From assembly GCF_041228105.1 (NCBI RefSeq), contig NZ_CP166097.1:3968001-4032000 (forward strand): a stretch of DNA of 64,000 nucleotides, read 5' to 3'. Under the pieces are notes generated by a model. The model did not search any database. It saw only the letters and a list, made by a program, of their open reading frames with translations, and was not told the DNA's origin. The DNA comes from Pectobacterium aroidearum (GTDB lineage: Bacteria; Pseudomonadota; Gammaproteobacteria; Enterobacterales; Enterobacteriaceae). Position numbers and translations under genes: made by a program. Below are positions 1 to 64,000 of this stretch, one piece after another. Numbering within the stretch: position 1 is the first letter of the stretch; each line of letters begins with the position of its first letter.

Positions 1-1109
1 GGTAATGTAAGTTGTTCAATAACATGTCGATTTACCGCCGCAATATCCGTAAAGCGAATCTGCGACTGCAAAAATGCAGCTACCGCAATTTCATTCGCGG
101 CATTCAATGCCGTCGTGGCCGACTGACCCTGATTACAGGCATCAATTGCCAACTGCAAACAAGGATAGCGCGCATAGTCCGGTGCCAAAAATGTCAACGC
201 ACCAATCTGGCAAAAATCTAACGCTTTTGCGCCAGATGTCACACGCTCGGGATAAGCCATCGCATGAGCAATCGGCGTACGCATATCAGGCGATCCTAGC
301 TGTGCCAGAACGCTGCCATCACGGTAACGCACCATCGAGTGAATCACTGACTGCGGATGAATGATGACTTCCATCTGCTCGGCAGAAGCGTTAAACAACC
401 AGCGCGCTTCGATATATTCCAACCCTTTGTTCATCATCGTGGCGGAATCAACCGAAATTTTGCGCCCCATTGACCAGTTTGGATGTGCACACGCCTGATC
501 CGGCGTCATGTCCGCCAACGCCGACACCGCTGTCTCACGAAACGGTCCGCCAGACCCAGTCAAAATAATCCGTTCGACACCATGCTGCGACAATGAAGCG
601 TAGCCTAATTGACGCTGAATTTGCTCAGGTAAACTCTGAAAAATCGCATTATGTTCGCTATCAATCGGTAAAAGCTGTGCGCCACTTTGCGCTACGGCGT
701 CCATAAAGAGACGTCCACAGGTAACCAGTGATTCTTTATTCGCCAACAAGACCTGTTTTCCGGCATGGATTGCCGCCAGCGTCGGCAATAATCCTGCCGC
801 CCCCACAATCGCGGCCATGACCTGATCGACACCATCCAATGCAGCAAGGTCACACGCCGCTTGTTCCCCCGCCAAAACCTCTGTTTTGCAACCGTATTCC
901 GCCAACTGTTGGCGCAGGGCTGTTGCAGAAACTTCATCGGCCATTGAGGCGTAGGCAGGTTGGAAAGTGAGACACTGCTCCAGCATCAGCTTGACGTTGT
1001 ACCCGGCAGATAACGCGCGTACAGCAAACTTATCGGGATTGGCTTTAATGACTGCCAGAGAACTGACGCCAATAGAGCCAGTGGAACCAAGAATTGTCAG
1101 TTGCTTCAT
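1..1109 (-). CDS. dxr: 1-deoxy-D-xylulose 5-phosphate reductoisomerase, C-terminus cut by window edge
   Basis: Dxr rearranges and reduces DXP to 2-C-methyl-D-erythritol 4-phosphate with NADPH, the committed step of the MEP isoprenoid pathway in the cytoplasm. I translated it from the ATG at 1109 (complement): [14 protein letters not shown] opens the protein, with the nucleotide-binding GSTGSIG at residues 8-14. Further in are LANKESLV, the SGSGGPFR phosphate-binding stretch, [20 protein letters not shown] and the [10 protein letters not shown] loop, all typical of the family. About 369 of the usual ~398 residues are present; the stop lies before base 1. It is the last gene seen of the leftward rpsB-tsf-pyrH-frr-dxr series, 238 bases after frr. 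No frameshift was seen. Identification is secure. Confidence 0.96.
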
Positions 1110-1347
1110 TAAAAATGCTCTGAATAACCGGATTTGATGACAGGAAGGTACACGAGTCTGAGACGATTACCATGATATATCTCTGCTATCGATCACAGTC
1201 ACGACAGCTGCAGACTTATACATAGCAAAAAATTGTTTACTACCCAGAGGGGCTGGCCTTCACCCATTCCTTGTACAAAAAATAAAGCGCCGCCGGAAAA
1301 AGGGGCAAGCCCACACGTTTCCTGCGACGCAATATCTAACAGGCTGA

Positions 1348-1905
1348 TTAGAACTCCATCAGCTCCGCTTCTTTTTCTGCCAGTGCTGTATCTACTTTCT
1401 TGATGAAGTTGTCAGTCAGTTTCTGCACGTCGTCCTGTGCGCGACGTTCTTCATCTTCGCTGATCGCTTTATCTTTCAACAGCGCTTTCAGTTTATCGTT
1501 AGCATCACGGCGCACGTTGCGTACAGAAACACGACCCTGCTCTGCTTCACCACGGACGACCTTGATCAGATCTTTACGGCGTTCTTCTGTCAGAGGTGGC
1601 AACGGAACACGGATTACGGTGCCAGCAGAAGACGGATTCAGGCCAAGATCGGAGGCCATGATTGCTTTCTCAACCGCCGGGCCAAGCGTACGATCGAATA
1701 CCGTGATCGCCAGCGTGCGGGAATCTTCTACGACAACGTTAGCAACCTGACGCAGTGGCGTTGCGCTGCCATAGTATTCAACCTGGATGCCATCGAGAAT
1801 GCTAGGCGATGCACGGCCGGTGCGGATTTTGCTGATCTGGTTTTTAAACGCTTCAACACATTTGTCCATGCGCGTTTCAGCATCTTTTCTGATTTCATTA
1901 GTCAC
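1348..1905 (-). CDS. frr: Ribosome recycling factor
   Basis: RRF splits the post-termination ribosome together with EF-G so that subunits can be reused; it is cytoplasmic and essential. The 185-residue product has the standard length and starts [20 protein letters not shown], a stretch nearly invariant in enterobacteria. The [13 protein letters not shown] and [10 protein letters not shown] segments belong to the long three-helix bundle of domain I. It sits between pyrH and dxr on the same strand, as in E. coli. The 125 bases between pyrH and frr are enough for a separate promoter, but I could not assign one. Confidence 0.98.
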
Positions 1906-2030
1906 GTTGTGAACCCTTGAAAACTGGTTGCCTGGCGGACCATGTCAGGACACGATCCGGTGAATAATTAATGCCAGCGCTCGGCTGACGTATGGAGCAA
2001 TACTGACAATATATTACCCCATAATTGACG

Positions 2031-2756
2031 TTACTGGCTGATTAACGTCCCTTCTTTTTCACCCATGACAACACGACGCAGTGCGCCCGGTTTGTTCATG
2101 TTGAAAACACGGATCGGCAAATTATGGTCACGCGCCAGCGTGAACGCAGCAAGATCCATCACTTTCAGTTCACGTTCTAACACTTCCTGATAGGTCAGTG
2201 AATCGTATAACGTTGCTGAAGGATCTTTTACCGGATCGGCAGAATAGACGCCATCGACCTTGGTTGCTTTCAATACGACATCCGCTTCAATCTCGATGCC
2301 GCGCAGGCAAGCTGCAGAATCCGTGGTAAAGAAAGGGTTACCTGTTCCGGCGGAGAAAATCACCACGCGATTATTACGCAGCAGGCTGATCGCTTCCGCC
2401 CAACTGTAGTTATCACAGACGCCATTCAGGGGAATCGCAGACATCAGGCGAGCGTTCACATAGGCACGGTGCAACGCATCACGCATTGCCAGACCATTCA
2501 TGACGGTCGCCAGCATTCCCATGTGGTCGCCCACAACGCGGTTCATACCCGCTTTAGCCAGACCCGCGCCACGAAACAGGTTACCACCGCCGATAACCAC
2601 ACCGACCTGAATGCCTAACTCAACCAGTTCTTTCACTTCCTGAGCCATGCGATCCAGAATGCTCGCATCGATACCAAAACCTTCAGTTCCCTGTAAAGCT
2701 TCGCCACTGAGCTTCAGCAGGATTCGTTGATAGACGGGTTTTGCATTGGTTGCCAT
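2031..2756 (-). CDS. pyrH: UMP kinase (uridylate kinase)
   Basis: PyrH phosphorylates UMP to UDP with ATP and is a control point of pyrimidine synthesis, activated by GTP and inhibited by UTP in enterobacteria. The 241-residue protein has the amino-acid-kinase fold signatures: KLSGEALQG near residues 15-23 and GGGNLFRG at 56-63. [13 protein letters not shown] further on is the UMP/phosphate-binding loop. It follows tsf, separated by a strong terminator hairpin at 2881-2900, so it probably has its own promoter in the ~115 bases upstream of its ATG. Length and start match the E. coli enzyme. Confidence 0.98.
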
Positions 2757-2875
2757 GGTGTTCTTATCCTACAGGCTGTCGTCGTATTGGGGGGTTGTAA
2801 ACATCAAAACTGTTCCACCCGACTCCCTATCTGAATGCAGGAAGCCAAGCGAACTAAAACTATTGGGGCTGGATA

Positions 2876-2900
2876 AAAAGGAACCGCCAACTGGCGGCTC
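2876..2900 (-). terminator. Rho-independent terminator after tsf
   Basis: On the minus strand the arms GAGCCGCC (2900-2893) and GGCGGTTC (2888-2881) pair with one G-T wobble around a 4-base loop, and a CCTTTTT run follows. It lies 15 bases beyond the tsf stop. The plus strand also reads into nine T, so the structure looks bidirectional. Confidence 0.85.
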
Positions 2901-2914
2901 TTTTTTTTTACTGA

Positions 2915-3766
2915 TTAAGACTGCTTACTCATCGCTGCAACTTCAGCAGCAAAGTCAGTCTCAACTTTCTCAATACCTTCACCCACTTCGAAACGGATGA
3001 AGTTAGTCACGTCAGCATTGTGCTCTTTCAGCAGCTGACCAACAGATTTGGCTGGATCCATAACGAAAGGTTGACCAGTCAGAGAAACTTCGCCGGTGAA
3101 TTTCTTCATACGGCCTTCAACCATTTTCTCTGCGATTTCTTTCGGCTTGCCAGACTGCATCGCGATTTCCAGCTGAACCTGGTACTCTTTATCTACCACT
3201 TCAGCGGACACGTCTTCAGGCTTAACGAATTCAGGTTTGCTTGCAGCAACGTGCATAGCCAGGTGTTTAACCAGCTCTTCGTCAGCGCCTTTAGCAGCAA
3301 CCAGAACACCGATGCGCGCACCGTGCTGGTAGTTACCCAGAACTTCGCCTTCCAGAGCAGAAACACGACGAATGTTGATGTTCTCACCGATTTTCGCAAC
3401 CAGCGCAACACGCTCTTCTTCGAACTGTGCTTTCAGCACGTCAACATCAGTGATTTTGCCTGCAACTGCAGCGTCCAGTACTTTGTCAGCAAATGCCTGG
3501 AAACCACCATCTTTAGCAACGAAGTCGGTCTGGCAGTTAACTTCCAGAATCACAGCGTAGTTACCGTCGATCTTAGTCTTGATTACGCCATCAGCAGCAA
3601 CGTTACCTGCTTTCTTCGCCGCTTTGATCGCGCCGGATTTACGCATGTTTTCGATTGCCAGCTCGATGTCGCCGTTAGCTTCAACCAGCGCTTTCTTACA
3701 TTCCATCATGCCCGCAGCGGTACGCTCACGCAGCTCTTTTACCAGGGATGCGGTAATTTCAGCCAT
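2915..3766 (-). CDS. tsf: Translation elongation factor Ts
   Basis: EF-Ts is the nucleotide exchange factor that regenerates EF-Tu-GTP. I place the start at the ATG at 3766, giving [20 protein letters not shown] and 283 residues as in E. coli; an upstream in-frame extension to 3811 has no support. GAGGA lies 8 bases before this ATG. The N-terminal UBA-like domain (about residues 1-55) is followed by the TDFVAK motif of the core that inserts between EF-Tu domains. It is downstream of rpsB, separated by 134 bases containing an internal hairpin, and ends at a strong terminator, so rpsB-tsf forms the expected two-gene operon. Confidence 0.98.
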
Positions 3767-3826
3767 TCTAAAATCCTCGGAAGATTTGTTCTGCCCGGTC
3801 GTCACGACCAAACAGCTTTAAAAGTG

Positions 3827-3850
3827 AAAAAGGGGCCATAAAAAGGCCCC
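3827..3850 (-). terminator. Intercistronic hairpin between rpsB and tsf
   Basis: On the minus strand GGGGCC (3850-3845), a TTTTTAT loop and GGCCCC (3837-3832) are followed by TTTTTC. This is terminator-like but lies inside the rpsB-tsf operon. It is likely a partial terminator or processing site that sets the S2 to EF-Ts ratio. Confidence 0.7.
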
Positions 3851-3900
3851 TAACCAAACTAGTACTACCTGGTTAATAAGGGCTCAGCGAGCCAGACTTA

Positions 3901-4807
<907 letters not shown>

Positions 4808-4813
4808 GCGCGC

Positions 4814-4843
4814 TTTATACCATAAATCCCCCTACGACACCAA
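4814..4843 (-). promoter_or_regulatory. Predicted rpsB promoter with GC-rich discriminator
   Basis: On the minus strand TTGGTG (4843-4838) and TATAAA (4819-4814), or GTATAA one base upstream with a 17-base spacer, form a sigma-70 promoter. They are followed by GCGCGCCG. Such a GC-rich discriminator is typical of stringently controlled ribosomal promoters and is conserved at rpsB in gammaproteobacteria. Confidence 0.7.
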
Positions 4844-4881
4844 CATTTGTTATTCATTAGTCCACGAATCAGAATGATAGT

Positions 4882-4911
4882 TTGGCAAGCCAGCGGCATG
4901 ACTGGTAACAT
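4882..4911 (+). promoter_or_regulatory. Candidate map promoter
   Basis: TTGGCA (4882-4887) and TAACAT (4906-4911) with an 18-base spacer lie 60 bases before the map start. They are divergent from the rpsB promoter within the same 345-base spacer. Confidence 0.45.
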
Positions 4912-4971
4912 AAGTTATTAGTTATTCATCTTAATTCTCGTGTCTTAAATGGCACCTGCGGACAACCACCA

Positions 4972-5766
4972 ATGGCAATTTCAATTAAAACTCCTGAAGA
5001 CATCGAAAAAATGCGCGTCGCTGGCCGTCTGGCTGCCGAAGTCCTGGAAATCATCGAACCCCACGTGGTGCCGGGCGTGAGTACTGCTGAATTAGACAGA
5101 ATCTGCCACGATCATATCACCAACAAGCAGCAGGCCATTTCTGCTTGCCTGGGCTACCACGGTTTCCCGAAGTCCGTCTGCATCTCTATCAATGAAGTGG
5201 TATGCCACGGAATTCCTAGCGACGAGCGTATTTTAAAAGATGGCGATATCGTCAATATCGACGTCACTGTCATCAAAGACGGCTTCCACGGCGATACATC
5301 AAAAATGTTCATCGCTGGCAAACCAACTATTCTGGGCGAGCGCCTCTGCCGCATCACGCAGGAAAGCCTCTATCTGGCGCTGAAAATGGTTAAACCTGGT
5401 ATTCGCCTGCGCACGCTGGGCAAAGCGATCCAGCAGTTTGCGGAAGGGAACAACTTCTCTGTAGTGCGTGAGTATTGCGGTCACGGTATCGGCAAGGGGT
5501 TCCACGAAGAACCACAGGTTCTGCACTACGATGCGGATGACGGCGGCGTGGTGCTGCAGGCGGGTATGGCATTTACGATCGAGCCGATGCTCAATGCCGG
5601 TGATTTCCGTATTCGTACGATGAAAGACGGCTGGACGGTAAAAACCAAAGATCGCAGCTTGTCGGCACAGTACGAGCATACTATTGTGGTAACCGATAAC
5701 GGCTGCGAAATAATGACGTTGCGAAAGGATGACACCATCCCCAACATCATCACGCATGAACAGTAA
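4972..5766 (+). CDS. map: Type I methionine aminopeptidase
   Basis: Map removes the initiator methionine from nascent proteins with a small second residue; it is essential and cytoplasmic. The 264-residue pita-bread-fold protein shows the metal-site blocks: VVCHGIP (substrate His), NIDVTVIKDGFHGDTSKMF (two Asp ligands), GHGIGKGFHEEP (His ligand), EPMLNAG (Glu ligand) and the final Glu in YEHTIVV. Start and length agree with E. coli Map. It is divergent from rpsB and ends in a strong terminator almost touching glnD. Confidence 0.98.
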   Translation: MAISIKTPEDIEKMRVAGRLAAEVLEIIEPHVVPGVSTAELDRICHDHITNKQQAISACLGYHGFPKSVCISINEVVCHGIPSDERILKDGDIVNIDVTVIKDGFHGDTSKMFIAGKPTILGERLCRITQESLYLALKMVKPGIRLRTLGKAIQQFAEGNNFSVVREYCGHGIGKGFHEEPQVLHYDADDGGVVLQAGMAFTIEPMLNAGDFRIRTMKDGWTVKTKDRSLSAQYEHTIVVTDNGCEIMTLRKDDTIPNIITHEQ

Positions 5767-5771
5767 ACACT

Positions 5772-5796
5772 AAGCCGGCAATGCCGGCTTTTTTTT
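5772..5796 (+). terminator. Rho-independent terminator after map
   Basis: Perfect 8-bp stem AAGCCGGC (5772-5779) / GCCGGCTT (5783-5790), loop AAT, then a T run to 5796. It ends only about 10 bases before the glnD ATG. Confidence 0.9.
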
Positions 5797-5806
5797 GGGC
5801 TGCGCT

Positions 5807-8521
5807 ATGACAGATAACCGCTTTTCGCCAGACAGTACGCCACCTGACGTGTCCTCACCAAACAGCCCTGCAGACATCATAGCATCCGTACAGCTCCCCG
5901 CATCACCGCTGACCTACGCGGATGACATGCTGAACTGCCAGACGCTAAAACAGCAGTTGGAACTGTTTCAGCTTTGGCTCGGTTCAGAATTCCGCTCCGG
6001 CGTTAGCGCGGAAAAGCTCATTGATGCCAGAACCTTGTTCATCGATCGCCTGTTGCAGCGGCTGTGGTACTTCTACGGTTTTGAAAATATCGCCCAAACC
6101 TCGCTGGTCGCCGTAGGCGGATATGGCCGCGGTGAACTGCACCCACTTTCTGATATCGACGTGCTGGTATTAAGCCAGACGGCGCTGAGTGAGGAACATT
6201 CCCAACGCGTCGGCCAATTCATCACCCTGCTGTGGGATCTGAAACTGGAAGTCGGTCATAGCGTCAGAACGCTGGAAGAGTGCTTACAGGAAGGGCGTGC
6301 CGATATTTCCGTCGCAACCAATCTGATCGAATCACGCATGATATGCGGCGACGTCGCCCTGTTTCTCACGCTGCAAAAACACGTATTCAGCGATGAGTTT
6401 TGGCCGTCATCCGCGTTTTTTCCGGCAAAAATCGCCGAACAACAGGAACGCCATCAACGCTATCACAGCACCAGCTACAATCTGGAGCCCGACATCAAGA
6501 GCAGCCCAGGCGGGCTACGCGATATTCACACGCTGCTGTGGGTCGCAAGACGCCACTTCGGCGCCACCTCGCTGAATGAGATGGTGGGGTTCGGCTTCCT
6601 GACAGAGGCCGAACGTAAAGAGCTGAACGAATGCCAAAGCTTTTTGTGGCGCATCCGTTTCGCTCTGCATCTGATCCTGCCGCGTTACGACAACCGGCTG
6701 CTGTTCGACAGGCAGCTTAACGTCGCACAGCTGTTGCAATATCAGGGCGAAGGCAACACGCCAGTAGAGCGCATGATGAAGGATTTCTACCGTATGACGC
6801 GTCGCGTCAGCGAGTTGAACCAGATGCTGTTGCAGCTCTTTGACGAAGCGATTCTGGCACTGGATGCGAGCGAGAAGCCTCGTCCGATTGACGATGAATT
6901 CCAGCTACGCGGGAATCTGGTGGATCTGCGTGATGAAAACCTGTTCATTAAAAAACCAGAAGCCATCATGCGCATGTTCTACCTGATGGTGCGTAACCGT
7001 GACATCAGCGGTATTTACTCCACCACGTTGCGCCAATTGCGCCATGCACGTCGTCACCTCGCCAGCCCGCTCTGCACCATCCCGGAAGCGCGTCAGCTAT
7101 TCATGAATATTCTGCGCCACCCGCATGCGGTGAGCCGTGCGCTGCTGCCAATGCATCGCCACAGCGTGCTGTGGGCGTACATGCCGCTGTGGGGAAACAT
7201 TGTCGGTCAAATGCAATTCGATCTGTTCCATGCCTATACGGTGGATGAGCACACGATTCGCGTCCTACTCAAGCTGGAAAGCTTCGCCGACGAGGAAACG
7301 CGGCCACAGCATCCACTGTGCGTAGAACTCTACCCTCGCCTGCCTCAGCCCGAATTATTGCTGCTGGCCGCCCTGTTCCACGATATTGCGAAAGGCCGCG
7401 GCGGCGATCACTCTGAACTGGGTGCGCAGGACGTGCTGGAATTTGCCGCACTACACGGGCTGAACTCACGCGAAGCACAACTGGTTTCCTGGCTGGTGCG
7501 CTGCCACCTGCTGATGTCCGTCACCGCCCAGCGTCGCGATATTCAGGATCCTACCGTGATTCAGCAATTTGCTACGGAAGTGCAAAGCGAAACCCGCTTG
7601 CGCTATCTGGTCAGCCTGACGGTTGCGGATATCTGCGCCACCAATGAAACGTTGTGGAATAGCTGGAAGCAAAGCCTGTTGCGTGAACTCTATTTCGCGA
7701 CGGAGAAACAGCTGCGCCGCGGCATGCAAAATACGCCGGATTTACGCGAACGCGTCCGACACCACCGCTTGCAGGCGCTAGCATTGCTGCGTATGGATAA
7801 CATTGACGAAGAAGCGTTGCACCACATCTGGAGCCGCTGTCGAGCTGATTATTTCCTACGCCACTCGCCAAACCAACTTGCCTGGCACGCGCGCCACTTG
7901 CTGGAGCATGATGTCAACAAACCGCTGGTGCTGATCAGTCATCAGGCCAGCCGTGGCGGTACAGAGATCTTTATCTGGAGCCCAGATCGACCCTATCTTT
8001 TCGCGGCGGTCGCCGGCGAGTTAGATCGACGTAACCTCAGCGTGCACGACGCGCAGATTTTTACCAGCCGTGACGGCATGGCAATGGATACGTTTATCGT
8101 ACTGGAACCCGACGGCAGCCCGCTGGCGCAGGATCGGCATGAAATGATACGCCACGCGCTGGAACAGGCGCTGACACAGCGGCATTATCAACACCCACGC
8201 GTACGCCGACCGTCGCCTAAGCTGCGCCACTTTAGTGTGCCAACAGAAGTCAACTTCCTGCCGACACATACGGACAGACGCAGCTATATGGAGCTTAGCG
8301 CGCTCGATCAACCGGGGCTGCTGGCACGTATTGGTGAGATTTTTGCCGATCTCAACCTGTCGTTGCACGGCGCTCGCATTTCTACGATCGGTGAACGGGT
8401 GGAGGATCTTTTCATTCTGGCCGACAGTGACAGACGGGCATTAAAGCCGGAATTACGCCTTAAATTGCAAGAACGGTTGACAGAAGCCCTTAACCCAAAC
8501 GATAAAGTACCATTGAGTTAA
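5807..8521 (+). CDS. glnD: Bifunctional uridylyltransferase/uridylyl-removing enzyme GlnD
   Basis: GlnD senses glutamine and adds or removes UMP on PII proteins (GlnB, GlnK), setting glutamine synthetase activity and Ntr gene expression. From the ATG at 5807 the product has 904 residues (E. coli 890). The nucleotidyltransferase motif [17 protein letters not shown] is near residues 104-120. The HD hydrolase motif [17 protein letters not shown] is near 520-537. Two C-terminal ACT domains (about 724-795 and 827-900) bind glutamine. An in-frame TTG at 5795 lies inside the upstream terminator T-run and is an unlikely start. The Shine-Dalgarno is poor, so the exact start is less certain than the identity. 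map-glnD-dapD order matches E. coli. Confidence 0.96.
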
Positions 8522-8549
8522 TTTTTACAATCAGGAAAGAGAAATCAGG

Positions 8550-9377
8550 ATGCACCAACAACTACAGAACATCATTGAGACGGCTTTCGAGCGCCGCGCT
8601 GAAATCACTCCGGCAAACGCAGATACCGTTACGCGTGAAGCCGTCAATCAGGCTATCAGCCTGCTGGATAGCGGCGCTCTGCGCGTTGCAGAGAAAATCG
8701 ACGGCCAGTGGGTTACCCATCAGTGGCTGAAGAAAGCCGTACTGCTCTCTTTCCGTATTAACGACAACCAGGTGATGGAAGGTTCGGAAACGCGTTATTA
8801 CGACAAAGTGCCGATGAAATTTGCGAACTATGACGAAGCCCGCTTCCAACGTGAAGGGTTCCGTGTAGTGCCGCCAGCAAGCGTGCGTCAGGGTGCGTTT
8901 ATTGCTCGTAATACCGTACTGATGCCGTCTTACGTCAACATCGGTGCTTACGTTGATGAAGGCTCAATGGTGGATACCTGGGCAACCGTTGGTTCTTGTG
9001 CCCAGATCGGTAAAAACGTTCACCTGTCCGGCGGCGTAGGCATCGGCGGTGTTCTGGAGCCGCTGCAGGCGAACCCAACCATCATCGAAGACAACTGCTT
9101 CATCGGCGCACGTTCTGAAGTGGTAGAAGGCGTGATCGTGGAAGAAGGCTCCGTTATCTCCATGGGCGTGTTCATCGGCCAAAGCACCCGCATTTACGAT
9201 CGTGAAACTGGCGAAATCCACTATGGTCGCGTACCGGCTGGCTCCGTTGTAGTTTCCGGCAACCTGCCGTCCAAAGATGGTAGCTACAGCCTGTACTGTG
9301 CCGTTATTGTGAAGAAAGTGGATGCGAAAACCCGCGGCAAAGTGGGTATCAATGAGTTATTACGCACCATCGACTAA
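8550..9377 (+). CDS. dapD: 2,3,4,5-tetrahydropyridine-2,6-dicarboxylate N-succinyltransferase
   Basis: DapD transfers succinyl from succinyl-CoA to tetrahydrodipicolinate in the diaminopimelate/lysine pathway, feeding peptidoglycan and lysine synthesis. The 275-residue protein has the left-handed beta-helix hexapeptide region visible as [20 protein letters not shown] and the [18 protein letters not shown] block. The start has an AGGAAAGAG/CAGG ribosome-binding region and lies 28 bases after glnD. A strong terminator follows. Length is within one residue of the E. coli enzyme. Confidence 0.98.
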
Positions 9378-9384
9378 ACTAGAA

Positions 9385-9413
9385 ACGGCGGGTTAATCAC
9401 CCGCCGTTTTTTT
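9385..9413 (+). terminator. Rho-independent terminator after dapD
   Basis: Perfect 9-bp stem ACGGCGGGT (9385-9393) / ACCCGCCGT (9399-9407), loop TAATC, followed by T7. Confidence 0.92.
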
Positions 9414-9507
9414 ATGTACGAACGATAAGTTATTTATATGTTCCCTAAATACTTCGGTATGGCGGGTATAAACAGCGTAGGTTCTCGCTGGCATGATAAT
9501 CAGGACT

Positions 9508-9632
<125 letters not shown>

Positions 9633-9657
9633 ATATAGAAACCGAGAAGGTGACGCT

Positions 9658-10047
9658 ATGTATGACAATCTAAAAAGCCTGGGCATTACCAATCCCGATG
9701 ATATCGATCGCTATAGCCTGCGTCAGGAAGCGAACAACGACATCCTGAAGATCTATTTTCGTAAAGATAAGGGAGAATTTTTCGCCAAAAGCGTGAAATT
9801 CAAATATCCACGTCAGCGTAAGACCATCGTGGCAGACAACAGCGGGCAGGGCTATAAAGAGATCAACGAGATCAGCCCAAATCTGCGCTATGTGATTGAT
9901 GAGTTAGACAAGATCTGCCAACAGGAACAGGTTGAAGTCGATCTGAAACGCAAAATCCTTGACGATCTGCGTCATCTGGAAAGCGTCGTTTCCAACAAGA
10001 TTACCGAAATCGAAGCGGATTTAGAGAAGCTGACCAAGAATCGCTAA
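9658..10047 (+). CDS. yaeH: UPF0325 family protein YaeH
   Basis: YaeH is a conserved cytoplasmic protein of unknown function. I set the start at the ATG at 9658 ([20 protein letters not shown]), preceded by AAGGTGA; an upstream in-frame ATG at 9622 falls inside the intergenic repeat. The 129-residue product is highly charged, with [20 protein letters not shown] and a C-terminal stretch rich in Lys and Glu that looks helical, and it is close to the E. coli protein along its length. It is the last gene of the 4-min-type block; the next genes belong to a different E. coli region. Confidence 0.93.
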
Positions 10048-10077
10048 ACACGATCATCGCTAACAGGCCGCAACGAA

Positions 10078-10106
10078 AACGGGAGCACGACTGGCTCCCG
10101 TTTCTC
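10078..10106. terminator. Bidirectional terminator between yaeH and yqcA
   Basis: AACGGGAGC (10078-10086) and GCTCCCGTT (10094-10102) form a perfect 9-bp stem with a 7-base loop. T-rich sequence follows on both strands (TTTCTC on plus, TTTTCG on minus). It separates two convergent genes. Confidence 0.75.
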
Positions 10107-10120
10107 ATTTCAATATCGCA

Positions 10121-10576
10121 TTACTGCGCATCAACCAAGTCTGCCCATCCTTCAACCCACGGACATGAAATCACTTCCGGTTCAGGATGTTCGACGGCAT
10201 CAATGTCCAAAACATCTCCCAGACGCTTAGCACCGATTTCCTGCAATAGTGCATCGAAAAGATGCCCACCCGCGCAGAAATTCGGGTAACTGCTGTCACC
10301 CAACGCGATCACGCCATAGCGCAGCGCAGGCTGGTAACCGCCTTTATCACGCAGTGCGGCGTAAAGTGGAACGATAGAATCAGGTAGTTGGCCTTGTCCC
10401 GTCGTCGACGTTACAACTAAAACCGTCTGCTCGCGATAGTCCAGCCAGGATTCCAGCGTCGCATCTTCAAAGACCTTAACCTCATGGCCACGCTCCCTGA
10501 GGATATTTTCGGCTTCTTCGGCCACCAGCAATGCATTCCCGTAGACCGTACCAACAAAAATACCAATCTGCGCCAT
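10121..10576 (-). CDS. yqcA: Flavodoxin YqcA
   Basis: YqcA is a short-chain flavodoxin binding FMN, a low-potential electron carrier whose partner is not firmly known. The 151-residue protein has the phosphate-binding loop [13 protein letters not shown] near residues 8-20, the [11 protein letters not shown] flavin loop and the [11 protein letters not shown] segment. It is the first gene of a leftward series and lies downstream of truC, as in E. coli; a truC-yqcA operon is plausible but the 78-base gap leaves room for its own signals. Confidence 0.95.
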
Positions 10577-10654
10577 GCTTCTGACTCCCTTTTGAATTCG
10601 ATGTGTTTGATATAAAAGCTATACAAAAGCTATATAAAAGTAATGCGGCAGATA

Positions 10655-11440
10655 TTACCCGATGAAATGCTCGCTATCCTGACCCGAGTCGGCGGGAAAC
10701 TCAACCCCTTCAAAATCAGGGAGAATGCCCTGCCAGCCAAACTGAGTCATCACGCCCTGCCACGGCGCATCCCAGCGAGCTTGCAACGTCAATGGCTGTT
10801 CGCTCACTGGATGATTCAGCTGTAGCTCGCTGGCATGCAGCATAAGCCTGCCGCAGGAGAAATGCGTCTCCATGCCGCGGTTGTGTCGCAGGTCGCCGTG
10901 CGCGGTATCGCCGATAATCGGATGACGAAGGTGTGACATATGGCGACGGAGCTGATGCTTACGCCCGGTCTGCGGCTTCAGTTCCATCAGACTGTAGCGT
11001 GCCGTTGGGTAACGACCGATGGCAACCGGCATTTCGACCTGCGCCAAAGAACGATAATGCGTGACGGCAGGCTGCGGTGCCTTATCAGGATTAGTGAACT
11101 TGTCGGCGATCTTGTCCAGCTCTTCGGTGAGTGCATAGTCGATCACGCCGTCATCCAGCACATAGCCCCGTACAACGGCATGATACATTTTCTGCATCTG
11201 GTGTGATTCAAACTGCTGGGATAACGCACGGGCCACCTCGCTGGACAGCGCGAGCAGCAACACGCCGGATGTCGGCCTGTCGAGACGATGGACGGTATAC
11301 ACGTGCTGGCCGATCTGATCGCGCACGGTCTGCATCACCACGACCTTTTCTTTGCGATCCAGCCAGCTACGGTGGACTAACCAGCCGCTGGGTTTATTAA
11401 CGGCGACCAGATGCTCATCCTGATAAATAATCTCAAGCAT
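10655..11440 (-). CDS. truC: tRNA pseudouridine(65) synthase TruC
   Basis: TruC makes pseudouridine at position 65 of certain tRNAs. Starting at the ATG at 11440 (MLEIIYQDEHLVAVNKPSGW) the product is 261 residues, matching E. coli; a longer in-frame ORF reaches 11548 but has no homology upstream. The RluA-family active site HRLDRPTSG places the catalytic Asp at residue 54, and GRKHQLRRHMSHLRHPIIGD is the conserved downstream motif. The ATG overlaps the yqcC stop by 8 bases (ATGCTTGA), implying translational coupling. An ATG at 11455 is an alternative start. Confidence 0.95.
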   Translation of the reverse strand: MLEIIYQDEHLVAVNKPSGWLVHRSWLDRKEKVVVMQTVRDQIGQHVYTVHRLDRPTSGVLLLALSSEVARALSQQFESHQMQKMYHAVVRGYVLDDGVIDYALTEELDKIADKFTNPDKAPQPAVTHYRSLAQVEMPVAIGRYPTARYSLMELKPQTGRKHQLRRHMSHLRHPIIGDTAHGDLRHNRGMETHFSCGRLMLHASELQLNHPVSEQPLTLQARWDAPWQGVMTQFGWQGILPDFEGVEFPADSGQDSEHFIG

Positions 11441-11783
11441 CGTGTACTGCGCCATCCTGTGCATCCGGGCGGAACAGTTCATCAAGCAGCCCGATACGCA
11501 ACAGGATCGCCGCCGTCTCTTCTGGCGTGCCTTCCAGCGCTTCTTCAAAATAGGGAAGTAAAGCCAGCTCAGCGGGCAGCGCTAATTCGCTATCCAACAA
11601 GGCATGCATGCGCGGCAAAAAGACCCACTGCAACCACTCTTCGGGTTTCATGGTATCCAGGCTGAAAGGCTCCGTGCTGTTAAACGCCTCATCTTCCGGC
11701 GGAACAACCTGCCAGAAAGGACTTTCTCTCAATGCGCGCTCAATATCGAATAATGACTGACGGACCTGATTCTCTCTACTCAT
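11433..11783 (-). CDS. yqcC: YqcC family protein
   Basis: This is a small conserved protein (116 residues from MSRENQVRQS) of unknown function, coupled to truC by an 8-base overlap. EEWLQWVFLPRMHALLD is the recognisable family core. No signal peptide or membrane segment is visible. It lies directly downstream of the rsmB RNA terminator, as in E. coli where csrB is between syd and yqcC. The ORF extends upstream to 11837, but family alignment favours the ATG at 11783. Confidence 0.9.
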   Translation of the reverse strand: MSRENQVRQSLFDIERALRESPFWQVVPPEDEAFNSTEPFSLDTMKPEEWLQWVFLPRMHALLDSELALPAELALLPYFEEALEGTPEETAAILLRIGLLDELFRPDAQDGAVHDA

Positions 11784-11913
11784 GCGGTTTCTCGCCCTTG
11801 AAGCCAACAGTAATGGCGGCAAAGCATAGCATAGCATTGATATCAGCCTGACCCAATCGCCACATGTTGACCACGCGCTATCACGGATCTCCAGACATTA
11901 GGTTGTCAGAGGC

Positions 11914-11947
11914 AAAAAAGTGGGGGTACTGATTGCTCAGTACCCCC
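11914..11947 (-). terminator. Terminator of the rsmB RNA
   Basis: GGGGGTACTGA (11922-11932) and TCAGTACCCCC (11937-11947) form a perfect 11-bp stem with a TTGC loop. On the minus strand ACTTTTTTGCC follows, with six T (11919-11914). It is one of the strongest hairpins in the window. Confidence 0.93.
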
Positions 11948-12345
11948 GGTTCGTTTTATAGCTATCCCGCTACACATTTGCATCCCTGCTCATCCGTGAA
12001 AACTTTTCCTTTTTGGTCATCCTGACCCACAATCCTTGCTGGCGTCCCACTTTCTTCCTGACGTTTCCATCCTGTATCTTCCGTGATTCAATCCCTTTAG
12101 GCTCCTGCCCCACCGATATTCCTAATCGGCTCTCGGTCTCCTTCCTGGAGGTGTCCTTGATTTCATCCTGAAACCGTTTTTCTTCCTGAAAACTGCGCTT
12201 CTTCCTAAAACAGTGTTTATCCCTAAAACAGCGTTTCATCCTGAAACTGTGTCTCTTCCTGAAACAACGTTTCGTCCTGAAAACAACCCGAGTGCAGTAA
12301 CGCTATTTTGTTACCGACAGTTACCGTCACACACACTGTAACCGG
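11914..12345 (-). ncRNA. rsmB: RsmB (CsrB-type) regulatory RNA that sequesters RsmA/CsrA
   Basis: The minus strand between syd and yqcC, where E. coli has csrB, carries about 20 GGA motifs, many as CAGGAAG or CAGGATG and spaced roughly 18-20 bases apart at the 5' end. Segments match what I remember of E. coli CsrB: AAGGACACCTCCAGGA, GGAAAAGTT...GATGAGCAGGGA and AAACGAACCGGG just before the terminator. Such RNAs bind many RsmA/CsrA dimers and so relieve translational repression; in soft-rot bacteria this raises exoenzyme and quorum-sensing output. The 3' end is fixed by the terminator. The 5' end is only approximate (12280-12390), because I could not settle the promoter. A GacA-type box lies upstream at 12526. 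Confidence 0.93.
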
Positions 12346-12525
12346 TTACTAACTTAAGTAATAAGATGTATTAATTGTCAGCTTTCGGCAAGGGGCAAGT
12401 GACAATGTTTCTCAACGCCCCTTAAGCAAGGTAGTGTATTTTTGTCGCAATTAGCTAATTAATAATGAAAAAATAAAAATGAAACATATTTTCAACATTA
12501 AAGATAAGACATTTCTTACAGCAAA

Positions 12526-12543
12526 TGTAAGAGATCTCTCACA
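12526..12543. promoter_or_regulatory. GacA/UvrY binding box for rsmB
   Basis: TGTAAGAGATCTCTCACA fits the GacA/UvrY consensus TGTAAG-N6-CTTACA with one mismatch. It lies about 180-190 bases upstream of the likely rsmB start, the distance known for E. coli csrB. Another half-site, CTTACA at 12515-12520, is adjacent and makes a second dyad with TGTAAG. The box begins 28 bases before the syd stop. Confidence 0.85.
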
Positions 12544-12570
12544 AAGCCGAAAGTGAAATTCGATTAACCA

Positions 12571-13119
12571 TTAGACCGCTAACGGGTTAAGGCCAAACAG
12601 AAACGCTGCCAGCGTCGGTGCCAGGATCTGACGCTTTTTCGTGCCGAATTCTTCCAGGATGATTTCACCGGAAATATTACACAACGACACCATTGTCATC
12701 TCAGAATCGGTCGTCGCCAGAAACAGCGTCGGCGTAAGCTTAAGGCGTTTCTGCGTTAACAAATGGCCAATCAGATTCTCCTGCATGCGGGTGAAATCGT
12801 CTTCACTCCACACCTGTAATAGCTGGCAAGACAGCGAATCGAACTGCGCCGCCATATCCCCGGCATACTGTGCGGTGTAAAAAGCATGGACATCAGGATG
12901 CAGGCTGATTTCCAGCGCACGCTCCACGCCATCCAATGCGGCTGCAGGAGCAAAAGGCTGTGGCGACCAGTAAACCGTGTCCTCATGATTTTCGACAATA
13001 CACGGGGAAGGTATGCCGTAAAGCGCTTCACTGGCGGGCAAATGACCCTTCTCCTGTTGCCAACAGTCAACATAGCGCTGGGTAAACGCCGCCAGCGCCG
13101 AAACGACCTCATGCTCCAT
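12571..13119 (-). CDS. syd: SecY-interacting protein Syd
   Basis: Syd is a cytosolic protein that binds SecY and is thought to check proper SecYEG assembly. From the ATG at 13119 ([20 protein letters not shown]) the product has 182 residues (E. coli 181). [25 protein letters not shown] and [17 protein letters not shown] are conserved blocks. The ORF extends five codons to a GTG at 13134, less likely as the start. It is divergent from queF with a short spacer. rsmB and its activator box lie immediately downstream. Confidence 0.94.
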
Positions 13120-13189
13120 AATTTTTCTCATCACTCTTTTAGTCAGGTTACACTATTCGCCATCACGCTTATCACATCAAGGTAACAGC

Positions 13190-14038
13190 ATGTCCGTTTA
13201 TGACAAGCACCAGGCCCTGAGCGGGCTGACATTGGGCAAACCCACTCCCTACCACGACCGCTATGATGCCGCCCTTCTGCAACCCGTGCCACGTAGCCTG
13301 AACCGCGATCCACTCGGCATTCATCCTGATAGCCTACCTTTTCATGGCGCAGATATCTGGACGCTCTACGAGCTTTCCTGGCTGAACAACCGTGGCGTGC
13401 CTCAGGTAGCCGTCGGTGAAATGCATCTCAATGCGGAAAGCCTGAATCTGATTGAATCAAAAAGTTTTAAGCTGTACCTGAACAGCTTTAATCAGACGAC
13501 ATTCGACAGTTGGGAGAGCGTACGCGCGACGTTAGCCAACGACCTGGCGCACTGTGCACAGGGGGACGTCAGCATCACGCTTTTCAAACTCAGCGAGCTT
13601 GAAGGCCAGCCGCTAGCAGGATTCACCGGCGAATGCATCGACGATCAAGACATACAGATCGACAGCTACGACTTCAACGCCGACTATCTGGCGACAAACG
13701 AGCAGGACGCGCCTGTCGTTGAAGAAACGCTGGTCAGCCACCTGCTGAAATCCAACTGTTTGATCACCCATCAGCCCGACTGGGGCTCTGTACAGATCCA
13801 CTATCGCGGCAAACACATTAACCGTGAAGCACTGCTGCGCTACATTGTCTCGTTTCGTCATCATAACGAATTTCATGAACAGTGTGTGGAACGAATTTTT
13901 AACGACATCATGCGCTACTACCAGCCGGAAAAACTCAGCGTTTACGCCCGCTATACCCGACGCGGCGGGCTGGACATCAACCCGTGGCGCAGCAATACCG
14001 CGTTTAACGCGCCAAATGGACGCCTGCCGCGTCAGTAA
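13190..14038 (+). CDS. queF: NADPH-dependent 7-cyano-7-deazaguanine reductase QueF
   Basis: QueF reduces preQ0 to preQ1 in queuosine biosynthesis for tRNA wobble position 34. The 282-residue protein is the long bimodular type found in enterobacteria. [15 protein letters not shown] (about 89-103) is the QueF signature. The catalytic Cys is C190 in [13 protein letters not shown], with the downstream Glu and His in [13 protein letters not shown]. An AAGGTAAC ribosome-binding site precedes the ATG. It stands alone, divergent from syd and followed by an intergenic repeat. Confidence 0.97.
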
Positions 14039-14070
14039 CTGACCGATAAATCGCAGGCTTGCACGGTAAG

Positions 14071-14212
14071 ATACCCTAAATAATTCGAGTTTCAGGACAA
14101 AGCGTTAGCGTTTTGAACAACGCAAAGCGTTGGCCCGTTAGGGCTGGCCCACGACGGGCTGAGTATTTGAATGAAGCCAACGTACATGCAACTTAAAATA
14201 TGACGGGGATAT
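14071..14212. repeat. Intergenic MITE-like repeat, copy 2
   Basis: This 142-base element starts with the same 24 bases as copy 1 at 9508 (ATACCCTAAATAATTCGAGT...) and ends with the same motif (ATGCAACTTAAAATATGACGG). The interior differs: it contains AAAGCGTTAGCGTTTTG and GCCCGTTAGGGCTGGCCC, short inverted repeats absent from copy 1. No coding potential is evident. It lies between queF and ppnN. A short hairpin GCGTG-GCGT-CACGC (14213-14226) directly follows it. Confidence 0.75.
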
Positions 14213-14226
14213 GCGTGGCGTCACGC

Positions 14227-14496
14227 AAGTTAGGCGAGAGACTGCTGCCAACATTGGAAAAAATGATGGCAGCGCGTTAAGGTGGTATGCCAGACAACAA
14301 AAGATCCATAACGTCTGAACGGTACTCAAGTAGGTTTCATTTAGGCTCGCGGAGTTTAGTGCCAGTACATTCCGCGTAGCTTCTTAGATGAATGACATTC
14401 GTGCCGTGTTGCTGAAGCGTCGAGCGTGTAGCAACGGAACGTGCTCTCGGCAGCCAGCATGGCATCGCGAATTATATTGCGTTTCAAGGAGCAAAA
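14227..14496 (+). other. Long ppnN upstream region, nothing firm identified
   Basis: Between the repeat and the ppnN start I see no convincing ORF or RNA gene. AAGGAG at about 14487 is the ppnN ribosome-binding site. A long leader is possible, but I could not place a promoter. Confidence 0.4.
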
Positions 14497-15861
14497 TTGA
14501 TTACACATATCAGCCCATTGGGATCGATGGATTTGTTATCGCAGTTGGAAGTCGACATGCTGAAAAGCACGGCCAGCAGCGATCTCTACCGTTTGTTTCG
14601 CAACTGTTCCCTCGCCGTACTGAATTCCGGTAGCCAGACAGATAACAGCAAAGAGCTGCTGTCTCGTTATGAAGATTTTGATATCAACGTGCTGCGCCGC
14701 GAGCGCGGCGTCAAACTGGAACTGGTGAACCCGCCGGAAGACGCTTTCGTTGACGGCAATATCATTCGAGCCTTGCAGGCCAACCTGTTCGCCGTATTGC
14801 GCGATATTCTTTTCGTCAATGGTCAAATCGCCAGCGCGGGCCGCTATCAGAATCTGAATCTGGAAAATTCCGCCCATATCACCAATCTGGTGTTCTCTAT
14901 TCTACGTAATGCCAAGGCGCTCCACGTCGGGGAAGAACCGAACATGGTGGTTTGCTGGGGCGGCCATTCGATTAATGAAATCGAATACCTGTATGCCCGC
15001 AAGGTAGGTAGCCAGCTCGGCCTGCGTGAACTGAACATCTGTACGGGCTGCGGTCCGGGTGCGATGGAAGCGCCCATGAAAGGTGCCGCCGTCGGCCACG
15101 CACAACAGCGCTATAAAGAAGGACGCTTCATCGGTATGACCGAGCCTTCCATTATTGCGGCCGAACCGCCAAATCCGCTGGTCAATGAACTGATCATCAT
15201 GCCGGACATTGAAAAGCGTCTGGAAGCGTTTGTCCGTATCGGACACGGCATCATCATTTTCCCCGGCGGGGTCGGAACGGCGGAAGAGTTCCTCTATCTG
15301 CTAGGCATCATGATGAACCCGGAAAACAGCGAGCAGGTGTTGCCGATTATCCTGACCGGGCCGGAAGAAAGCGCAGACTATTTCCGCGTGCTGGACGAAT
15401 TCATCGTTGGCACGCTGGGACGTCAGGCGCGTCGTTACTACTCAATCATCATTAATGACGCCGCAGAAGTCGCTCGTCAGATGAAGAAAGCGATGCCACT
15501 GGTGAAAGAGAGCCGTCGCCACACCGGCGATGCGTACAGCTTTAACTGGTCACTACGCATTGCGCCCGATCTGCAACTGCCCTTCGAGCCGACACATGAA
15601 AACATGGCCGATCTCAACCTGCACCCGAACCAGCCGGCTGAAGAGCTTGCAGCCGCACTGCGCCGGGCATTCTCCGGTATTGTGGCGGGTAATGTGAAAG
15701 AAGTGGGCATTCAGGCTATTGAGCAACGTGGGCCGTACAAAATTCATGGCGATCCACAGATGATGAAAAGCATGGATACGCTGTTACAAGGCTTTGTCGC
15801 ACAGCAGCGCATGAAGCTGCCCGGCAGCGCCTATATCCCCTGCTACGAAATCTGCTCCTAA
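14497..15861 (+). CDS. ppnN: Nucleotide 5'-monophosphate nucleosidase PpnN (YgdH)
   Basis: PpnN cleaves purine and pyrimidine nucleotide monophosphates to base and ribose 5-phosphate and in E. coli is stimulated by (p)ppGpp. The 454-residue product equals the E. coli length and begins with a TTG codon (TTG ATT ACA CAT) five bases after AAGGAG. The LOG-family motif [16 protein letters not shown] and the Rossmann [18 protein letters not shown] are present, and the N- and C-terminal extensions of PpnN are intact. The gene precedes xni; the intervening sdaC-sdaB and fuc genes of E. coli are absent. Confidence 0.96.
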
Positions 15862-15884
15862 CGATTCACCGATCGCACCAACGC

Positions 15885-15908
15885 GGGGAAGCCTAGCTTC
15901 CCCCTCTT
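15885..15908 (+). terminator. Probable terminator after ppnN
   Basis: GGGGAAGC (15885-15892) / GCTTCCCC (15896-15903), loop CTA, followed by CTCTTTA. The stem is strong but the T-run is weak. Confidence 0.55.
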
Positions 15909-15939
15909 TATCACGAATAGCACTATCAGGGATTACGCG

Positions 15940-16722
15940 ATGCCCGTCCATTTGCTGATTGTCGACGCGCTCAATCTGATACGTCGCATTCATGCGGTAC
16001 AAGGTTCGCCCTGTATCACAGCATGCCAACATGCGCTGCATCAGCTCATACAAAACAGCCAGCCTACGCACGCGGTGGCCGTCTTTGATGATGAAGATCG
16101 CGATACAAGCTGGCGTCACCAACTCCTGCCTGACTACAAGGCAGGTCGTACGCCAATGCCGGACAATCTGAAACAGGAACTACCGCAAATTAAAGCGGCA
16201 TTTGCCGCAGCAGGCGTAGCAAGCTGGCATAGCCCCGGCAATGAGGCCGACGATCTGGCGGCTACGCTAGCCACCAAGCTGTCATCAGCAGGTCATCAGG
16301 CAACGATTGTGTCGACCGATAAAGGATACTGCCAGCTATTAGCGCCACACATTCAGATCAGGGACTACTTCCAGAAGCGCTGGTTGGATCTGCCGTTTGT
16401 TGAACAAGAGTTTGGTGTGTCGCCGCAGCAGCTTACGGACTATTGGGGGCTTGCGGGCATTAGCAGCAGCAAAATACCGGGCGTCGCAGGTATCGGCCCT
16501 AAAAGCGCCGCACAACTGTTGCAACAGGCTGGGAGTCTGGAAGCGCTCTATCAACAATTAGATGGCGTGCCAGAAAAGTGGCGTAAGAAGCTGGAACAGC
16601 ACAAAGAAATGGCGCTAGTCAGCCGTCAGATTGCCACACTGCGTACCGATTTAACGCTCAATGGCAATCTGCAACAGTTGAGGCTACCAGTGCAGAGTGT
16701 CGCCCAGTCGGATCCTCACTAG
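15940..16722 (+). CDS. xni: Flap endonuclease Xni (ExoIX)
   Basis: Xni is a structure-specific flap endonuclease related to the 5'-nuclease domain of DNA polymerase I. The 260-residue protein starts [20 protein letters not shown]. It has the acidic metal-site segments [12 protein letters not shown] and [11 protein letters not shown], and the helix-hairpin-helix [16 protein letters not shown]. It lacks some of the metal ligands of PolA-type nucleases, as is normal for this family. It is convergent with rlmM, 56 bases away. Confidence 0.95.
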
Positions 16723-16778
16723 CGACACACATGAATATGGATGCGTACCCATTACCCCAGATACGCACCCACATGCTG

Positions 16779-17879
16779 TTACCGCTCGTCGCGACGGCCG
16801 GGCACTGCACTCCAGAAACGACGGACATGCACGGTGATTTCTTCGCGGTCATGGTACAGGTGCTTGGCATGCACTTCGGCATTAATGCCATTTTCACTCA
16901 GGCGTTCTTGCAGCACCGCCAGATTATGCGACACCTCTTCATAACGCTTCTTCATCGGCAGTTTAAGGTTGAAAATGGCCTCGCGACACCAGCCTTTGAT
17001 CAGCCAATCACTCATCAGGCTGGTGACTTTCGCGGGCTTTTCCACCATGTCGCACACCAGCCAGTACACGTTATTACGCGGTGGCTCAAAGCGGAAACCG
17101 TCCGCCTGATGGTGCATCACCTGCCCTGTCTCCATCAGGCTCGGCGCCATGGGTCCATTGTCTACCGCATAAACCATCATGCTGCGTTTAACCAGTTGGT
17201 AAGTCCAACCGCCGGGACACGCGCCTAAATCCACCGCGTACATGCCGCTGCCTAGGCGCTCATCCCACTCATCCGCAGGAATAAAGACGTGAAACGCTTC
17301 TTCCAGCTTCAATGTCGAACGACTTGGTGCATCAGAAGGAAATTTAAGCCGTGGGATCCCCATGTAAAACGGCGAGTTATTATTGCTATAGGAGTAACCG
17401 ACATAGCAGCAGCCTGGGGCAATAAACAGCACATGTAGTACCGGCCGATCGGCTTTTTCATAACCCAACAGAATTTTATGTTCGCGCAACGCCGCACGCA
17501 GCGGCACGGTGAATTTGCGGCAGAACTTCATCAGCTCTTTGCTTTCGTTGGTATCGGGAACTTCAACGCGCAGTTCTCCTGCACGTTCAATAGCTCCCGA
17601 CAACATGCCGACAATTGGCGTGATACGATCTTCCGGCGGCAGATCGCGCAGCAGTTCACCACTCACGAACATCTGACGGGCAAAAATCAGCTCATGAAAC
17701 GGCAGCGTTTTCACCAGACGCTCAGCATCTTCATGCTGGTAGCATTCAAATACGACGTAGCCGCTGTTTTCTTTTACCCGCGCGAAACCATAGGCATCAT
17801 GCTGCGTGGCTTTTTCCGTTATTTCCGCCGCACACTCTTTCTCAAACCCAGGGCGGCAATACAAAATGACTCTATTCAT
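16779..17879 (-). CDS. rlmM: 23S rRNA 2'-O-ribose C2498 methyltransferase RlmM
   Basis: RlmM methylates the 2'-OH of C2498 in 23S rRNA using S-adenosylmethionine. The 366-residue protein has an N-terminal THUMP-like domain (residues about 1-170) and a Rossmann methyltransferase domain with [18 protein letters not shown] as SAM-binding motif [16 protein letters not shown] contains the catalytic Lys region. Its ATG overlaps the end of ygdD by 8 bases, so the two genes are probably one transcript. Confidence 0.97.
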
Positions 17880-18267
17880 GGCGTTCAGCCTTTCTCTTCA
17901 GACGCAGTGCGCCAATCAATAATAATATCCATCCCACCAGAAAACAGGCTCCGCCAATCGGCGTCACATAAACCCATAGTTTCAGGTGAGAAAGCGCCAG
18001 ACAGTACAAACTTCCGCTGAAGAGTACCGTTCCCAACGCCAGAAAAACGCTGCTCCAGTAAAACCACAGATTGGTTCGCTGTTGCATCGCAACCGCCAGC
18101 GCCAGAATCGCTAACGTGTGAAATGCCTGATATTCAAGGCCGGTTTTCAACCACCCCAGTTCCGTTGCACCCAGCGTTTTGCTAAGAACATGGGAACCAA
18201 ACGCGCCCAGCGCGACAAAAGTAAAGCCGCTGATAGCAGCAAATACCAACATAAAACGACTATTCAT
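17872..18267 (-). CDS. ygdD: DUF423 inner membrane protein YgdD
   Basis: YgdD is a small inner-membrane protein (131 residues, four predicted membrane segments) of unknown function. The [13 protein letters not shown] motif near the N-terminus and [19 protein letters not shown] are family hallmarks. It overlaps rlmM by 8 bases. Just upstream of its ATG, a 14-base stretch containing the ribosome-binding site is duplicated in tandem (18268-18295). It follows gcvA on the same strand with a 139-base gap. Confidence 0.94.
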
Positions 18268-18295
18268 CGTTATTACCTATACGTTATTACCTATA
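18268..18295 (-). repeat. 14-bp tandem duplication of the ygdD ribosome-binding region
   Basis: CGTTATTACCTATA occurs twice in exact tandem, directly abutting the ygdD ATG. On the minus strand each copy reads TATAGGTAATAACG, so the AGGTAA Shine-Dalgarno is present twice, 14 bases apart. Confidence 0.9.
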
Positions 18296-18406
18296 AACGA
18301 GGTTGCTGACAAAGACCGCCGTTTTCATTCTGCAAATAGATCTGTCATCAGTCTGAAACGTAGTTATCTACGTGAGTTATTCGGCTAACCAGTCAGCAAC
18401 ACAGTC

Positions 18407-19330
18407 TCAGCGCGTGCCGTTGTCATAGCGAAAACGAAATTTCTCCTGCTCGCTGGCAGCCCGCGCCAGAATCCAATGGCGAAAGGCGGCTATTTTACCC
18501 AGTTCTGCCTGACTGTCATGACATACCAGATAAAAAGCATTCCGGCTGACCAGCACATCGTTAAACGGACACACTAATCGCCCAGCTTCAATTTCCGTTT
18601 GCGCCATCACATTATTCGCCAGCGCCACACCTTGCCCGTGGATGGCCGCCTGCAACACCATGGCACTGTGGCTGAAAATCGGCCCCTGCTGTACGTTAAT
18701 TTGCACCCCAAGCTGACGCGTATAGGACAGCCAGTCACGGCGCGACGCATCGTGCAGCAGCGTATGCGCCACCAAATCATCAGGCGTCTTTAACGGGTGG
18801 CTCCCCGTCAGCAATGCTGGTGAACAAACTGGCAGGAGATACTCAGCGTACAGCTTTTCTACCCGTAGTCCCGGCCAGTTCCCCCGGCCGTAGAAAATCG
18901 CGACATCCACGTCATCTGCCAGACGATCTTCATCGCGATCCACCGCCTGAATACGAACATCAATCCCCGGATAGTCGGAGTTAAAGCTCGACAGACGCGG
19001 TACCAGCCAATGAATGGCAAAGCTGGGCAGCAGGCTAACCGTCAACGCACCTTTGGCGCTGCGGGATTGCAGCTTACGGGTTGCGTCATTCAAAGATGAG
19101 AAGATCTCTTTGATATCAAGATAGTAACTTTGCCCCTCTTCCGTCAGCAGCAGGGAACGATTACGACGGCGGAACAATTTAAGCCCCAGAAAATCTTCCA
19201 GTGACTTAATCTGGTGGCTGACGGCAGCCTGCGTAACAAACAGTTCTTCTGCCGCTTTGGTAAAGCTTAAATGGCGAGCCGCCGCATCAAAAACGCGCAA
19301 TGCGTTGAGCGGAGGGAGACGTTTTGACAT
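18407..19330 (-). CDS. gcvA: LysR-type regulator of the glycine cleavage system GcvA
   Basis: GcvA activates the gcvTHP glycine-cleavage operon when glycine is abundant, represses it with purines, and activates the divergent small RNA gene gcvB. The 307-residue protein starts MSKRLPPLNALRVFDAAARH. Its winged HTH is KAAEELFVTQAAVSHQIKSLEDFLG, and the rest is a LysR effector domain. Its gene is divergent from gcvB (19581), with about 250 bases between them that should contain the GcvA sites. Placement matches E. coli. Confidence 0.97.
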   Translation of the reverse strand: MSKRLPPLNALRVFDAAARHLSFTKAAEELFVTQAAVSHQIKSLEDFLGLKLFRRRNRSLLLTEEGQSYYLDIKEIFSSLNDATRKLQSRSAKGALTVSLLPSFAIHWLVPRLSSFNSDYPGIDVRIQAVDRDEDRLADDVDVAIFYGRGNWPGLRVEKLYAEYLLPVCSPALLTGSHPLKTPDDLVAHTLLHDASRRDWLSYTRQLGVQINVQQGPIFSHSAMVLQAAIHGQGVALANNVMAQTEIEAGRLVCPFNDVLVSRNAFYLVCHDSQAELGKIAAFRHWILARAASEQEKFRFRYDNGTR

Positions 19331-19530
19331 GAATGAAATCTTTTGGTTTACGCTAAATCAGCGATTGATCAGGTACATTCGTACCCATTAAATCTTAATA
19401 TGCAGAAAGGCAACAACGGGAAAGATCGCCTGCCAATTAGCTGGCTAAGCGATTAATACCAGTGGCAACAGCCAGATTCTCTGCAACGAAAAGATGACGG
19501 GTACATATATTAGTTTTTGTAATCCGAGAC

Positions 19531-19559
19531 ATTATAATTTGTCCGTTGAGGATGTACCA
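19531..19559 (-). promoter_or_regulatory. Candidate gcvA promoter
   Basis: On the minus strand a perfect TATAAT (19536-19531) is preceded 17 bases upstream by TGGTAC, a poor -35. Weak -35 elements are expected at activator-controlled promoters. It overlaps the gcvB promoter region. Confidence 0.4.
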
Positions 19560-19574
19560 GCAAATACCTATATT
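19546..19574 (+). promoter_or_regulatory. gcvB promoter
   Basis: TTGAGG (19546-19551) and TATATT (19569-19574) with a 17-base spacer lie 7 bases before the predicted gcvB start. This arrangement fixes the RNA 5' end well. Confidence 0.75.
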
Positions 19575-19580
19575 AGCGCA

Positions 19581-19779
19581 ACTTCCTGGGCCGGAACGAA
19601 AAGTGCGGATGGGTGACCTGAGGTGCTTTTGGCTTGTGGTTGTGATGTTGTGTTTGCTATTTGTTTGTCTGCCTTTTGCAGATGTGGTAGCGAGTCTACC
19701 CTATTCACTTCCTGTACATTTACCCTGTCTGTCCAAAGTGATTTTTTGTGTAGCACCGCAAATTGCGGTGCTTTTTTTT
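19581..19779 (+). ncRNA. gcvB: GcvB small regulatory RNA
   Basis: GcvB is an Hfq-dependent RNA that base-pairs with many mRNAs for amino-acid and peptide uptake (oppA, dppA and others). The sequence begins ACTTCCTG-GCCGGAACGAAAAGT, like E. coli GcvB. The G/U-rich R1 seed GGTTGTGATGTTGTGTTTG is at about 19636-19655. The conserved ACATTTACCCTGTCTGTCC (R2) precedes the terminator AGCACCGC-AAATT-GCGGTGCT plus T8. The length is about 199 nt (E. coli 205). It is divergent from gcvA. Short ORFs called here are not genes. Confidence 0.96.
19752..19779 (+). terminator. gcvB terminator
   Basis: AGCACCGC (19752-19759) / GCGGTGCT (19765-19772), loop AAATT, then T8. Nearly identical to the E. coli gcvB terminator. 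Confidence 0.95.
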
Positions 19780-19867
19780 GCTTACGTTTCACACCTGAAA
19801 TGCCATGACACACCGCTCTCAGTCTGGCACGGCTTAACAGGCAACGTGTGATGATGGGCAAGCAGCA

Positions 19868-20089
19868 CTACTTCCCTTTCACCATTTCTTTCACATTATC
19901 ACGATTAATTTGCTGCTGCTGACCGTAGGCATCGGTATAGCTGATCATACCCGTCTCATCGTCAACCTTCGGTTTACCCTCTGCAACGATGGTACGCCCG
20001 TCATTGGTGTGCATGACGTAATTACTGGAACAGGCTGCCAGAGAAAACGCCATCACGATAGCGGCAAAAATAGAAATTTTATTCTTCAT
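19868..20089 (-). CDS. ygdI: DUF903 small lipoprotein YgdI
   Basis: This 73-residue protein has a lipoprotein signal peptide (MKNKISIFAAIVMAFSLAAC) with lipobox LAAC, so Cys20 would be lipidated. The mature part, SSNYVMHTNDGRTIVAEGKP...DETGMISYTD, is the DUF903 fold of unknown function. A paralogue, ygdR, sits at 53822-54040 in this window. It is divergent from csdA. Confidence 0.95.
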   Translation of the reverse strand: MKNKISIFAAIVMAFSLAACSSNYVMHTNDGRTIVAEGKPKVDDETGMISYTDAYGQQQQINRDNVKEMVKGK

Positions 20090-20272
20090 AGTTAACCCTC
20101 AATGAATTTAAATGTTTTCTAGTTAACCTTATTCATCAGGAAATCCTGAAAATTAACACTTTAAAGCGTAGCAACAGTTTCTTTTTTTTCCATAAAATCG
20201 CATTAGGCATAGTCCTAAACTTGTCTCTCTCGACAAAATGGGACAGGATCGGTCCTCCAAAAGAGGATGCTC

Positions 20273-21478
20273 ATGACACCGTTTAACCCTGCCACCTTTC
20301 GCCAACAGTTCCCCGCCCTCCAGCATTCGACGGTGTATCTTGATAGCGCCGCGACCGCGCTGAAACCACAGCCCGTCATTGATGCGGTGCAGGCGTTCTA
20401 TTGCAGTGAGAGTGGCACGGTGCATCGCAGCCAGCATCGCGGCGCGCAGGCGTTAACCCAGCGTTTTGAGGGCGTTCGTGAGCAAGTCGCCACGTTACTC
20501 CATGCAGACGATCCGCGTTCTATTGTCTGGACCAGAGGTACGACGGAAGCAATCAATCTGGTCGCGCAGAGCTATGCTCGCCCTCGCCTTCAACCGGGCG
20601 ACGAGATCGTTGTGAGTGAAGCGGAACATCATGCCAACCTCATTCCGTGGCTGATGGTGGCGCAGCAAACCGGCGCGAACGTGGTGAAGTTACCGATAGG
20701 CACGGACTTCTTGCCGGACGTTGAACAGCTAGCCACGCTGATCACGCCCAAAACCCGCCTGCTGGCGCTGGGGCAAATGTCAAACGTGACGGGCGGTCAG
20801 CCCGATCTGGCACGCGCGATTGCACTGGCTCACCGCTATGGTGCGGTGGTGATGGTTGACGGCGCACAAGGCATCGTTCACTGTCCACCCGATGTGCAGG
20901 CGCTGGATATCGATTTCTACGCGTTTTCCGGGCACAAACTTTATGCCCCAACCGGGATTGGCGTGCTGTACGGTAAAACCGCCCTGCTGGAAAGCATGAT
21001 GCCGTGGCAAGGCGGCGGGAAAATGATGACACAGGTGTCCTTTGACGGCTTTAAACCGCAGGCGATTCCACAACGGTTTGAGGCGGGAACGCCACACATT
21101 GCCGGCGTACTTGGCCTGTCTGCGGCGTTAGACTGGCTGACCACACAAGATCAGCACGCCGCAGAACAGCACAGCCAGAGTTTGGCACAGCTCGCTGAAA
21201 CCCATCTGGCGCAGTTCCCCGGCTTTCGCAGCTTCCGTTGCCCGCAGTCCAGCGTCCTATCCTTTGACATTGCTGATGTGCACCACAGCGATCTGGTGAC
21301 GCTATTAGCCGAAAGCGGCATTGCGCTGCGTGCCGGACATCACTGTGCGCAGCCGCTCATGGAGGCGCTCGGCGTCAGTGGCACGCTCCGCGCCTCATTT
21401 GCTCCGTACAATAACCAACAAGATGTTGCTGCGCTGATCGCCGCGGTAGGCAACGCCCTTGAATTACTGATCGACTAA
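20273..21478 (+). CDS. csdA: Cysteine desulfurase CsdA
   Basis: CsdA takes sulfur from cysteine, leaving alanine, and passes it as persulfide to CsdE. From the ATG at 20273 (MTPFNPATFRQQFPALQ), preceded by AGAGGA, it has 401 residues like E. coli CsdA. It is a class-V PLP enzyme: the PLP Lys is in FSGHKLYAPTG, the cofactor pocket in AEHHANLIPW, and the catalytic Cys in RAGHHCAQPLM near residue 358. csdE follows after 3 bases, so the two are co-transcribed. An in-frame ATG six bases upstream is less well placed. Confidence 0.96.
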   Translation: MTPFNPATFRQQFPALQHSTVYLDSAATALKPQPVIDAVQAFYCSESGTVHRSQHRGAQALTQRFEGVREQVATLLHADDPRSIVWTRGTTEAINLVAQSYARPRLQPGDEIVVSEAEHHANLIPWLMVAQQTGANVVKLPIGTDFLPDVEQLATLITPKTRLLALGQMSNVTGGQPDLARAIALAHRYGAVVMVDGAQGIVHCPPDVQALDIDFYAFSGHKLYAPTGIGVLYGKTALLESMMPWQGGGKMMTQVSFDGFKPQAIPQRFEAGTPHIAGVLGLSAALDWLTTQDQHAAEQHSQSLAQLAETHLAQFPGFRSFRCPQSSVLSFDIADVHHSDLVTLLAESGIALRAGHHCAQPLMEALGVSGTLRASFAPYNNQQDVAALIAAVGNALELLID

Positions 21479-21481
21479 ACC

Positions 21482-21937
21482 ATGAACGAGACAACTGACA
21501 CCACGCATCCTTTCGGCCACCACATCACCGTCGCCGATCTACTGGCGCGCTTCGATACCTGTCGCGCATGGGAAGATCGCTATCGGCAACTCATTTTGTT
21601 GGCAAAGGCGCTGCCAACGCTGCCAGATGCACTAAAAACCGAGGATATTTCGTTATCCGGTTGTGAAAATCGCGTCTGGCTGGGTTATCAACGCCAAGAG
21701 GACGACAGGCTACATTTTTACGGTGATAGCGATGGGCGTATCGTGCGGGGATTACTGGCGGTGTTGTTAACCGCCGTTGAGGGAAAAACGCCAGAAACGC
21801 TATTACAGCACGATCCTCTGGCGCTCTTTGACATGCTGGGGTTACGCGCTCAGCTCAGCGCTTCACGTTCAAGCGGGCTGGCAGCGCTGGCCGCAAGAAT
21901 CAGGGACATTGCAGAACAAGAAGCTGCGGATAAGTAG
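21482..21937 (+). CDS. csdE: Sulfur acceptor protein CsdE
   Basis: CsdE is a SufE-family protein that accepts persulfide sulfur from CsdA and, in E. coli, works with TcdA (CsdL) encoded next door. The 151-residue protein carries the acceptor Cys at residue 61 in [12 protein letters not shown]. The start is 3 bases after the csdA stop. The gene converges on tcdA with 36 bases between them and no strong terminator. Confidence 0.95.
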
Positions 21938-21973
21938 CGACATTCGCGCGACTTCCGTGCCACAGGCTTTCTG

Positions 21974-22786
21974 TTACTTCCCAGACGCTCTTTCATGTTT
22001 CGCCATCATCTTCTTCAGCGCATGGGATACCGCAACAAACCCGAAGGTTGCGGTGACCATCGTCGCGGCGCCAAAGCCTGACGCGCAATCCATACGCATT
22101 ACGCCATCTGCCGTGCTGCGAGACGCACAAACGGAACCGTCAGGCTGCGGATAAACCAGTGGCTCGCTGGAAAACACACAATCGATGCCCAGCTTTCCTT
22201 TGCTGTTCTTCACCACGTTAAAATCATGCTTTAACCGCTCACGCAGCTTGGCCGCCAGCGGATCCTGAATCGTTTTCGCCAGATCGGCGACTTCAATCCG
22301 GGTCGGATCGATCTGTCCGCCTGCACCGCCGGTTGTCACCACCGGGATCTTATAGCGACGACAGTAGGAGAGTAGCGCCGCTTTCGGACGCACGCTGTCA
22401 ATCGCATCAATCACATAGCTAAAATTTTGATTGAGCAGTTCGGCCACGTTTTCGGCGCTAATGAAATCATCCACGCAGGTGACGCGACATTCCGGGTTGA
22501 TCGCCAGAATACGTTCCGCCATCACTTCCGTCTTCGACTGCCCGGTGTGCTGACGCAGCGCGTGGATCTGCCGGTTGGTATTGCTGACGCACACATCATC
22601 CATATCAATCAGCGTGATCGCGCCGATGCCGGTACGCGCCAACGCCTCAGCCGCCCAGGAACCGACGCCACCAATACCAATCACACAAACGTGAGCCTGA
22701 GAAAACAGCGCCAGCGCCTGTTGACCATATAACCGCGCGGTGCCACCGAAGCGTTGCAAGTAGGCTTCGGATAATTGCGTACTCAT
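21974..22786 (-). CDS. tcdA: tRNA threonylcarbamoyladenosine dehydratase TcdA (CsdL)
   Basis: TcdA uses ATP to dehydrate t6A37 to cyclic ct6A in tRNAs decoding ANN codons. The 270-residue E1-like protein has the nucleotide-binding GIGGVGSWAAEALARTGIG motif and the DMDDVCVSNTNRQIHAL segment. LSYCRRYKIPVVTTGGAGG continues the ThiF/MoeB fold. It is convergent with csdE, whose product is linked to TcdA in E. coli. It lies 68 bases downstream of the BisC-like gene with no obvious terminator, so read-through is possible. Confidence 0.95.
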   Translation of the reverse strand: MSTQLSEAYLQRFGGTARLYGQQALALFSQAHVCVIGIGGVGSWAAEALARTGIGAITLIDMDDVCVSNTNRQIHALRQHTGQSKTEVMAERILAINPECRVTCVDDFISAENVAELLNQNFSYVIDAIDSVRPKAALLSYCRRYKIPVVTTGGAGGQIDPTRIEVADLAKTIQDPLAAKLRERLKHDFNVVKNSKGKLGIDCVFSSEPLVYPQPDGSVCASRSTADGVMRMDCASGFGAATMVTATFGFVAVSHALKKMMAKHERASGK

Positions 22787-22854
22787 TCAACCAACCTTAC
22801 GAAAACAAAATCACAGAAGAATAAAACAGTGAGAAAAAGCGGCTCAGGATAGCG

Positions 22855-25113
22855 CTAAACCCGCACGACATCCACCAGACAGCTCATGGCATTCGGCCCC
22901 TGTGTCAGCGGCGACGTGCCAATATCCAGCGTCAGTACATTCGCATTGCCAGACTGCTCAACCGGATGCCACGTTTTCTGACCAAATCCCGGCTCAAACC
23001 AGGCACCAGTGGACATGATCACCACGCCCGGCGTGACGCCGTCGGTAATCTGTACGCCAGCCAGAATACGACCACGCGCATTTCTGACTTCCACCAGTGA
23101 ACGGTCGGCGATATCCCGCGCAGCAGCATCCTGCGGGTGCATGTAAAGCGTCTCTTTTCCTGCGGTTTTATTCGCGGCAACCTGCGGCGTCGCGGCAAGT
23201 TGGCTATGCAAGCGGTCGGACGGCTGAATGGAAATAAAGTGCAGCGGCCATTCTTCCGTGCTTTTTGCTCCCAGCCATTCAACGGGAGGCTGCCACTCAG
23301 GGTGCGGTGCAAAATCGGCATAGCCATAGCTGGCAATCGCGGAGCTGAACAGTTCTATTTTACCGCTGGGCGTACTGAGCGCATGCTGCTGCGGATCGCG
23401 GCGGAAGTCCTCAAAGAATACAAACGGCTTTTCATCCATCGGGATTTCTACATGTCCCTGCTGCCAGAAATCCTCAAATGACGGCCAACTGTCGACAACG
23501 CCTCGCTGCCTTGAACGGCACTCGTCATAAAGGTGTTCCAGCCACTGCCGCTCACTGCGATTTTGCGTGAACACATCGCCATAACCCAAACGTTCCGCCA
23601 GCTCGCTGAAGATATCCACGTCATTACGCGCCTGATGCTGCGGCGCAATCGCCTGATGCATGGCAAAAATAAAGCGATCGCGGGACGAGCCACCGATGTC
23701 ATTACGTTCCAGCGTGGTGGTAACAGGCAGCACGATGTCAGCCATCTGCGCCGCTGGTGTCCAGACGATATCCTGCACAATCACCGTATCCGGTTTGCGC
23801 CAGCCGTCTACCAGACGGTTCAACTGCTGATGATGATGGAACGGGTTACCGCCCGCCCAGTGAATCAGATGAATATCGGGATAAGTATGGGTTTCGCCCT
23901 GAAAGGTATAAGGCGTGCCGGGATGCAAGAGCATATCGGCGATGCGCGCCACGGGGATCGCCCGTCCTGCATTCGGGCTGGATGGCGAAGCCGGCGCAGG
24001 CGTTGAAATACGTTCGTTTCCGACGCTATTCATCGAACCGTGGCCGAAGGAGAAGCCGCCACCCGGTAAGCCCACTTGTCCCAGCATTGACGAAAGCGCA
24101 ATCATCATCCAGTACGGCTGCTCGCCGCGATGCGCGCGCTGCACGGAGTAAGAACAGGTAATAAAGCTACGCACGCCAATCAGTTGCTGCGCCAGACGCC
24201 GGATGCGTTCGGCGGGAATGCCCGTGATGTCGCTAGCCCATTCGGGCGTTTTCACCACGCCATCGCCGCGGCCGTGCAAATAGTCGCTCAGTTGTTCGTA
24301 GCCAACACAGTAGCGTTGCAGGAAATCTTTATCGTCAGCGCCCAAACGCTGAATCTCATAGCCCAATGCCAGCATCAGAGCGACATCGGTATTCGGGCGA
24401 ATAGGAATCCACTCGGCGTTCACAAACTCAGGGCAGTCATCACGCATCGGGCTGATGTTAATGACCGGAATCCCTTTCGCGACTAACGTTTCCAGCGCAG
24501 GCTGAAGCGTATGGTGCCCGGCACCGCCGGATGCCACCTGCGCGTTTTTCAACGCAAGACCGCCAAACGCGAGGAAAATATCACAGTGTTCGGCGACGCT
24601 GCGCCATTCCGTCACCTTGCCCGTCAGTGGATGAAAAGTACCAATCACATACGGCAAAAAGAACTGCGCCGCGCCCCAGCTGTAATTCCCCTGTTGATCG
24701 ACCGCGCCGCCGCCGGAGAAATAGAAGCGTCGCACCTGAGAACGTGCATGGTGATAGCGCCCGGCAGACGACCAGCCGTAGGAACCGGCAAAAATGCCGT
24801 CTGCACCGTAGCGATCGCGAATACGGTGATTCTCCTGTGCGACCAGATCGAGCGCAACATCCCAATCAACTTCAACAAAATCTTCCCGACCACGTAGCGT
24901 TCTGTCGCTGTTTTCACGTTTCTGAAGCCAGGAACGTCGCACCGAAGGCCGACGGATGCGCCGGTCGGAATACACCAGCGGCGCGATGGAATCGAGCATG
25001 GCGGAAGGTGCCGGATCGTCGGAAAACGGCTCACATCGAATCAGCCTGCCGTCTTCCACCACAGCGGTAAACGCGCCCCAATGCGCAAGATGCGGATAAC
25101 GTTTAATCGCCAT
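22855..25113 (-). CDS. Molybdopterin-dependent oxidoreductase of the BisC/TorA/DMSO-reductase family
   Basis: The 752-residue protein aligns by eye with the DMSO reductase family that includes BisC (biotin sulfoxide reductase) and the Tor reductases. It has no N-terminal iron-sulfur Cys motif and no twin-arginine signal, so a cytoplasmic BisC-type S- or N-oxide reductase is likely. The molybdenum Ser should be in YGWSSAG (112-118). Other blocks are the MLGQVGLPGGGFSFG loop, ADIVLPVTTTLERND, and the C-terminal MGD-binding domain (DIADRSLVEVRNARGRILAG). A GAGG site precedes the ATG. It sits 18 bases after mltA on the same strand, where E. coli has no such gene. The exact substrate cannot be told from sequence. 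Confidence 0.85.
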   Translation of the reverse strand: MAIKRYPHLAHWGAFTAVVEDGRLIRCEPFSDDPAPSAMLDSIAPLVYSDRRIRRPSVRRSWLQKRENSDRTLRGREDFVEVDWDVALDLVAQENHRIRDRYGADGIFAGSYGWSSAGRYHHARSQVRRFYFSGGGAVDQQGNYSWGAAQFFLPYVIGTFHPLTGKVTEWRSVAEHCDIFLAFGGLALKNAQVASGGAGHHTLQPALETLVAKGIPVINISPMRDDCPEFVNAEWIPIRPNTDVALMLALGYEIQRLGADDKDFLQRYCVGYEQLSDYLHGRGDGVVKTPEWASDITGIPAERIRRLAQQLIGVRSFITCSYSVQRAHRGEQPYWMMIALSSMLGQVGLPGGGFSFGHGSMNSVGNERISTPAPASPSSPNAGRAIPVARIADMLLHPGTPYTFQGETHTYPDIHLIHWAGGNPFHHHQQLNRLVDGWRKPDTVIVQDIVWTPAAQMADIVLPVTTTLERNDIGGSSRDRFIFAMHQAIAPQHQARNDVDIFSELAERLGYGDVFTQNRSERQWLEHLYDECRSRQRGVVDSWPSFEDFWQQGHVEIPMDEKPFVFFEDFRRDPQQHALSTPSGKIELFSSAIASYGYADFAPHPEWQPPVEWLGAKSTEEWPLHFISIQPSDRLHSQLAATPQVAANKTAGKETLYMHPQDAAARDIADRSLVEVRNARGRILAGVQITDGVTPGVVIMSTGAWFEPGFGQKTWHPVEQSGNANVLTLDIGTSPLTQGPNAMSCLVDVVRV

Positions 25114-25131
25114 AACAACCTCAGAGAAGAA

Positions 25132-26268
25132 TCAATTTTGTTGATAATTAACCAGCAGCGAAGAACCCGATCCATTCGCCGTACTGCTTTGTGCGTTCTT
25201 CAACACCCAAACTCGTCCATAGTGGTTATAGAAGCCAGCCGAGTGGCCTGCATCCGGCCCAATACCCTGATACATATCGAAGTGCTGGCCTTTAATCGCA
25301 CCACCGACATCCAGTGCAATCATCAGGCGCATTTCATACTTGCCGGTGAATTTGCCAACGTTATCCAACAGCGGCACTTCCATTAAAAGAGCCGTACCTG
25401 CCGGAATCAGAGAGCGATCGGAGGCGACGGAGGCTTTAGCCACCAGCGGCACGGCGCTTGCCCCTTTGACTGGTGCAGACATCATTGGCTTGAAGAACAC
25501 AAAAGAAGGATTCTGCTCAAACAGTTCACGCACTTCATACTCGGTGTGCTGCTCCGCCCACTTGCGGATGGCCTGCATAGACATCTCTTCACGCGGGACT
25601 TCACCGCGATCGATCAACACCTTACCAATACTGCGGTAGGCATGGCCGTTTTTGCCAGCATAGCCGAAGAACGTCAGCGGACGTCCATCACCAAAATCAA
25701 TATAGGCGCTGCCCTGCACTTCCATCATGAAGTTATCAACCAGCGAGTTGGTCCAGGCGAGCACCAGACGCTCATCCAGCGCACCGGCATAAATGCCAGC
25801 ACGATCCGGCAGCCGACTGTTCTTTCTACCTTTTGACGGCATGGCATATAAAGGATGGCGGAATTCCCCTTGACGGGTATGGCGCGCCTGCAATACCGGC
25901 GTGTAATAACCGGTGAACTGCACGTTACCAAAGTTATCAACGCCTTCCATCTGCCAGGCGTTCAGACCAAACTTGCTCAGTTCGCGGGTGTCCGCACCTG
26001 ACATCATCCAGTTTTCAATCGCCTGAAAGGTCGTATTGTTACGCGAATACAGATTAGGTGACGCCGACCGGATTTCAGAAACCTGCGTCATGAAATCACG
26101 TGCGTTGACCGGTTTTCCTTTGGCATTGGGTTCATTCACCAATTCCAGAGGCTGGTTGAGGTGACCATCTTTATATTGCTGCCCGCGATCGGTTGGCCTG
26201 GATTGACACCCTGCCAGAATGGCAATGACCACTGCGGTCAGCACATATTTTCCCCACCGTCCCTTCAT
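25132..26268 (-). CDS. mltA: Membrane-bound lytic murein transglycosylase A
   Basis: MltA is an outer-membrane lipoprotein that cleaves peptidoglycan to 1,6-anhydromuropeptides. The 378-residue precursor has a signal peptide with lipobox LAGC (Cys21). The 3D-domain motif near the C-terminus, MIALDVGGAIKGQHFDMYQG, holds the catalytic Asp region. YYTPVLQARHT and FGYAGKNGHAYRSIGK are conserved. The BisC-like gene follows after 18 bases and is probably co-transcribed. Confidence 0.97.
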   Translation of the reverse strand: MKGRWGKYVLTAVVIAILAGCQSRPTDRGQQYKDGHLNQPLELVNEPNAKGKPVNARDFMTQVSEIRSASPNLYSRNNTTFQAIENWMMSGADTRELSKFGLNAWQMEGVDNFGNVQFTGYYTPVLQARHTRQGEFRHPLYAMPSKGRKNSRLPDRAGIYAGALDERLVLAWTNSLVDNFMMEVQGSAYIDFGDGRPLTFFGYAGKNGHAYRSIGKVLIDRGEVPREEMSMQAIRKWAEQHTEYEVRELFEQNPSFVFFKPMMSAPVKGASAVPLVAKASVASDRSLIPAGTALLMEVPLLDNVGKFTGKYEMRLMIALDVGGAIKGQHFDMYQGIGPDAGHSAGFYNHYGRVWVLKNAQSSTANGSGSSLLVNYQQN

Positions 26269-26498
26269 CTTTGCGCTCGCTTTTTACATCAAAAAATTTA
26301 CCGTCGAACGATAACAAACGGCTATCGATAAAGGAATGGGACAGTACATAAATCCACGGTTCAAGCGTGTGCTGTTCGGCATGCGGCACAGTAAAAGGTG
26401 GGGTTTCCACTCAGCACCATATTGCGGTCACAAAACAACCTATAAGGCGGTAAATCAATCACCTGACAGCCAAATACCGCGCTTTTTATAGAAATAGG

Positions 26499-26526
26499 TT
26501 GCATCAATACTCATGGAGAGTATAGT
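26499..26526 (+). promoter_or_regulatory. Promoter of the initiator tRNA cluster
   Basis: TTGCAT (26499-26504) and TATAGT (26521-26526) have a 16-base spacer. They are followed by GCGC, a GC-rich discriminator typical of stable-RNA promoters, 13 bases before the first tRNA. Confidence 0.75.
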
Positions 26527-26539
26527 GCGCATCCACGGA

Positions 26540-26616
<77 letters not shown>

Positions 26617-26677
26617 ATTGATGTGAGTCGTCCATCAAGAGAAGTAAAATAGTCAGTAGTAAAAAAGTTAGTACGGA

Positions 26678-26754
<77 letters not shown>

Positions 26755-26809
26755 ATTGATGTGAGTCGTCCATCAAGGGAAGTAAAAGTAGTAAAGAAAG
26801 TCATACGGA

Positions 26810-26886
<77 letters not shown>

Positions 26887-26925
26887 ACAAGACTATTTTC
26901 AAGTTCGATTAAGAACTTATCGATA

Positions 26926-26949
26926 AAGCACCTTAACGGGTGCTTTTTT
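26926..26949 (+). terminator. Terminator of the tRNA-fMet cluster
   Basis: AAGCACC (26926-26932) / GGTGCTT (26939-26945), loop TTAACG, then a T6 run. Confidence 0.88.
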
Positions 26950-27021
26950 GTTTTCTGCGCATCTATTTTCTCTGAACCGCGCCGGTTAGACGCGGTCATC
27001 GTATGACATCAGCAGCATCAA

Positions 27022-28266
27022 CTACTGCTGAGCCTGACTGGCAAAGTAAGCTTTAATGCCTGCAAAAATGGATTCGGCAATTTGCTGCTGGAAATGGCTG
27101 GTGCGCAGCTTGCGCTCTTCCTCCAGATTACTGATAAAAGCCGTCTCAACCAGCACTGAAGGAATATCCGGCGCTTTCAGTACCGCAAAGCCAGCCTGAT
27201 CGACGCTGTTTTTATGCAGACGATTCACCTTGCCTAAGCGGGTCAGGATCTCTTTACCAAACTTCAGGCTATCGCTGATAGTGACGGTCTGCACCAAATC
27301 GAACATGGTGTGATCCAGATAGCGATCGCCGCTCATGCTTACGCCGCCGATCAAATCCGATTCGTTCTGAGTTTCTGCCAGAAATCTGGCGGCGGTACTG
27401 GTTGCGCCTTTCTTCGAGAGTGCAAAAACCGACGATCCTCTTGCCGCTCGATTGGTAAACGCATCCGCATGAATCGAAATGAATAGATCGGCACGCTGCT
27501 TGCGCGCTTTCGCCACCCGCACGCGCAGCGGAATGAACACATCTTCATTGCGCGTCATATATGCCTTCATGTTGGATTCATTATCGATCAACTTGCGCAG
27601 GCGGCGAGCGATTTGCAGCACGATGTCTTTCTCACGCGTTTTATTCTTGCCAATCGCACCAGGATCTTCACCGCCGTGACCGGGGTCGAGCATAATAATC
27701 AGCGGACGATCCCGTCCTGCCTTCCCGGCTTTCGGCGCTTCTGCGGGCAACGTGCGCTCCAGTTCGCCCTTGTTGTAATCCTCCAACAGCGCCAGCAGCG
27801 GATCTTCTTCGTTGTCGTAGCGTCCGGCGGCAGGGTACAAATCCAGTACCAGTCGATGCTTGAATTCGGCCACCGGCCCCAGCGTAAAGACTTTGGTCGT
27901 CGCCTGCTGCTTGAGTTCCAGCACCAAACGCACCGTGCTTTTATCAAACTGGCCGATGCGCGCCTCTTTAATCAACGGGTCATTATCCTGCTGAAACTGG
28001 CTGGCTATTTCCTTCAATACGCTGTTCAGATGAACATTTTCAATATCCACCACGATACGTTCAGGGTTACTGAGACTAAACTGGTTATATTTCAGCGGGT
28101 GATTGGATTCAAGTGTGACGCGGGTATAGGCGGAGGATGGCCAGACGCGCACGGCAACGACCTGTGTGGTCGCCGCCATCCCGACACCGCTTACGCTTAA
28201 CAGCCAGGTTGCTGCTGCGCTTTGTAATAGACGTCGTCGAGTCAGATGATGATTCGAATGAGACAT
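27022..28266 (-). CDS. amiC: N-acetylmuramoyl-L-alanine amidase AmiC
   Basis: AmiC is a periplasmic zinc amidase that splits septal peptidoglycan during cell separation, activated by NlpD. The 414-residue precursor has a twin-arginine signal (LTRRRLLQ, residues 8-15, then a hydrophobic core ending VGMAA), indicating Tat export. An AMIN domain (about 35-140) targets the septum. The Amidase_3 domain starts at [14 protein letters not shown] (zinc His/Glu) and continues with SIHADAF. It is divergent from argA. Confidence 0.97.
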
Positions 28267-28492
28267 GCCGCTCCGATCTGATTGCTGTGCGTTATCCTGA
28301 ATTTTTGTTTGCTAATACATGGGATAAGCGATCAAAAAGTGAATAAAGGTAAAAATTGTCAAAAACTTTAACGAATCTGCCCGGTGCTGTCATGCAAAAA
28401 TCATCTGCAGGCCTTATAACAGGCGGATATCATAAATTTGAAGCATTAACCTCGCTTTTCTGGTTAATACTTCCTCTTGCGTTTTACGTCAT

Positions 28493-28531
28493 AAAGAATA
28501 AAAATACAGAAATTACGAATAAAAATGCAAA
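28493..28531. promoter_or_regulatory. Two ARG boxes (ArgR operator) upstream of argA
   Basis: AAAGAATAAAAATACAGA (28493-28510) and TACGAATAAAAATGCAAA (28514-28531) each match the ARG box pattern WWTGAATWWWWATTCAWW with one mismatch per half-site. They are 3 bases apart, the usual spacing of paired boxes. They lie just before the argA ribosome-binding site, so the ArgR-arginine hexamer would block the promoter. Confidence 0.8.
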
Positions 28532-28542
28532 GAGGGCTCGCA

Positions 28543-29868
28543 GTGAAGGAACGTAGTACAGAACTGGTTCAGGGCTTCCGCCATTCAGTTCCCTATATCA
28601 ATGCCCACCGTGGCAAAACGTTTGTCATCATGTTAGGTGGCGAAGCCATTGAACATGCCAACTTCTCTAGCATCGTAAATGATATCGGGCTGCTGCACAG
28701 TCTGGGGATCAAGCTGGTGGTCGTTTATGGCGCTCGCCCCCAGATCGATGCCAACCTGACAACGCACCACTACGAGCCTCACTACCATAAAAACACCCGC
28801 ATCACCGACAGCACCACGCTGGAATTGGTCAAGCAGGCTGCGGGGATGTTGCAGTTGGACATCACGGCCCGACTGTCGATGAGCCTGAACAACACGCCGC
28901 TGCAAGGTGCCCACATTAATGTCGTCAGCGGTAATTTTATTATCGCGCAGCCGCTTGGCGTGGATGACGGCGTGGACTACTGCCACAGCGGCCGTATTCG
29001 TCGTATTGATGAAGAAGCCGTTCACCGCCAGTTGAATAGCGGCGCAATTGTCCTGCTCGGGCCAGTTGCGGTTTCTGTCACAGGTGAAAGTTTCAATTTA
29101 ACCTCGGAAGAGGTCGCGACCCAGCTCGCCATTAAGCTGAAGGCAGAGAAGATGATCGGCTTCTGCTCATCTCAGGGCGTGACCAATGAAGAAGGCAGCA
29201 TCATTTCCGAGCTGTTCCCGGATGACGCACAGCGGCGTATTGACACGCTCGAACAGACTGGCGATTACCATTCAGGCACCGTCAGATTCCTGCGCGGTGC
29301 GGTCAAAGCCTGCCGTAGCGGTGTACGCCGTAGCCATCTGATCAGCTATCAGGACGACGGCGCACTGCTACAGGAGCTGTTCTCACGTGACGGTATCGGT
29401 ACACAGATCGTGATGGAGAGCGCCGAGCAGGTTCGCCGTGCGACCATCAATGATATCGGCGGTATTCTGGAACTGATTCGCCCGCTGGAAGAACAAGGTA
29501 TTCTGGTGAGACGCTCGCGCGAGCAGTTGGAAATGGAGATCGACAAATTCACCGTCGTGGTACGCGATAACCTGACCATCGCCTGCGCTGCGCTGTACCC
29601 GTTCCCAGAAGAGAGTATCGGCGAAATGGCCTGCGTCGCGGTTCACCCAGATTACCGCAGTTCATCACGCGGCGATATGCTGTTGATGCGCATTGCAGCT
29701 CAGGCGCGTCAGCAAGGTCTGCAAAAGCTGTTCGTGCTGACGACGCACAGCATCCACTGGTTCCAGGAACGCGGATTTTTACCCGCCGAAGTAGAAATGC
29801 TGCCGAAGAAGAAACAGGCGCTGTATAACTACCAGCGTCGCTCAAAGATTCTGGTGCTGGATCTCTGA
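28543..29868 (+). CDS. argA: N-acetylglutamate synthase
   Basis: ArgA acetylates glutamate with acetyl-CoA, the first step of arginine synthesis, and is feedback-inhibited by arginine. I choose the GTG at 28543 ([20 protein letters not shown]), 6 bases after AGAGGG, giving 441 residues like E. coli; a longer ORF begins at an ATG at 28525 within the operator. The N-terminal amino-acid-kinase-like domain ([22 protein letters not shown]) and the C-terminal GNAT acetyltransferase domain ([19 protein letters not shown]) are both intact. Two ARG boxes lie directly upstream. Confidence 0.96.
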
Positions 29869-29892
29869 GCTATTCCACTCGATAACCCTTCT

Positions 29893-29918
29893 CGTGGCCG
29901 ACCGTAAAATCGGCCACG
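29893..29918. terminator. Hairpin between argA and the dehydratase gene
   Basis: CGTGGCCGA (29893-29901) / TCGGCCACG (29910-29918) is a perfect 9-bp stem with an 8-base loop, between convergent genes. T-runs are weak on both sides, so it may be an inefficient terminator or an mRNA 3'-end stabiliser. Confidence 0.5.
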
Positions 29919-29931
29919 ACCGTTTATCAAC

Positions 29932-31128
29932 TTATGGCTGCTTGCCAAATTCACAGCTTAGCGTTGTCCACTTCCTTGCCTGTTCACTTAGCGTAAATCC
30001 CAGCCCCAGACGATCGGATACCCACATCCGCCCATCGCGCAACTCTAGCTGCTCGTTGAAAAGCGGATTCAGCCACTCGAAGTGTTCCAACCAGGGTTCA
30101 ATCGGATAGGCTGCGGCCAGATGCAAATGCACTTCCATCGCAAAGTGCGGTGCCAGCTTACGTCCATGCTTCGCGGCCAAATCCATGATCTTCAGGAAAG
30201 GAGAAATCCCGCCCACACGCGGTGCATCCGGCTGCACAAAATCACTAGCGTTACCGAGGATCAGCTGTTCATGCTCGCGGAAACTGGTCAGCATCTCGCC
30301 AGTGGCAATCGGCGTATCCAGCGCCGCTGTCAGCGCCGCATGGCCTTCCACGTCGTAGGCGTCCAGCGGCTCTTCAATCCAGATCAGGTTAAAGGCTTCC
30401 ATCTTTCTCCCCATTCGAATCGCCGTTTCGCGATCCCACTGCTGATTGGCATCCACCATCAGCGGGAAATCGTCTCCCAGCGCTTCGCGCACTGCTGTGA
30501 GGCGACGGATATCCTCAGCCGTATTTGGCTGCCCGACTTTCAGTTTTATCCCACCGATACCACTTTCACGAGAGATCACGACATTTTTTAATACCTGATC
30601 CAATGGCGTATGCAGGAAGCCGCCGGAGGTGTTGTAGCACTGTACGGAGTCGCGGTGTGATCCCAACAGCTTAGACAAGGGCAAACCTGCCCGCTTGGCT
30701 TTCATGTCCCACAGGGCGATGTCGAGCGGAGAAATTGCCTGCACCGCCATTCCACTGCGGCCAACCGATGCCCCGGCCCACAGCAGCTTGGTATAGATCT
30801 TATCGATATCGTTCGGATCTTCGCCCAACAGGTTATCCGCAATCTCTTTCGCGTGCGCATAAATGCCCTGTCCACCCGCCCGCTTGGAGTAGCTGAACCC
30901 CACGCCTTCAAACCCATCACGACTGCGAATTTCCGCAAAAATAATCGCCACTTCGGTCAGCGGTTTCTGCCTTCCGGTCAGCACTTTCGCATCGCTAACC
31001 GGCGTCGCTAGCGGCAAAAACGCCAGAGAGAGTTTTACCCATTCAATTCGATCGCCCGACTCGGCAGCCGTTCTGACGTTCGTGACTTTCGCATAGCTCA
31101 CCGCCGCTGAATTTGCACTGATGGTCAT
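29932..31128 (-). CDS. L-talarate/galactarate dehydratase (enolase superfamily)
   Basis: The 398-residue protein is nearly identical, as I recall it, to Salmonella TalrD/GalrD (STM3697), which dehydrates L-talarate and galactarate to 5-keto-4-deoxy-glucarate. Catalytic residues fall at the same numbers: KLK with K195 and K197, metal ligands D226 (VDANQQ), E252 (IEEPL) and E278 (TGEML), and H328 (LAPHFAMEVH). It is cytoplasmic and feeds aldarate catabolism, useful to a plant-associated bacterium since galactarate comes from pectin-derived galacturonate. No transporter gene adjoins it here. It is divergent from a LacI-type regulator. Neither gene is between argA and recD in E. coli. Confidence 0.9.
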   Translation of the reverse strand: MTISANSAAVSYAKVTNVRTAAESGDRIEWVKLSLAFLPLATPVSDAKVLTGRQKPLTEVAIIFAEIRSRDGFEGVGFSYSKRAGGQGIYAHAKEIADNLLGEDPNDIDKIYTKLLWAGASVGRSGMAVQAISPLDIALWDMKAKRAGLPLSKLLGSHRDSVQCYNTSGGFLHTPLDQVLKNVVISRESGIGGIKLKVGQPNTAEDIRRLTAVREALGDDFPLMVDANQQWDRETAIRMGRKMEAFNLIWIEEPLDAYDVEGHAALTAALDTPIATGEMLTSFREHEQLILGNASDFVQPDAPRVGGISPFLKIMDLAAKHGRKLAPHFAMEVHLHLAAAYPIEPWLEHFEWLNPLFNEQLELRDGRMWVSDRLGLGFTLSEQARKWTTLSCEFGKQP

Positions 31129-31144
31129 GTCTCACCTCATAAAA

Positions 31145-31158
31145 TGATTGCGCTAACA
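31145..31158. promoter_or_regulatory. Candidate LacI-type operator, imperfect copy
   Basis: TGATTGCGCTAACA repeats the left half (TGATTGCGC) of the perfect palindrome at 31265. It lies 17 bases upstream of the dehydratase ATG, a position suited to repression. Confidence 0.45.
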
Positions 31159-31201
31159 TTCATAAAAAGAAAAGACGATAGCGATAAATGAAGAAAAAAC
31201 A

Positions 31202-31217
31202 TGTAATACAGATCACA
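31202..31217. promoter_or_regulatory. Candidate CRP site
   Basis: TGTAATACAGATCACA matches TGTGA-N6-TCACA with one mismatch. It sits in the divergent spacer of a sugar-acid catabolic gene, where catabolite control is expected. Confidence 0.5.
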
Positions 31218-31264
31218 TAATAATCATTACCACGATAAAATCGTTCATTAATCGCCATCATTAA

Positions 31265-31278
31265 TGATTGCGCAATCA
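31265..31278. promoter_or_regulatory. Candidate LacI-type operator, perfect palindrome
   Basis: TGATTGCGCAATCA is a perfect 14-bp palindrome with a central CG, as in operators of the LacI/GalR family. It lies between the divergent dehydratase and regulator genes. A second dyad, ACGAT-AAA-ATCGT (31232-31244), is nearby. The whole 327-base spacer is AT-rich and I see no ORF in it. Confidence 0.55.
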
Positions 31279-31455
31279 CCACGAAAAGTAAGAGGATATA
31301 ACAGAAATACCGCGTAGCTAGGCCAGAGGCCAACCCAAAAAAGCGAAACAATTCGGCGGGTTGCCAGAGATACAGGCGACTGGAAAACCGATATGCCATC
31401 AACGATAATCCGACGACATGTAAATGCGCGCGCAGCCTCAGAAGGGAACCCGTGA

Positions 31456-32478
31456 TTGAAACGCGATAAGAACGCCAGCAGCACTCCACCGCGAGCCCCC
31501 ACGCTTGAAGATGTCGCACGTGCCGCAGGCATTTCACCCATGACCGTCAGCCGCGCGTTGAACAACCCGAAGATTGTGCGAGCGGAAACCGTAAACAGGG
31601 TGATGGAAGCCGTCCGCGCTACGGGCTACATCCCCAACATGTTAGCGGGCGGATTGGCTTCCAGACGCAGTAAGCTGATTGCCGTCGTGGTGCCGCAGAT
31701 CAATAACAACATGTTCGTTGATACCGTTCAGGCGATAAGCGATGAGCTGGCAGCTCGCGGTTACCACATGCTGCTGTGCGTCGCGGGCTATACCAATGAA
31801 TCCGAGGCGGAGCTTGTCGCCACCCTGCTTTCTCGTCGCCCGGACGGCATCGTCCTCACCGGTATTCACCACACGCCCGAACTCAAACGTCTTCTGCTTA
31901 ACGCCACGATTCCCGTTGTTGAAATCTGGGATCTCACACCAACGCCGCTCGATATGCTAGTTGGTTTTTCCCATGAAAGTATCGGGAACACTATCGGGCA
32001 TTATTTACTGGGTAAAGGACATTCGCGCTTCGGTCTGGTGTGGACAGAAGACACGCGTGCCGGACTGCGTAAGAAAGGGATTTACGACGTCATACAAAAA
32101 CAACCGGGCAGTCATGTACGTGAGGCCATCGCTCCCTGGCCCGCCACACTGGCACTCGGGCGACAGGGGTTGAACGATCTTCTCGCCGATGGCGAGAATT
32201 TTGACGCCATTATTTGCAGTTCCGATACGCTGGCGCAGGGCGTAATGATCGAAGCCGCAGCCAGAGGATTAGCGGTGCCGAAGAAACTGGCAGTGATGGG
32301 ATTTGGCGATCTCGATTTCGCCGCTCACAGCATACCGAGCATTACCACCGTCAGGATCGATCGCTGGAAAATCGGCACCGATGCAGCAGCAATGCTGGCG
32401 GAAAAGATTGAGGGGAAAAGCATGCCCTCCCCCATCGTGGATATTGGGTTTTCACTGATTGAGCGCGAATCTGCCTGA
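31456..32478 (+). CDS. LacI-family transcriptional regulator
   Basis: The 340-residue protein has an N-terminal HTH, PTLEDVARAAGISPMTVSRALN, with the hinge YIPNMLAGGLASRRS and a periplasmic-binding-protein-like effector domain ending MGFGDLDFAAHSIPSITTVR. It resembles the gluconate repressor GntR subgroup. Translation appears to start at a TTG (31456) about 9 bases after GAAGGGA; no in-frame ATG fits the HTH. Being divergent from the talarate/galactarate dehydratase, it probably controls that gene in response to a sugar acid. The inducer is inferred only. Confidence 0.88.
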   Translation: MKRDKNASSTPPRAPTLEDVARAAGISPMTVSRALNNPKIVRAETVNRVMEAVRATGYIPNMLAGGLASRRSKLIAVVVPQINNNMFVDTVQAISDELAARGYHMLLCVAGYTNESEAELVATLLSRRPDGIVLTGIHHTPELKRLLLNATIPVVEIWDLTPTPLDMLVGFSHESIGNTIGHYLLGKGHSRFGLVWTEDTRAGLRKKGIYDVIQKQPGSHVREAIAPWPATLALGRQGLNDLLADGENFDAIICSSDTLAQGVMIEAAARGLAVPKKLAVMGFGDLDFAAHSIPSITTVRIDRWKIGTDAAAMLAEKIEGKSMPSPIVDIGFSLIERESA

Positions 32479-32521
32479 CGTTAATATCTAATCAAAACAG
32501 TTCATTATAAGCAGCATGCTC

Positions 32522-34381
32522 TCAAGAACGTGCCATTAACGCGCTAATTCGCTCTTCCAAACCGCTATAGCGCTGCGTTGGCGTCTTCACCGCACGACAG
32601 AGGATCCTGATGTCGGTATAGAGAGATAAACGCTGGCGTGCACGGGTGATGGCGGTATACACCAACTCCCTCGTCAGCACCGGCAAATAGTGGTTAGGCA
32701 ACACCAGCGCGGTATGATCGAACTCCGACCCTTGCGATTTATGTACCGTCATCGCATAGGCCGTTTCGTGCGGCGGCAAACGGCTTGGCGTGACGTCTTT
32801 GGTTTCGCCATTCGGCAAGGGGAAAAACACGCGTAGTTCACCGCTTTCCCCCGTCATGGCGATACCAATATCGCCATTGAAGAGGCCCAATGCGGCATCA
32901 TTCCGTTCAATCATGACTGGGCGGCCGGGATACCAGCGGTTAAGCGGATTACGACTGCGCTGAATCAGCCCAGCCTGATGCAAAGCCTGCTCGATGCGCT
33001 GATTCAGCCCTGCTACACCAAACGGCCCTTCGCGCAGCGCGCACAGCTGGCGATAGCGCTGGAAGGCAAGCAGCACAGCATCCGGCGAGGCTCCCGCAGC
33101 AATCAGTTGCAGATAATCGCGATACCCTTCAACACACTGTGCCAGCATGGCCTGATACTCTTCAGCCTCAGCTAATGGACTACAGGTGATATCAGCAAAC
33201 TTGCCATTCAGCACCGCACGCACGCGAACATCATCGCCGCCGTTCACGGCCAGCGCCAGTTGGCCAATACCGGAATGCGGATCGAAACGGTAGCTCCGGC
33301 GCAACAGACAGATACTGTCACTGACCGTCGCCTGTCCTTCAGGACCACTTTCATCCAATTTACAGCCCGTCAGCCGCTGCAGTTGCTGCGCCCGCGCGCG
33401 GCTATAGCCCGCCTCGGCAAAACGACAGATATCTCCCAGTACTGCTCCCGCCTCGACGGACGCCAGCTGATCGCGATCGCCAAGAAAGATAATTCTGGCG
33501 TGTGGCGGAAGCGCAGCGATCACATTCGCCATCATCGGCAGATCGACCATCGACGCCTCATCCACAATCAGCACATCCAGATGCAGCGGATTGTCCTGAT
33601 GGTGACGCAGGCGCTGACTATCCGTCACCGCGCCCAACAGTCGATGCAGCGTCGTCGCCTCTTGCGGGAACGCTTCCCGCTGTTGAGGTTCCACAGACAG
33701 ACGGTGCAGAGCCTGCCCCAGCGACTCCGTTAGCCGCGCAGCCGCTTTCCCGGTCGGCGCGGCTAATTGAATACGTAACGCCTCTCCCGTATTCAGCTCA
33801 ATCAGCGCCGCCAACAGCCTGGCGACCGTCGTGGTTTTCCCCGTCCCCGGTCCGCCGGAAATAATCGCAATGCGGCGCGTCAATGCGACAGCAGCGGCCA
33901 CCTTCTGCCAGTCAACCTCTTCGCCCGTGTCAGGAAACAGCCGCTCCAGAACCGATCGGATCGCAGGTTCATCAATCGATATCGTATCGCGCTCGCTGGC
34001 GATAAACCGCGCTACACGCCCCTCACTCTGCCAGCTACGCTGTAAATACAGTTTTTCTCCTTGCAGCACCAGCGGCGTTGACGTCGTGCCGTCACTGACA
34101 GCATCAGACGCCAACAAACGCTGTTGCCATGCAGAAACCGTGTTTAACCCTGCCTCCGTAAGCAGCTGCTGCGCCAACTCAGGATCGCGGCCGTCAAACA
34201 GCGTCTGTGCCTGCAAATTCTCCAGCGGTAAACACACATGTCCCGCGCCCGAATGCGCGCTAAGACAAGCGGCGGCTAGTAGCAGATCGGGCTGCGTCTC
34301 ATCCGCCAGCATTCTGGCAAACTGAATATCCAACGGGCGCAGCAGCCGTCGCGCCAGTGCCGTTTCAAGTAAGGCAATCAT
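32522..34381 (-). CDS. recD: RecBCD subunit RecD, 5'-3' helicase
   Basis: RecD is the fast 5'-3' helicase of the RecBCD double-strand-break repair and exonuclease complex, and its state changes at Chi. The 619-residue protein (E. coli 608) has Walker A GGPGTGKT at 176-183, DVLIVDEASMVDLPMM (motif II), GDRDQLASVEAGAVLGD (III) and TVHKSQGSEFDHTALVLP (V). The ATG overlaps the recB stop by 4 bases (ATGA). It is convergent with the LacI regulator gene. Confidence 0.97.
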   Translation of the reverse strand: MIALLETALARRLLRPLDIQFARMLADETQPDLLLAAACLSAHSGAGHVCLPLENLQAQTLFDGRDPELAQQLLTEAGLNTVSAWQQRLLASDAVSDGTTSTPLVLQGEKLYLQRSWQSEGRVARFIASERDTISIDEPAIRSVLERLFPDTGEEVDWQKVAAAVALTRRIAIISGGPGTGKTTTVARLLAALIELNTGEALRIQLAAPTGKAAARLTESLGQALHRLSVEPQQREAFPQEATTLHRLLGAVTDSQRLRHHQDNPLHLDVLIVDEASMVDLPMMANVIAALPPHARIIFLGDRDQLASVEAGAVLGDICRFAEAGYSRARAQQLQRLTGCKLDESGPEGQATVSDSICLLRRSYRFDPHSGIGQLALAVNGGDDVRVRAVLNGKFADITCSPLAEAEEYQAMLAQCVEGYRDYLQLIAAGASPDAVLLAFQRYRQLCALREGPFGVAGLNQRIEQALHQAGLIQRSRNPLNRWYPGRPVMIERNDAALGLFNGDIGIAMTGESGELRVFFPLPNGETKDVTPSRLPPHETAYAMTVHKSQGSEFDHTALVLPNHYLPVLTRELVYTAITRARQRLSLYTDIRILCRAVKTPTQRYSGLEERISALMARS

Positions 34382-37300
34382 GAGGGAATTCCTGTATCAG
34401 CATCGTCAGGCGTCTTTCCCTTGAAGAGCGTATCAAGCCCGAAAACAAATTCAGCGGAGGGACGACAAGCAAAGATGCCATTGCCGGGGTGAGATTCCTC
34501 AACGCCGCGTAAAAACAGATAAAACACGCCGCCAAAATGGCGCTCATAGTCGTAATCCGCAATGCGGTGACGGAGATAGCGATGCAAGGCCAGCGTGTAG
34601 AGCTGATATTGCAGGTCATAGCGGTGTTCGGCCATCGACTGCATCATGGCTGTCTGGGTGTACGCACTGGCATCAGGGCCAAGCCAATTGGATTTGTAGT
34701 CCAGCAGGTAATAGCGCCCTTCCCAGCGGAACACCAGATCGATAAACCCCTTCAGCATACCTTTCACCTGCTGAAAAGAGAGTGCCGGACAGCGAGCAGA
34801 TAGCGGATCGTGATGCTTTGCCAGCCGATCCAACTGCGCCGCCTGTATCGGTGCCTCGATCGGGATATAAAACTGCAATTCAGCCTGCTTATCTGCATTA
34901 TCCAGCGCCGATAGCGTAATCCCCTGTTCGTTAAGCGGCGTCTGCAAAAGCGTATCCATCCACGCCTTCAACACCGGTTGCCAGTGGGCTTCAAACCCCT
35001 GTAGCTGCAACTGCTCGGTCAGCCAGCCATCATCAACGGGTTGAGTGAAATCCAGCGTTTCAAACAGGCTATGTAAAAACGTCCCCGGACTTGCGCCGCG
35101 CGGGAACGTATGTGGCGTCAGTTGAGTTTCATCCCCTTCCTGACGCTCGCCTATCGCCTCAATATCCAGACGCGGAACCAGATCCTGCGCGCCTGCGGAA
35201 CCATGTTGCTGAAGCCCTGAATAGCTGGTGACTCGCCAGCCATCGCGCAGCTGGCGTTCAATGTGGCGAGCCCGTAGCTCCGCCAATTCTGGTCTATCCG
35301 GCTGCCAGCGCTGTTCTTCCGTTGCCTGTAACGGTGTTAATGCAACACCGTCACCGACCATGCCTTCCAGCTCGCTAACCAACGTGGCAGCCTCAGCTTC
35401 TTTACCACGCTGGAGTAAATAACCCAGCGCGCTCTGGTGCATATCGCTGCTACCGTCTTTCTTACGTGACCGCTGAATCGGTGCGACGCCGACGCTACAG
35501 TGATAAATAGAACGGGTCAGCGCGACATACAACAAACGTAAATCTTCCGCCAGCCGCTCTTCTTCCGCCAGCGTCTGGCTTTCTTCATGATTTTGCAGAT
35601 CCAACACGGCCTGATAGCTCTCGCGATCGTGATAAATACCCTGATCCTGCACGCGGAAGTGGCTAATGAAAGGCAACCACACCAGCGGATATTCCAGCCC
35701 TTTCGATTTATGGATCGTCACGATCTGCACCAGATGGCGATCGCTTTCCAGACGCAGTTGCTGGTTCTCTGCCTGCGGATTCGGCTGAACAATCTGTTGC
35801 GATAGCCAGCGCACCAGCGCGTGTTCACTATCGAGCGTTGCCGAGGCATCCTGCAACAACTCACCGATATGCAGAATATCGGTGAGACGGCGTTCCCCTT
35901 CCGCGCTCGCCAGCAGGTTCTCCGCCAATTGATGGCGACTCATCAGTGCACGCAGCATGGGCAGTACGCCTTTCTGACGCCACAACGCGCGATAACCCGC
36001 AAATTCATCTACTAGCGCATCCCACGCGGTTTCGCTTTGCCCTAATGCATCAACCTGTCCGGCATCCAACCCCATCAGAGCCGTCGCCATCGCGCTGCGT
36101 AACGTGCGCTCCTGCTCTGGAGCCAGCACCGCCTGCAACAACCACAACATATCGCTGGCTTCCGGCGTACTGAATACGCTGTCGCGATTGGACAGATACA
36201 CCGAAGGTATAGACAAACGGCTCAGCGCATCACGAACCAGCGAGGCTTCACGTCGGCTACGCACCAGCACACTCATGTCGGATGCCTTGACCAAACGCCG
36301 GGAATCATCGGTAACCAACCAGGCTTCATTACGCTGGCTGGCGGCGAGCCAGTCACGAATCTGCGCCGCACACTGGCGCGCCATCCGCTGCTGGTAATCC
36401 CCTATGCCAATCGGTTCTGAACCCGTTAGCCAGAATTGCAGTGCAGGCTGCGGCTTCCCGGCAACCTCAAACACCAAACCGCGCTTAGATTCGGCAGGCT
36501 TGACCGGTAGGAACGGGATGTTTTGAAAAATAAAAGGATATTCGAGGCGTTCAAATAGACGATTAACGCCATGTACCATCTGGTGTGACGATCGCCAGTT
36601 CGTGCCCAGCGTATAATGTGCAGCCACTTCTCCGCGCGCGTGCATATAGGTAAAAATATCCGCACCGCGAAACGCATAAATAGCCTGCTTAGGATCACCG
36701 ATCAACAGCAGCCCACACTGCGGCTGCCCGACATACAGCGTCCGAAAAATACGGTACTGCTGGGGGTCGGTATCCTGAAATTCATCGATCATCGCCACCG
36801 GATAGCGTTCGCGAATGGCGCTGGCAAGCCGTTCCCCGCCCGGCTGTTGCAGCGCAACATCCAGACGGCTCAGCAGATCGTCAAACCCTAGCTCTGCACG
36901 CTGCCGCTTTTCCTCACTCACTGACTCTCGGATTGCCGACAGTGCACGCACAATCACTAAATCACGCAGTGACAGCGGTGTGGCGAGCAGCCGGTCTGTT
37001 TCCTCAAAAAGGGCATGAACGGGCGGTTCTCCTTTCTTCGTCTTTTCAATGAGCGCTTGCTGGGAAAACCGTACCAGATCCTTCGGCAGTTGGTAATCCA
37101 GCGTCGGCTGCTGCTCTGCCCACTGCGTGACTTTCTGTAGCCAGTTGGGTAGATGCTTACTGCTGTAGCTGCGTTTATCGACGCCAGAAGCACTAATCAA
37201 CGCTTCCAGGTCCGCTGCTGACGCCAGCCAGCATTGTTTATACGCGTCGATCGTCGCCACGATCTTATCGTGCCGACTCTGCAGCGTTTCATCCTCTTCT

Positions 37301-37962
37301 GGCATCAAGCGAAATGCAGGCGCTTCACCGTGCAGATAGGGAGCCAGATCGGCCAGCAGGTTTTCCGGCCCTTTCCACTCCAGACCGACAATACGTGCGA
37401 CCTCTACCGGCAACGGATAGCAATAACGACGCCAAAAGTCGGCGCAGGCCTGACGGCGCAGTGGCTGCTCATCTTCTATCAGCACCTGTTCAAAAAGCAC
37501 ACCAGACTCAAACGCATTGGTACTGAGCATACGCTGGCAGAAACCATGGATCGTGTAGATCGCCGCCTCGTCCATTTGTCGTTCGGCCGCCAGCAAGACG
37601 TCAGCCGCATCGCGATGGTCAGAAATCTCCGCCAGCAATTGTGCTAGCGAAGCATCTTTAGGCTTCTCCGACTCTTCACCCTGCGCGCTTTTACGCAGGC
37701 AGGCGATGCGTAAAGCGTGGATTCTGGCTCGAATACGTTCCCGCAGTTCTTCGGTCGCCGCCTCCGTAAAGGTCACAACCAGAATTTCCTCGACCAGTAG
37801 CGGACGTGGGTAAGCTGCTTGCTTACCCAGCCCCAGTAGCAGGCGCAGGTAGAGCGCCGCCAGCGTATAGGTTTTCCCTGTTCCGGCCGACGCCTCAATC
37901 AGCCGCTCCCCCAGGAGCGGCAACGTCATGACGTCTAATGATTGCGGCGCGGCGCTGTTCAT
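34378..37962 (-). CDS. recB: RecBCD subunit RecB, 3'-5' helicase and nuclease
   Basis: RecB carries the 3'-5' helicase, the single nuclease centre and the RecA-loading activity. The 1194-residue protein has Walker A ASAGTGKT at 24-31, AMIDEFQDTDPQQYRIF (motif II) and TIHKSKGLEYPLVWLPF (V). The C-terminal nuclease motif YLLDYKSNWLG is near residue 1090. It overlaps ptrA upstream and recD downstream by 4 bases each, so the three are translationally coupled. Length fits E. coli RecB (1180). Confidence 0.97.
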   Translation of the reverse strand: MNSAAPQSLDVMTLPLLGERLIEASAGTGKTYTLAALYLRLLLGLGKQAAYPRPLLVEEILVVTFTEAATEELRERIRARIHALRIACLRKSAQGEESEKPKDASLAQLLAEISDHRDAADVLLAAERQMDEAAIYTIHGFCQRMLSTNAFESGVLFEQVLIEDEQPLRRQACADFWRRYCYPLPVEVARIVGLEWKGPENLLADLAPYLHGEAPAFRLMPEEDETLQSRHDKIVATIDAYKQCWLASAADLEALISASGVDKRSYSSKHLPNWLQKVTQWAEQQPTLDYQLPKDLVRFSQQALIEKTKKGEPPVHALFEETDRLLATPLSLRDLVIVRALSAIRESVSEEKRQRAELGFDDLLSRLDVALQQPGGERLASAIRERYPVAMIDEFQDTDPQQYRIFRTLYVGQPQCGLLLIGDPKQAIYAFRGADIFTYMHARGEVAAHYTLGTNWRSSHQMVHGVNRLFERLEYPFIFQNIPFLPVKPAESKRGLVFEVAGKPQPALQFWLTGSEPIGIGDYQQRMARQCAAQIRDWLAASQRNEAWLVTDDSRRLVKASDMSVLVRSRREASLVRDALSRLSIPSVYLSNRDSVFSTPEASDMLWLLQAVLAPEQERTLRSAMATALMGLDAGQVDALGQSETAWDALVDEFAGYRALWRQKGVLPMLRALMSRHQLAENLLASAEGERRLTDILHIGELLQDASATLDSEHALVRWLSQQIVQPNPQAENQQLRLESDRHLVQIVTIHKSKGLEYPLVWLPFISHFRVQDQGIYHDRESYQAVLDLQNHEESQTLAEEERLAEDLRLLYVALTRSIYHCSVGVAPIQRSRKKDGSSDMHQSALGYLLQRGKEAEAATLVSELEGMVGDGVALTPLQATEEQRWQPDRPELAELRARHIERQLRDGWRVTSYSGLQQHGSAGAQDLVPRLDIEAIGERQEGDETQLTPHTFPRGASPGTFLHSLFETLDFTQPVDDGWLTEQLQLQGFEAHWQPVLKAWMDTLLQTPLNEQGITLSALDNADKQAELQFYIPIEAPIQAAQLDRLAKHHDPLSARCPALSFQQVKGMLKGFIDLVFRWEGRYYLLDYKSNWLGPDASAYTQTAMMQSMAEHRYDLQYQLYTLALHRYLRHRIADYDYERHFGGVFYLFLRGVEESHPGNGIFACRPSAEFVFGLDTLFKGKTPDDADTGIPS

Positions 37963-40919
37963 TCTGCTGAAACCTTACCGACAGCTTCCGGTGCCGCAGC
38001 TTCTACCGTCGGCAGTGCTGCGGGGGCCGGGATCATCGCAGGCGCTTTCTCATGCGGTAACGTTTTCTGCAACGAAGATGCATCCGCGTAGGTATGCCAT
38101 CCCTTCGGCGCAGCATAGTCAGCTTTACCATGATGGCTACCGGAAACCTGTGACAGCACGGCGAGCCCTTCAGGCTTCAGCGCCTTCTGGAAGAAATCAG
38201 CCACTTGCGTCACCGTCAGCGGTTTGATTTGTTCGAGCAGTTTCTCACGCGAGTCAAAAGCAAAGTTTTCCCGATCCAAATCTTTACGCAGTCGGCCAGC
38301 TTCTTCGCCCAATGTTTGCGGACGCTGATTCAGTTCATTCATCACGCCTTGCTTATACTGCGAAAATTCTTCTTCACTCATTTCACGCAGCCGTTTTTGC
38401 GCTTTCAGGTAAAAATCTTCATAGCGCTGATAGAGATAAGCCGGTTGCTTGCTATTACTTTGCAGCAGGAAGCCGATGCCCATCTGTCTGCCCACAGACG
38501 TCGGGAAGGCAAACACGGCATAGCCCAGTTGCTCTTCCGTTCTCAACTGGCTATAGAACCAAGGCTGGACGATCTGCCCCAGCACGGAACTGTATGCCAT
38601 ACTCTGCGTTTCCGAGTACCCTGTCGGTACATACACCGCCGCTAACGCAGAATCCGTGCTGCTGCCAGGACGCTGTAGATTAGCAAGCTGTGTCTTACTG
38701 ACTTTGACATCATCGCTGCGCGACAGATTTTCACCATCGGCCTTCAAATGCGCTTTCAGCGTATTTGCCAGTTCGGTGACTCGCTCTGGAGCCAGATTGC
38801 CGACGACCAGCATTTCCGGCGTGGCTTTTTGCAGCAGATCTTTACGGTAGTTAACCACATCCTGTAAACGGATATCCTTCAGCAGCTTACGGCGTTCACC
38901 ACGCTCGAAGTAAGGCAGTTGCGACACAGCCTGAATCGGCTGTAATGCCTGTTCAAACGCTTTTGATTTCTCTACCGCGTCCAACTGCTGCAAATACCAG
39001 GATTTTGCCTGTTCTAACTGCTCTTCCGTCGACGTAAAGGAGGCATAGCCATCCGCCAACGTCAGTAGCAACCGTGGTAAATGCTGGGTATAGCCATTGG
39101 CGTTAATCACCAGACCATCATTGCTGCGGGTGGAGAAACTGATGCCACCAACCGAGGCCTGATAGCTGAGTTCATCCAATGCCAGCCCCGCCAAATAATC
39201 ATTTAACGCAAACAGCACCTGATTACGGGCGGTACTGCGCGCTTCCTGATTCCGCAGAAACAGCGTAATTTCCGCTTTCGGTTCATCGGCGAAGTAGTGG
39301 CTTGGCATATACAACACGCGTAACCCCGGCTGATTCAGCAGGAGCGTCGGCTTAGTCATCGCCTTATCGGCTTTGATCAGGGAAAAATCATCGGGGATAT
39401 ACGGATTGATCGTTGGCAACGACAGCGACATTTTCTGTCCCAGCGTTTTCCATTTTGCGAATGTGGCCGATGGAATTTTATCCATCTCGTACGGCGCATC
39501 GACGAAATAGGCCACTTTATTATGTGGTTCATTCGGACTGATGACCCAGACGCGTGCGTTCTGCGGCGTCATTTCGTCCAGACGTGCAGCGATAGCCTTT
39601 GGATCATAACGATCCGCAACATACTGCGCATCCAGCGTATGTTCGACCGGCACGCTCAACATGGTATCCACCAGCCATTCGATATAGTCCATATCCCGAC
39701 TGATGGACGGATAGCGGAAATCCAGATCCAGAACATGCGCGATTTCATCAAAATAGCGCTGTTGAATCCCCTCGGTACGGATTTGTTGCAGGTAACGGAA
39801 GATGGCGGCAATCACCTCGTCACGCTGTGCCAGACCTTTATCGGTCAGCGAGGCTGAAATTGCAAACATGCCGCCGTTACGGTCAATGATCGGTGAAGAA
39901 CCTGCACCGATAGACTCAACCAGACCTTCCTTTTGTAACCAGTCAGAAAGCGTATTCTGGCTGCGGTTACCGATCAGATAGCTAATGTAGGTATCCGTCT
40001 TGCTACGAAATTCCTGGCTAATATCGCTGACGCGAAACTCAATACGCAGCTGTTTTCTTGGCTGTGCAGGAACATAGTGAATCATTACGCCACGCTGCTT
40101 CTCCGTCGTGACAGGAACGGTAACCGCGGGAACGCTGGCGTTGTGATTGGCAATACGCCCGAATGTGTCGGCCGCCAGTTTCGCCAGTTCCGGCAGAGGT
40201 TGATTGCTGTAAATCACCCCTTTCATCAGGTTGGCCGAGTAGTATTTCTGATAAAACTTCACCAGTTCATCATGCAGTTTGCTACCGGGTTTATCGCTCA
40301 GGGTCTCAAGATTGCCCCCCGAAAAACGCGCGCTCGGGTGCGCCGGATTCAGCGTCTCTGCGCCTACCTGCGCCATGCGATGACCGTCACGCGAACGTGC
40401 CATCGTCAATTCTGCATTGACCGCGTTACGCTCACGATCGGCGTTCACCGGATCGAGCAGCGGTTCCGCAATCGCATCGGCCATGCGATCGACCGCTGGC
40501 CGCAGCGCATCATTTTCCACTTCCAGATAAAACGCCGTGCGGTAAGACGCCGTGCTGGCGTTGTGGCTGCCGCCATGCTTTTTCAAAAATTCGGACAGTG
40601 CTTCCGGCTCTGGGTAACGTTTCGATCCCATCAGCACCATGTGTTCAAGGTAATGCGCTAGCCCCAGTTGGTTATCAGGATCGTTCAGCGAACCAATAGG
40701 CAACGCCAGTGATGCCAAGGATTTGGGTGCCTGCGGATCGGAAACCAGCAGAACGGTCATTCCGTTATCCAGCTTGATCGCCTGATATTGCCGCGGATCT
40801 TTTTCGCTTTTTCGAATGGTCTGCGCCAGCGGCTGCCAGCCTGTTTCTGCCCAACTCGCCGGAAGCCAGAATGTGAATAAAAGAAACCACCCGGTAATCC
40901 AGACCCACTGTTTACGCAT
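37959..40919 (-). CDS. ptrA: Pitrilysin (protease III)
   Basis: PtrA is a periplasmic M16 zinc metallopeptidase that degrades small peptides such as insulin fragments. From the ATG at 40919, after GGAGA, the precursor has 986 residues (E. coli 962). A Sec signal peptide (MRKQWVWITGWFLLF...PASWA) is followed by the inverted zinc motif HYLEH at 89-93; the third ligand lies in NAELTMARSRD. Three further M16 homology domains follow. The C-terminus has an Ala/Pro/Glu-rich tail (PAAPALPTVEAAAPEAV-like) longer than in E. coli. The longer ORF to 40946 is not supported. Confidence 0.96.
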   Translation of the reverse strand: MRKQWVWITGWFLLFTFWLPASWAETGWQPLAQTIRKSEKDPRQYQAIKLDNGMTVLLVSDPQAPKSLASLALPIGSLNDPDNQLGLAHYLEHMVLMGSKRYPEPEALSEFLKKHGGSHNASTASYRTAFYLEVENDALRPAVDRMADAIAEPLLDPVNADRERNAVNAELTMARSRDGHRMAQVGAETLNPAHPSARFSGGNLETLSDKPGSKLHDELVKFYQKYYSANLMKGVIYSNQPLPELAKLAADTFGRIANHNASVPAVTVPVTTEKQRGVMIHYVPAQPRKQLRIEFRVSDISQEFRSKTDTYISYLIGNRSQNTLSDWLQKEGLVESIGAGSSPIIDRNGGMFAISASLTDKGLAQRDEVIAAIFRYLQQIRTEGIQQRYFDEIAHVLDLDFRYPSISRDMDYIEWLVDTMLSVPVEHTLDAQYVADRYDPKAIAARLDEMTPQNARVWVISPNEPHNKVAYFVDAPYEMDKIPSATFAKWKTLGQKMSLSLPTINPYIPDDFSLIKADKAMTKPTLLLNQPGLRVLYMPSHYFADEPKAEITLFLRNQEARSTARNQVLFALNDYLAGLALDELSYQASVGGISFSTRSNDGLVINANGYTQHLPRLLLTLADGYASFTSTEEQLEQAKSWYLQQLDAVEKSKAFEQALQPIQAVSQLPYFERGERRKLLKDIRLQDVVNYRKDLLQKATPEMLVVGNLAPERVTELANTLKAHLKADGENLSRSDDVKVSKTQLANLQRPGSSTDSALAAVYVPTGYSETQSMAYSSVLGQIVQPWFYSQLRTEEQLGYAVFAFPTSVGRQMGIGFLLQSNSKQPAYLYQRYEDFYLKAQKRLREMSEEEFSQYKQGVMNELNQRPQTLGEEAGRLRKDLDRENFAFDSREKLLEQIKPLTVTQVADFFQKALKPEGLAVLSQVSGSHHGKADYAAPKGWHTYADASSLQKTLPHEKAPAMIPAPAALPTVEAAAPEAVGKVSAE

Positions 40920-41015
40920 GCAATTCTCCAACCTCATATCCATCACTTTTCACGTTGCAGTGCGTTATCTTCTCGCACCTCGAAATCGACTCGGGTATGA
41001 CCCAAAACAAACTCA

Positions 41016-44000
41016 TCACGCCAGATTAGAGCGGAACGGTGGCAGTAGCCAGATTTGCGCCGCTTCAATCACCTCATTCATTCGTTTTTCATCCAACTCA
41101 CGAATAATACGCTGCAGGTAATAATCCTCACCTTCTCCCCGCATTCCCATATTACCCTGCCAGGCTTGCAGTAAGCGGGCTCGCGCTTTGTTTTGCGTCT
41201 CTTCATCCGAGCGCAGGCTCTCGCTTTCGCGATCATAACATTCAGCAAGCCAGGCGCTTCCCGCTTTATTAAGCAGTAACAGCGGCTTGCTCATTCCCCG
41301 CCGATACCCTTCCAACATCAGAGCAAGATGTTCTCTGGCCTGCGTTTCCGACAGGGCTGCAAAGCGCCACGCGGTATCTTCCCGCCCATACAACCGGCTT
41401 TCCCCCTGCCCCCCCGTCGCACAGTAGGCCAGGTGTTCCAACCACAGCGTAATGCCGTCTTTCATGGAAAGCGTGCCGGGGCGCCAGCGTAGCAGGCCAT
41501 CCGGCTGCACCTGATTTAACCAACCGCTCACGCGCACGCCGTCAAGGAGGATATCGACTTCCCGACTCACCGACAGCGAGGGCGTTAATTCATCACGCAC
41601 GCGCGCAGCCAGCTGCGCCATCTCCTGCTGTTGTTCCTGCCAGTAAATTTCGCCAAACGCCCCATAGGGCAATTCACCCGCAGCTCTGGCACGGCGATAC
41701 AGCTTTTCCGTATCACCTTCGTTAATCAAGGTATTAAGCAACTCACTATTCAATTGATAGCGGTTAAGGCTATCCACCACAAAGGGCTCTTCATCCAGCA
41801 GTTCATCGCTATGTAGCATGAAACTCACGCCAAGCCGCAGTTGAAAAAAGGCTCGCACAGGATGACGATAAAAACGCTTCAGATCGTCCAGACTCACATC
41901 GCTATCAGTTGTTCTTTCGGACAACGCTTCACGATCGAAATCAGGCTGTGCCTCCCCTTTTCGGTTCGCCGCCGCCAGCCATTCTGCCGCAAAGCTCAAT
42001 GGCTGCGGTGCTGGCAGAAAGTTATCTGCATCAAAAGGCATACGGCTATGTTCACGGCAGAGGTGCTTCATTACCCGTTCCGCGCTGCTATCAATATCCA
42101 GCGTTTCATCCCCCGGCAGGACGTAACTTTGCGCGATATATTCCGTCAGTTCGCTAACCAACACGGAAGGATAGCGGCGTGTATTATCCTGAATCGAGCG
42201 CCCGATATAGCTGATATAAAGTTTGTGCTGCGCCGACAGCAGCGCTTCAAGGAACAGGTAGCGGTCGTCGTCACGTCGGCTACGATCGCCACGCTTGATC
42301 TTCCGCCCCATCAGATCGAACCCGAGCGGCGGCAGCGTTCGGGGATAGACACCATCATTCATCCCCAGCAAACACACGACCTTGAATGGGATAGAACGCA
42401 TCGGCATCAGCGTACAAAAGTTGATCGCACCGGCCAGAAAACGCTGGCTGAGCCGTTCCTGATCGAGACGCCGCGAAAGTTCATCACGTAACCGGGAAAT
42501 CGGCACCTGCTGTGGATAATGCGCCATCGTCCCCATGCCAATCACGTACTGCCACTGTTTTTCAACTAACGCCAGCGCCGCTTCGGTCTCGCTGTCAGCA
42601 TCAAAGAAAGTTTCGATCAACTCTCGACATAGCGGTAACCAGTCGACAAGCACTCGTGGTTGAGACAAGCGCTGACGCCACTGATGAATCTGCATCAGCA
42701 GTTCGGCCAGTTGACCAGCCAGTTCCGCAATCAATCCGCTGGATTCATCGTAGGGCAGCACGCCCTGCCAGTCGCCGACCTGACTGTCCATCGCATAGCC
42801 CAGCAGCATTCTCGTCAGACCAAAACGCCACGTATGCTGGCCCGTTGGCGGCAGCATGAGATCGCGCACGTTGTCGTCATCCAATCCCCAGCGCACGCCC
42901 GATTCCACCACCCACAGGCGCAAACGCCGTAACCCTTCTTCCTGAATACCGAAACGAGCGGCTAACGCGGGGACTTCAAGCAATGCCAGAACCTGTTCCG
43001 CCGTAAAACGACTGGTCGGTAAATCTAGCAGGCTGATTACCGCCTGCAAGGCAGGATGTGCATGCCGCGCACGCTGGTCGGAAATGGCAAAAGGCAGGTA
43101 GCGATTATCCGGCGCGTTACCAAATACCGCCTGAATAAACGGCGTATAGCTGTCGATGTCCGCCATCATCACAATGACGTCACGCGGCATCAGTTGAGGA
43201 TCGTCCGCCATCATAGCCAGCAAGCGGTCGTGAAGCACTTCAACCTCACGCTGGGGGCTATGGCAGGCGTGAAAATCAACCGAACGATCGTCGAGCGCCA
43301 GCAGACGCTTTTGCATGCTGCTGTTCTGCGTCTCGTGACTCACGGCGACGACCGCGTGGTCTTCCAGCTCAAGGATATCGCGCTGCAGGGTTTGCAGCAG
43401 ATTTTCGCCATCCGACTCAACAAAGGCATCGACCTCCTGCACATTATCCAACTCAGCCAGCAGATAAAGATTATCGCGCCCCAGCTTTCCCCACGATGCT
43501 AGCAGCGGATTATTAATCAACTGGTTACCGTCGTCATTGAACAGCGTCTCTGCCTGTCCAGGATCGCGAAATAACGGACGCGTCTCATCCGTCTGAACGC
43601 CGTCAAAGCGATGCAAGCGCCGGTTGCGGGCTTTTAGCTTCGCCAGAAACTTATAGTCCTGAATATCGCTCCAGTAATGGCGACAAGGATTGGTAAATAG
43701 CAGATGCACGTCAATGTGCCGCGCCAGTGCGTTCAACGCCTGTAGATAGATGGGAGGTAACGCCGAGATACCACAGATAAAAACGCGTGGCGGCAGGCCT
43801 TTCGGACATGTTTTTGCCTGCTCTAACGCATTAATAAAGCGTTGATACAGAATCGCATGGTGCCATTCGGGCTGCGCCAGTTCGCGAGTGTAGTCCACCA
43901 GCGCACGCCACAGCGCCGACTGCCACAGCTGGTTCCCGCCGAGATCGTCAACCTGTTTCCCTTCTTGCCATGCCTTGATCCACTCGGGGCGATAAATCAG

Positions 44001-44414
44001 GTATTGATCGAAAAGATCCGCTACGCGCCCGGCAAGCTGATGCAGCTTACGCTGGTTATCATCATCCTGCAGATAGTGGTTAAGTGCCGAAAAATCAGGT
44101 TGTTCCAGTAAATCGGGCAGCAAATGCATGAGCTTCCACGTCATCGCATCCTTGCTGAAGGCGCTTTCTTTTGGAATATCCGGCAGCACGTGGCGACACA
44201 TATTCCACAAGAAAACACCGGGCAGCGGGAATTGGATATTGGCAGCAATACCGAAGTGCCCAGCCAACTCAATTTGCAGCCACTGCGCCATCCCCGGACT
44301 TTGCACCAAAATCACTTCCTGCTGGAAGGGATCAGCAAGCGGCTGGCGTTTTATCAACTCAACCATCAGTCTTTTCAAGATATCCAACTGATTGGAGTGA
44401 TAGATTCTAAACAT
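41016..44414 (-). CDS. recC: RecBCD subunit RecC, Chi recognition
   Basis: RecC splits the duplex and reads Chi within its channel. From the ATG at 44414 (MFRIYHSNQLDILKRLMVEL), after AGGAG, the protein has 1132 residues (E. coli 1122). VQSPGMAQWLQIELAGHFGIAANIQFPLPG (in pieces) and LTFCTLMPMRSIPFKVVCLLGMNDGVYPR-type core blocks are conserved. The helicase fold is degenerate, as usual for RecC. It is 96 bases upstream of ptrA, with the ppdC pilin-like gene upstream on the same strand. Confidence 0.97.
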   Translation of the reverse strand: MFRIYHSNQLDILKRLMVELIKRQPLADPFQQEVILVQSPGMAQWLQIELAGHFGIAANIQFPLPGVFLWNMCRHVLPDIPKESAFSKDAMTWKLMHLLPDLLEQPDFSALNHYLQDDDNQRKLHQLAGRVADLFDQYLIYRPEWIKAWQEGKQVDDLGGNQLWQSALWRALVDYTRELAQPEWHHAILYQRFINALEQAKTCPKGLPPRVFICGISALPPIYLQALNALARHIDVHLLFTNPCRHYWSDIQDYKFLAKLKARNRRLHRFDGVQTDETRPLFRDPGQAETLFNDDGNQLINNPLLASWGKLGRDNLYLLAELDNVQEVDAFVESDGENLLQTLQRDILELEDHAVVAVSHETQNSSMQKRLLALDDRSVDFHACHSPQREVEVLHDRLLAMMADDPQLMPRDVIVMMADIDSYTPFIQAVFGNAPDNRYLPFAISDQRARHAHPALQAVISLLDLPTSRFTAEQVLALLEVPALAARFGIQEEGLRRLRLWVVESGVRWGLDDDNVRDLMLPPTGQHTWRFGLTRMLLGYAMDSQVGDWQGVLPYDESSGLIAELAGQLAELLMQIHQWRQRLSQPRVLVDWLPLCRELIETFFDADSETEAALALVEKQWQYVIGMGTMAHYPQQVPISRLRDELSRRLDQERLSQRFLAGAINFCTLMPMRSIPFKVVCLLGMNDGVYPRTLPPLGFDLMGRKIKRGDRSRRDDDRYLFLEALLSAQHKLYISYIGRSIQDNTRRYPSVLVSELTEYIAQSYVLPGDETLDIDSSAERVMKHLCREHSRMPFDADNFLPAPQPLSFAAEWLAAANRKGEAQPDFDREALSERTTDSDVSLDDLKRFYRHPVRAFFQLRLGVSFMLHSDELLDEEPFVVDSLNRYQLNSELLNTLINEGDTEKLYRRARAAGELPYGAFGEIYWQEQQQEMAQLAARVRDELTPSLSVSREVDILLDGVRVSGWLNQVQPDGLLRWRPGTLSMKDGITLWLEHLAYCATGGQGESRLYGREDTAWRFAALSETQAREHLALMLEGYRRGMSKPLLLLNKAGSAWLAECYDRESESLRSDEETQNKARARLLQAWQGNMGMRGEGEDYYLQRIIRELDEKRMNEVIEAAQIWLLPPFRSNLA

Positions 44415-44474
44415 TCTGGCTCCTGCTCGCCGTGGCTTACGATTGATAATTCCTAGTTTACCCAAGCACGCCGA

Positions 44475-44864
44475 CTAAACAGGCGGCGTTCGGCAAAACC
44501 AACGGTTTAGTGTAGCCTGATAGCGACGTGGCGTCATGACTCTTGCCGTTACCTGACGGCATTCTGGGCTCTGTAACTGCTCTGACACACTAAACTGCCA
44601 GTTTTTGCTAAGAGATGCTTCATGACCAAGCGCGAACGGATCATACGACACACCCGCTTCATAGGCGTCCAGTTGCTGCATAGCGAACCGCCACGCCTGA
44701 CGCTGCTGCCACTGGTGCTGAAATGACTGCTGTAAAATCTGGTGATATTGCAGTAACCCCATCAGCGACACGGCAAACAGCAGCGCCGCCACCAGCGTTT
44801 CCGGCAGGCTAAAACCGGATTGATGGCTCACAGGCCCCTTATTCACTGCGCTATTCTGTTGCAT
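44475..44864 (-). CDS. ppdC: Type IV pilin-like protein PpdC
   Basis: PpdC is a minor pseudopilin-type protein. The prepilin peptidase site is SGFSLPETLVAALLF: cleavage before the Phe, Glu at +5, then a hydrophobic helix. I take the ATG at 44864 (129 residues); a GTG directly upstream at 44867 is also well spaced from the excellent AAGGAGGTGA site. It overlaps the ygdB end by 14 bases. Cysteines near the C-terminus could form a disulfide. Last gene of the ppdA-ppdB-ygdB-ppdC group, whose function is unclear. Confidence 0.88.
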   Translation of the reverse strand: MQQNSAVNKGPVSHQSGFSLPETLVAALLFAVSLMGLLQYHQILQQSFQHQWQQRQAWRFAMQQLDAYEAGVSYDPFALGHEASLSKNWQFSVSEQLQSPECRQVTARVMTPRRYQATLNRWFCRTPPV

Positions 44865-45306
44865 CACAGCGCGTCACCTCCTTGTCAGGACAAAAATCCA
44901 GCCAGCCGTTAGCCAATGGTTGAATCGCGATCTGACCCGGCGACAGCGCCAGAAATGACACTCGCTGGTACAGCTTCAGCGTTCGAGTCGATGCGGGGAG
45001 CGTCCCTTCACCACGCAGTACGCCTTGCTTACCATCCGAGGCAGCCCGCAAACACACCACGAGCTGCTCCGCTGAGAGCTGCTGACACTGCCAGCTTTCG
45101 GTTGATACGCGCCAACGCAGCCCTCTTCCCCAGTTCAGCGAGGACAACGCCTGATTGAACGCTCGCAGATAATACCGTTCATCGTTTGCTACCTGAATGG
45201 CAGACTCAAGCTGACGTTGCAAACCAGACATCAACAGCAGGCCGATAACGGCGATTAGCAACACCATAGCCAGCGTTCCGCTTCCCTTTTGCAATCCTTG
45301 CTTCAT
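44851..45306 (-). CDS. ygdB: DUF2509 pseudopilin-like protein YgdB
   Basis: A 151-residue protein with a single N-terminal hydrophobic segment (SGTLAMVLLIAVIGLLLMSG), preceded by basic residues, like a PilX/pseudopilin leader. The remainder (LNWGRGLRWRV..., C-terminal FCPDKEVTRCD) is exported. It overlaps ppdB by 4 bases and ppdC by 14, so it is part of one translationally coupled unit. Function unknown. Confidence 0.88.
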   Translation of the reverse strand: MKQGLQKGSGTLAMVLLIAVIGLLLMSGLQRQLESAIQVANDERYYLRAFNQALSSLNWGRGLRWRVSTESWQCQQLSAEQLVVCLRAASDGKQGVLRGEGTLPASTRTLKLYQRVSFLALSPGQIAIQPLANGWLDFCPDKEVTRCDATE

Positions 45307-45914
45307 TGGTTACGTCCCAATATCAGGCGGACAATATGTTGCTTAACCGCAGGGCGTTTCGCCCAGTATCCCGCCAGTTGCAATTCATACAGCGCTACAC
45401 CATTTTGCGTAGCCAAACGCTGTAACCGGAACAGCGTAAGTACGACTTCCTGCGGATCAAACAGTTTTTCCCATCGATCGCCCTGACAATTGTGCGCCCC
45501 GCTCTGAATTTCCAACGATCGACCGCGCAGGCGATAGCCAAAAGATTCCGCATCCTGCTGCTCCCCACCATCCCACACCCCATTCCGGTTGAGATCGTAA
45601 GAAACATTCAGACAGCTGTTTTCCGCTTCTCCTGGATAATTCCCCATGCTAATCGCTTTGCCCTGACAGGTTCCCGCACAAAAACCGGCCCGACGGATGT
45701 CTTTCTCAATTCCCATCGCTACCTGACTGAACAGTTGTTCAAGCCGGAAAAGCTGTGCACTATCCTGACTTTGGCTGCGCAGCAAAGGGTAGAGCTGTGC
45801 CGCCGACAGCATAATCAAACTACCTAAACTCAGCGCTAACAGGATTTCCGGCAAAGTGAAGCCGCGCTGCTTACACTTCGGCCTTGGTTGTCTCAACGTC
45901 ATGGCTATCAACAT
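45303..45914 (-). CDS. ppdB: Type IV pilin-like protein PpdB
   Basis: A pseudopilin with the prepilin leader CKQRGFTLPEILLALSLGSLI (cleavage site G|FTLPE, +5 Glu). The ATG at 45914 overlaps the ppdA stop (ATGTTGA) and gives 203 residues. The ATG at 45902 would shorten the leader by four residues and is equally possible. Cys pairs (RRAGFCAGTCQGK; QSGAHNCQGDRW) suggest periplasmic disulfides. In E. coli the homologue is processed by prepilin peptidase. Confidence 0.88.
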   Translation of the reverse strand: MLIAMTLRQPRPKCKQRGFTLPEILLALSLGSLIMLSAAQLYPLLRSQSQDSAQLFRLEQLFSQVAMGIEKDIRRAGFCAGTCQGKAISMGNYPGEAENSCLNVSYDLNRNGVWDGGEQQDAESFGYRLRGRSLEIQSGAHNCQGDRWEKLFDPQEVVLTLFRLQRLATQNGVALYELQLAGYWAKRPAVKQHIVRLILGRNQ

Positions 45915-46411
45915 AGGGGAATCGCCAGAACAACTTGTGATTCGCTGCACAGACGCATACGTCCCCTCACCGAGATGATGAGACGCAACTGGCCCGCAGC
46001 GTTCGACAGTGAGATGTGCCCGGCCTGAGCCGCATTACGCAAACCAAAGAACGTAAAAATGCTGCTGGTGGATTTTGCCAGCACGACCTCCTGCGTACGG
46101 CGAACGAACTGCCCTGGATGGTTCTCACGGCACGTTTCCTCCGCCTGTTTCTCATTCTGCCCCGCTACCATGCACCATAGCTCCCCCTGCGGTATAAGCT
46201 TCACCGTCCGGGTCTCGTTATGCCAGTAGGCATTCGCCTGAACCCGACTCAAAAAATCCAGCAACTGCTGCGCACTCTGCTCCAGACGAATAGCCTGCTG
46301 ATATTGAATCCAGCCATGCAGACCGCCGCCTGCCATCAGCGCCACAATCGTCAGCACCACTAAAAGTTCAAGCAAGGTAAACCCCCGCTGTTGTCGATTC
46401 CCTGTTTTCAT
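45908..46411 (-). CDS. ppdA: Type IV pilin-like protein PpdA
   Basis: A GspH/FimT-like pseudopilin of 167 residues. The leader MKTGNRQQRGFTLLELLVVL has the prepilin peptidase site G|FTLLE and a Glu at +5. It is the first gene of a four-gene set, ppdA-ppdB-ygdB-ppdC, each overlapping the next, between thyA and recC. These resemble minor pilins that prime pilus or type II secretion assembly, but no secretin or assembly ATPase is nearby. Confidence 0.9.
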   Translation of the reverse strand: MKTGNRQQRGFTLLELLVVLTIVALMAGGGLHGWIQYQQAIRLEQSAQQLLDFLSRVQANAYWHNETRTVKLIPQGELWCMVAGQNEKQAEETCRENHPGQFVRRTQEVVLAKSTSSIFTFFGLRNAAQAGHISLSNAAGQLRLIISVRGRMRLCSESQVVLAIPLC

Positions 46412-46542
46412 GGCGTCAGGATAATAAGTCCTATCAGCAAGAACAGCGCGTTAACGGCGTTATACGTAGCGGCTCGCAATGTTTTACTGCAACGGTGTAA
46501 CAACGGAAAAAAGCTGCGGAGAGGTGGGGAAAACGAGGAGAC

Positions 46543-46567
46543 AAAAAGGGCCGCATTACGCGGCCCT
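46543..46567 (-). terminator. Terminator after thyA
   Basis: On the minus strand AGGGCCGC (46567-46560) pairs with GCGGCCCT (46554-46547) around a 5-base loop, followed by TTTTTGT. It lies 18 bases past the thyA stop. Confidence 0.9.
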
Positions 46568-46585
46568 GAAAAGTGTGGGGAGGTT

Positions 46586-47380
46586 TTATATCGCAACAGG
46601 CGCTTTGATGGCGGGATGCGGATCGTATCCCTCGATTTCAAAATCTTCGAAGCGGTAGTCGAACAGCGTATCCGGGCGACGCTTAATCACCAGTTTAGGC
46701 AGCACGCGCGGCTCACGACTCAGCTGCAATTGCGTCTGTTCCAGATGGTTGTTGTACAGATGCGTGTCGCCGCCAGTCCAGACGAAATCACCGACGTCCA
46801 GATCGCACTGCTGCGCCACCATGTGCACCAGCAGCGCATAGCTGGCGATGTTGAACGGCAGGCCGAGGAAGATATCGCACGAGCGCTGATAAAGCTGGCA
46901 AGAAAGTTTGCCATCCGCCACGTAGAACTGGAAAAACGCGTGGCACGGTGCCAACGCCATTTTGTCCAGTTCACCCACGTTCCAGGCAGACACGATAATA
47001 CGGCGAGAATCTGGATCCTGTCTCAACTGGGTCAGAACATTCTTCAACTGGTCGATCTGACGGCCGTCTGCGGCTCCCCACGAACGCCATTGCTTACCGT
47101 AAACCGGCCCCAAATCACCGTTCTCATCTGCCCACTCGTCCCAAATACTGACTTTGTTTTCATGCAGATAAGCAACATTGGTATCGCCGTTCAGGAACCA
47201 GAGCAGTTCATGGATGATCGAACGCAGGTGGCATTTTTTGGTGGTAACCAGCGGAAACCCGTCTTGCAAGTTGAAACGCATCTGATGGCCGAAAATGGAA
47301 CGCGTGCCCGTGCCGGTACGGTCGGCCTTCGGCGTGCCCTCTTCAAGCACTTTTTTCATCAGATCCAGATACTGTTTCAT
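46586..47380 (-). CDS. thyA: Thymidylate synthase
   Basis: ThyA methylates dUMP to dTMP using methylenetetrahydrofolate. The 264-residue enzyme has the catalytic Cys in [17 protein letters not shown] (Cys146), the phosphate-binding [15 protein letters not shown] and [12 protein letters not shown], and ends in a C-terminal AIKAPVAI tail. It starts 36 bases after lgt, so lgt-thyA is an operon as in E. coli. A terminator follows at once. Confidence 0.98.
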
Positions 47381-47416
47381 ACTACCTCACCACAAATATT
47401 AAAGAAGGACAGCGGA

Positions 47417-48283
47417 TTATTGCTGCGCGGGCTGACGGCGATAGGCCCAGACCATCATCAGAATACCGGCGATCACCATCGGCAGCGACAGGATTTGCCC
47501 CATGCTGAACAGGTCGCCAAACAGACCCAGTTGCGCATCCGGCTGGCGGAAGAATTCGGTGATAATACGGAACGTGCCGTAACCGATCAGGAAAAGCCCA
47601 GAGACGCTGCCCATCGGCCGGGACTTACGAATAAAGAGATTCAGAATAATAAACAGTGCCACGCCTTCCAGCATCATTTGATACAGTTGGGAAGGATGAC
47701 GCGGCAACATGCCGTACTGATTGAAAATCGCCTGCCACTGCGGATTGCTAACGGCCAGCATCATATCTTCGCTGCGCGAACCTGGGAACAACATGGCCCA
47801 CGGCGTATCGGTCGTTACGCGTCCCCACAGTTCGCCGTTGATGAAGTTGCCCAGACGGCCAGCGCCCAGCCCGAAAGGAATCAGAGGGGCAATAAAATCA
47901 GCGACCTGGAAGAAATGGCGTTTGGTGCGATGCGCGAACCACAGCATGACGCAAATAACACCCATTAAGCCACCGTGGAATGACATACCGCCATCCCAGA
48001 CTTTGAAAAGATAGAGCGGATTTTCAAGAAATGACGGGAAGGCATAAAACAGGACGTAGCCCAAACGCCCGCCGACGAAGACTCCGAGGAACCCCATATA
48101 CAGCAGGTTTTCGACTTCATCTTTGGTCCAACCGCTACCCGGTTTATTCGCCCGACGCACCGCCAGCCACATGGCAAATACAAAACCCACCAGATACATC
48201 AGCCCATACCAGTGCAGCGCCAGCGGGCCAATTGAGAAAATCACTGGATCAAACTGAGGAAACGCCAGATAGCTTGTCGTCAT
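47417..48283 (-). CDS. lgt: Prolipoprotein diacylglyceryl transferase
   Basis: Lgt moves diacylglycerol from phosphatidylglycerol to the lipobox Cys of prolipoproteins (such as MltA, YgdI and YgdR here). It is an inner-membrane protein with about seven membrane segments. The signature [18 protein letters not shown] and [11 protein letters not shown] are present. I take the ATG at 48283 ([11 protein letters not shown], 288 residues); another ATG at 48286 adds one Met. Located upstream of thyA and downstream of ptsP. Confidence 0.97.
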
Positions 48284-48509
48284 CATTCACCACATATTTT
48301 ATTGTGTTATCCCTGCTTGCGGGATCGTCATTGATAGGCAAAAGGCAGGAGAATGAATCCGTTCCTGCGAACCGCGGTGGCGAATCATAGCATACGCACC
48401 CGCGCTCGTTGACCGCTGAGGGGAAAAGTTCTGTAAAACATTGAGTCGCTATTAAACATTTACTCGCAATTAAAGCTCGATGTATCCGTCAATATCGCCC
48501 CACGTCAAA

Positions 48510-50756
48510 TTAGCGCCCGCCGCGAATTAAGCCGCCTAATCCGCGCTCTTCCATGAAGATCGCCGCCCACTGGCGGACTTCCGCCGCGCTTTGCGCGCCT
48601 AGCAATTGCTGCACTAACGCTTGCGACTCAGCCAGCGTAATTTGACGCAGCAGATATTTAATTCGAGCCACGCTGCGCCCGTTCATACTGAGCGAGCGAT
48701 AGCCCAGGCCGGTCAGCAGCAGTGCGCCGAGCGCCTCTCCCGCCATTTCACCGCACACGGAAAGCGGAATGTTATGCCGTTCGCACTCCACGGCGATCAT
48801 ATTCAACGCCTGCAACATGGCAGGATGCAGACTGTCATAGAGCGATGCCACGTGGGCATTATTACGATCTACCGCCAGCAGGTACTGCGTCAGATCGTTG
48901 GTGCCAACCGAAACAAAATCGATGCGGGAAGCCAGATGAGGAAGCAGGAACAGCATCGACGGTACTTCGATCATGATGCCAATCCGCGGTTTGGGCTGTG
49001 GGAAGCCGAGTAATTCTTCGACCTCGCCCGCAGCCTGATCGATCAGGCGACGTGCTTCACTGATTTCATCCAGACTGCTGATCATCGGCAGCAGAATACT
49101 GAGGTTGCCGATATGCGCGTTAGCCCGCAGCATGGCGCGCACCTGAATCAGAAAGATTTCAGGCTGATCGAGCGTAATCCGAATACCACGCCAGCCAAGA
49201 CACGGGTTCTCTTCGCTAATCGGCAGATAAGGCAACGGCTTATCCGCGCCGATATCCAGCGTACGCAGCATCACCGTGCGCGTAGGATAAAGCTGCAACA
49301 TGCTTTGATATTGCGCCATCTGTTCATCTTCGGACGGAAAACCGCTTTGCAGCATAAAAGGAATTTCCGTACGGTACAGACCCACGCCATCAACCTGATT
49401 GATAAAGCGTTTTTCGTGTTCGGCACTTAACCCCGCATTCAACATGACCTGAATACGTTCGCCGCTTTTCAACACGGCAGGCTGTTCCATTTCGCCTTCG
49501 GCCAAACGGGTTAGCTCATTTTCTTCCGTCAGCAGGCGCTGGTATTCCTGTACCAATACCGGTTCAGGATCGACCAGCAACTCACCGCGATAGCCGTCGA
49601 TGATCAGCAGACGCTGGTGCAGCAAATCAGGCTGAATATCCGCGCCCACCAACGTGGGAATACCCATCGCCCGTACGAGAATCGCCGCATGCGAGTTGGC
49701 GGCGCCGTCATACACGACAACACCCGCCAGCCGCTCTGGCGGTAGTTCCGCCAACAGCGTCGCCGTTAATTCGTCCGCCACGAGGATAAAGCGCTCAGGC
49801 CATTGCCCCATGATTTGCGCGTTATCATCAAGGTGAAACAACAGCCGCTGCCCGAGCGCGCGCAGATCGCCCGCACGTTCACGCAAGTAGGTATCCTGCA
49901 AATTGGTGAACTGCGCAGCAAAACGTTCGATCACCAGTTTCACAGCCCACTCTGCGGCATTGCCCGCATCCACTTCCTGAAAAAGTTCACGCTTGAGTCG
50001 CGCATCATTCAGCAAGTGCGAGTACAAATCGAAAATCGCCGCGCTCTCTTTCTGCGCACTGGCGCTAAACCGCTTGCTGAAGCGGCGAAATTCCGCCGTT
50101 GCGTCTTCCAGCGCCTGCGTTAAGCGAGAGCGTTCACGCTCGCTGTCCAGACTCGATGCAGGGAAAACCTGCTCCAGAGAAGGCTGGGTACAATCCTGCC
50201 AGCCAGGGGCAATCGCTACACCGGGGGCGGCCACCAGCGCTTTAACGCGCGTCTGACGGTATTGACCGAAGAGCGTTTTGATCTGCGAAAGGGAAAGAAT
50301 CGCGGCCATCTGCGTGGCCAGCGTCACCATGAACGACTCTTCGTTTTTATCAAACTGACGATGTTCACGCTGCTGCACCACCAGTACGCCGAGCAGATGG
50401 CGACGGTGGATAATGGGAACACCAAGAAAAGAGCGGAAATGTTGCTCTTTCACGGCGGGGATATATTTGAAACTGGGATGAGCGCGAGCATCGGCCAGAT
50501 TGATGGGCTCGGCACGTTGCCCGACCAGCCCAACAATACCTTGCCCAAACGCCAGCGTTACCGTGCGCCCGCGCGGCTTTTTCAACCCGCGCGTTGCCAT
50601 CAGGTAATAGCATTGACGATCGTGATCGGCCAGATAAATGGAACAGACTTCCGTGTCCATAGCCTGACAGGTCTCATTGACCAGAATGTCCAGCGCATCA
50701 CTAAGGCGGGCCGTTGCCGCAACGTTTTCGACAATTTCTCGCAAGCGCGTGAGCAT
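48510..50756 (-). CDS. ptsP: PTS-Ntr enzyme I (PtsP), GAF-domain phosphotransferase
   Basis: PtsP takes phosphate from PEP and passes it to NPr and EIIA-Ntr, a regulatory chain linked to nitrogen, potassium and stress responses. The 748-residue protein has an N-terminal GAF domain (about 1-165) that senses glutamine and alpha-ketoglutarate in E. coli. The phosphohistidine motif YDGAANSHAAILVRAMG is near residue 356. The PEP-binding domain has the MLRTLDIGADKPLPYL and VGTNDLTQYLLAVDRNN motifs. It follows rppH by 12 bases, so rppH-ptsP is an operon. Confidence 0.97.
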   Translation of the reverse strand: MLTRLREIVENVAATARLSDALDILVNETCQAMDTEVCSIYLADHDRQCYYLMATRGLKKPRGRTVTLAFGQGIVGLVGQRAEPINLADARAHPSFKYIPAVKEQHFRSFLGVPIIHRRHLLGVLVVQQREHRQFDKNEESFMVTLATQMAAILSLSQIKTLFGQYRQTRVKALVAAPGVAIAPGWQDCTQPSLEQVFPASSLDSERERSRLTQALEDATAEFRRFSKRFSASAQKESAAIFDLYSHLLNDARLKRELFQEVDAGNAAEWAVKLVIERFAAQFTNLQDTYLRERAGDLRALGQRLLFHLDDNAQIMGQWPERFILVADELTATLLAELPPERLAGVVVYDGAANSHAAILVRAMGIPTLVGADIQPDLLHQRLLIIDGYRGELLVDPEPVLVQEYQRLLTEENELTRLAEGEMEQPAVLKSGERIQVMLNAGLSAEHEKRFINQVDGVGLYRTEIPFMLQSGFPSEDEQMAQYQSMLQLYPTRTVMLRTLDIGADKPLPYLPISEENPCLGWRGIRITLDQPEIFLIQVRAMLRANAHIGNLSILLPMISSLDEISEARRLIDQAAGEVEELLGFPQPKPRIGIMIEVPSMLFLLPHLASRIDFVSVGTNDLTQYLLAVDRNNAHVASLYDSLHPAMLQALNMIAVECERHNIPLSVCGEMAGEALGALLLTGLGYRSLSMNGRSVARIKYLLRQITLAESQALVQQLLGAQSAAEVRQWAAIFMEERGLGGLIRGGR

Positions 50757-50768
50757 AATGTGCCTGAA

Positions 50769-51302
50769 TTACCCTCTTTTTCGCCGGGGACCGGATGGGG
50801 TCGCCACCCGAGCCGCAACACTCTCCTGAAGCAGTATCACCGGGTTGATAAATTCCTTCATCACGCGACGATACACATCTCGCTTAAAAGAGACGACCTG
50901 ACGTACCGGATACCAGTAACTCACCCAGCGCCAGCCATCAAATTCCGGCGTGCCGCTGCTCTGCATATTGATATCCGACTCATTACACATCAACTGTAGC
51001 AAAAACCATTTCTGCTTTTGGCCGATACAGACCGGTTTTGTATCCCAACGCACCAAACGCTTTGGTAATTTATAGCGTAACCAGTTACGGGTAGATGCCA
51101 GTACGCGCACATCCTTTTTTCTTAACCCGACTTCTTCAAACAGTTCGCGGTACATCGCCTGCTCAGCACTTTCACCGGGGTTAATTCCCCCCTGTGGAAA
51201 CTGCCAGGAGTGCTGACCATAGCGCCGGGCCCACATCACCTGCCCCTGCCGATTACAGATTACAATACCAACGTTTGGGCGGTAGCCATCATCATCGATC
51301 AC
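50769..51302 (-). CDS. rppH: RNA pyrophosphohydrolase RppH
   Basis: RppH removes pyrophosphate from the 5' end of mRNAs, opening them to RNase E decay. The 177-residue protein has the Nudix box [23 protein letters not shown] (split here as GGINPGE and REL-EEVG), starting near residue 37. It begins [20 protein letters not shown] and has the E. coli length. It is divergent from mutH across a ~700-base spacer and co-transcribed with ptsP. Confidence 0.96.
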
Positions 51303-51998
51303 CGGACTACCTCAATAAACATCAATGCAAAGATGACCTGATTGTTTCACACTCCCGTCAGGCGGTAAACCACTGCTTAGAAAGCATGTGATACTAATAA
51401 AAGTAAGATAACCCACAGATAAGATCAAAGTTATAAACATGTGAAGGCTGAAATTCGCAATTTATTCACTTTTTCTGTGGACATCTTTGTGCAGAACCCA
51501 TGAAGAAGTGAGTAAAACTCATTTTTCATGAAGAAAAAATATTACTGTAAATTAAAAAATAGTGCTTTTTATTCATAAAATTACAGTCCATCTCATCGGC
51601 AATATCGCCCCCTTTATTTTTGTTCAAATGGCATACAACACAAGATTGGCGAAAGATCGCACTATGCCGTTTTTATCCACAGGGAATGCCTCAAAGTCAG
51701 GCAATAAATAGGCAAAAACAGCAAAATGACCGGGAGTCAAGGCTGTAAATCGAACCAGTAATTCATGTTTATGTGGGTTATCCAAGAAATCTGTGGATAA
51801 CCTAGTGTAAGATCCTGTTTATTGTCGGTGGCTATACGTGCACAGTTTGCAAAGCGATGTGCAGCGATCGCCATCACACTAAAAAAAAGCACTATGAATC
51901 ATGCTATTATTGTTTTTCTCCACAGCCTTACAGACTGTGCATGGGTACGCCCTATCTGTTGTATTTTTTTTGAGCGGAAAAATATCGAGCGATACGCT
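51303..51998. other. rppH-mutH spacer with a cluster of DnaA boxes (DARS2-like)
   Basis: No convincing gene is seen in these ~700 bases. Two perfect DnaA boxes TTATCCACA occur: 51673-51681 (plus) and 51792-51800 (minus strand). Near matches are TTCTCCACA at 51916-51924, TTCTGCACA on the minus strand at 51488-51496, TTATTCACT at 51462-51470 and TTATCCAAG at 51778-51786. The last box and the minus-strand perfect box form an inverted repeat, GGTTATCC...GGATAACC (51776-51802). In E. coli the DnaA-reactivating sequence DARS2 lies beside mutH, so this is the expected position for its homologue. Function is inferred from position and box density. Confidence 0.7.
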
Positions 51999-52694
51999 AT
52001 GAATTCACCCACGGTTCACACGACTGCACCGCCACATGAGCAAGCCTTACTGGAACGCGCGCAATCCCTCGCAGGTTATAATCTCGCGGAATTAGCGGAC
52101 ATCGCTCACCTGCCCCTTCCCGCCAACCTGAAACGCGATAAAGGCTGGATTGGCGTCTTGCTGGAACGTTTTCTGGGGGCAAGCGCAGGCAGTAAGCCCG
52201 AGCAGGATTTCCCCGATATCGGCGTTGAGCTAAAAACCATCCCGATTGATGAACAGGGTAAGCCGCTGGAAACCACCTTCGTCTGCGTCGCGCCGTTAAC
52301 GGGCAACAGCGGCGTAACCTGGGAAAGCAGCCACGTACGGCACAAGCTCGCGCGGGTACTGTGGATTCCGGTGGAAGGCTCGCGACACATTCCGTTGGGG
52401 GAGCGCCGCATTGGCACGCCGCTGATCTGGAGCCCCAGCGAAGAAGAAGAGGAACAGCTGCGCTGCGATTGGGAAGAGTTGATGGATCTGATCGTACTTG
52501 GTCAGGTAGAAAGCATCACCGCCCGACATGGCGAAGTGCTGCAACTACGCCCCAAAGCGGCAAATAGCCGGGCCTTAACGGAGGCCATTGGCGAATTTGG
52601 TCAGCCGATTCTGACGCTACCCCGCGGGTTCTATCTGAAAAAAACCTTTACCGCGCCGCTGCTGGCCCGCCACTTTATGCAGCTCAGCAACTGA
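51999..52694 (+). CDS. mutH: DNA mismatch repair endonuclease MutH
   Basis: MutH nicks the unmethylated strand at hemimethylated GATC after MutS-MutL signalling. From the ATG at 51999 ([20 protein letters not shown]) the protein has 231 residues (E. coli 229). The catalytic triad sits at D70, E77 and K79 in [14 protein letters not shown], the same numbers as E. coli, and [14 protein letters not shown] is conserved. The ORF extends 59 codons upstream to 51822 through the DnaA-box region; that extension has no similarity and is not coding. Confidence 0.97.
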
Positions 52695-52891
52695 GCGTCA
52701 TTAGGCTATGCTTCATCAGTGCGATACTTCGTCGTACACTGATTTATACGCCGCCATCGTGCGACAAAGGAATATGATCAGGGAAAAGCCTAACGCCAAC
52801 CCTGAGTAAAAAGGGACGCCAGCACATGAGCCGCATGCAAAGTATGAAGGGTATCGACACTTTCGCTTGCCTACGCACCGAGCTGGCAGAG

Positions 52892-52897
52892 TATAAT
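52892..52897 (+). promoter_or_regulatory. Candidate -10 of ygdQ
   Basis: A perfect TATAAT lies 35 bases before the ygdQ ATG. The only -35-like hexamer, TTGCCT, is 19 bases upstream, so the assignment is weak. Confidence 0.4.
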
Positions 52898-52931
52898 ATC
52901 GTTTACGTTTCGTTTAAGGTGTATTGATATA

Positions 52932-53648
52932 ATGTTTGATTGGATTGTTGATCCGAACGCTTGGTTAGCATTGGGAACGCTGACTATTCTGGAAATCGTT
53001 CTTGGGATCGATAACATTATCTTCCTGTCTCTGGTTGTCGCCAAACTGCCTAAAGCCCAACAAAACAAAGCGCGCCGCATCGGGCTGATGGGGGCGATGT
53101 TGATGCGCTTGGGACTGCTCGCGTCTATTGCCTGGGTCATGCGTTTGACTGACCCACTGTTTACCGCGTTCAACAACGAAATTTCCACGCGTGACCTGAT
53201 TCTGTTCTTCGGGGGGCTCTTCCTGATCTGGAAGTCGAGCAAGGAAATTCACGAAACCGTCGAAGGCGGTTCAGAAGACCATACTTCCAAGGTGTATTCG
53301 TTCTTTGGCGCGATTGTGCAAATCATGCTGCTGGATATTATCTTCAGCCTGGACTCGGTGATCACCGCCGTCGGTCTGTCTGACCATCTGTTTATTATGA
53401 TGGCTGCCGTCGTTATCGCCGTTGGCGTGATGATGTTCTCCGCACGCCCTATCGGTGAGTTTGTCGAACGCCACCCCTCCGTCAAAATGCTGGCCTTGTC
53501 GTTCCTGATCCTGGTCGGGTTCACCCTGATTCTGGAAAGCTTCGACGTTCACGTACCAAAAGGCTATATCTACTTCGCGATGTTCTTCTCGATGTCCGTC
53601 GAGGCGCTGAATCTGTTGCGCAGTAAAAAAGAGAAAACGGCACCCTGA
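52932..53648 (+). CDS. ygdQ: TerC-family inner membrane protein YgdQ
   Basis: YgdQ is a TerC-type membrane protein of 238 residues with about seven membrane segments. The family has conserved acidic residues within membrane helices (LEIVLGIDNIIFLSLV and MLLDIIFSLDSVITAVG), proposed to handle metal ions; some TerC members act in manganese export or extracytoplasmic metalation, but this one is uncharacterised. It lies downstream of mutH with 237 bases between, and upstream of ygdR. A hairpin without T-run (53684-53712) follows. Confidence 0.92.
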   Translation: MFDWIVDPNAWLALGTLTILEIVLGIDNIIFLSLVVAKLPKAQQNKARRIGLMGAMLMRLGLLASIAWVMRLTDPLFTAFNNEISTRDLILFFGGLFLIWKSSKEIHETVEGGSEDHTSKVYSFFGAIVQIMLLDIIFSLDSVITAVGLSDHLFIMMAAVVIAVGVMMFSARPIGEFVERHPSVKMLALSFLILVGFTLILESFDVHVPKGYIYFAMFFSMSVEALNLLRSKKEKTAP

Positions 53649-53683
53649 TCGATGTATCGCGTACGCTTTCGCGTCATACAGGT

Positions 53684-53712
53684 TAACCGGGCGGCAAATT
53701 TCCGCCCGGTTA
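53684..53712 (+). terminator. Hairpin after ygdQ
   Basis: TAACCGGGCGG (53684-53694) / CCGCCCGGTTA (53702-53712) is a perfect 11-bp stem with a 7-base loop. No T-run follows, so it may protect the mRNA end rather than terminate by itself. Confidence 0.45.
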
Positions 53713-53821
53713 CACAAAATTAACGTCCTCAACACGCATTTTTTCCATTATTCCTACGTTCCCCCTCGCGACCATTTGCTAGACTCATTTAAGTTTTTGT
53801 ATTTATTAATGGGTTCATACA

Positions 53822-54040
53822 ATGAAAGTACGGATGAAAATGGCAGTGACACTGGCGCTATTATTTACCCTTGCGGGCTGTTCCAGCGACTACGTGATGG
53901 CAACAAAAGAGGGACAAATGCTTCTGACGCAGGGAAAACCCGTGCTGGATAAAGATACCGGACTACTCAGCTATATTGATGAGCAAGGTAATCAGAAACA
54001 GATCAACAGCGACCAGATCTCCCAGATCGTGCAGCGCTAA
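53822..54040 (+). CDS. ygdR: DUF903 small lipoprotein YgdR
   Basis: This 72-residue lipoprotein has a signal peptide with lipobox LAGC ([11 protein letters not shown]) and a DUF903 domain ([31 protein letters not shown]). It is a paralogue of YgdI at 19868-20089: both share xYVM...G...GKP...D-TG--SY-D. Function unknown. It stands alone between ygdQ and tas. Confidence 0.94.
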
Positions 54041-54225
54041 CGGCAACGTTAGCCCGATCTTCCCCCATCGGGCGACGTTCTCTGGCAAAATCCCGCTTCC
54101 CCACTCGTCACGGCTTCGTTATAGTCGAATTCAGGTGTGTTCTCCCAAACTCATTGGAATCGCAAAAAATCATGCGGAAATGAGGAGAAATACGCCTGCT
54201 ATTTTCAGACATAAGGAAGCTGGCA

Positions 54226-55266
54226 ATGCAATATCACCGTATTCCCCATAGTTCTTTAGAAGTGAGCGTGCTGGGTCTTGGTACGATGACCTTTGGCGAA
54301 CAGAACAGCGAAGCAGACGCTCATGCCCAGTTAGATCACGCCATTGCCGCAGGTGTTAACCTGATTGACACAGCAGAAATGTACGCCGTTCCTCCGCGCC
54401 CTGAAACACAGGGGTTAACCGAGAGCTATATCGGTTCCTGGCTGAAATCCCGTGGCGGCCGTGAAAAACTGATTGTGGCGAGCAAAGTCTCCGGTCCTGT
54501 GCGCGGAAACGATCACAGCATCCGCCCACAGCAGGCGCTGGATAGAAAAAACATCCGTGCCGCGCTGGATGCCAGCCTGCAACGGCTGAACACCGACTAT
54601 ATCGACCTCTATCAGTTGCATTGGCCGCAGCGCCAAACTAACTGTTTTGGCAAGCTAACCTATCAATATACTGACGACAAACCGGTCGTCACGCTGCTGG
54701 AAACGCTGGAGGCACTGAATGAACAGGTGCGTGCCGGTAAGATTCGCTACGTCGGCGTCTCCAACGAAACCCCGTGGGGCGTGATGCGCTATCTGCACCT
54801 GGCGGAAAAACACGATCTGCCACGCATCGTTTCAATTCAGAACCCCTACAGCCTGCTGAATCGCAGCTTTGAAGTCGGCTTAGCAGAAATCAGCCAGCAT
54901 GAAGGCGTAGAACTGCTCGCCTATTCGTCACTGGCGTTCGGTACGCTGACGGGTAAATACCTGAATGGCGCAAAACCTGCTAACGCACGCAACACGTTGT
55001 TTAGCCGCTTCACCCGCTATACCGGTCCGCAGGCTCAGGCGGCGGTTGCCGAGTACGTGGCGCTGGCGCAAAAGCACGGTTTGAATCCGGCACAAATGGC
55101 ATTGGCGTTTGTGCGTCAGCAGCCGTTCGTTGCCAGCACGCTGCTGGGCGCGACCACGCTGGAGCAACTGCAAATCAACCTCGACAGCCAGAACCTGACG
55201 CTGGACGGCGAGATCCTTGATGAACTGGAAGCGATCCACCGTCGGTTCACGTTCCCGGCACCGTAA
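54226..55266 (+). CDS. tas: Aldo-keto reductase Tas
   Basis: Tas is an NADP(H)-dependent aldo-keto reductase; in E. coli it was found by its ability to suppress tyrosine auxotrophy when selected. The 346-residue TIM-barrel protein equals E. coli Tas in length. The AKR catalytic residues are visible in NLIDTAEMY (Asp, Tyr), VASKVSG (Lys) and QLHWPQR (His). Start MQYHRIPHSSLEVSVLGLGTM follows an AAGGAAG site. It is the last gene in E. coli order; the expected lplT-aas do not follow. Confidence 0.96.
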   Translation: MQYHRIPHSSLEVSVLGLGTMTFGEQNSEADAHAQLDHAIAAGVNLIDTAEMYAVPPRPETQGLTESYIGSWLKSRGGREKLIVASKVSGPVRGNDHSIRPQQALDRKNIRAALDASLQRLNTDYIDLYQLHWPQRQTNCFGKLTYQYTDDKPVVTLLETLEALNEQVRAGKIRYVGVSNETPWGVMRYLHLAEKHDLPRIVSIQNPYSLLNRSFEVGLAEISQHEGVELLAYSSLAFGTLTGKYLNGAKPANARNTLFSRFTRYTGPQAQAAVAEYVALAQKHGLNPAQMALAFVRQQPFVASTLLGATTLEQLQINLDSQNLTLDGEILDELEAIHRRFTFPAP

Positions 55267-55274
55267 ATGCCCAA

Positions 55275-55298
55275 AACAGGGGCTGACAAGCCCCTGTT
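55275..55298 (+). terminator. Probable terminator after tas
   Basis: AACAGGGGCT (55275-55284) / AGCCCCTGTT (55289-55298) is a perfect 10-bp stem with loop GACA, followed by a pyrimidine run CCCCCCTTCCCTTTT. Confidence 0.65.
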
Positions 55299-55384
55299 CC
55301 CCCCTTCCCTTTTACCTACAGTCTTTTAGTCACATTTTTATGCAGATGCGGAGACGGTTTCGTGCGCTACAATACCGTCATTTT

Positions 55385-55670
55385 CATGCTACGTCGTAGC
55401 ACGCGCCCGACTCAGGGCGCTCAGTCGCCGCCGCCCTGAGAACCCCGGCTTCCGGCTAAATTATGTCGCTACGCGATGCCATCGGTGGTCATGACCGCTA
55501 GACGAGCCGCCAGTGACGCGTTTACTCGCCCCATAAACGGGGCTCGCCCTTCGGGCCAGCACAAGTGCTGTTCAAAAACGTCTCTGACGTTTTTGTCCGA
55601 CGCGGCACTTAGCTTTCGCGGCATCCATGCCGCTCACTCGGCGGTCATGACCACCGCTGCATAATTTCTT
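55385..55670. repeat. Palindrome-dense, G+C-rich non-coding element
   Basis: About 285 bases between tas and the phn genes are packed with inverted repeats: TGCTACG-T-CGTAGCA, GCGCCC-N6-GGGCGC, CAGCAC-AA-GTGCTG (55557-55570), AAAAACGTC-TCT-GACGTTTTT (55574-55594) and GCGGCAT-CC-ATGCCGC. GGTCATGACC occurs twice (55487-55496 and 55643-55652) in similar flanks. No ORF longer than ~60 codons is present and none looks real. It could be a mobile or transcribed structured element; I do not recognise it with certainty. A run of nine C (55686-55694) lies just outside. Confidence 0.6.
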
Positions 55671-55751
55671 ACGCCGGATAACGGTCCCCCCCCCTTTGCG
55701 CCCTACATTAATTCTGTATAAGAGCAAGCGTCACAACAGAGAGGCAAACAC

Positions 55752-56648
55752 TTAATTATGGGCGTCGCTATCTTTTGGCTGAAAAAGCGGAACGTCTTTG
55801 CCGGTGATATAGCGCTTGCGCAGCCAGGCTGATATCCCATCCATGACCATCACTATCGCAACTAAAATCAGCGTGATAAACATCACGACATCCCAGTTCC
55901 ATAAGCGCATGTTCTCCGCATAGACCAATCCAATGCCCCCTGCGCCGACAAAACCTAATACGGCGGCTGAGCGGGTATTCGACTCTATCTGGTAGAGACT
56001 GAGCGCCAGAATAACGGGAAATGATTGCGTGAAAATACCAAAGCGGTGCTTTTGTAACGCATTAGCGCCTAACGCGCTCAGGCCTCGTCCGGGTGAACGC
56101 TCGACGGCCTCATGTCCTTCGGCGTAGAGCTTGCCGAGCAGACCAATATCCTGCATGACGATAGCCAACAACCCCGCCAGCGGTCCCAGCCCGACAGCCC
56201 GCACAAATATCAGCCCCCAAATCGCCATATCAATACCGCGCATCATGTCCAACAGGCACCGCACTAGCAGCGCAATCGGCCGTAATCCGCGGCGCTGCAT
56301 GATGTTACGCGCCGCAAAGAAGGAGAGTAACAGCGCGATGCAGGTTGCCGTTACCGTACCGGCAAACACGATCGACAGCGTGATGGCAATTTGCGACAGG
56401 TAATAACCAAAGGGCCAGTTGGCAAAATCATGCCAGACGAACATGCGTAAAAAGTAGTGCCCTAGCTGCGCCGATCCATTAAGCCACTGCGTCCAGCTAA
56501 TGCCAAAGGTCTGAAAAAAGAACAGGTAATACAGCATGACCGCCAGCACCAGCAGTATGACCCGGCGTAGATAGCGCGACTGTATGCGAAACAGTTCAGG
56601 ATGCTGCGTTTTCAATTGCTCTACATCCGGCGACGTTACCGTTCTCAT
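55752..56648 (-). CDS. phnE: Phosphonate ABC transporter permease, second PhnE
   Basis: A 298-residue inner-membrane permease with about six membrane segments and the PhnE-type motif GLSALGANALQKHRFGIFTQSFP, followed by SNTRSAAVLGFVGAGGIG, the loop that contacts the ATPase. It starts 1 base after the stop of the first permease gene (TGA-T-ATG), so the pair would form a heterodimeric channel for PhnC-PhnD. It is the last gene of the leftward phn series; no terminator was found within ~60 bases. Confidence 0.92.
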   Translation of the reverse strand: MRTVTSPDVEQLKTQHPELFRIQSRYLRRVILLVLAVMLYYLFFFQTFGISWTQWLNGSAQLGHYFLRMFVWHDFANWPFGYYLSQIAITLSIVFAGTVTATCIALLLSFFAARNIMQRRGLRPIALLVRCLLDMMRGIDMAIWGLIFVRAVGLGPLAGLLAIVMQDIGLLGKLYAEGHEAVERSPGRGLSALGANALQKHRFGIFTQSFPVILALSLYQIESNTRSAAVLGFVGAGGIGLVYAENMRLWNWDVVMFITLILVAIVMVMDGISAWLRKRYITGKDVPLFQPKDSDAHN

Positions 56649-56649
56649 A

Positions 56650-57537
56650 TCACTTTCCTTCTACCACGCGGCGGCGTAAATAGCCGGAGACACCATCCAG
56701 CAGCGATACCACAGCAAGAATCAGTAACAAGGTCATGCTCACCTGATCATAGCGATCAAGCTTAATGTTGGTCATCAGCTCCTGACCAATACCACCCGCC
56801 CCCACCAGACCAAGAATGGTGGAAGAGCGGAAATTAATTTCCATACGCATAAAGCTGTAGGAGAGAAAAATCGGCTTTACCTGTGGCCAAAAAGCAAAGC
56901 GCATAATCTGGATCTTGCTGGCACCACAGCTTGCCAGACCGCGTACCGGCCGATCGGACGCGCTTTCCAGAGACTCATAAAACAGTTTGGTTAAGCTGCC
57001 GACAGTGTGCAGCGCCAGCGCAATAAAGCCGGGCATAGCGCCAATACCAAAAGCCATAACAAACATGACCGCCCACCCCAGTTCCGGCATGGTGCGTAAA
57101 AAGGCCACCAGCGCACGAATAGATACACGCAGCAGCATCGAAGGTTGCGTATTCGAAGCGGCACAAAATGCCAGTATTGTGGCCGCCGCCACCGCAATGA
57201 TCGTGGAGGCCAGAGCCATTTGCAGCGTTTCCCAGATCAGCGGCAGCTGTATGGGCAGCCGATACCCCCAATAAGCCAACGAGCCTTCGGTGTGAACGTT
57301 CGCCAGAAGCTGTTGCCAGTGCAATACAGGCAGCGTATCGCGTACATAGCTGAAAAAATTCGGCAGAGTATGCCAGATAGTTGCGGGACTGAACTCGGCG
57401 ACCTTGCCCGCCCCCAGAAACAGGCAGGCCAACAGTAAAGACCACAGCAGCGCCTCGCGCTTTTGTCGCCCTTTAATCTGTTGATAATAGTGCTCAAAGT
57501 CATTATTCAAAGCTGTGTCCTGTTTACCGGACGTCAT
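56650..57537 (-). CDS. phnE: Phosphonate ABC transporter permease, first PhnE
   Basis: A 295-residue permease from the ATG at 57537 (MTSGKQDTALNNDFEHYYQQ). The ORF runs on to a GTG at 57588, but that lies inside a hairpin. The EAA-like loop GLASCGASKIQIMRFAFWPQ and NFRSSTILGLVGAGGIGQEL are typical of PhnE. Two paralogous permease genes in tandem replace the single phnE of E. coli and imply a two-subunit channel. The Shine-Dalgarno is weak. Confidence 0.92.
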   Translation of the reverse strand: MTSGKQDTALNNDFEHYYQQIKGRQKREALLWSLLLACLFLGAGKVAEFSPATIWHTLPNFFSYVRDTLPVLHWQQLLANVHTEGSLAYWGYRLPIQLPLIWETLQMALASTIIAVAAATILAFCAASNTQPSMLLRVSIRALVAFLRTMPELGWAVMFVMAFGIGAMPGFIALALHTVGSLTKLFYESLESASDRPVRGLASCGASKIQIMRFAFWPQVKPIFLSYSFMRMEINFRSSTILGLVGAGGIGQELMTNIKLDRYDQVSMTLLLILAVVSLLDGVSGYLRRRVVEGK

Positions 57538-57572
57538 ACCATGACGTTGATTAGCGGACCGAAAATGTTGCC

Positions 57573-57600
57573 GCCCGTTCGATATCACGTCCGAACGGGC
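57573..57600. promoter_or_regulatory. Hairpin between phnD and first phnE
   Basis: GCCCGTTCG (57573-57581) / CGAACGGGC (57592-57600) is a perfect 9-bp stem with a 10-base loop. There is no T-run on the minus strand. Such a hairpin after a binding-protein gene often stabilises the upstream mRNA, giving more PhnD than permease. Confidence 0.5.
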
Positions 57601-57631
57601 GTTTAGGGAGTGGCGAAGCGCCCGCTCTCGA

Positions 57632-58564
57632 TCAGCGGCTGCCTTTCGTCAGTTCGCGTTTCATGTCGATGATGTGTTTGTAGTCATTCAGGCTTGCCGG
57701 ACCGATGTGCTGAGTCCCGCCCATCGCTTTCACAAAGCATTCATGCTGTTCTTTATCCAATTTCATCACCGCAGTAATGACCTTCTGTTTGAAATCCGCG
57801 GGGAGCTTGTTGCTGACCAAAATCGGCCCATTCGGGATCATCGGAGATTTCCAGATAATACGGAGCTGCTGCATCAGGTCCGGGTGATCCATGCGGATCA
57901 GACGGGTAAACGCGCCGGCGGTATAGCCCGTGTTGTAATCGCCTACCATCGATGTCCAGGCGACAGCACCGTCAAATTGGCCGTTCAGTACGCCCAGAAT
58001 GTCCTGCTCATGGCCGCCAGAGAACGTTACGCTGGAAAAGAAATTGTTGTATTTGTTGTCGTTGTTCCCACCAAATTTCTGTTTGAATACCTGATTGGGC
58101 ACCAGAAACCCCGAGGTTGAATCGGGATCGGCAAAGCCAAAGGATTTCCCTTTCAGGTCTTCCAGCTTTTTGTAGGGGCTGTCGGCTTTGACCACCACCA
58201 CAGAGTAGTAGCCACGCGACTGGTCTTTATCGTCAACAGCAATACCGACAATATCCACCGCATTAGGATCTTTCAGATAGACGGAGGCGAAAGACGATGG
58301 CGACATGCTCAGAACCAGATCGACTTTTCCTCCCAGTAAACCCTGAATGACGCCGGAGTAGTCAGAAGCGTTACGCAACCGAGTCTCAACCCCTAACTCT
58401 TTATCAAGGAACTGTTTGACGCATTGATTATCACCGATCTGCTGTGTCGCATTTTGCCCGCCCAAAATCCCCAGATTCAGCTCTTTCGGCACTCCCGCCG
58501 CCGTGGCGCTGAAGACGGTCAGTGAACTGGTTAACATCATCGCCAAACCAAAGATCTTTCTCAT
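57632..58564 (-). CDS. phnD: Phosphonate-binding periplasmic protein PhnD
   Basis: PhnD captures alkylphosphonates in the periplasm for the PhnC-PhnE transporter. The 310-residue precursor has a Sec signal peptide (MRKIFGLAMMLTSSL...FSATAAG, cleavage near residue 23). The mature protein shows LEDLKGKSFGFADPDSTSGFLVP, the phosphate-binding signature of the family. An AGGGGAT ribosome-binding site precedes the ATG. A seven-unit 16-bp tandem array fills the gap to phnC. It is shorter than E. coli PhnD (338), and a related phosphonate or phosphite ligand cannot be excluded. Confidence 0.93.
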   Translation of the reverse strand: MRKIFGLAMMLTSSLTVFSATAAGVPKELNLGILGGQNATQQIGDNQCVKQFLDKELGVETRLRNASDYSGVIQGLLGGKVDLVLSMSPSSFASVYLKDPNAVDIVGIAVDDKDQSRGYYSVVVVKADSPYKKLEDLKGKSFGFADPDSTSGFLVPNQVFKQKFGGNNDNKYNNFFSSVTFSGGHEQDILGVLNGQFDGAVAWTSMVGDYNTGYTAGAFTRLIRMDHPDLMQQLRIIWKSPMIPNGPILVSNKLPADFKQKVITAVMKLDKEQHECFVKAMGGTQHIGPASLNDYKHIIDMKRELTKGSR

Positions 58565-58592
58565 TGCTATCCCCTGTTTTCATGTCAAAGGC

Positions 58593-58703
58593 CATCGTGT
58601 TGAACGCGCATTGTTTTAAATCGACATTGTTTTAAATCGACATTGCTTTAAATCGACTTGTGCTAAATCGACATTGTGTTAAATCCACATGTGTTAATGC
58701 GCG
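58593..58703. repeat. 16-bp tandem repeat array between phnC and phnD
   Basis: Seven contiguous units of 15-16 bases begin at 58593, 58609, 58625, 58641, 58657, 58672 and 58688. Units 2 and 3 are identical (CATTGTTTTAAATCGA), and unit 4 differs from them by one base. Units 1, 5, 6 and 7 are more diverged. Unit 7 (CATGTGTTAATGCGCG) contains TTA at 58694-58696, the phnC stop codon on the minus strand. There are no spacers, so it is not a CRISPR array. It ends 28 bases before the phnD start. Confidence 0.9.
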
Positions 58704-59521
58704 TTCAGTTCATCGCCATACAGCGTATGAAGCAGCGGCTCATCCAATCGCGTTGGGTGACCGTCAAAAACAATGCGCCCCTGAGCGATCCCGATGACGC
58801 GCGTACAGTAGCGCTTCACCAGATCCACCGAGTGCAGGTTAACCATGACGCTAATCCCCTGCTGGCTCACTTCCCGCAAGACATCCATAATGCGGCGGGT
58901 ATTCTTGGGATCGAGCGACGCGACCGGTTCATCGGCCAGCAGAATTCTGGGCTGCTGCATGAGAGCCCGACAGATGGCGACGCGTTGCATCTGGCCGCCA
59001 GAGAGGTTTTCCGCACGCTGTAGCGCCTGCGGCAACATGTTTACCCATTGCAACAGTTCGATGGCGCGAGCGCGGTCCTCGTCGGAAAACACACGAAACA
59101 GTGATTTGAGCGTAGAGGTTTGGCTAAGGCGGCCTAACAAGACGTTAGTGAGGACATCCAACCGCGGAACCAGACAGAAATCCTGAAAGATCATGCCGCA
59201 ATGGGTGCGCCATTGGCGTATCTGGCGCGGGCTGAGCTTGATGATATCCTGCGGCTGCTCACCGCTGTGGTTGATAATTTCACCTCCGGAGGCGGGAATC
59301 GTGCCGTTTAACAGATGCAGTAGCGTCGATTTTCCCGCTCCGGAACGGCCAATAACAGCAACCAGTTCTCCCGTGTGCAGATCGAAGTTAATGTCGTCTA
59401 GCACTCGATGTTGTGGAGACCACGCTTTCCCTACGCCCCGAACGGACAACACCTTTTGCGACCGAACGGGCTGTAACTGCGTTTTAAATTCGAGGCCGGA
59501 TTTCAATAATACCTGTGCCAT
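58694..59521 (-). CDS. phnC: Phosphonate ABC transporter ATP-binding protein PhnC
   Basis: PhnC powers phosphonate import. The 275-residue protein has Walker [10 protein letters not shown] at 58-66, the ABC signature LSGGQMQR, Walker [14 protein letters not shown] and the switch His in [17 protein letters not shown] precedes the ATG. It carries an N-terminal extension of ~20 residues relative to E. coli PhnC (262). Its stop codon lies in the last unit of a 16-bp tandem array. It follows phnM after 153 bases, enough for its own promoter. Confidence 0.95.
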
Positions 59522-59609
59522 CTTAGTATCCTCATGTGGTGAGGTCGCTCACTCATTAAGAACAGACGGCGTGATGATTTCATGAACAATTAATGATTAA
59601 AAAATGACC

Positions 59610-59629
59610 ATTTGCAACGATTTGCAACT
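59610..59629. promoter_or_regulatory. 10-bp direct repeat in the phnM-phnC spacer
   Basis: ATTTGCAACG and ATTTGCAACT occur in tandem; on the minus strand this is GTTGCAAAT twice, one helical turn apart. The second TTGCAA is also a candidate -35, with ATTAAT 17 bases downstream. A Pho box (two CTGTCAT repeats 11 bases apart) was sought here and not seen. Confidence 0.4.
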
Positions 59630-59674
59630 CTCTCTTTGTCCACGCCACCTCCCACAACGAAGGCAATCAACCGG

Positions 59675-60811
59675 TTAATACACTTTCTGCCCTTTTGCCC
59701 AGACATGACGAATATGAACATGGCCGTGAAACGTATGCGCCAGAACCAAATCGGCACGTCTCCCTTCGGCAATCACACCGCGATCGTGTAACCCAATAGC
59801 GCGGGCAGGATTGCGTGTCAGCAGGGTAATAGCGCGCGGCAGGTCATAAGGATTACTCTCGTCCTGGGCAAGACGAAATGCGGCATCCAACAGGCTGGCG
59901 GGGTAGTAATCGGAAGAGAGAATGTCCAGCAATCCCAATTGAGCCAGTCGACTGGCTGACACGTTGCCGGAATGCGAGCCACCACGTACCACGTTGGGAG
60001 CCCCCATCAACACCAGCAACCCACATTCGTGTGAGCATCTCGCCGCCGCTTCGGTAGTGGGAAATTCAGCAATTGCGCTGCCCACCTGAAGGGATTCGTT
60101 AACGTGTTCTACCGTCGCATCATCATGACTTGCCAGAGTGATCCCTTTTTCACGGCAGAGTGCTGCAATGGCGAAGCGATTGGGCTGAGACCAGCGAGCG
60201 GCCAGCGCCATCTGTTCCTCCTCAAACGCAGCCATCTGCTGATTACTGAGATGATATTTTCCCTGAAAATACTCGCGGTATTTCTGCAACGAGGTGTACT
60301 GCCGCTGGCCGGGTGAGTGATCCATCAATGACACCAGCAAGAGATCGGGCGTATTCATCAGTTGTTCAAACAGCGGAACGGTGGCGTCATACGGCAGTTC
60401 ACAGCGCAGGTGCAATCGGTGTTCAGCGCGGTTGAGCCCTTTTTCCTGCCCCTGACGGATGGCGTCGATCATTTTATCTAGGTTATCGAAGCGATGCCCG
60501 CCGTCCCGCACGTCACCCACAGCAATCGCGTCCAGTACGGTGGTGATGCCATTCGCTACCATCAATGCGTCGTGACTGCTCATTGCCGAGTAAGCAGGCC
60601 AATCTACTTTTGGCCGCGGGGTAAAAAATTTATCGAGATTATCGGTATGCAGTTCCACCAGCCCCGGCAGCAGAAAACCACCCTCACCATCAATGGCCTC
60701 GGGCAATTGGCTACATGTGCTGCTGACACGGAGAATCACGCCGTTTTGCACGTCCAGCGATCCGTAAATTACCTCATTTTCCAACACCAAGTGGACATTA
60801 TTGATAATCAT
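59675..60811 (-). CDS. phnM: Alpha-D-ribose 1-methylphosphonate 5-triphosphate diphosphatase PhnM
   Basis: PhnM releases pyrophosphate from the triphosphate intermediate to give ribose 1-methylphosphonate 5-phosphate, the C-P lyase substrate. From the ATG at 60811 ([20 protein letters not shown]) it has 378 residues, the E. coli length. The amidohydrolase HxD metal site is H55/D57 in [23 protein letters not shown] and [14 protein letters not shown] follow. It overlaps phnL by 14 bases. phnN, phnO and phnP, which follow phnM in E. coli, are absent here. Confidence 0.96.
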
Positions 60812-61511
60812 GTTGCCGCACCCCAGGATAAGGTTGCATGGTGTGTAAATGCGTGGCGAGTCGGTTACGCACCGCACTGTCATGGAAAATACCGACAATC
60901 GCCGCTCCGCGTTCACGGGCTTCTTCAATCAGTTGAACCACCACATGGCTATTGCCGCTGTCCAGCGACGCAGTCGGTTCATCCAGCAGGAGAATCGGAT
61001 AGTCGGCGATAAATCCCCGGGCGATGTTCACCCGCTGCTGTTCACCACCGGAGAAGGTCGATGGCGGCAGCGACCATAGCCGTTCTGGCACGTTGAGCCG
61101 GGCAAGCAGTTGTCTGGCGCGCGCTTCACATTCGCCCCGCGCAATCCCCCGCTCCAGCAGAGGTTGAATGACGACATCCAGTGTAGAGACGCGGGGAATT
61201 ACTCGTAAAAACTGGCTAACCCAGCCAATGGTGTCGCGGCGAATGGCAAGGATTTGCCGTGACGAGGCGTTCACCAGATCGATCCAGTGCTGGTGATGCT
61301 TGACCCAGATGTGGCCGCGGTTAGGCTGATAGTTGGCATACAGCGAGCGTAGTAGCGTGGATTTACCACTGCCGGAATGCCCATCCAGCACCACACATTC
61401 CCCTGATTTGACTTCAAGATTGGCATCATGCAACACGGGCAGCGATGCTCCGTGCTGATTGTGTAACACGAAGACTTTATAAACATGTTCAACGCGCAGT
61501 TGTGTGTTCAT
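60798..61511 (-). CDS. phnL: C-P lyase complex ABC-type protein PhnL
   Basis: PhnL is an ATP-binding-cassette protein of the C-P lyase machinery, needed with PhnG, PhnH and PhnI for coupling the phosphonate to ribose triphosphate. The 237-residue protein has Walker [10 protein letters not shown] at 44-52, signature FSGGEQQR and Walker [13 protein letters not shown]. It has no membrane segment and is not a transporter ATPase. It overlaps phnM by 14 bases and follows phnK after 63 bases. Confidence 0.96.
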
Positions 61512-61574
61512 GGCGTGTTCCGATTGATTACAACCTGATTCACCCGCGATGACGCGGGAGTCACGGGGCTTCGG

Positions 61575-62339
61575 TCAGTTCAGGACTGACGAAACCAGCA
61601 GTTGCGTATAAGGGTGTCTGGGATCGTCCAGCACGCGGTCAATCAAGCCGCTTTCGACAACCCGCCCTTGTTTCATCACGATCAGGTGGTGGGCCAACAT
61701 CCGCGCGACGCCCAAATCATGCGTCACGATCACCACCGCCAGATTCAGTTCACGTACCAGCGTCCGTAAGAGATCCAGCAGGCGAGCCTGCACGGAAACA
61801 TCAAGGCCGCCCGTCGGTTCATCCATGAAGACCAGTTTGGGACGCGTCACCAGACTACGGGCAATTTGCAGGCGCTGCTGCATCCCGCCAGAAAAGGTGG
61901 TGGGTAGATCGTCAATACGCGCTACCGGGATCTCCACATCCTGCAACCACTGGCTGGCCTGCTGGCGAATCTCGCCGTAGTGGCGCTGCCCGGCGGCCAT
62001 TAGCCGTTCACCAATATTGCCGCCGGCCGAAACCTGCGGGCGCAGGCCGTCAAGCGGGTACTGATGCACGACGCCCCATTCGGTGCGCAGCAGCCGTCGC
62101 CGCTCACTTTCGCTCAGGCGATATAAATCACGCCCCTGATACTCAATCGTTCCCTGCTGTGGCGTTAAACGTGCCGAAATAGCCTGTAATAAGGTGGTTT
62201 TCCCCGACCCCGACTCCCCGACAATCCCCAGCACTTCACCCGGAAAAAGTTCAAACGAGACGTCTTCAAAACCCTTTTCCGGCGCATAAAGGTGCGTCAG
62301 GTTATTGACCGCCAGCAGCGGCTGTTCACTGCGGTTCAT
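61575..62339 (-). CDS. phnK: C-P lyase complex ABC-type protein PhnK
   Basis: PhnK is an ABC protein that docks on the PhnGHIJ core complex. From the ATG at 62339 (MNRSEQPLLAVNNLTHLYAP) it has 254 residues (E. coli 252). Walker A GESGSGKTT is at 41-49, signature FSGGMQQR, Walker B LVFMDEPTGGLD, and the C-terminus HPYTQLLVSSVLN resembles dipeptide-transporter ATPases. It overlaps phnJ by 14 bases. A longer ORF to 62411 lies within phnJ. Confidence 0.96.
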   Translation of the reverse strand: MNRSEQPLLAVNNLTHLYAPEKGFEDVSFELFPGEVLGIVGESGSGKTTLLQAISARLTPQQGTIEYQGRDLYRLSESERRRLLRTEWGVVHQYPLDGLRPQVSAGGNIGERLMAAGQRHYGEIRQQASQWLQDVEIPVARIDDLPTTFSGGMQQRLQIARSLVTRPKLVFMDEPTGGLDVSVQARLLDLLRTLVRELNLAVVIVTHDLGVARMLAHHLIVMKQGRVVESGLIDRVLDDPRHPYTQLLVSSVLN

Positions 62340-63180
62340 GGCTGTTTTTCTCCTGCTGCTGACGGCAGTAGTCGGTATCGGAGCAGACAAACAGACGCGA
62401 TCCTTCATCATCTATCACGATTTCATCAAGGTAGCTGTCATGTGAACCGCACAGCGCACAGGGCTGTTCCCAGCGCTGAACGCAGAACGGGTGATCGTCA
62501 AAATCCAGACTTTTCACGTCACAGTAGGGAGGCAGGGCGTAGATGCGCTTTTCTCTGCCTGCGCCAAACAATTGCAGCGCCGGCATCCTGTGCATTTTGG
62601 GATTATCAAACTTTGGAATGGGTGACGGATCCATCACGTAACGGTCATTCACCTTCACCGGATACGCATAGGTTGTCGCAATATGGCCATAGCGGGCGAT
62701 ATCTTCGTACAGTTTCACCTGCATGATGCCGTACTCTTCCAGCGCATGCATTTTGCGCGTCTCAACCTCGCGCGGCTCAATAAAACGCAGCGGTTCAGGG
62801 ATAGGAACCTGATAGATCAGGATCTGATCTTCTTTCAGCGGCGTTTCAGGAATGCGGTGGCGCGTCTGAATCAGCGTGGCCTCGGCGGTACGTTCGGTGG
62901 TCACCGCCCCGCTCACGCGCTGGAAGAAACGCCGAATGGATACGGCATTGGTTGTATCGTCCGCGCCCTGATCAATCACTTTCAGTACATCGTTTTCACC
63001 AATCAGGCTCGCGGTAAGCTGAATACCACCAGTTCCCCAGCCATAGGGCATCGGCATTTCCCGTCCGCCAAACGGCACCTGATAGCCGGGAATCGCTACC
63101 GCCTTCAATATGGCGCGACGGATAGTCCGTTTGGTTTGCTCATCAAGATAGCCAGGGTTATAGCCGTTTAACTCATGCAT
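62326..63180 (-). CDS. phnJ: Alpha-D-ribose 1-methylphosphonate 5-phosphate C-P lyase PhnJ
   Basis: PhnJ is the radical-SAM enzyme that breaks the C-P bond, releasing the alkane and ribose 1,2-cyclic phosphate 5-phosphate. The 284-residue protein keeps the atypical cluster cysteines at C241, C244 (PCALCGS) and C266 (FVCSD), and the reaction Cys C272 (DYCRQQ), at the E. coli numbers. AIPGYQVPFGGREMPMPYGW is conserved. It overlaps phnI by 8 bases and phnK by 14, indicating tight coupling. Confidence 0.97.
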   Translation of the reverse strand: MHELNGYNPGYLDEQTKRTIRRAILKAVAIPGYQVPFGGREMPMPYGWGTGGIQLTASLIGENDVLKVIDQGADDTTNAVSIRRFFQRVSGAVTTERTAEATLIQTRHRIPETPLKEDQILIYQVPIPEPLRFIEPREVETRKMHALEEYGIMQVKLYEDIARYGHIATTYAYPVKVNDRYVMDPSPIPKFDNPKMHRMPALQLFGAGREKRIYALPPYCDVKSLDFDDHPFCVQRWEQPCALCGSHDSYLDEIVIDDEGSRLFVCSDTDYCRQQQEKNSHEPQ

Positions 63181-64000
63181 CGTTGCTCTCCTGATACTCC
63201 CGGCGCAGACGTTTCAGGAGTTCCAGCTCGGCCTGAAAATCGACGTAATGCGGCAATTTAAGATGAGAGACAAATCCCGCCGCCTCGACGTTATCCGCAT
63301 GCGACAGCACAAACTCCTCGTCTTGCGCCGGACTGGTCACCTGTTCGTGATGCTCTTCGGTTTGCAGCGCACGATCCACCAACGCCATCGACATGGCCTT
63401 ACGTTCCGCCCGACCAAACACCAATCCGTAGCCTCGGGTAAAGTGAGGCGCGTCCTCCTCCTTGTCGGTAAACCCGTTGACCATTTCACACTCGGTCAGC
63501 AGGATCTCGCCGATTTCCAGCAGAAACCCCAGCTCCTCCGGCACGATCTCCACCGTGACAAAGCCTGTGCGGATCTCTCCTGCAAAGGGATGGGTGCGGC
63601 CATAGCCGCGCTGTGTCGAGTAGCTCAGGGCCAGCAGGAACCCTTCATCCCCCCGCACCAGCTGTTGCAGACGTGCCGAACGCGGGGCCGGATAGCTCGG
63701 GGGATCGCGGGTGATATCACAAGGCTCACTGCCATCATCTTCTTCCCTGACGGCAAACCCTTCGCGAGTCATCAGATCAAATATCAGCGGACACGCGGCT
63801 TCCAGCGGCATATCCGCACTCGACGGTGCAGGTGTATCACCGTTGGCAAGCAGCGTGAAATCCAGCAAGCGGTGAGTATAATCGTAGGTAGGGCCGAGAA
63901 CCTGACCGCCCGGCACATCTTTGTAGACTGCCGAAATACGTCGCTCAATCCGCATGTTCGCCGTCGTTAACGGCAGGCTGTCGGCCAGACGTGGCAGCGT
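63173..64000 (-). CDS. phnI: C-P lyase core protein PhnI, N-terminus cut by window edge
   Basis: PhnI is the nucleosidase-like core subunit that, with PhnGHL, makes ribose 1-methylphosphonate 5-triphosphate from ATP and phosphonate. The frame stays open to base 64000; about 275 of the usual ~354 residues are present. MRIERRISAVYKDVPGGQ, GPTYDYTHRLLDFTLLANG, YSTQRGYGRTHPFAGEIR and the C-terminal HADNVEAAGFVSHLKLPHYV match E. coli PhnI. Its true start is outside the window. phnJ begins 8 bases before its stop. Confidence 0.96.
   Translation of the reverse strand, partial: TLPRLADSLPLTTANMRIERRISAVYKDVPGGQVLGPTYDYTHRLLDFTLLANGDTPAPSSADMPLEAACPLIFDLMTREGFAVREEDDGSEPCDITRDPPSYPAPRSARLQQLVRGDEGFLLALSYSTQRGYGRTHPFAGEIRTGFVTVEIVPEELGFLLEIGEILLTECEMVNGFTDKEEDAPHFTRGYGLVFGRAERKAMSMALVDRALQTEEHHEQVTSPAQDEEFVLSHADNVEAAGFVSHLKLPHYVDFQAELELLKRLRREYQESNDA

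Follow-up and report, generated by a model that had tools for sequence, protein, structure and literature searches.

Intercistronic hairpins occur in binding-protein transporter operons, an example being the REP sequence between malE and malF. Minisatellites with units of 15–65 bp are listed among the features of Pectobacterium genomes in PMC6286560, and PMC6127512 cites the typing of Dickeya by VNTRs. For the cryptic phn genes of E. coli K-12, an 8-bp slippage between direct repeats in phnE is reported to restore the gene at high frequency (PMC4759930). No account of this array was found among the titles and abstract openings listed from open-licence PMC papers (for one topic, 10 of 494 matches). 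The array described here lies between these two cistrons in P. aroidearum and is, judged by comparison with related spacers, a lineage-specific intercistronic minisatellite whose most likely origin is slippage acting on a single older unit.

The window, the whole stretch of 64,000 nucleotides that was analysed, comes from a 5.28-Mb genome that is conspecific with P. aroidearum L6. The gene order on its minus strand fits phnF, G, H, I, J, K, L, M, phnC, phnD and two phnE; NCBIfam checks covered PhnC, PhnD, both PhnE and PhnM, and the other phn names are those that we take the genes to bear from sequence and order. A suspected disruption of phnI at the window edge was ruled out, as the gene is complete in L143. 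From order and strand we infer that phnC and phnD share one mRNA. The 129 nt from the phnC stop to the phnD ATG consist mostly of the tandem array. As first described, it lies within one transporter operon between two of its cistrons, 28 bases from the phnD ATG (58564). The coordinates and the consensus CATTGTTTTAAATCGA were also correct. The two genes and the array, with its units in mRNA order, are as follows:

58694–59521, minus strand: phnC, phosphonate ABC transporter ATP-binding protein, 275 aa (TIGR02315, 298.5 bits, cut-off 266.1), stop codon at 58696–58694
57632–58564, minus strand: phnD, phosphonate ABC transporter substrate-binding protein, 310 aa (TIGR03431, 314.5 bits, cut-off 261.1)
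58593–58703: whole array as first described, 111 nt
58688–58703, minus strand: CGCGCATTAACACATG, originally counted as the first unit, really the phnC 3′ end with its stop codon plus half a unit
58672–58687, minus strand: unit TGGATTTAACACAATG
58657–58671, minus strand: 15-bp unit TCGATTTAGCACAAG
58641–58656, minus strand: unit TCGATTTAAAGCAATG
58625–58640, minus strand: unit TCGATTTAAAACAATG
58609–58624, minus strand: unit TCGATTTAAAACAATG, identical to the preceding one
58593–58608, minus strand: anchor unit CGCGTTCAACACGATG, adjoining phnD, with an orthologue in all seven Pectobacterium spacers

The array is genuine, and chance is excluded, because TRF reports it in the window at 58609–58695 (period 16, 5.4 copies) with a score of 123, and at 127 for a period-31 call, against a highest score of 57 in 20 dinucleotide-shuffled windows. 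Matches to the consensus with at most three mismatches were observed at four places, where 0.39 were expected. An assembly artefact is unlikely because an equally long array stands in the separate record of P. aroidearum L6. The identity of the second and third units was confirmed from the sequence, whereas the total of seven units proved an overcount. By hand count, 58593–58608 agrees with the consensus at 9 of 16 positions and 58688–58703 at 6 of 16 ungapped positions. The former, although diverged, is on comparative grounds a true unit, because its orthologue is the one unit common to all seven Pectobacterium spacers. On a stricter count there are five close copies, of which one has 15 bp, together with a diverged anchor and a phnC end of which only half resembles a unit.

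This phnD is patchy in the genus: it was found in 7 of the 25 Pectobacterium genomes searched, the window's own counted, and these seven enter the spacer comparison. In Pectobacterium sp. PL152 it is split over three matched pieces (L015–L017), and the transporter may be inactive there. Spacers from phnC stop to phnD ATG, with full units counted by eye, are:

G000, the window's genome: 129 nt, 6 full units
G004, P. aroidearum L6: 129 nt, 6 full units
G016: 84 nt, 3 full units
G020, Pectobacterium sp. PL152: 81 nt, 3 full units
G021: 68 nt, 2 full units
G009, P. carotovorum DSM 30168: 66 nt, 2 full units
G010: 51 nt, 1 full unit

Copy number therefore does alter the spacing between the cistrons, as had been proposed. 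Head-to-tail units of 16 bp in 5.4 copies, within the size range of about 15–65 bp, and a copy number that differs among these seven related genomes fit a minisatellite or VNTR. The anchor unit next to phnD, mostly TGCGTTTAACACGATG, is kept in every one of the seven spacers. The additional units differ in length, being 16 bp in both P. aroidearum strains, about 17 bp in G016 (TRF period 17) and 15 bp in G020 (two copies of TGCGTTTAACACTTG), so they seem to have arisen separately in the lineages; by eye, units also resemble each other more within than between species. In a tree of phnC and phnD the three-unit G020 is sister to the two six-unit P. aroidearum strains (99/99) and the three-unit G016 pairs with the two-unit G009 (93/96), the deepest fork of the genus being unresolved. 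This placement makes at least two independent gains of units likely. Between the two P. aroidearum strains, which differ by 1.7% over phnC–phnD, the spacer shows three substitutions and equal length. Unit count thus varies between species (1, 2, 2, 3, 3, 6 and 6 units) and not between these two strains, whose equal length at 1.7% divergence gives the idea of rapid copy-number change no support.

The original prediction also held that the last unit contains the phnC stop and that unit duplication may have shaped the phnC end. The stop does lie there (TTA at 58694–58696 on the plus strand). The C-terminal end E-L-N-A/V-H-stop, however, is present in all seven Pectobacterium genomes, including G010 with its single unit, and histidine plus stop also closes phnC at all seven distinct Dickeya spacers and, outside the two genera, at 58 of the 71 distinct spacers. 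A stop that is kept without an array, in the same place in few-unit species and in other genera, rules out the array as its source; on this comparison the array begins at the phnC end but did not make that end.

The wider spacer comparison comprised 112 loci (seven Pectobacterium genomes, 29 further family matches by locus and 32 by place, 40 named contigs and four extra Dickeya), some genomes entering twice. These reduce to 85 distinct sequences, seven from Pectobacterium, seven from Dickeya and 71 from others. The set excludes the G020 fragments L016 and L017 (broken gene), the fragments of G052 and G128 and weaker matches (at most 44% identity), and the phnD start, set by protein match, is approximate at some loci. 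A TRF score of at least 50 was reached by 6 of the 85 distinct spacers, those of G000, G004, G016, G020 and the Dickeya genomes G304 and G231, and by none of 1,700 shuffled spacers. Dickeya, whose spacers include sequences identical to those of D. undicola and D. oryzae, has its own, different arrays between phnC and phnD: 18 bp × 2.7 in G304 and 14 bp × 4.8 in G231, the other five distinct spacers scoring 44 (L088), 39 (L020), 34 (L087) and below 30 (L084 and L090). Among the 71 distinct spacers outside the two genera no array scored 50 or more, and three scored 33–35. In the E. coli genomes of the searched collection, no match to phnD DNA was obtained in 'distant' mode. Serratia proteamaculans UME734 (L056) has a 190-nt phnC–phnD spacer with long inverted repeats (by eye), and the other 15 named Serratia loci have spacers of 17–59 nt.

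As a genomic baseline we sampled 20-kb stretches, 27 from G000, 20 from G016 and 20 from Dickeya G231. Arrays with TRF scores of at least 50, mostly with units of 14–22 bp, numbered 22 in 540 kb, 17 in 400 kb and 59 in 400 kb, respectively; tandem arrays are thus three to four times denser in Dickeya G231 (L151–L170) than in the two sampled Pectobacterium genomes. Spacers were delimited by a crude, mechanical mask of ORFs of 100 codons or more; of those measuring 51–200 nt, 6 of 166 (G000), 6 of 105 (G016) and 10 of 91 (G231) carried an array of this score, and 2 of 166, 3 of 105 and 7 of 91 a strong one (score of 60 or higher with 2.5 or more copies). Similar arrays being widespread in this baseline, the phnC–phnD array is therefore a strong case of a common class. 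Strong arrays stand in the phnC–phnD spacer of two of the five Pectobacterium genomes other than P. aroidearum and two of the seven Dickeya; we make no claim of a hotspot, since the binomial probability is about 0.008 for the former but about 0.1 for the latter, and spacers within a genus are non-independent.

Arrays of at least five copies are rarer. Two were found in 604 kb of G000, window included, and both lie within the window; the 400 kb of Dickeya G231 hold four, of which one falls entirely and another for the most part within ORFs of 100 codons or more. The second array in the window, at 12161–12282, has an 18-bp unit in 6.7 copies (TTTCTTCCTGAAACAGTG), and lies in a region whose only ORF is short (89 aa, minus strand) and which is matched over 537–574 nt in all six other Pectobacterium genomes searched. 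Three near-identical tRNA-Met genes (CAT anticodon) also stand in tandem in the window (26540–26886, 138-bp period). In Pectobacterium G016, CTGGTTTAACAAGATG, which closely resembles the phn unit, is repeated in tandem about three times at L172:2862–2910, perhaps just past a gene end, and is followed by a 13-bp perfect hairpin, GTGCTGTCGATAA ... TTATCGACAGCAC. Membership of a dispersed repeat family (REP, ERIC or MITE) was ruled out: the 15-mer at up to two mismatches gives 14 matches, the array's own three included, exactly as many as a reversed control.

A Shine–Dalgarno-like sequence precedes phnD in all seven Pectobacterium genomes and lies between the array and the start codon:

58569–58575, minus strand: phnD Shine–Dalgarno-like sequence AGGGGAT

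The corresponding sequence is AGGTGAT in four of the other species and GGGTGAT in one. If the 16S tail is assumed to be the E. coli sequence, AGGTGAT and GGGTGAT have predicted pairing energies of –10.4 and –9.8 kcal/mol, against –6.5 for the P. aroidearum variant, and the predicted cost of opening the site is 7.1–9.5 kcal/mol in the former species against 5.5 in P. aroidearum. The predicted sum of pairing and opening ranges from –0.3 to –3.3 kcal/mol over the seven, and P. aroidearum, at –1.0, lies within this range. The 44 nt before phnD differ by 0–16% between species and third codon positions of phnC by 7–19%; within the five species other than P. aroidearum this leader is the more conserved of the two (0–9%), but that of P. 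aroidearum has diverged (14–16%).

In the E. coli and Haloferax gene pairs for which PMC10666635 reports tests, reinitiation was nearly abolished at a gap of about 20 nt. The seven Pectobacterium gaps of 51–129 nt show neither the overlap nor the very short gap of termination–reinitiation; because they exceed that limit and phnD has its own Shine–Dalgarno-like sequence, translational coupling of phnC and phnD appears unlikely and independent initiation at phnD likely. A simple consensus scan of 57400–59800 gave no promoter-like site on the coding strand. A promoter or terminator in the spacer was rejected as an explanation: that region holds one candidate of each kind, both on the plus strand and thus against the operon, and these counts are below the shuffle means of 2.0 and 2.7.

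The array is flanked by an exact 12-bp inverted repeat, and a hairpin that encloses it is plausible from folding models. Its predicted parts are:

58696–58707, minus strand: predicted 5′ arm of the inner stem, TGAACGCGCATT (last phnC codons and first stop base)
58601–58612, minus strand: predicted 3′ arm of the inner stem, AATGCGCGTTCA, over the anchor unit
58712–58717, minus strand: predicted 5′ side of the outer stem (GGC, AT), invariant in six distinct Pectobacterium rows
58590–58595, minus strand: predicted 3′ side of the outer stem (AT, GCC), invariant in the same six rows

The 12-bp repeat was equalled in 0 of 200 shuffles for G000 and 1 of 200 for G004, and the 10-bp repeat of G016 in 0 of 200. 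Repeats of 7–8 bp in G021, G009 and G020 were equalled in 27, 25 and 17 of 200, respectively, and G010 has no inverted repeat of note (183 of 200 shuffles reach its best). The same minimum-energy fold, with the array in its loop, is predicted in six of the seven Pectobacterium spacers. Folding z-scores are –2.4 (G000), –2.9 (G004), –2.4 (G016), +0.3 (G021), –0.9 (G009), –2.0 (G020) and –0.2 (G010), and the predicted probability of arm pairing is about 0.51 in G021, about 0.99 in G009 and about 0.23, a minority state, in G020. In the six distinct rows 90.1% of cells pair, a share that drops to 48.9% or less once the structure is slid, a control that favours a structure derived from one row. Pairing survives a two-sided change (A-U to G-C) at one pair and one-sided changes at three; this covariation is within chance, since 80 of 500 shuffles match the two-sided count and 70 of 500 the covariation score. 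Rfam returned no family match at the spacer up to E = 1 and one weak match (E 0.47, far below the gathering score) inside the phnD region on the plus strand.

We consider it probable, with some room for doubt, that the array is a minisatellite born of slippage in a spacer able to accommodate it, that phnD relies on a ribosome-binding site of its own and that any functional effect is weak. A single unit of 15–16 bp next to phnD would be the ancestral state, from which replication slippage would have produced tandem duplications within the untranslated spacer, extended separately in several lineages and furthest in P. aroidearum. The spacer would tolerate the array because phnD is presumably read from its own Shine–Dalgarno sequence 3′ of it, and because the phnC end and the anchor unit would pair into a hairpin that holds the units in its loop; this hairpin may also promote slippage. 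The effect on PhnD output would probably be small and constant within a species. Three results pull the other way: the frequency of strong arrays here relative to the baseline leans towards a special site; the inverted repeats of G000, G004 and G016, rare as they are in shuffles, could reflect a selected structure; and P. aroidearum alone combines the longest array with a weaker Shine–Dalgarno-like sequence and a lower opening cost, which could be a linked adjustment.

Alternatively, a conserved hairpin in which the phnC end pairs with the anchor unit might itself be the functional element, setting mRNA decay or the ratio of PhnC to PhnD in the way that intercistronic hairpins act in other transporter operons such as malE–malF, with the array as an elastic loop, held closed, whose length matters little. 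The fold shared by six of the seven spacers, the pair changes that keep pairing and the excess of paired cells over slid alignments would fit this, as would some Dickeya spacers in which GC-rich arms likewise enclose a loop containing TTTAA. The loss of the fold in G010, the weak repeats of G021, G009 and G020, the chance level of covariation and the bias of the slide control speak against it, as do the missing Rfam match and a 5′ arm that is coding sequence and would be opened by the terminating ribosome; we regard a functional hairpin as unlikely. If the array were instead a contingency locus, frequent slippage would change copy number and tune PhnD between sibling cells. Head-to-tail repeats with two identical neighbours, the differing copy numbers of the species and the phnE precedent reported in E. 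coli K-12 are what such a locus would lead one to expect. Equal length in two strains 1.7% apart is not, neighbouring units are mostly imperfect copies, and the array lies outside any frame or recognised promoter able to switch, all of which leaves the contingency reading very improbable.

The units themselves contain start–stop frames (ATG TCG ATT TAA), the following ATG lying some 4 nt further along, and these frames might relay terminating ribosomes from phnC towards phnD. Such ATG-to-stop mini-ORFs number four in G000, three in G004, three in G016 and five in Dickeya G231, counts reached by 2, 8, 57 and 0 of 1,000 shuffles, respectively, a rarity that is overstated because shuffling ignores the copying of one unit. 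They are absent from the other four Pectobacterium spacers; of the two Dickeya genomes counted, G322 has only one (reached by 403 of 1,000 shuffles). G004 has lost one of the ATGs, the 15-bp unit contains none, and by eye no Shine–Dalgarno sequence precedes the unit ATGs, so that a relay seems extremely improbable. A broader reading would make the spacer a recurrent expansion site in which Pectobacterium and Dickeya have in parallel expanded hairpin-closed units with start–stop frames that tune the PhnC:PhnD ratio, the weakened Shine–Dalgarno-like sequence of P. aroidearum being a matching adjustment. We give this broader reading only a slim chance. The flanking 12-bp perfect inverted repeat might, finally, be taken for the termini of a MITE- or REP-like mobile element inserted in the spacer. 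Species with two or three units keep the same arms, however, so that there is no empty site, no target duplication is seen beside the arms (by eye) and the unit is no more frequent elsewhere than its control. An insertion is thus ruled out on the present data, the arms being present without a long array, and we assign it hardly any probability.

Minisatellite growth by slippage in a tolerant spacer therefore remains our preferred reading, and regulation of the phn genes by the array is not demonstrated by sequence comparison. If neutral, the array would show clearly how a minisatellite can expand within an operon and leave it intact, and the spacers of 51–129 nt that occur naturally in Pectobacterium would form a ready series on the importance of cistron spacing. 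If the hairpin or the number of units sets the PhnC:PhnD ratio, it would represent a simple, evolvable tuning of an operon from within. Such arrays are common in Pectobacterium and Dickeya, and a lone array should not be read as regulation.

Like the minisatellites and VNTRs described in these two genera, the phn array has a unit of suitable size (16 bp), is arranged head to tail and is intergenic; it differs from them in standing within an operon between transporter cistrons, in a predicted hairpin loop, and in having the same length in two strains. Like the phnE repeat of E. coli K-12 described in PMC4759930, it sits in an operon for phosphonate transport and is made of direct repeats altered, here most likely, by slippage. 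The phnE repeat, however, is part of the reading frame and turns its gene off and on, whereas the phn array lies in a spacer and changes no frame. As with the REP between malE and malF, a hairpin, here a predicted one, adjoins a binding-protein cistron in a polycistronic mRNA; in the phn operon, however, the ATPase gene contributes its end to the arms, the hairpin is placed 5′ of the binding-protein gene, the sequence is non-dispersed, and the loop is itself a tandem array.
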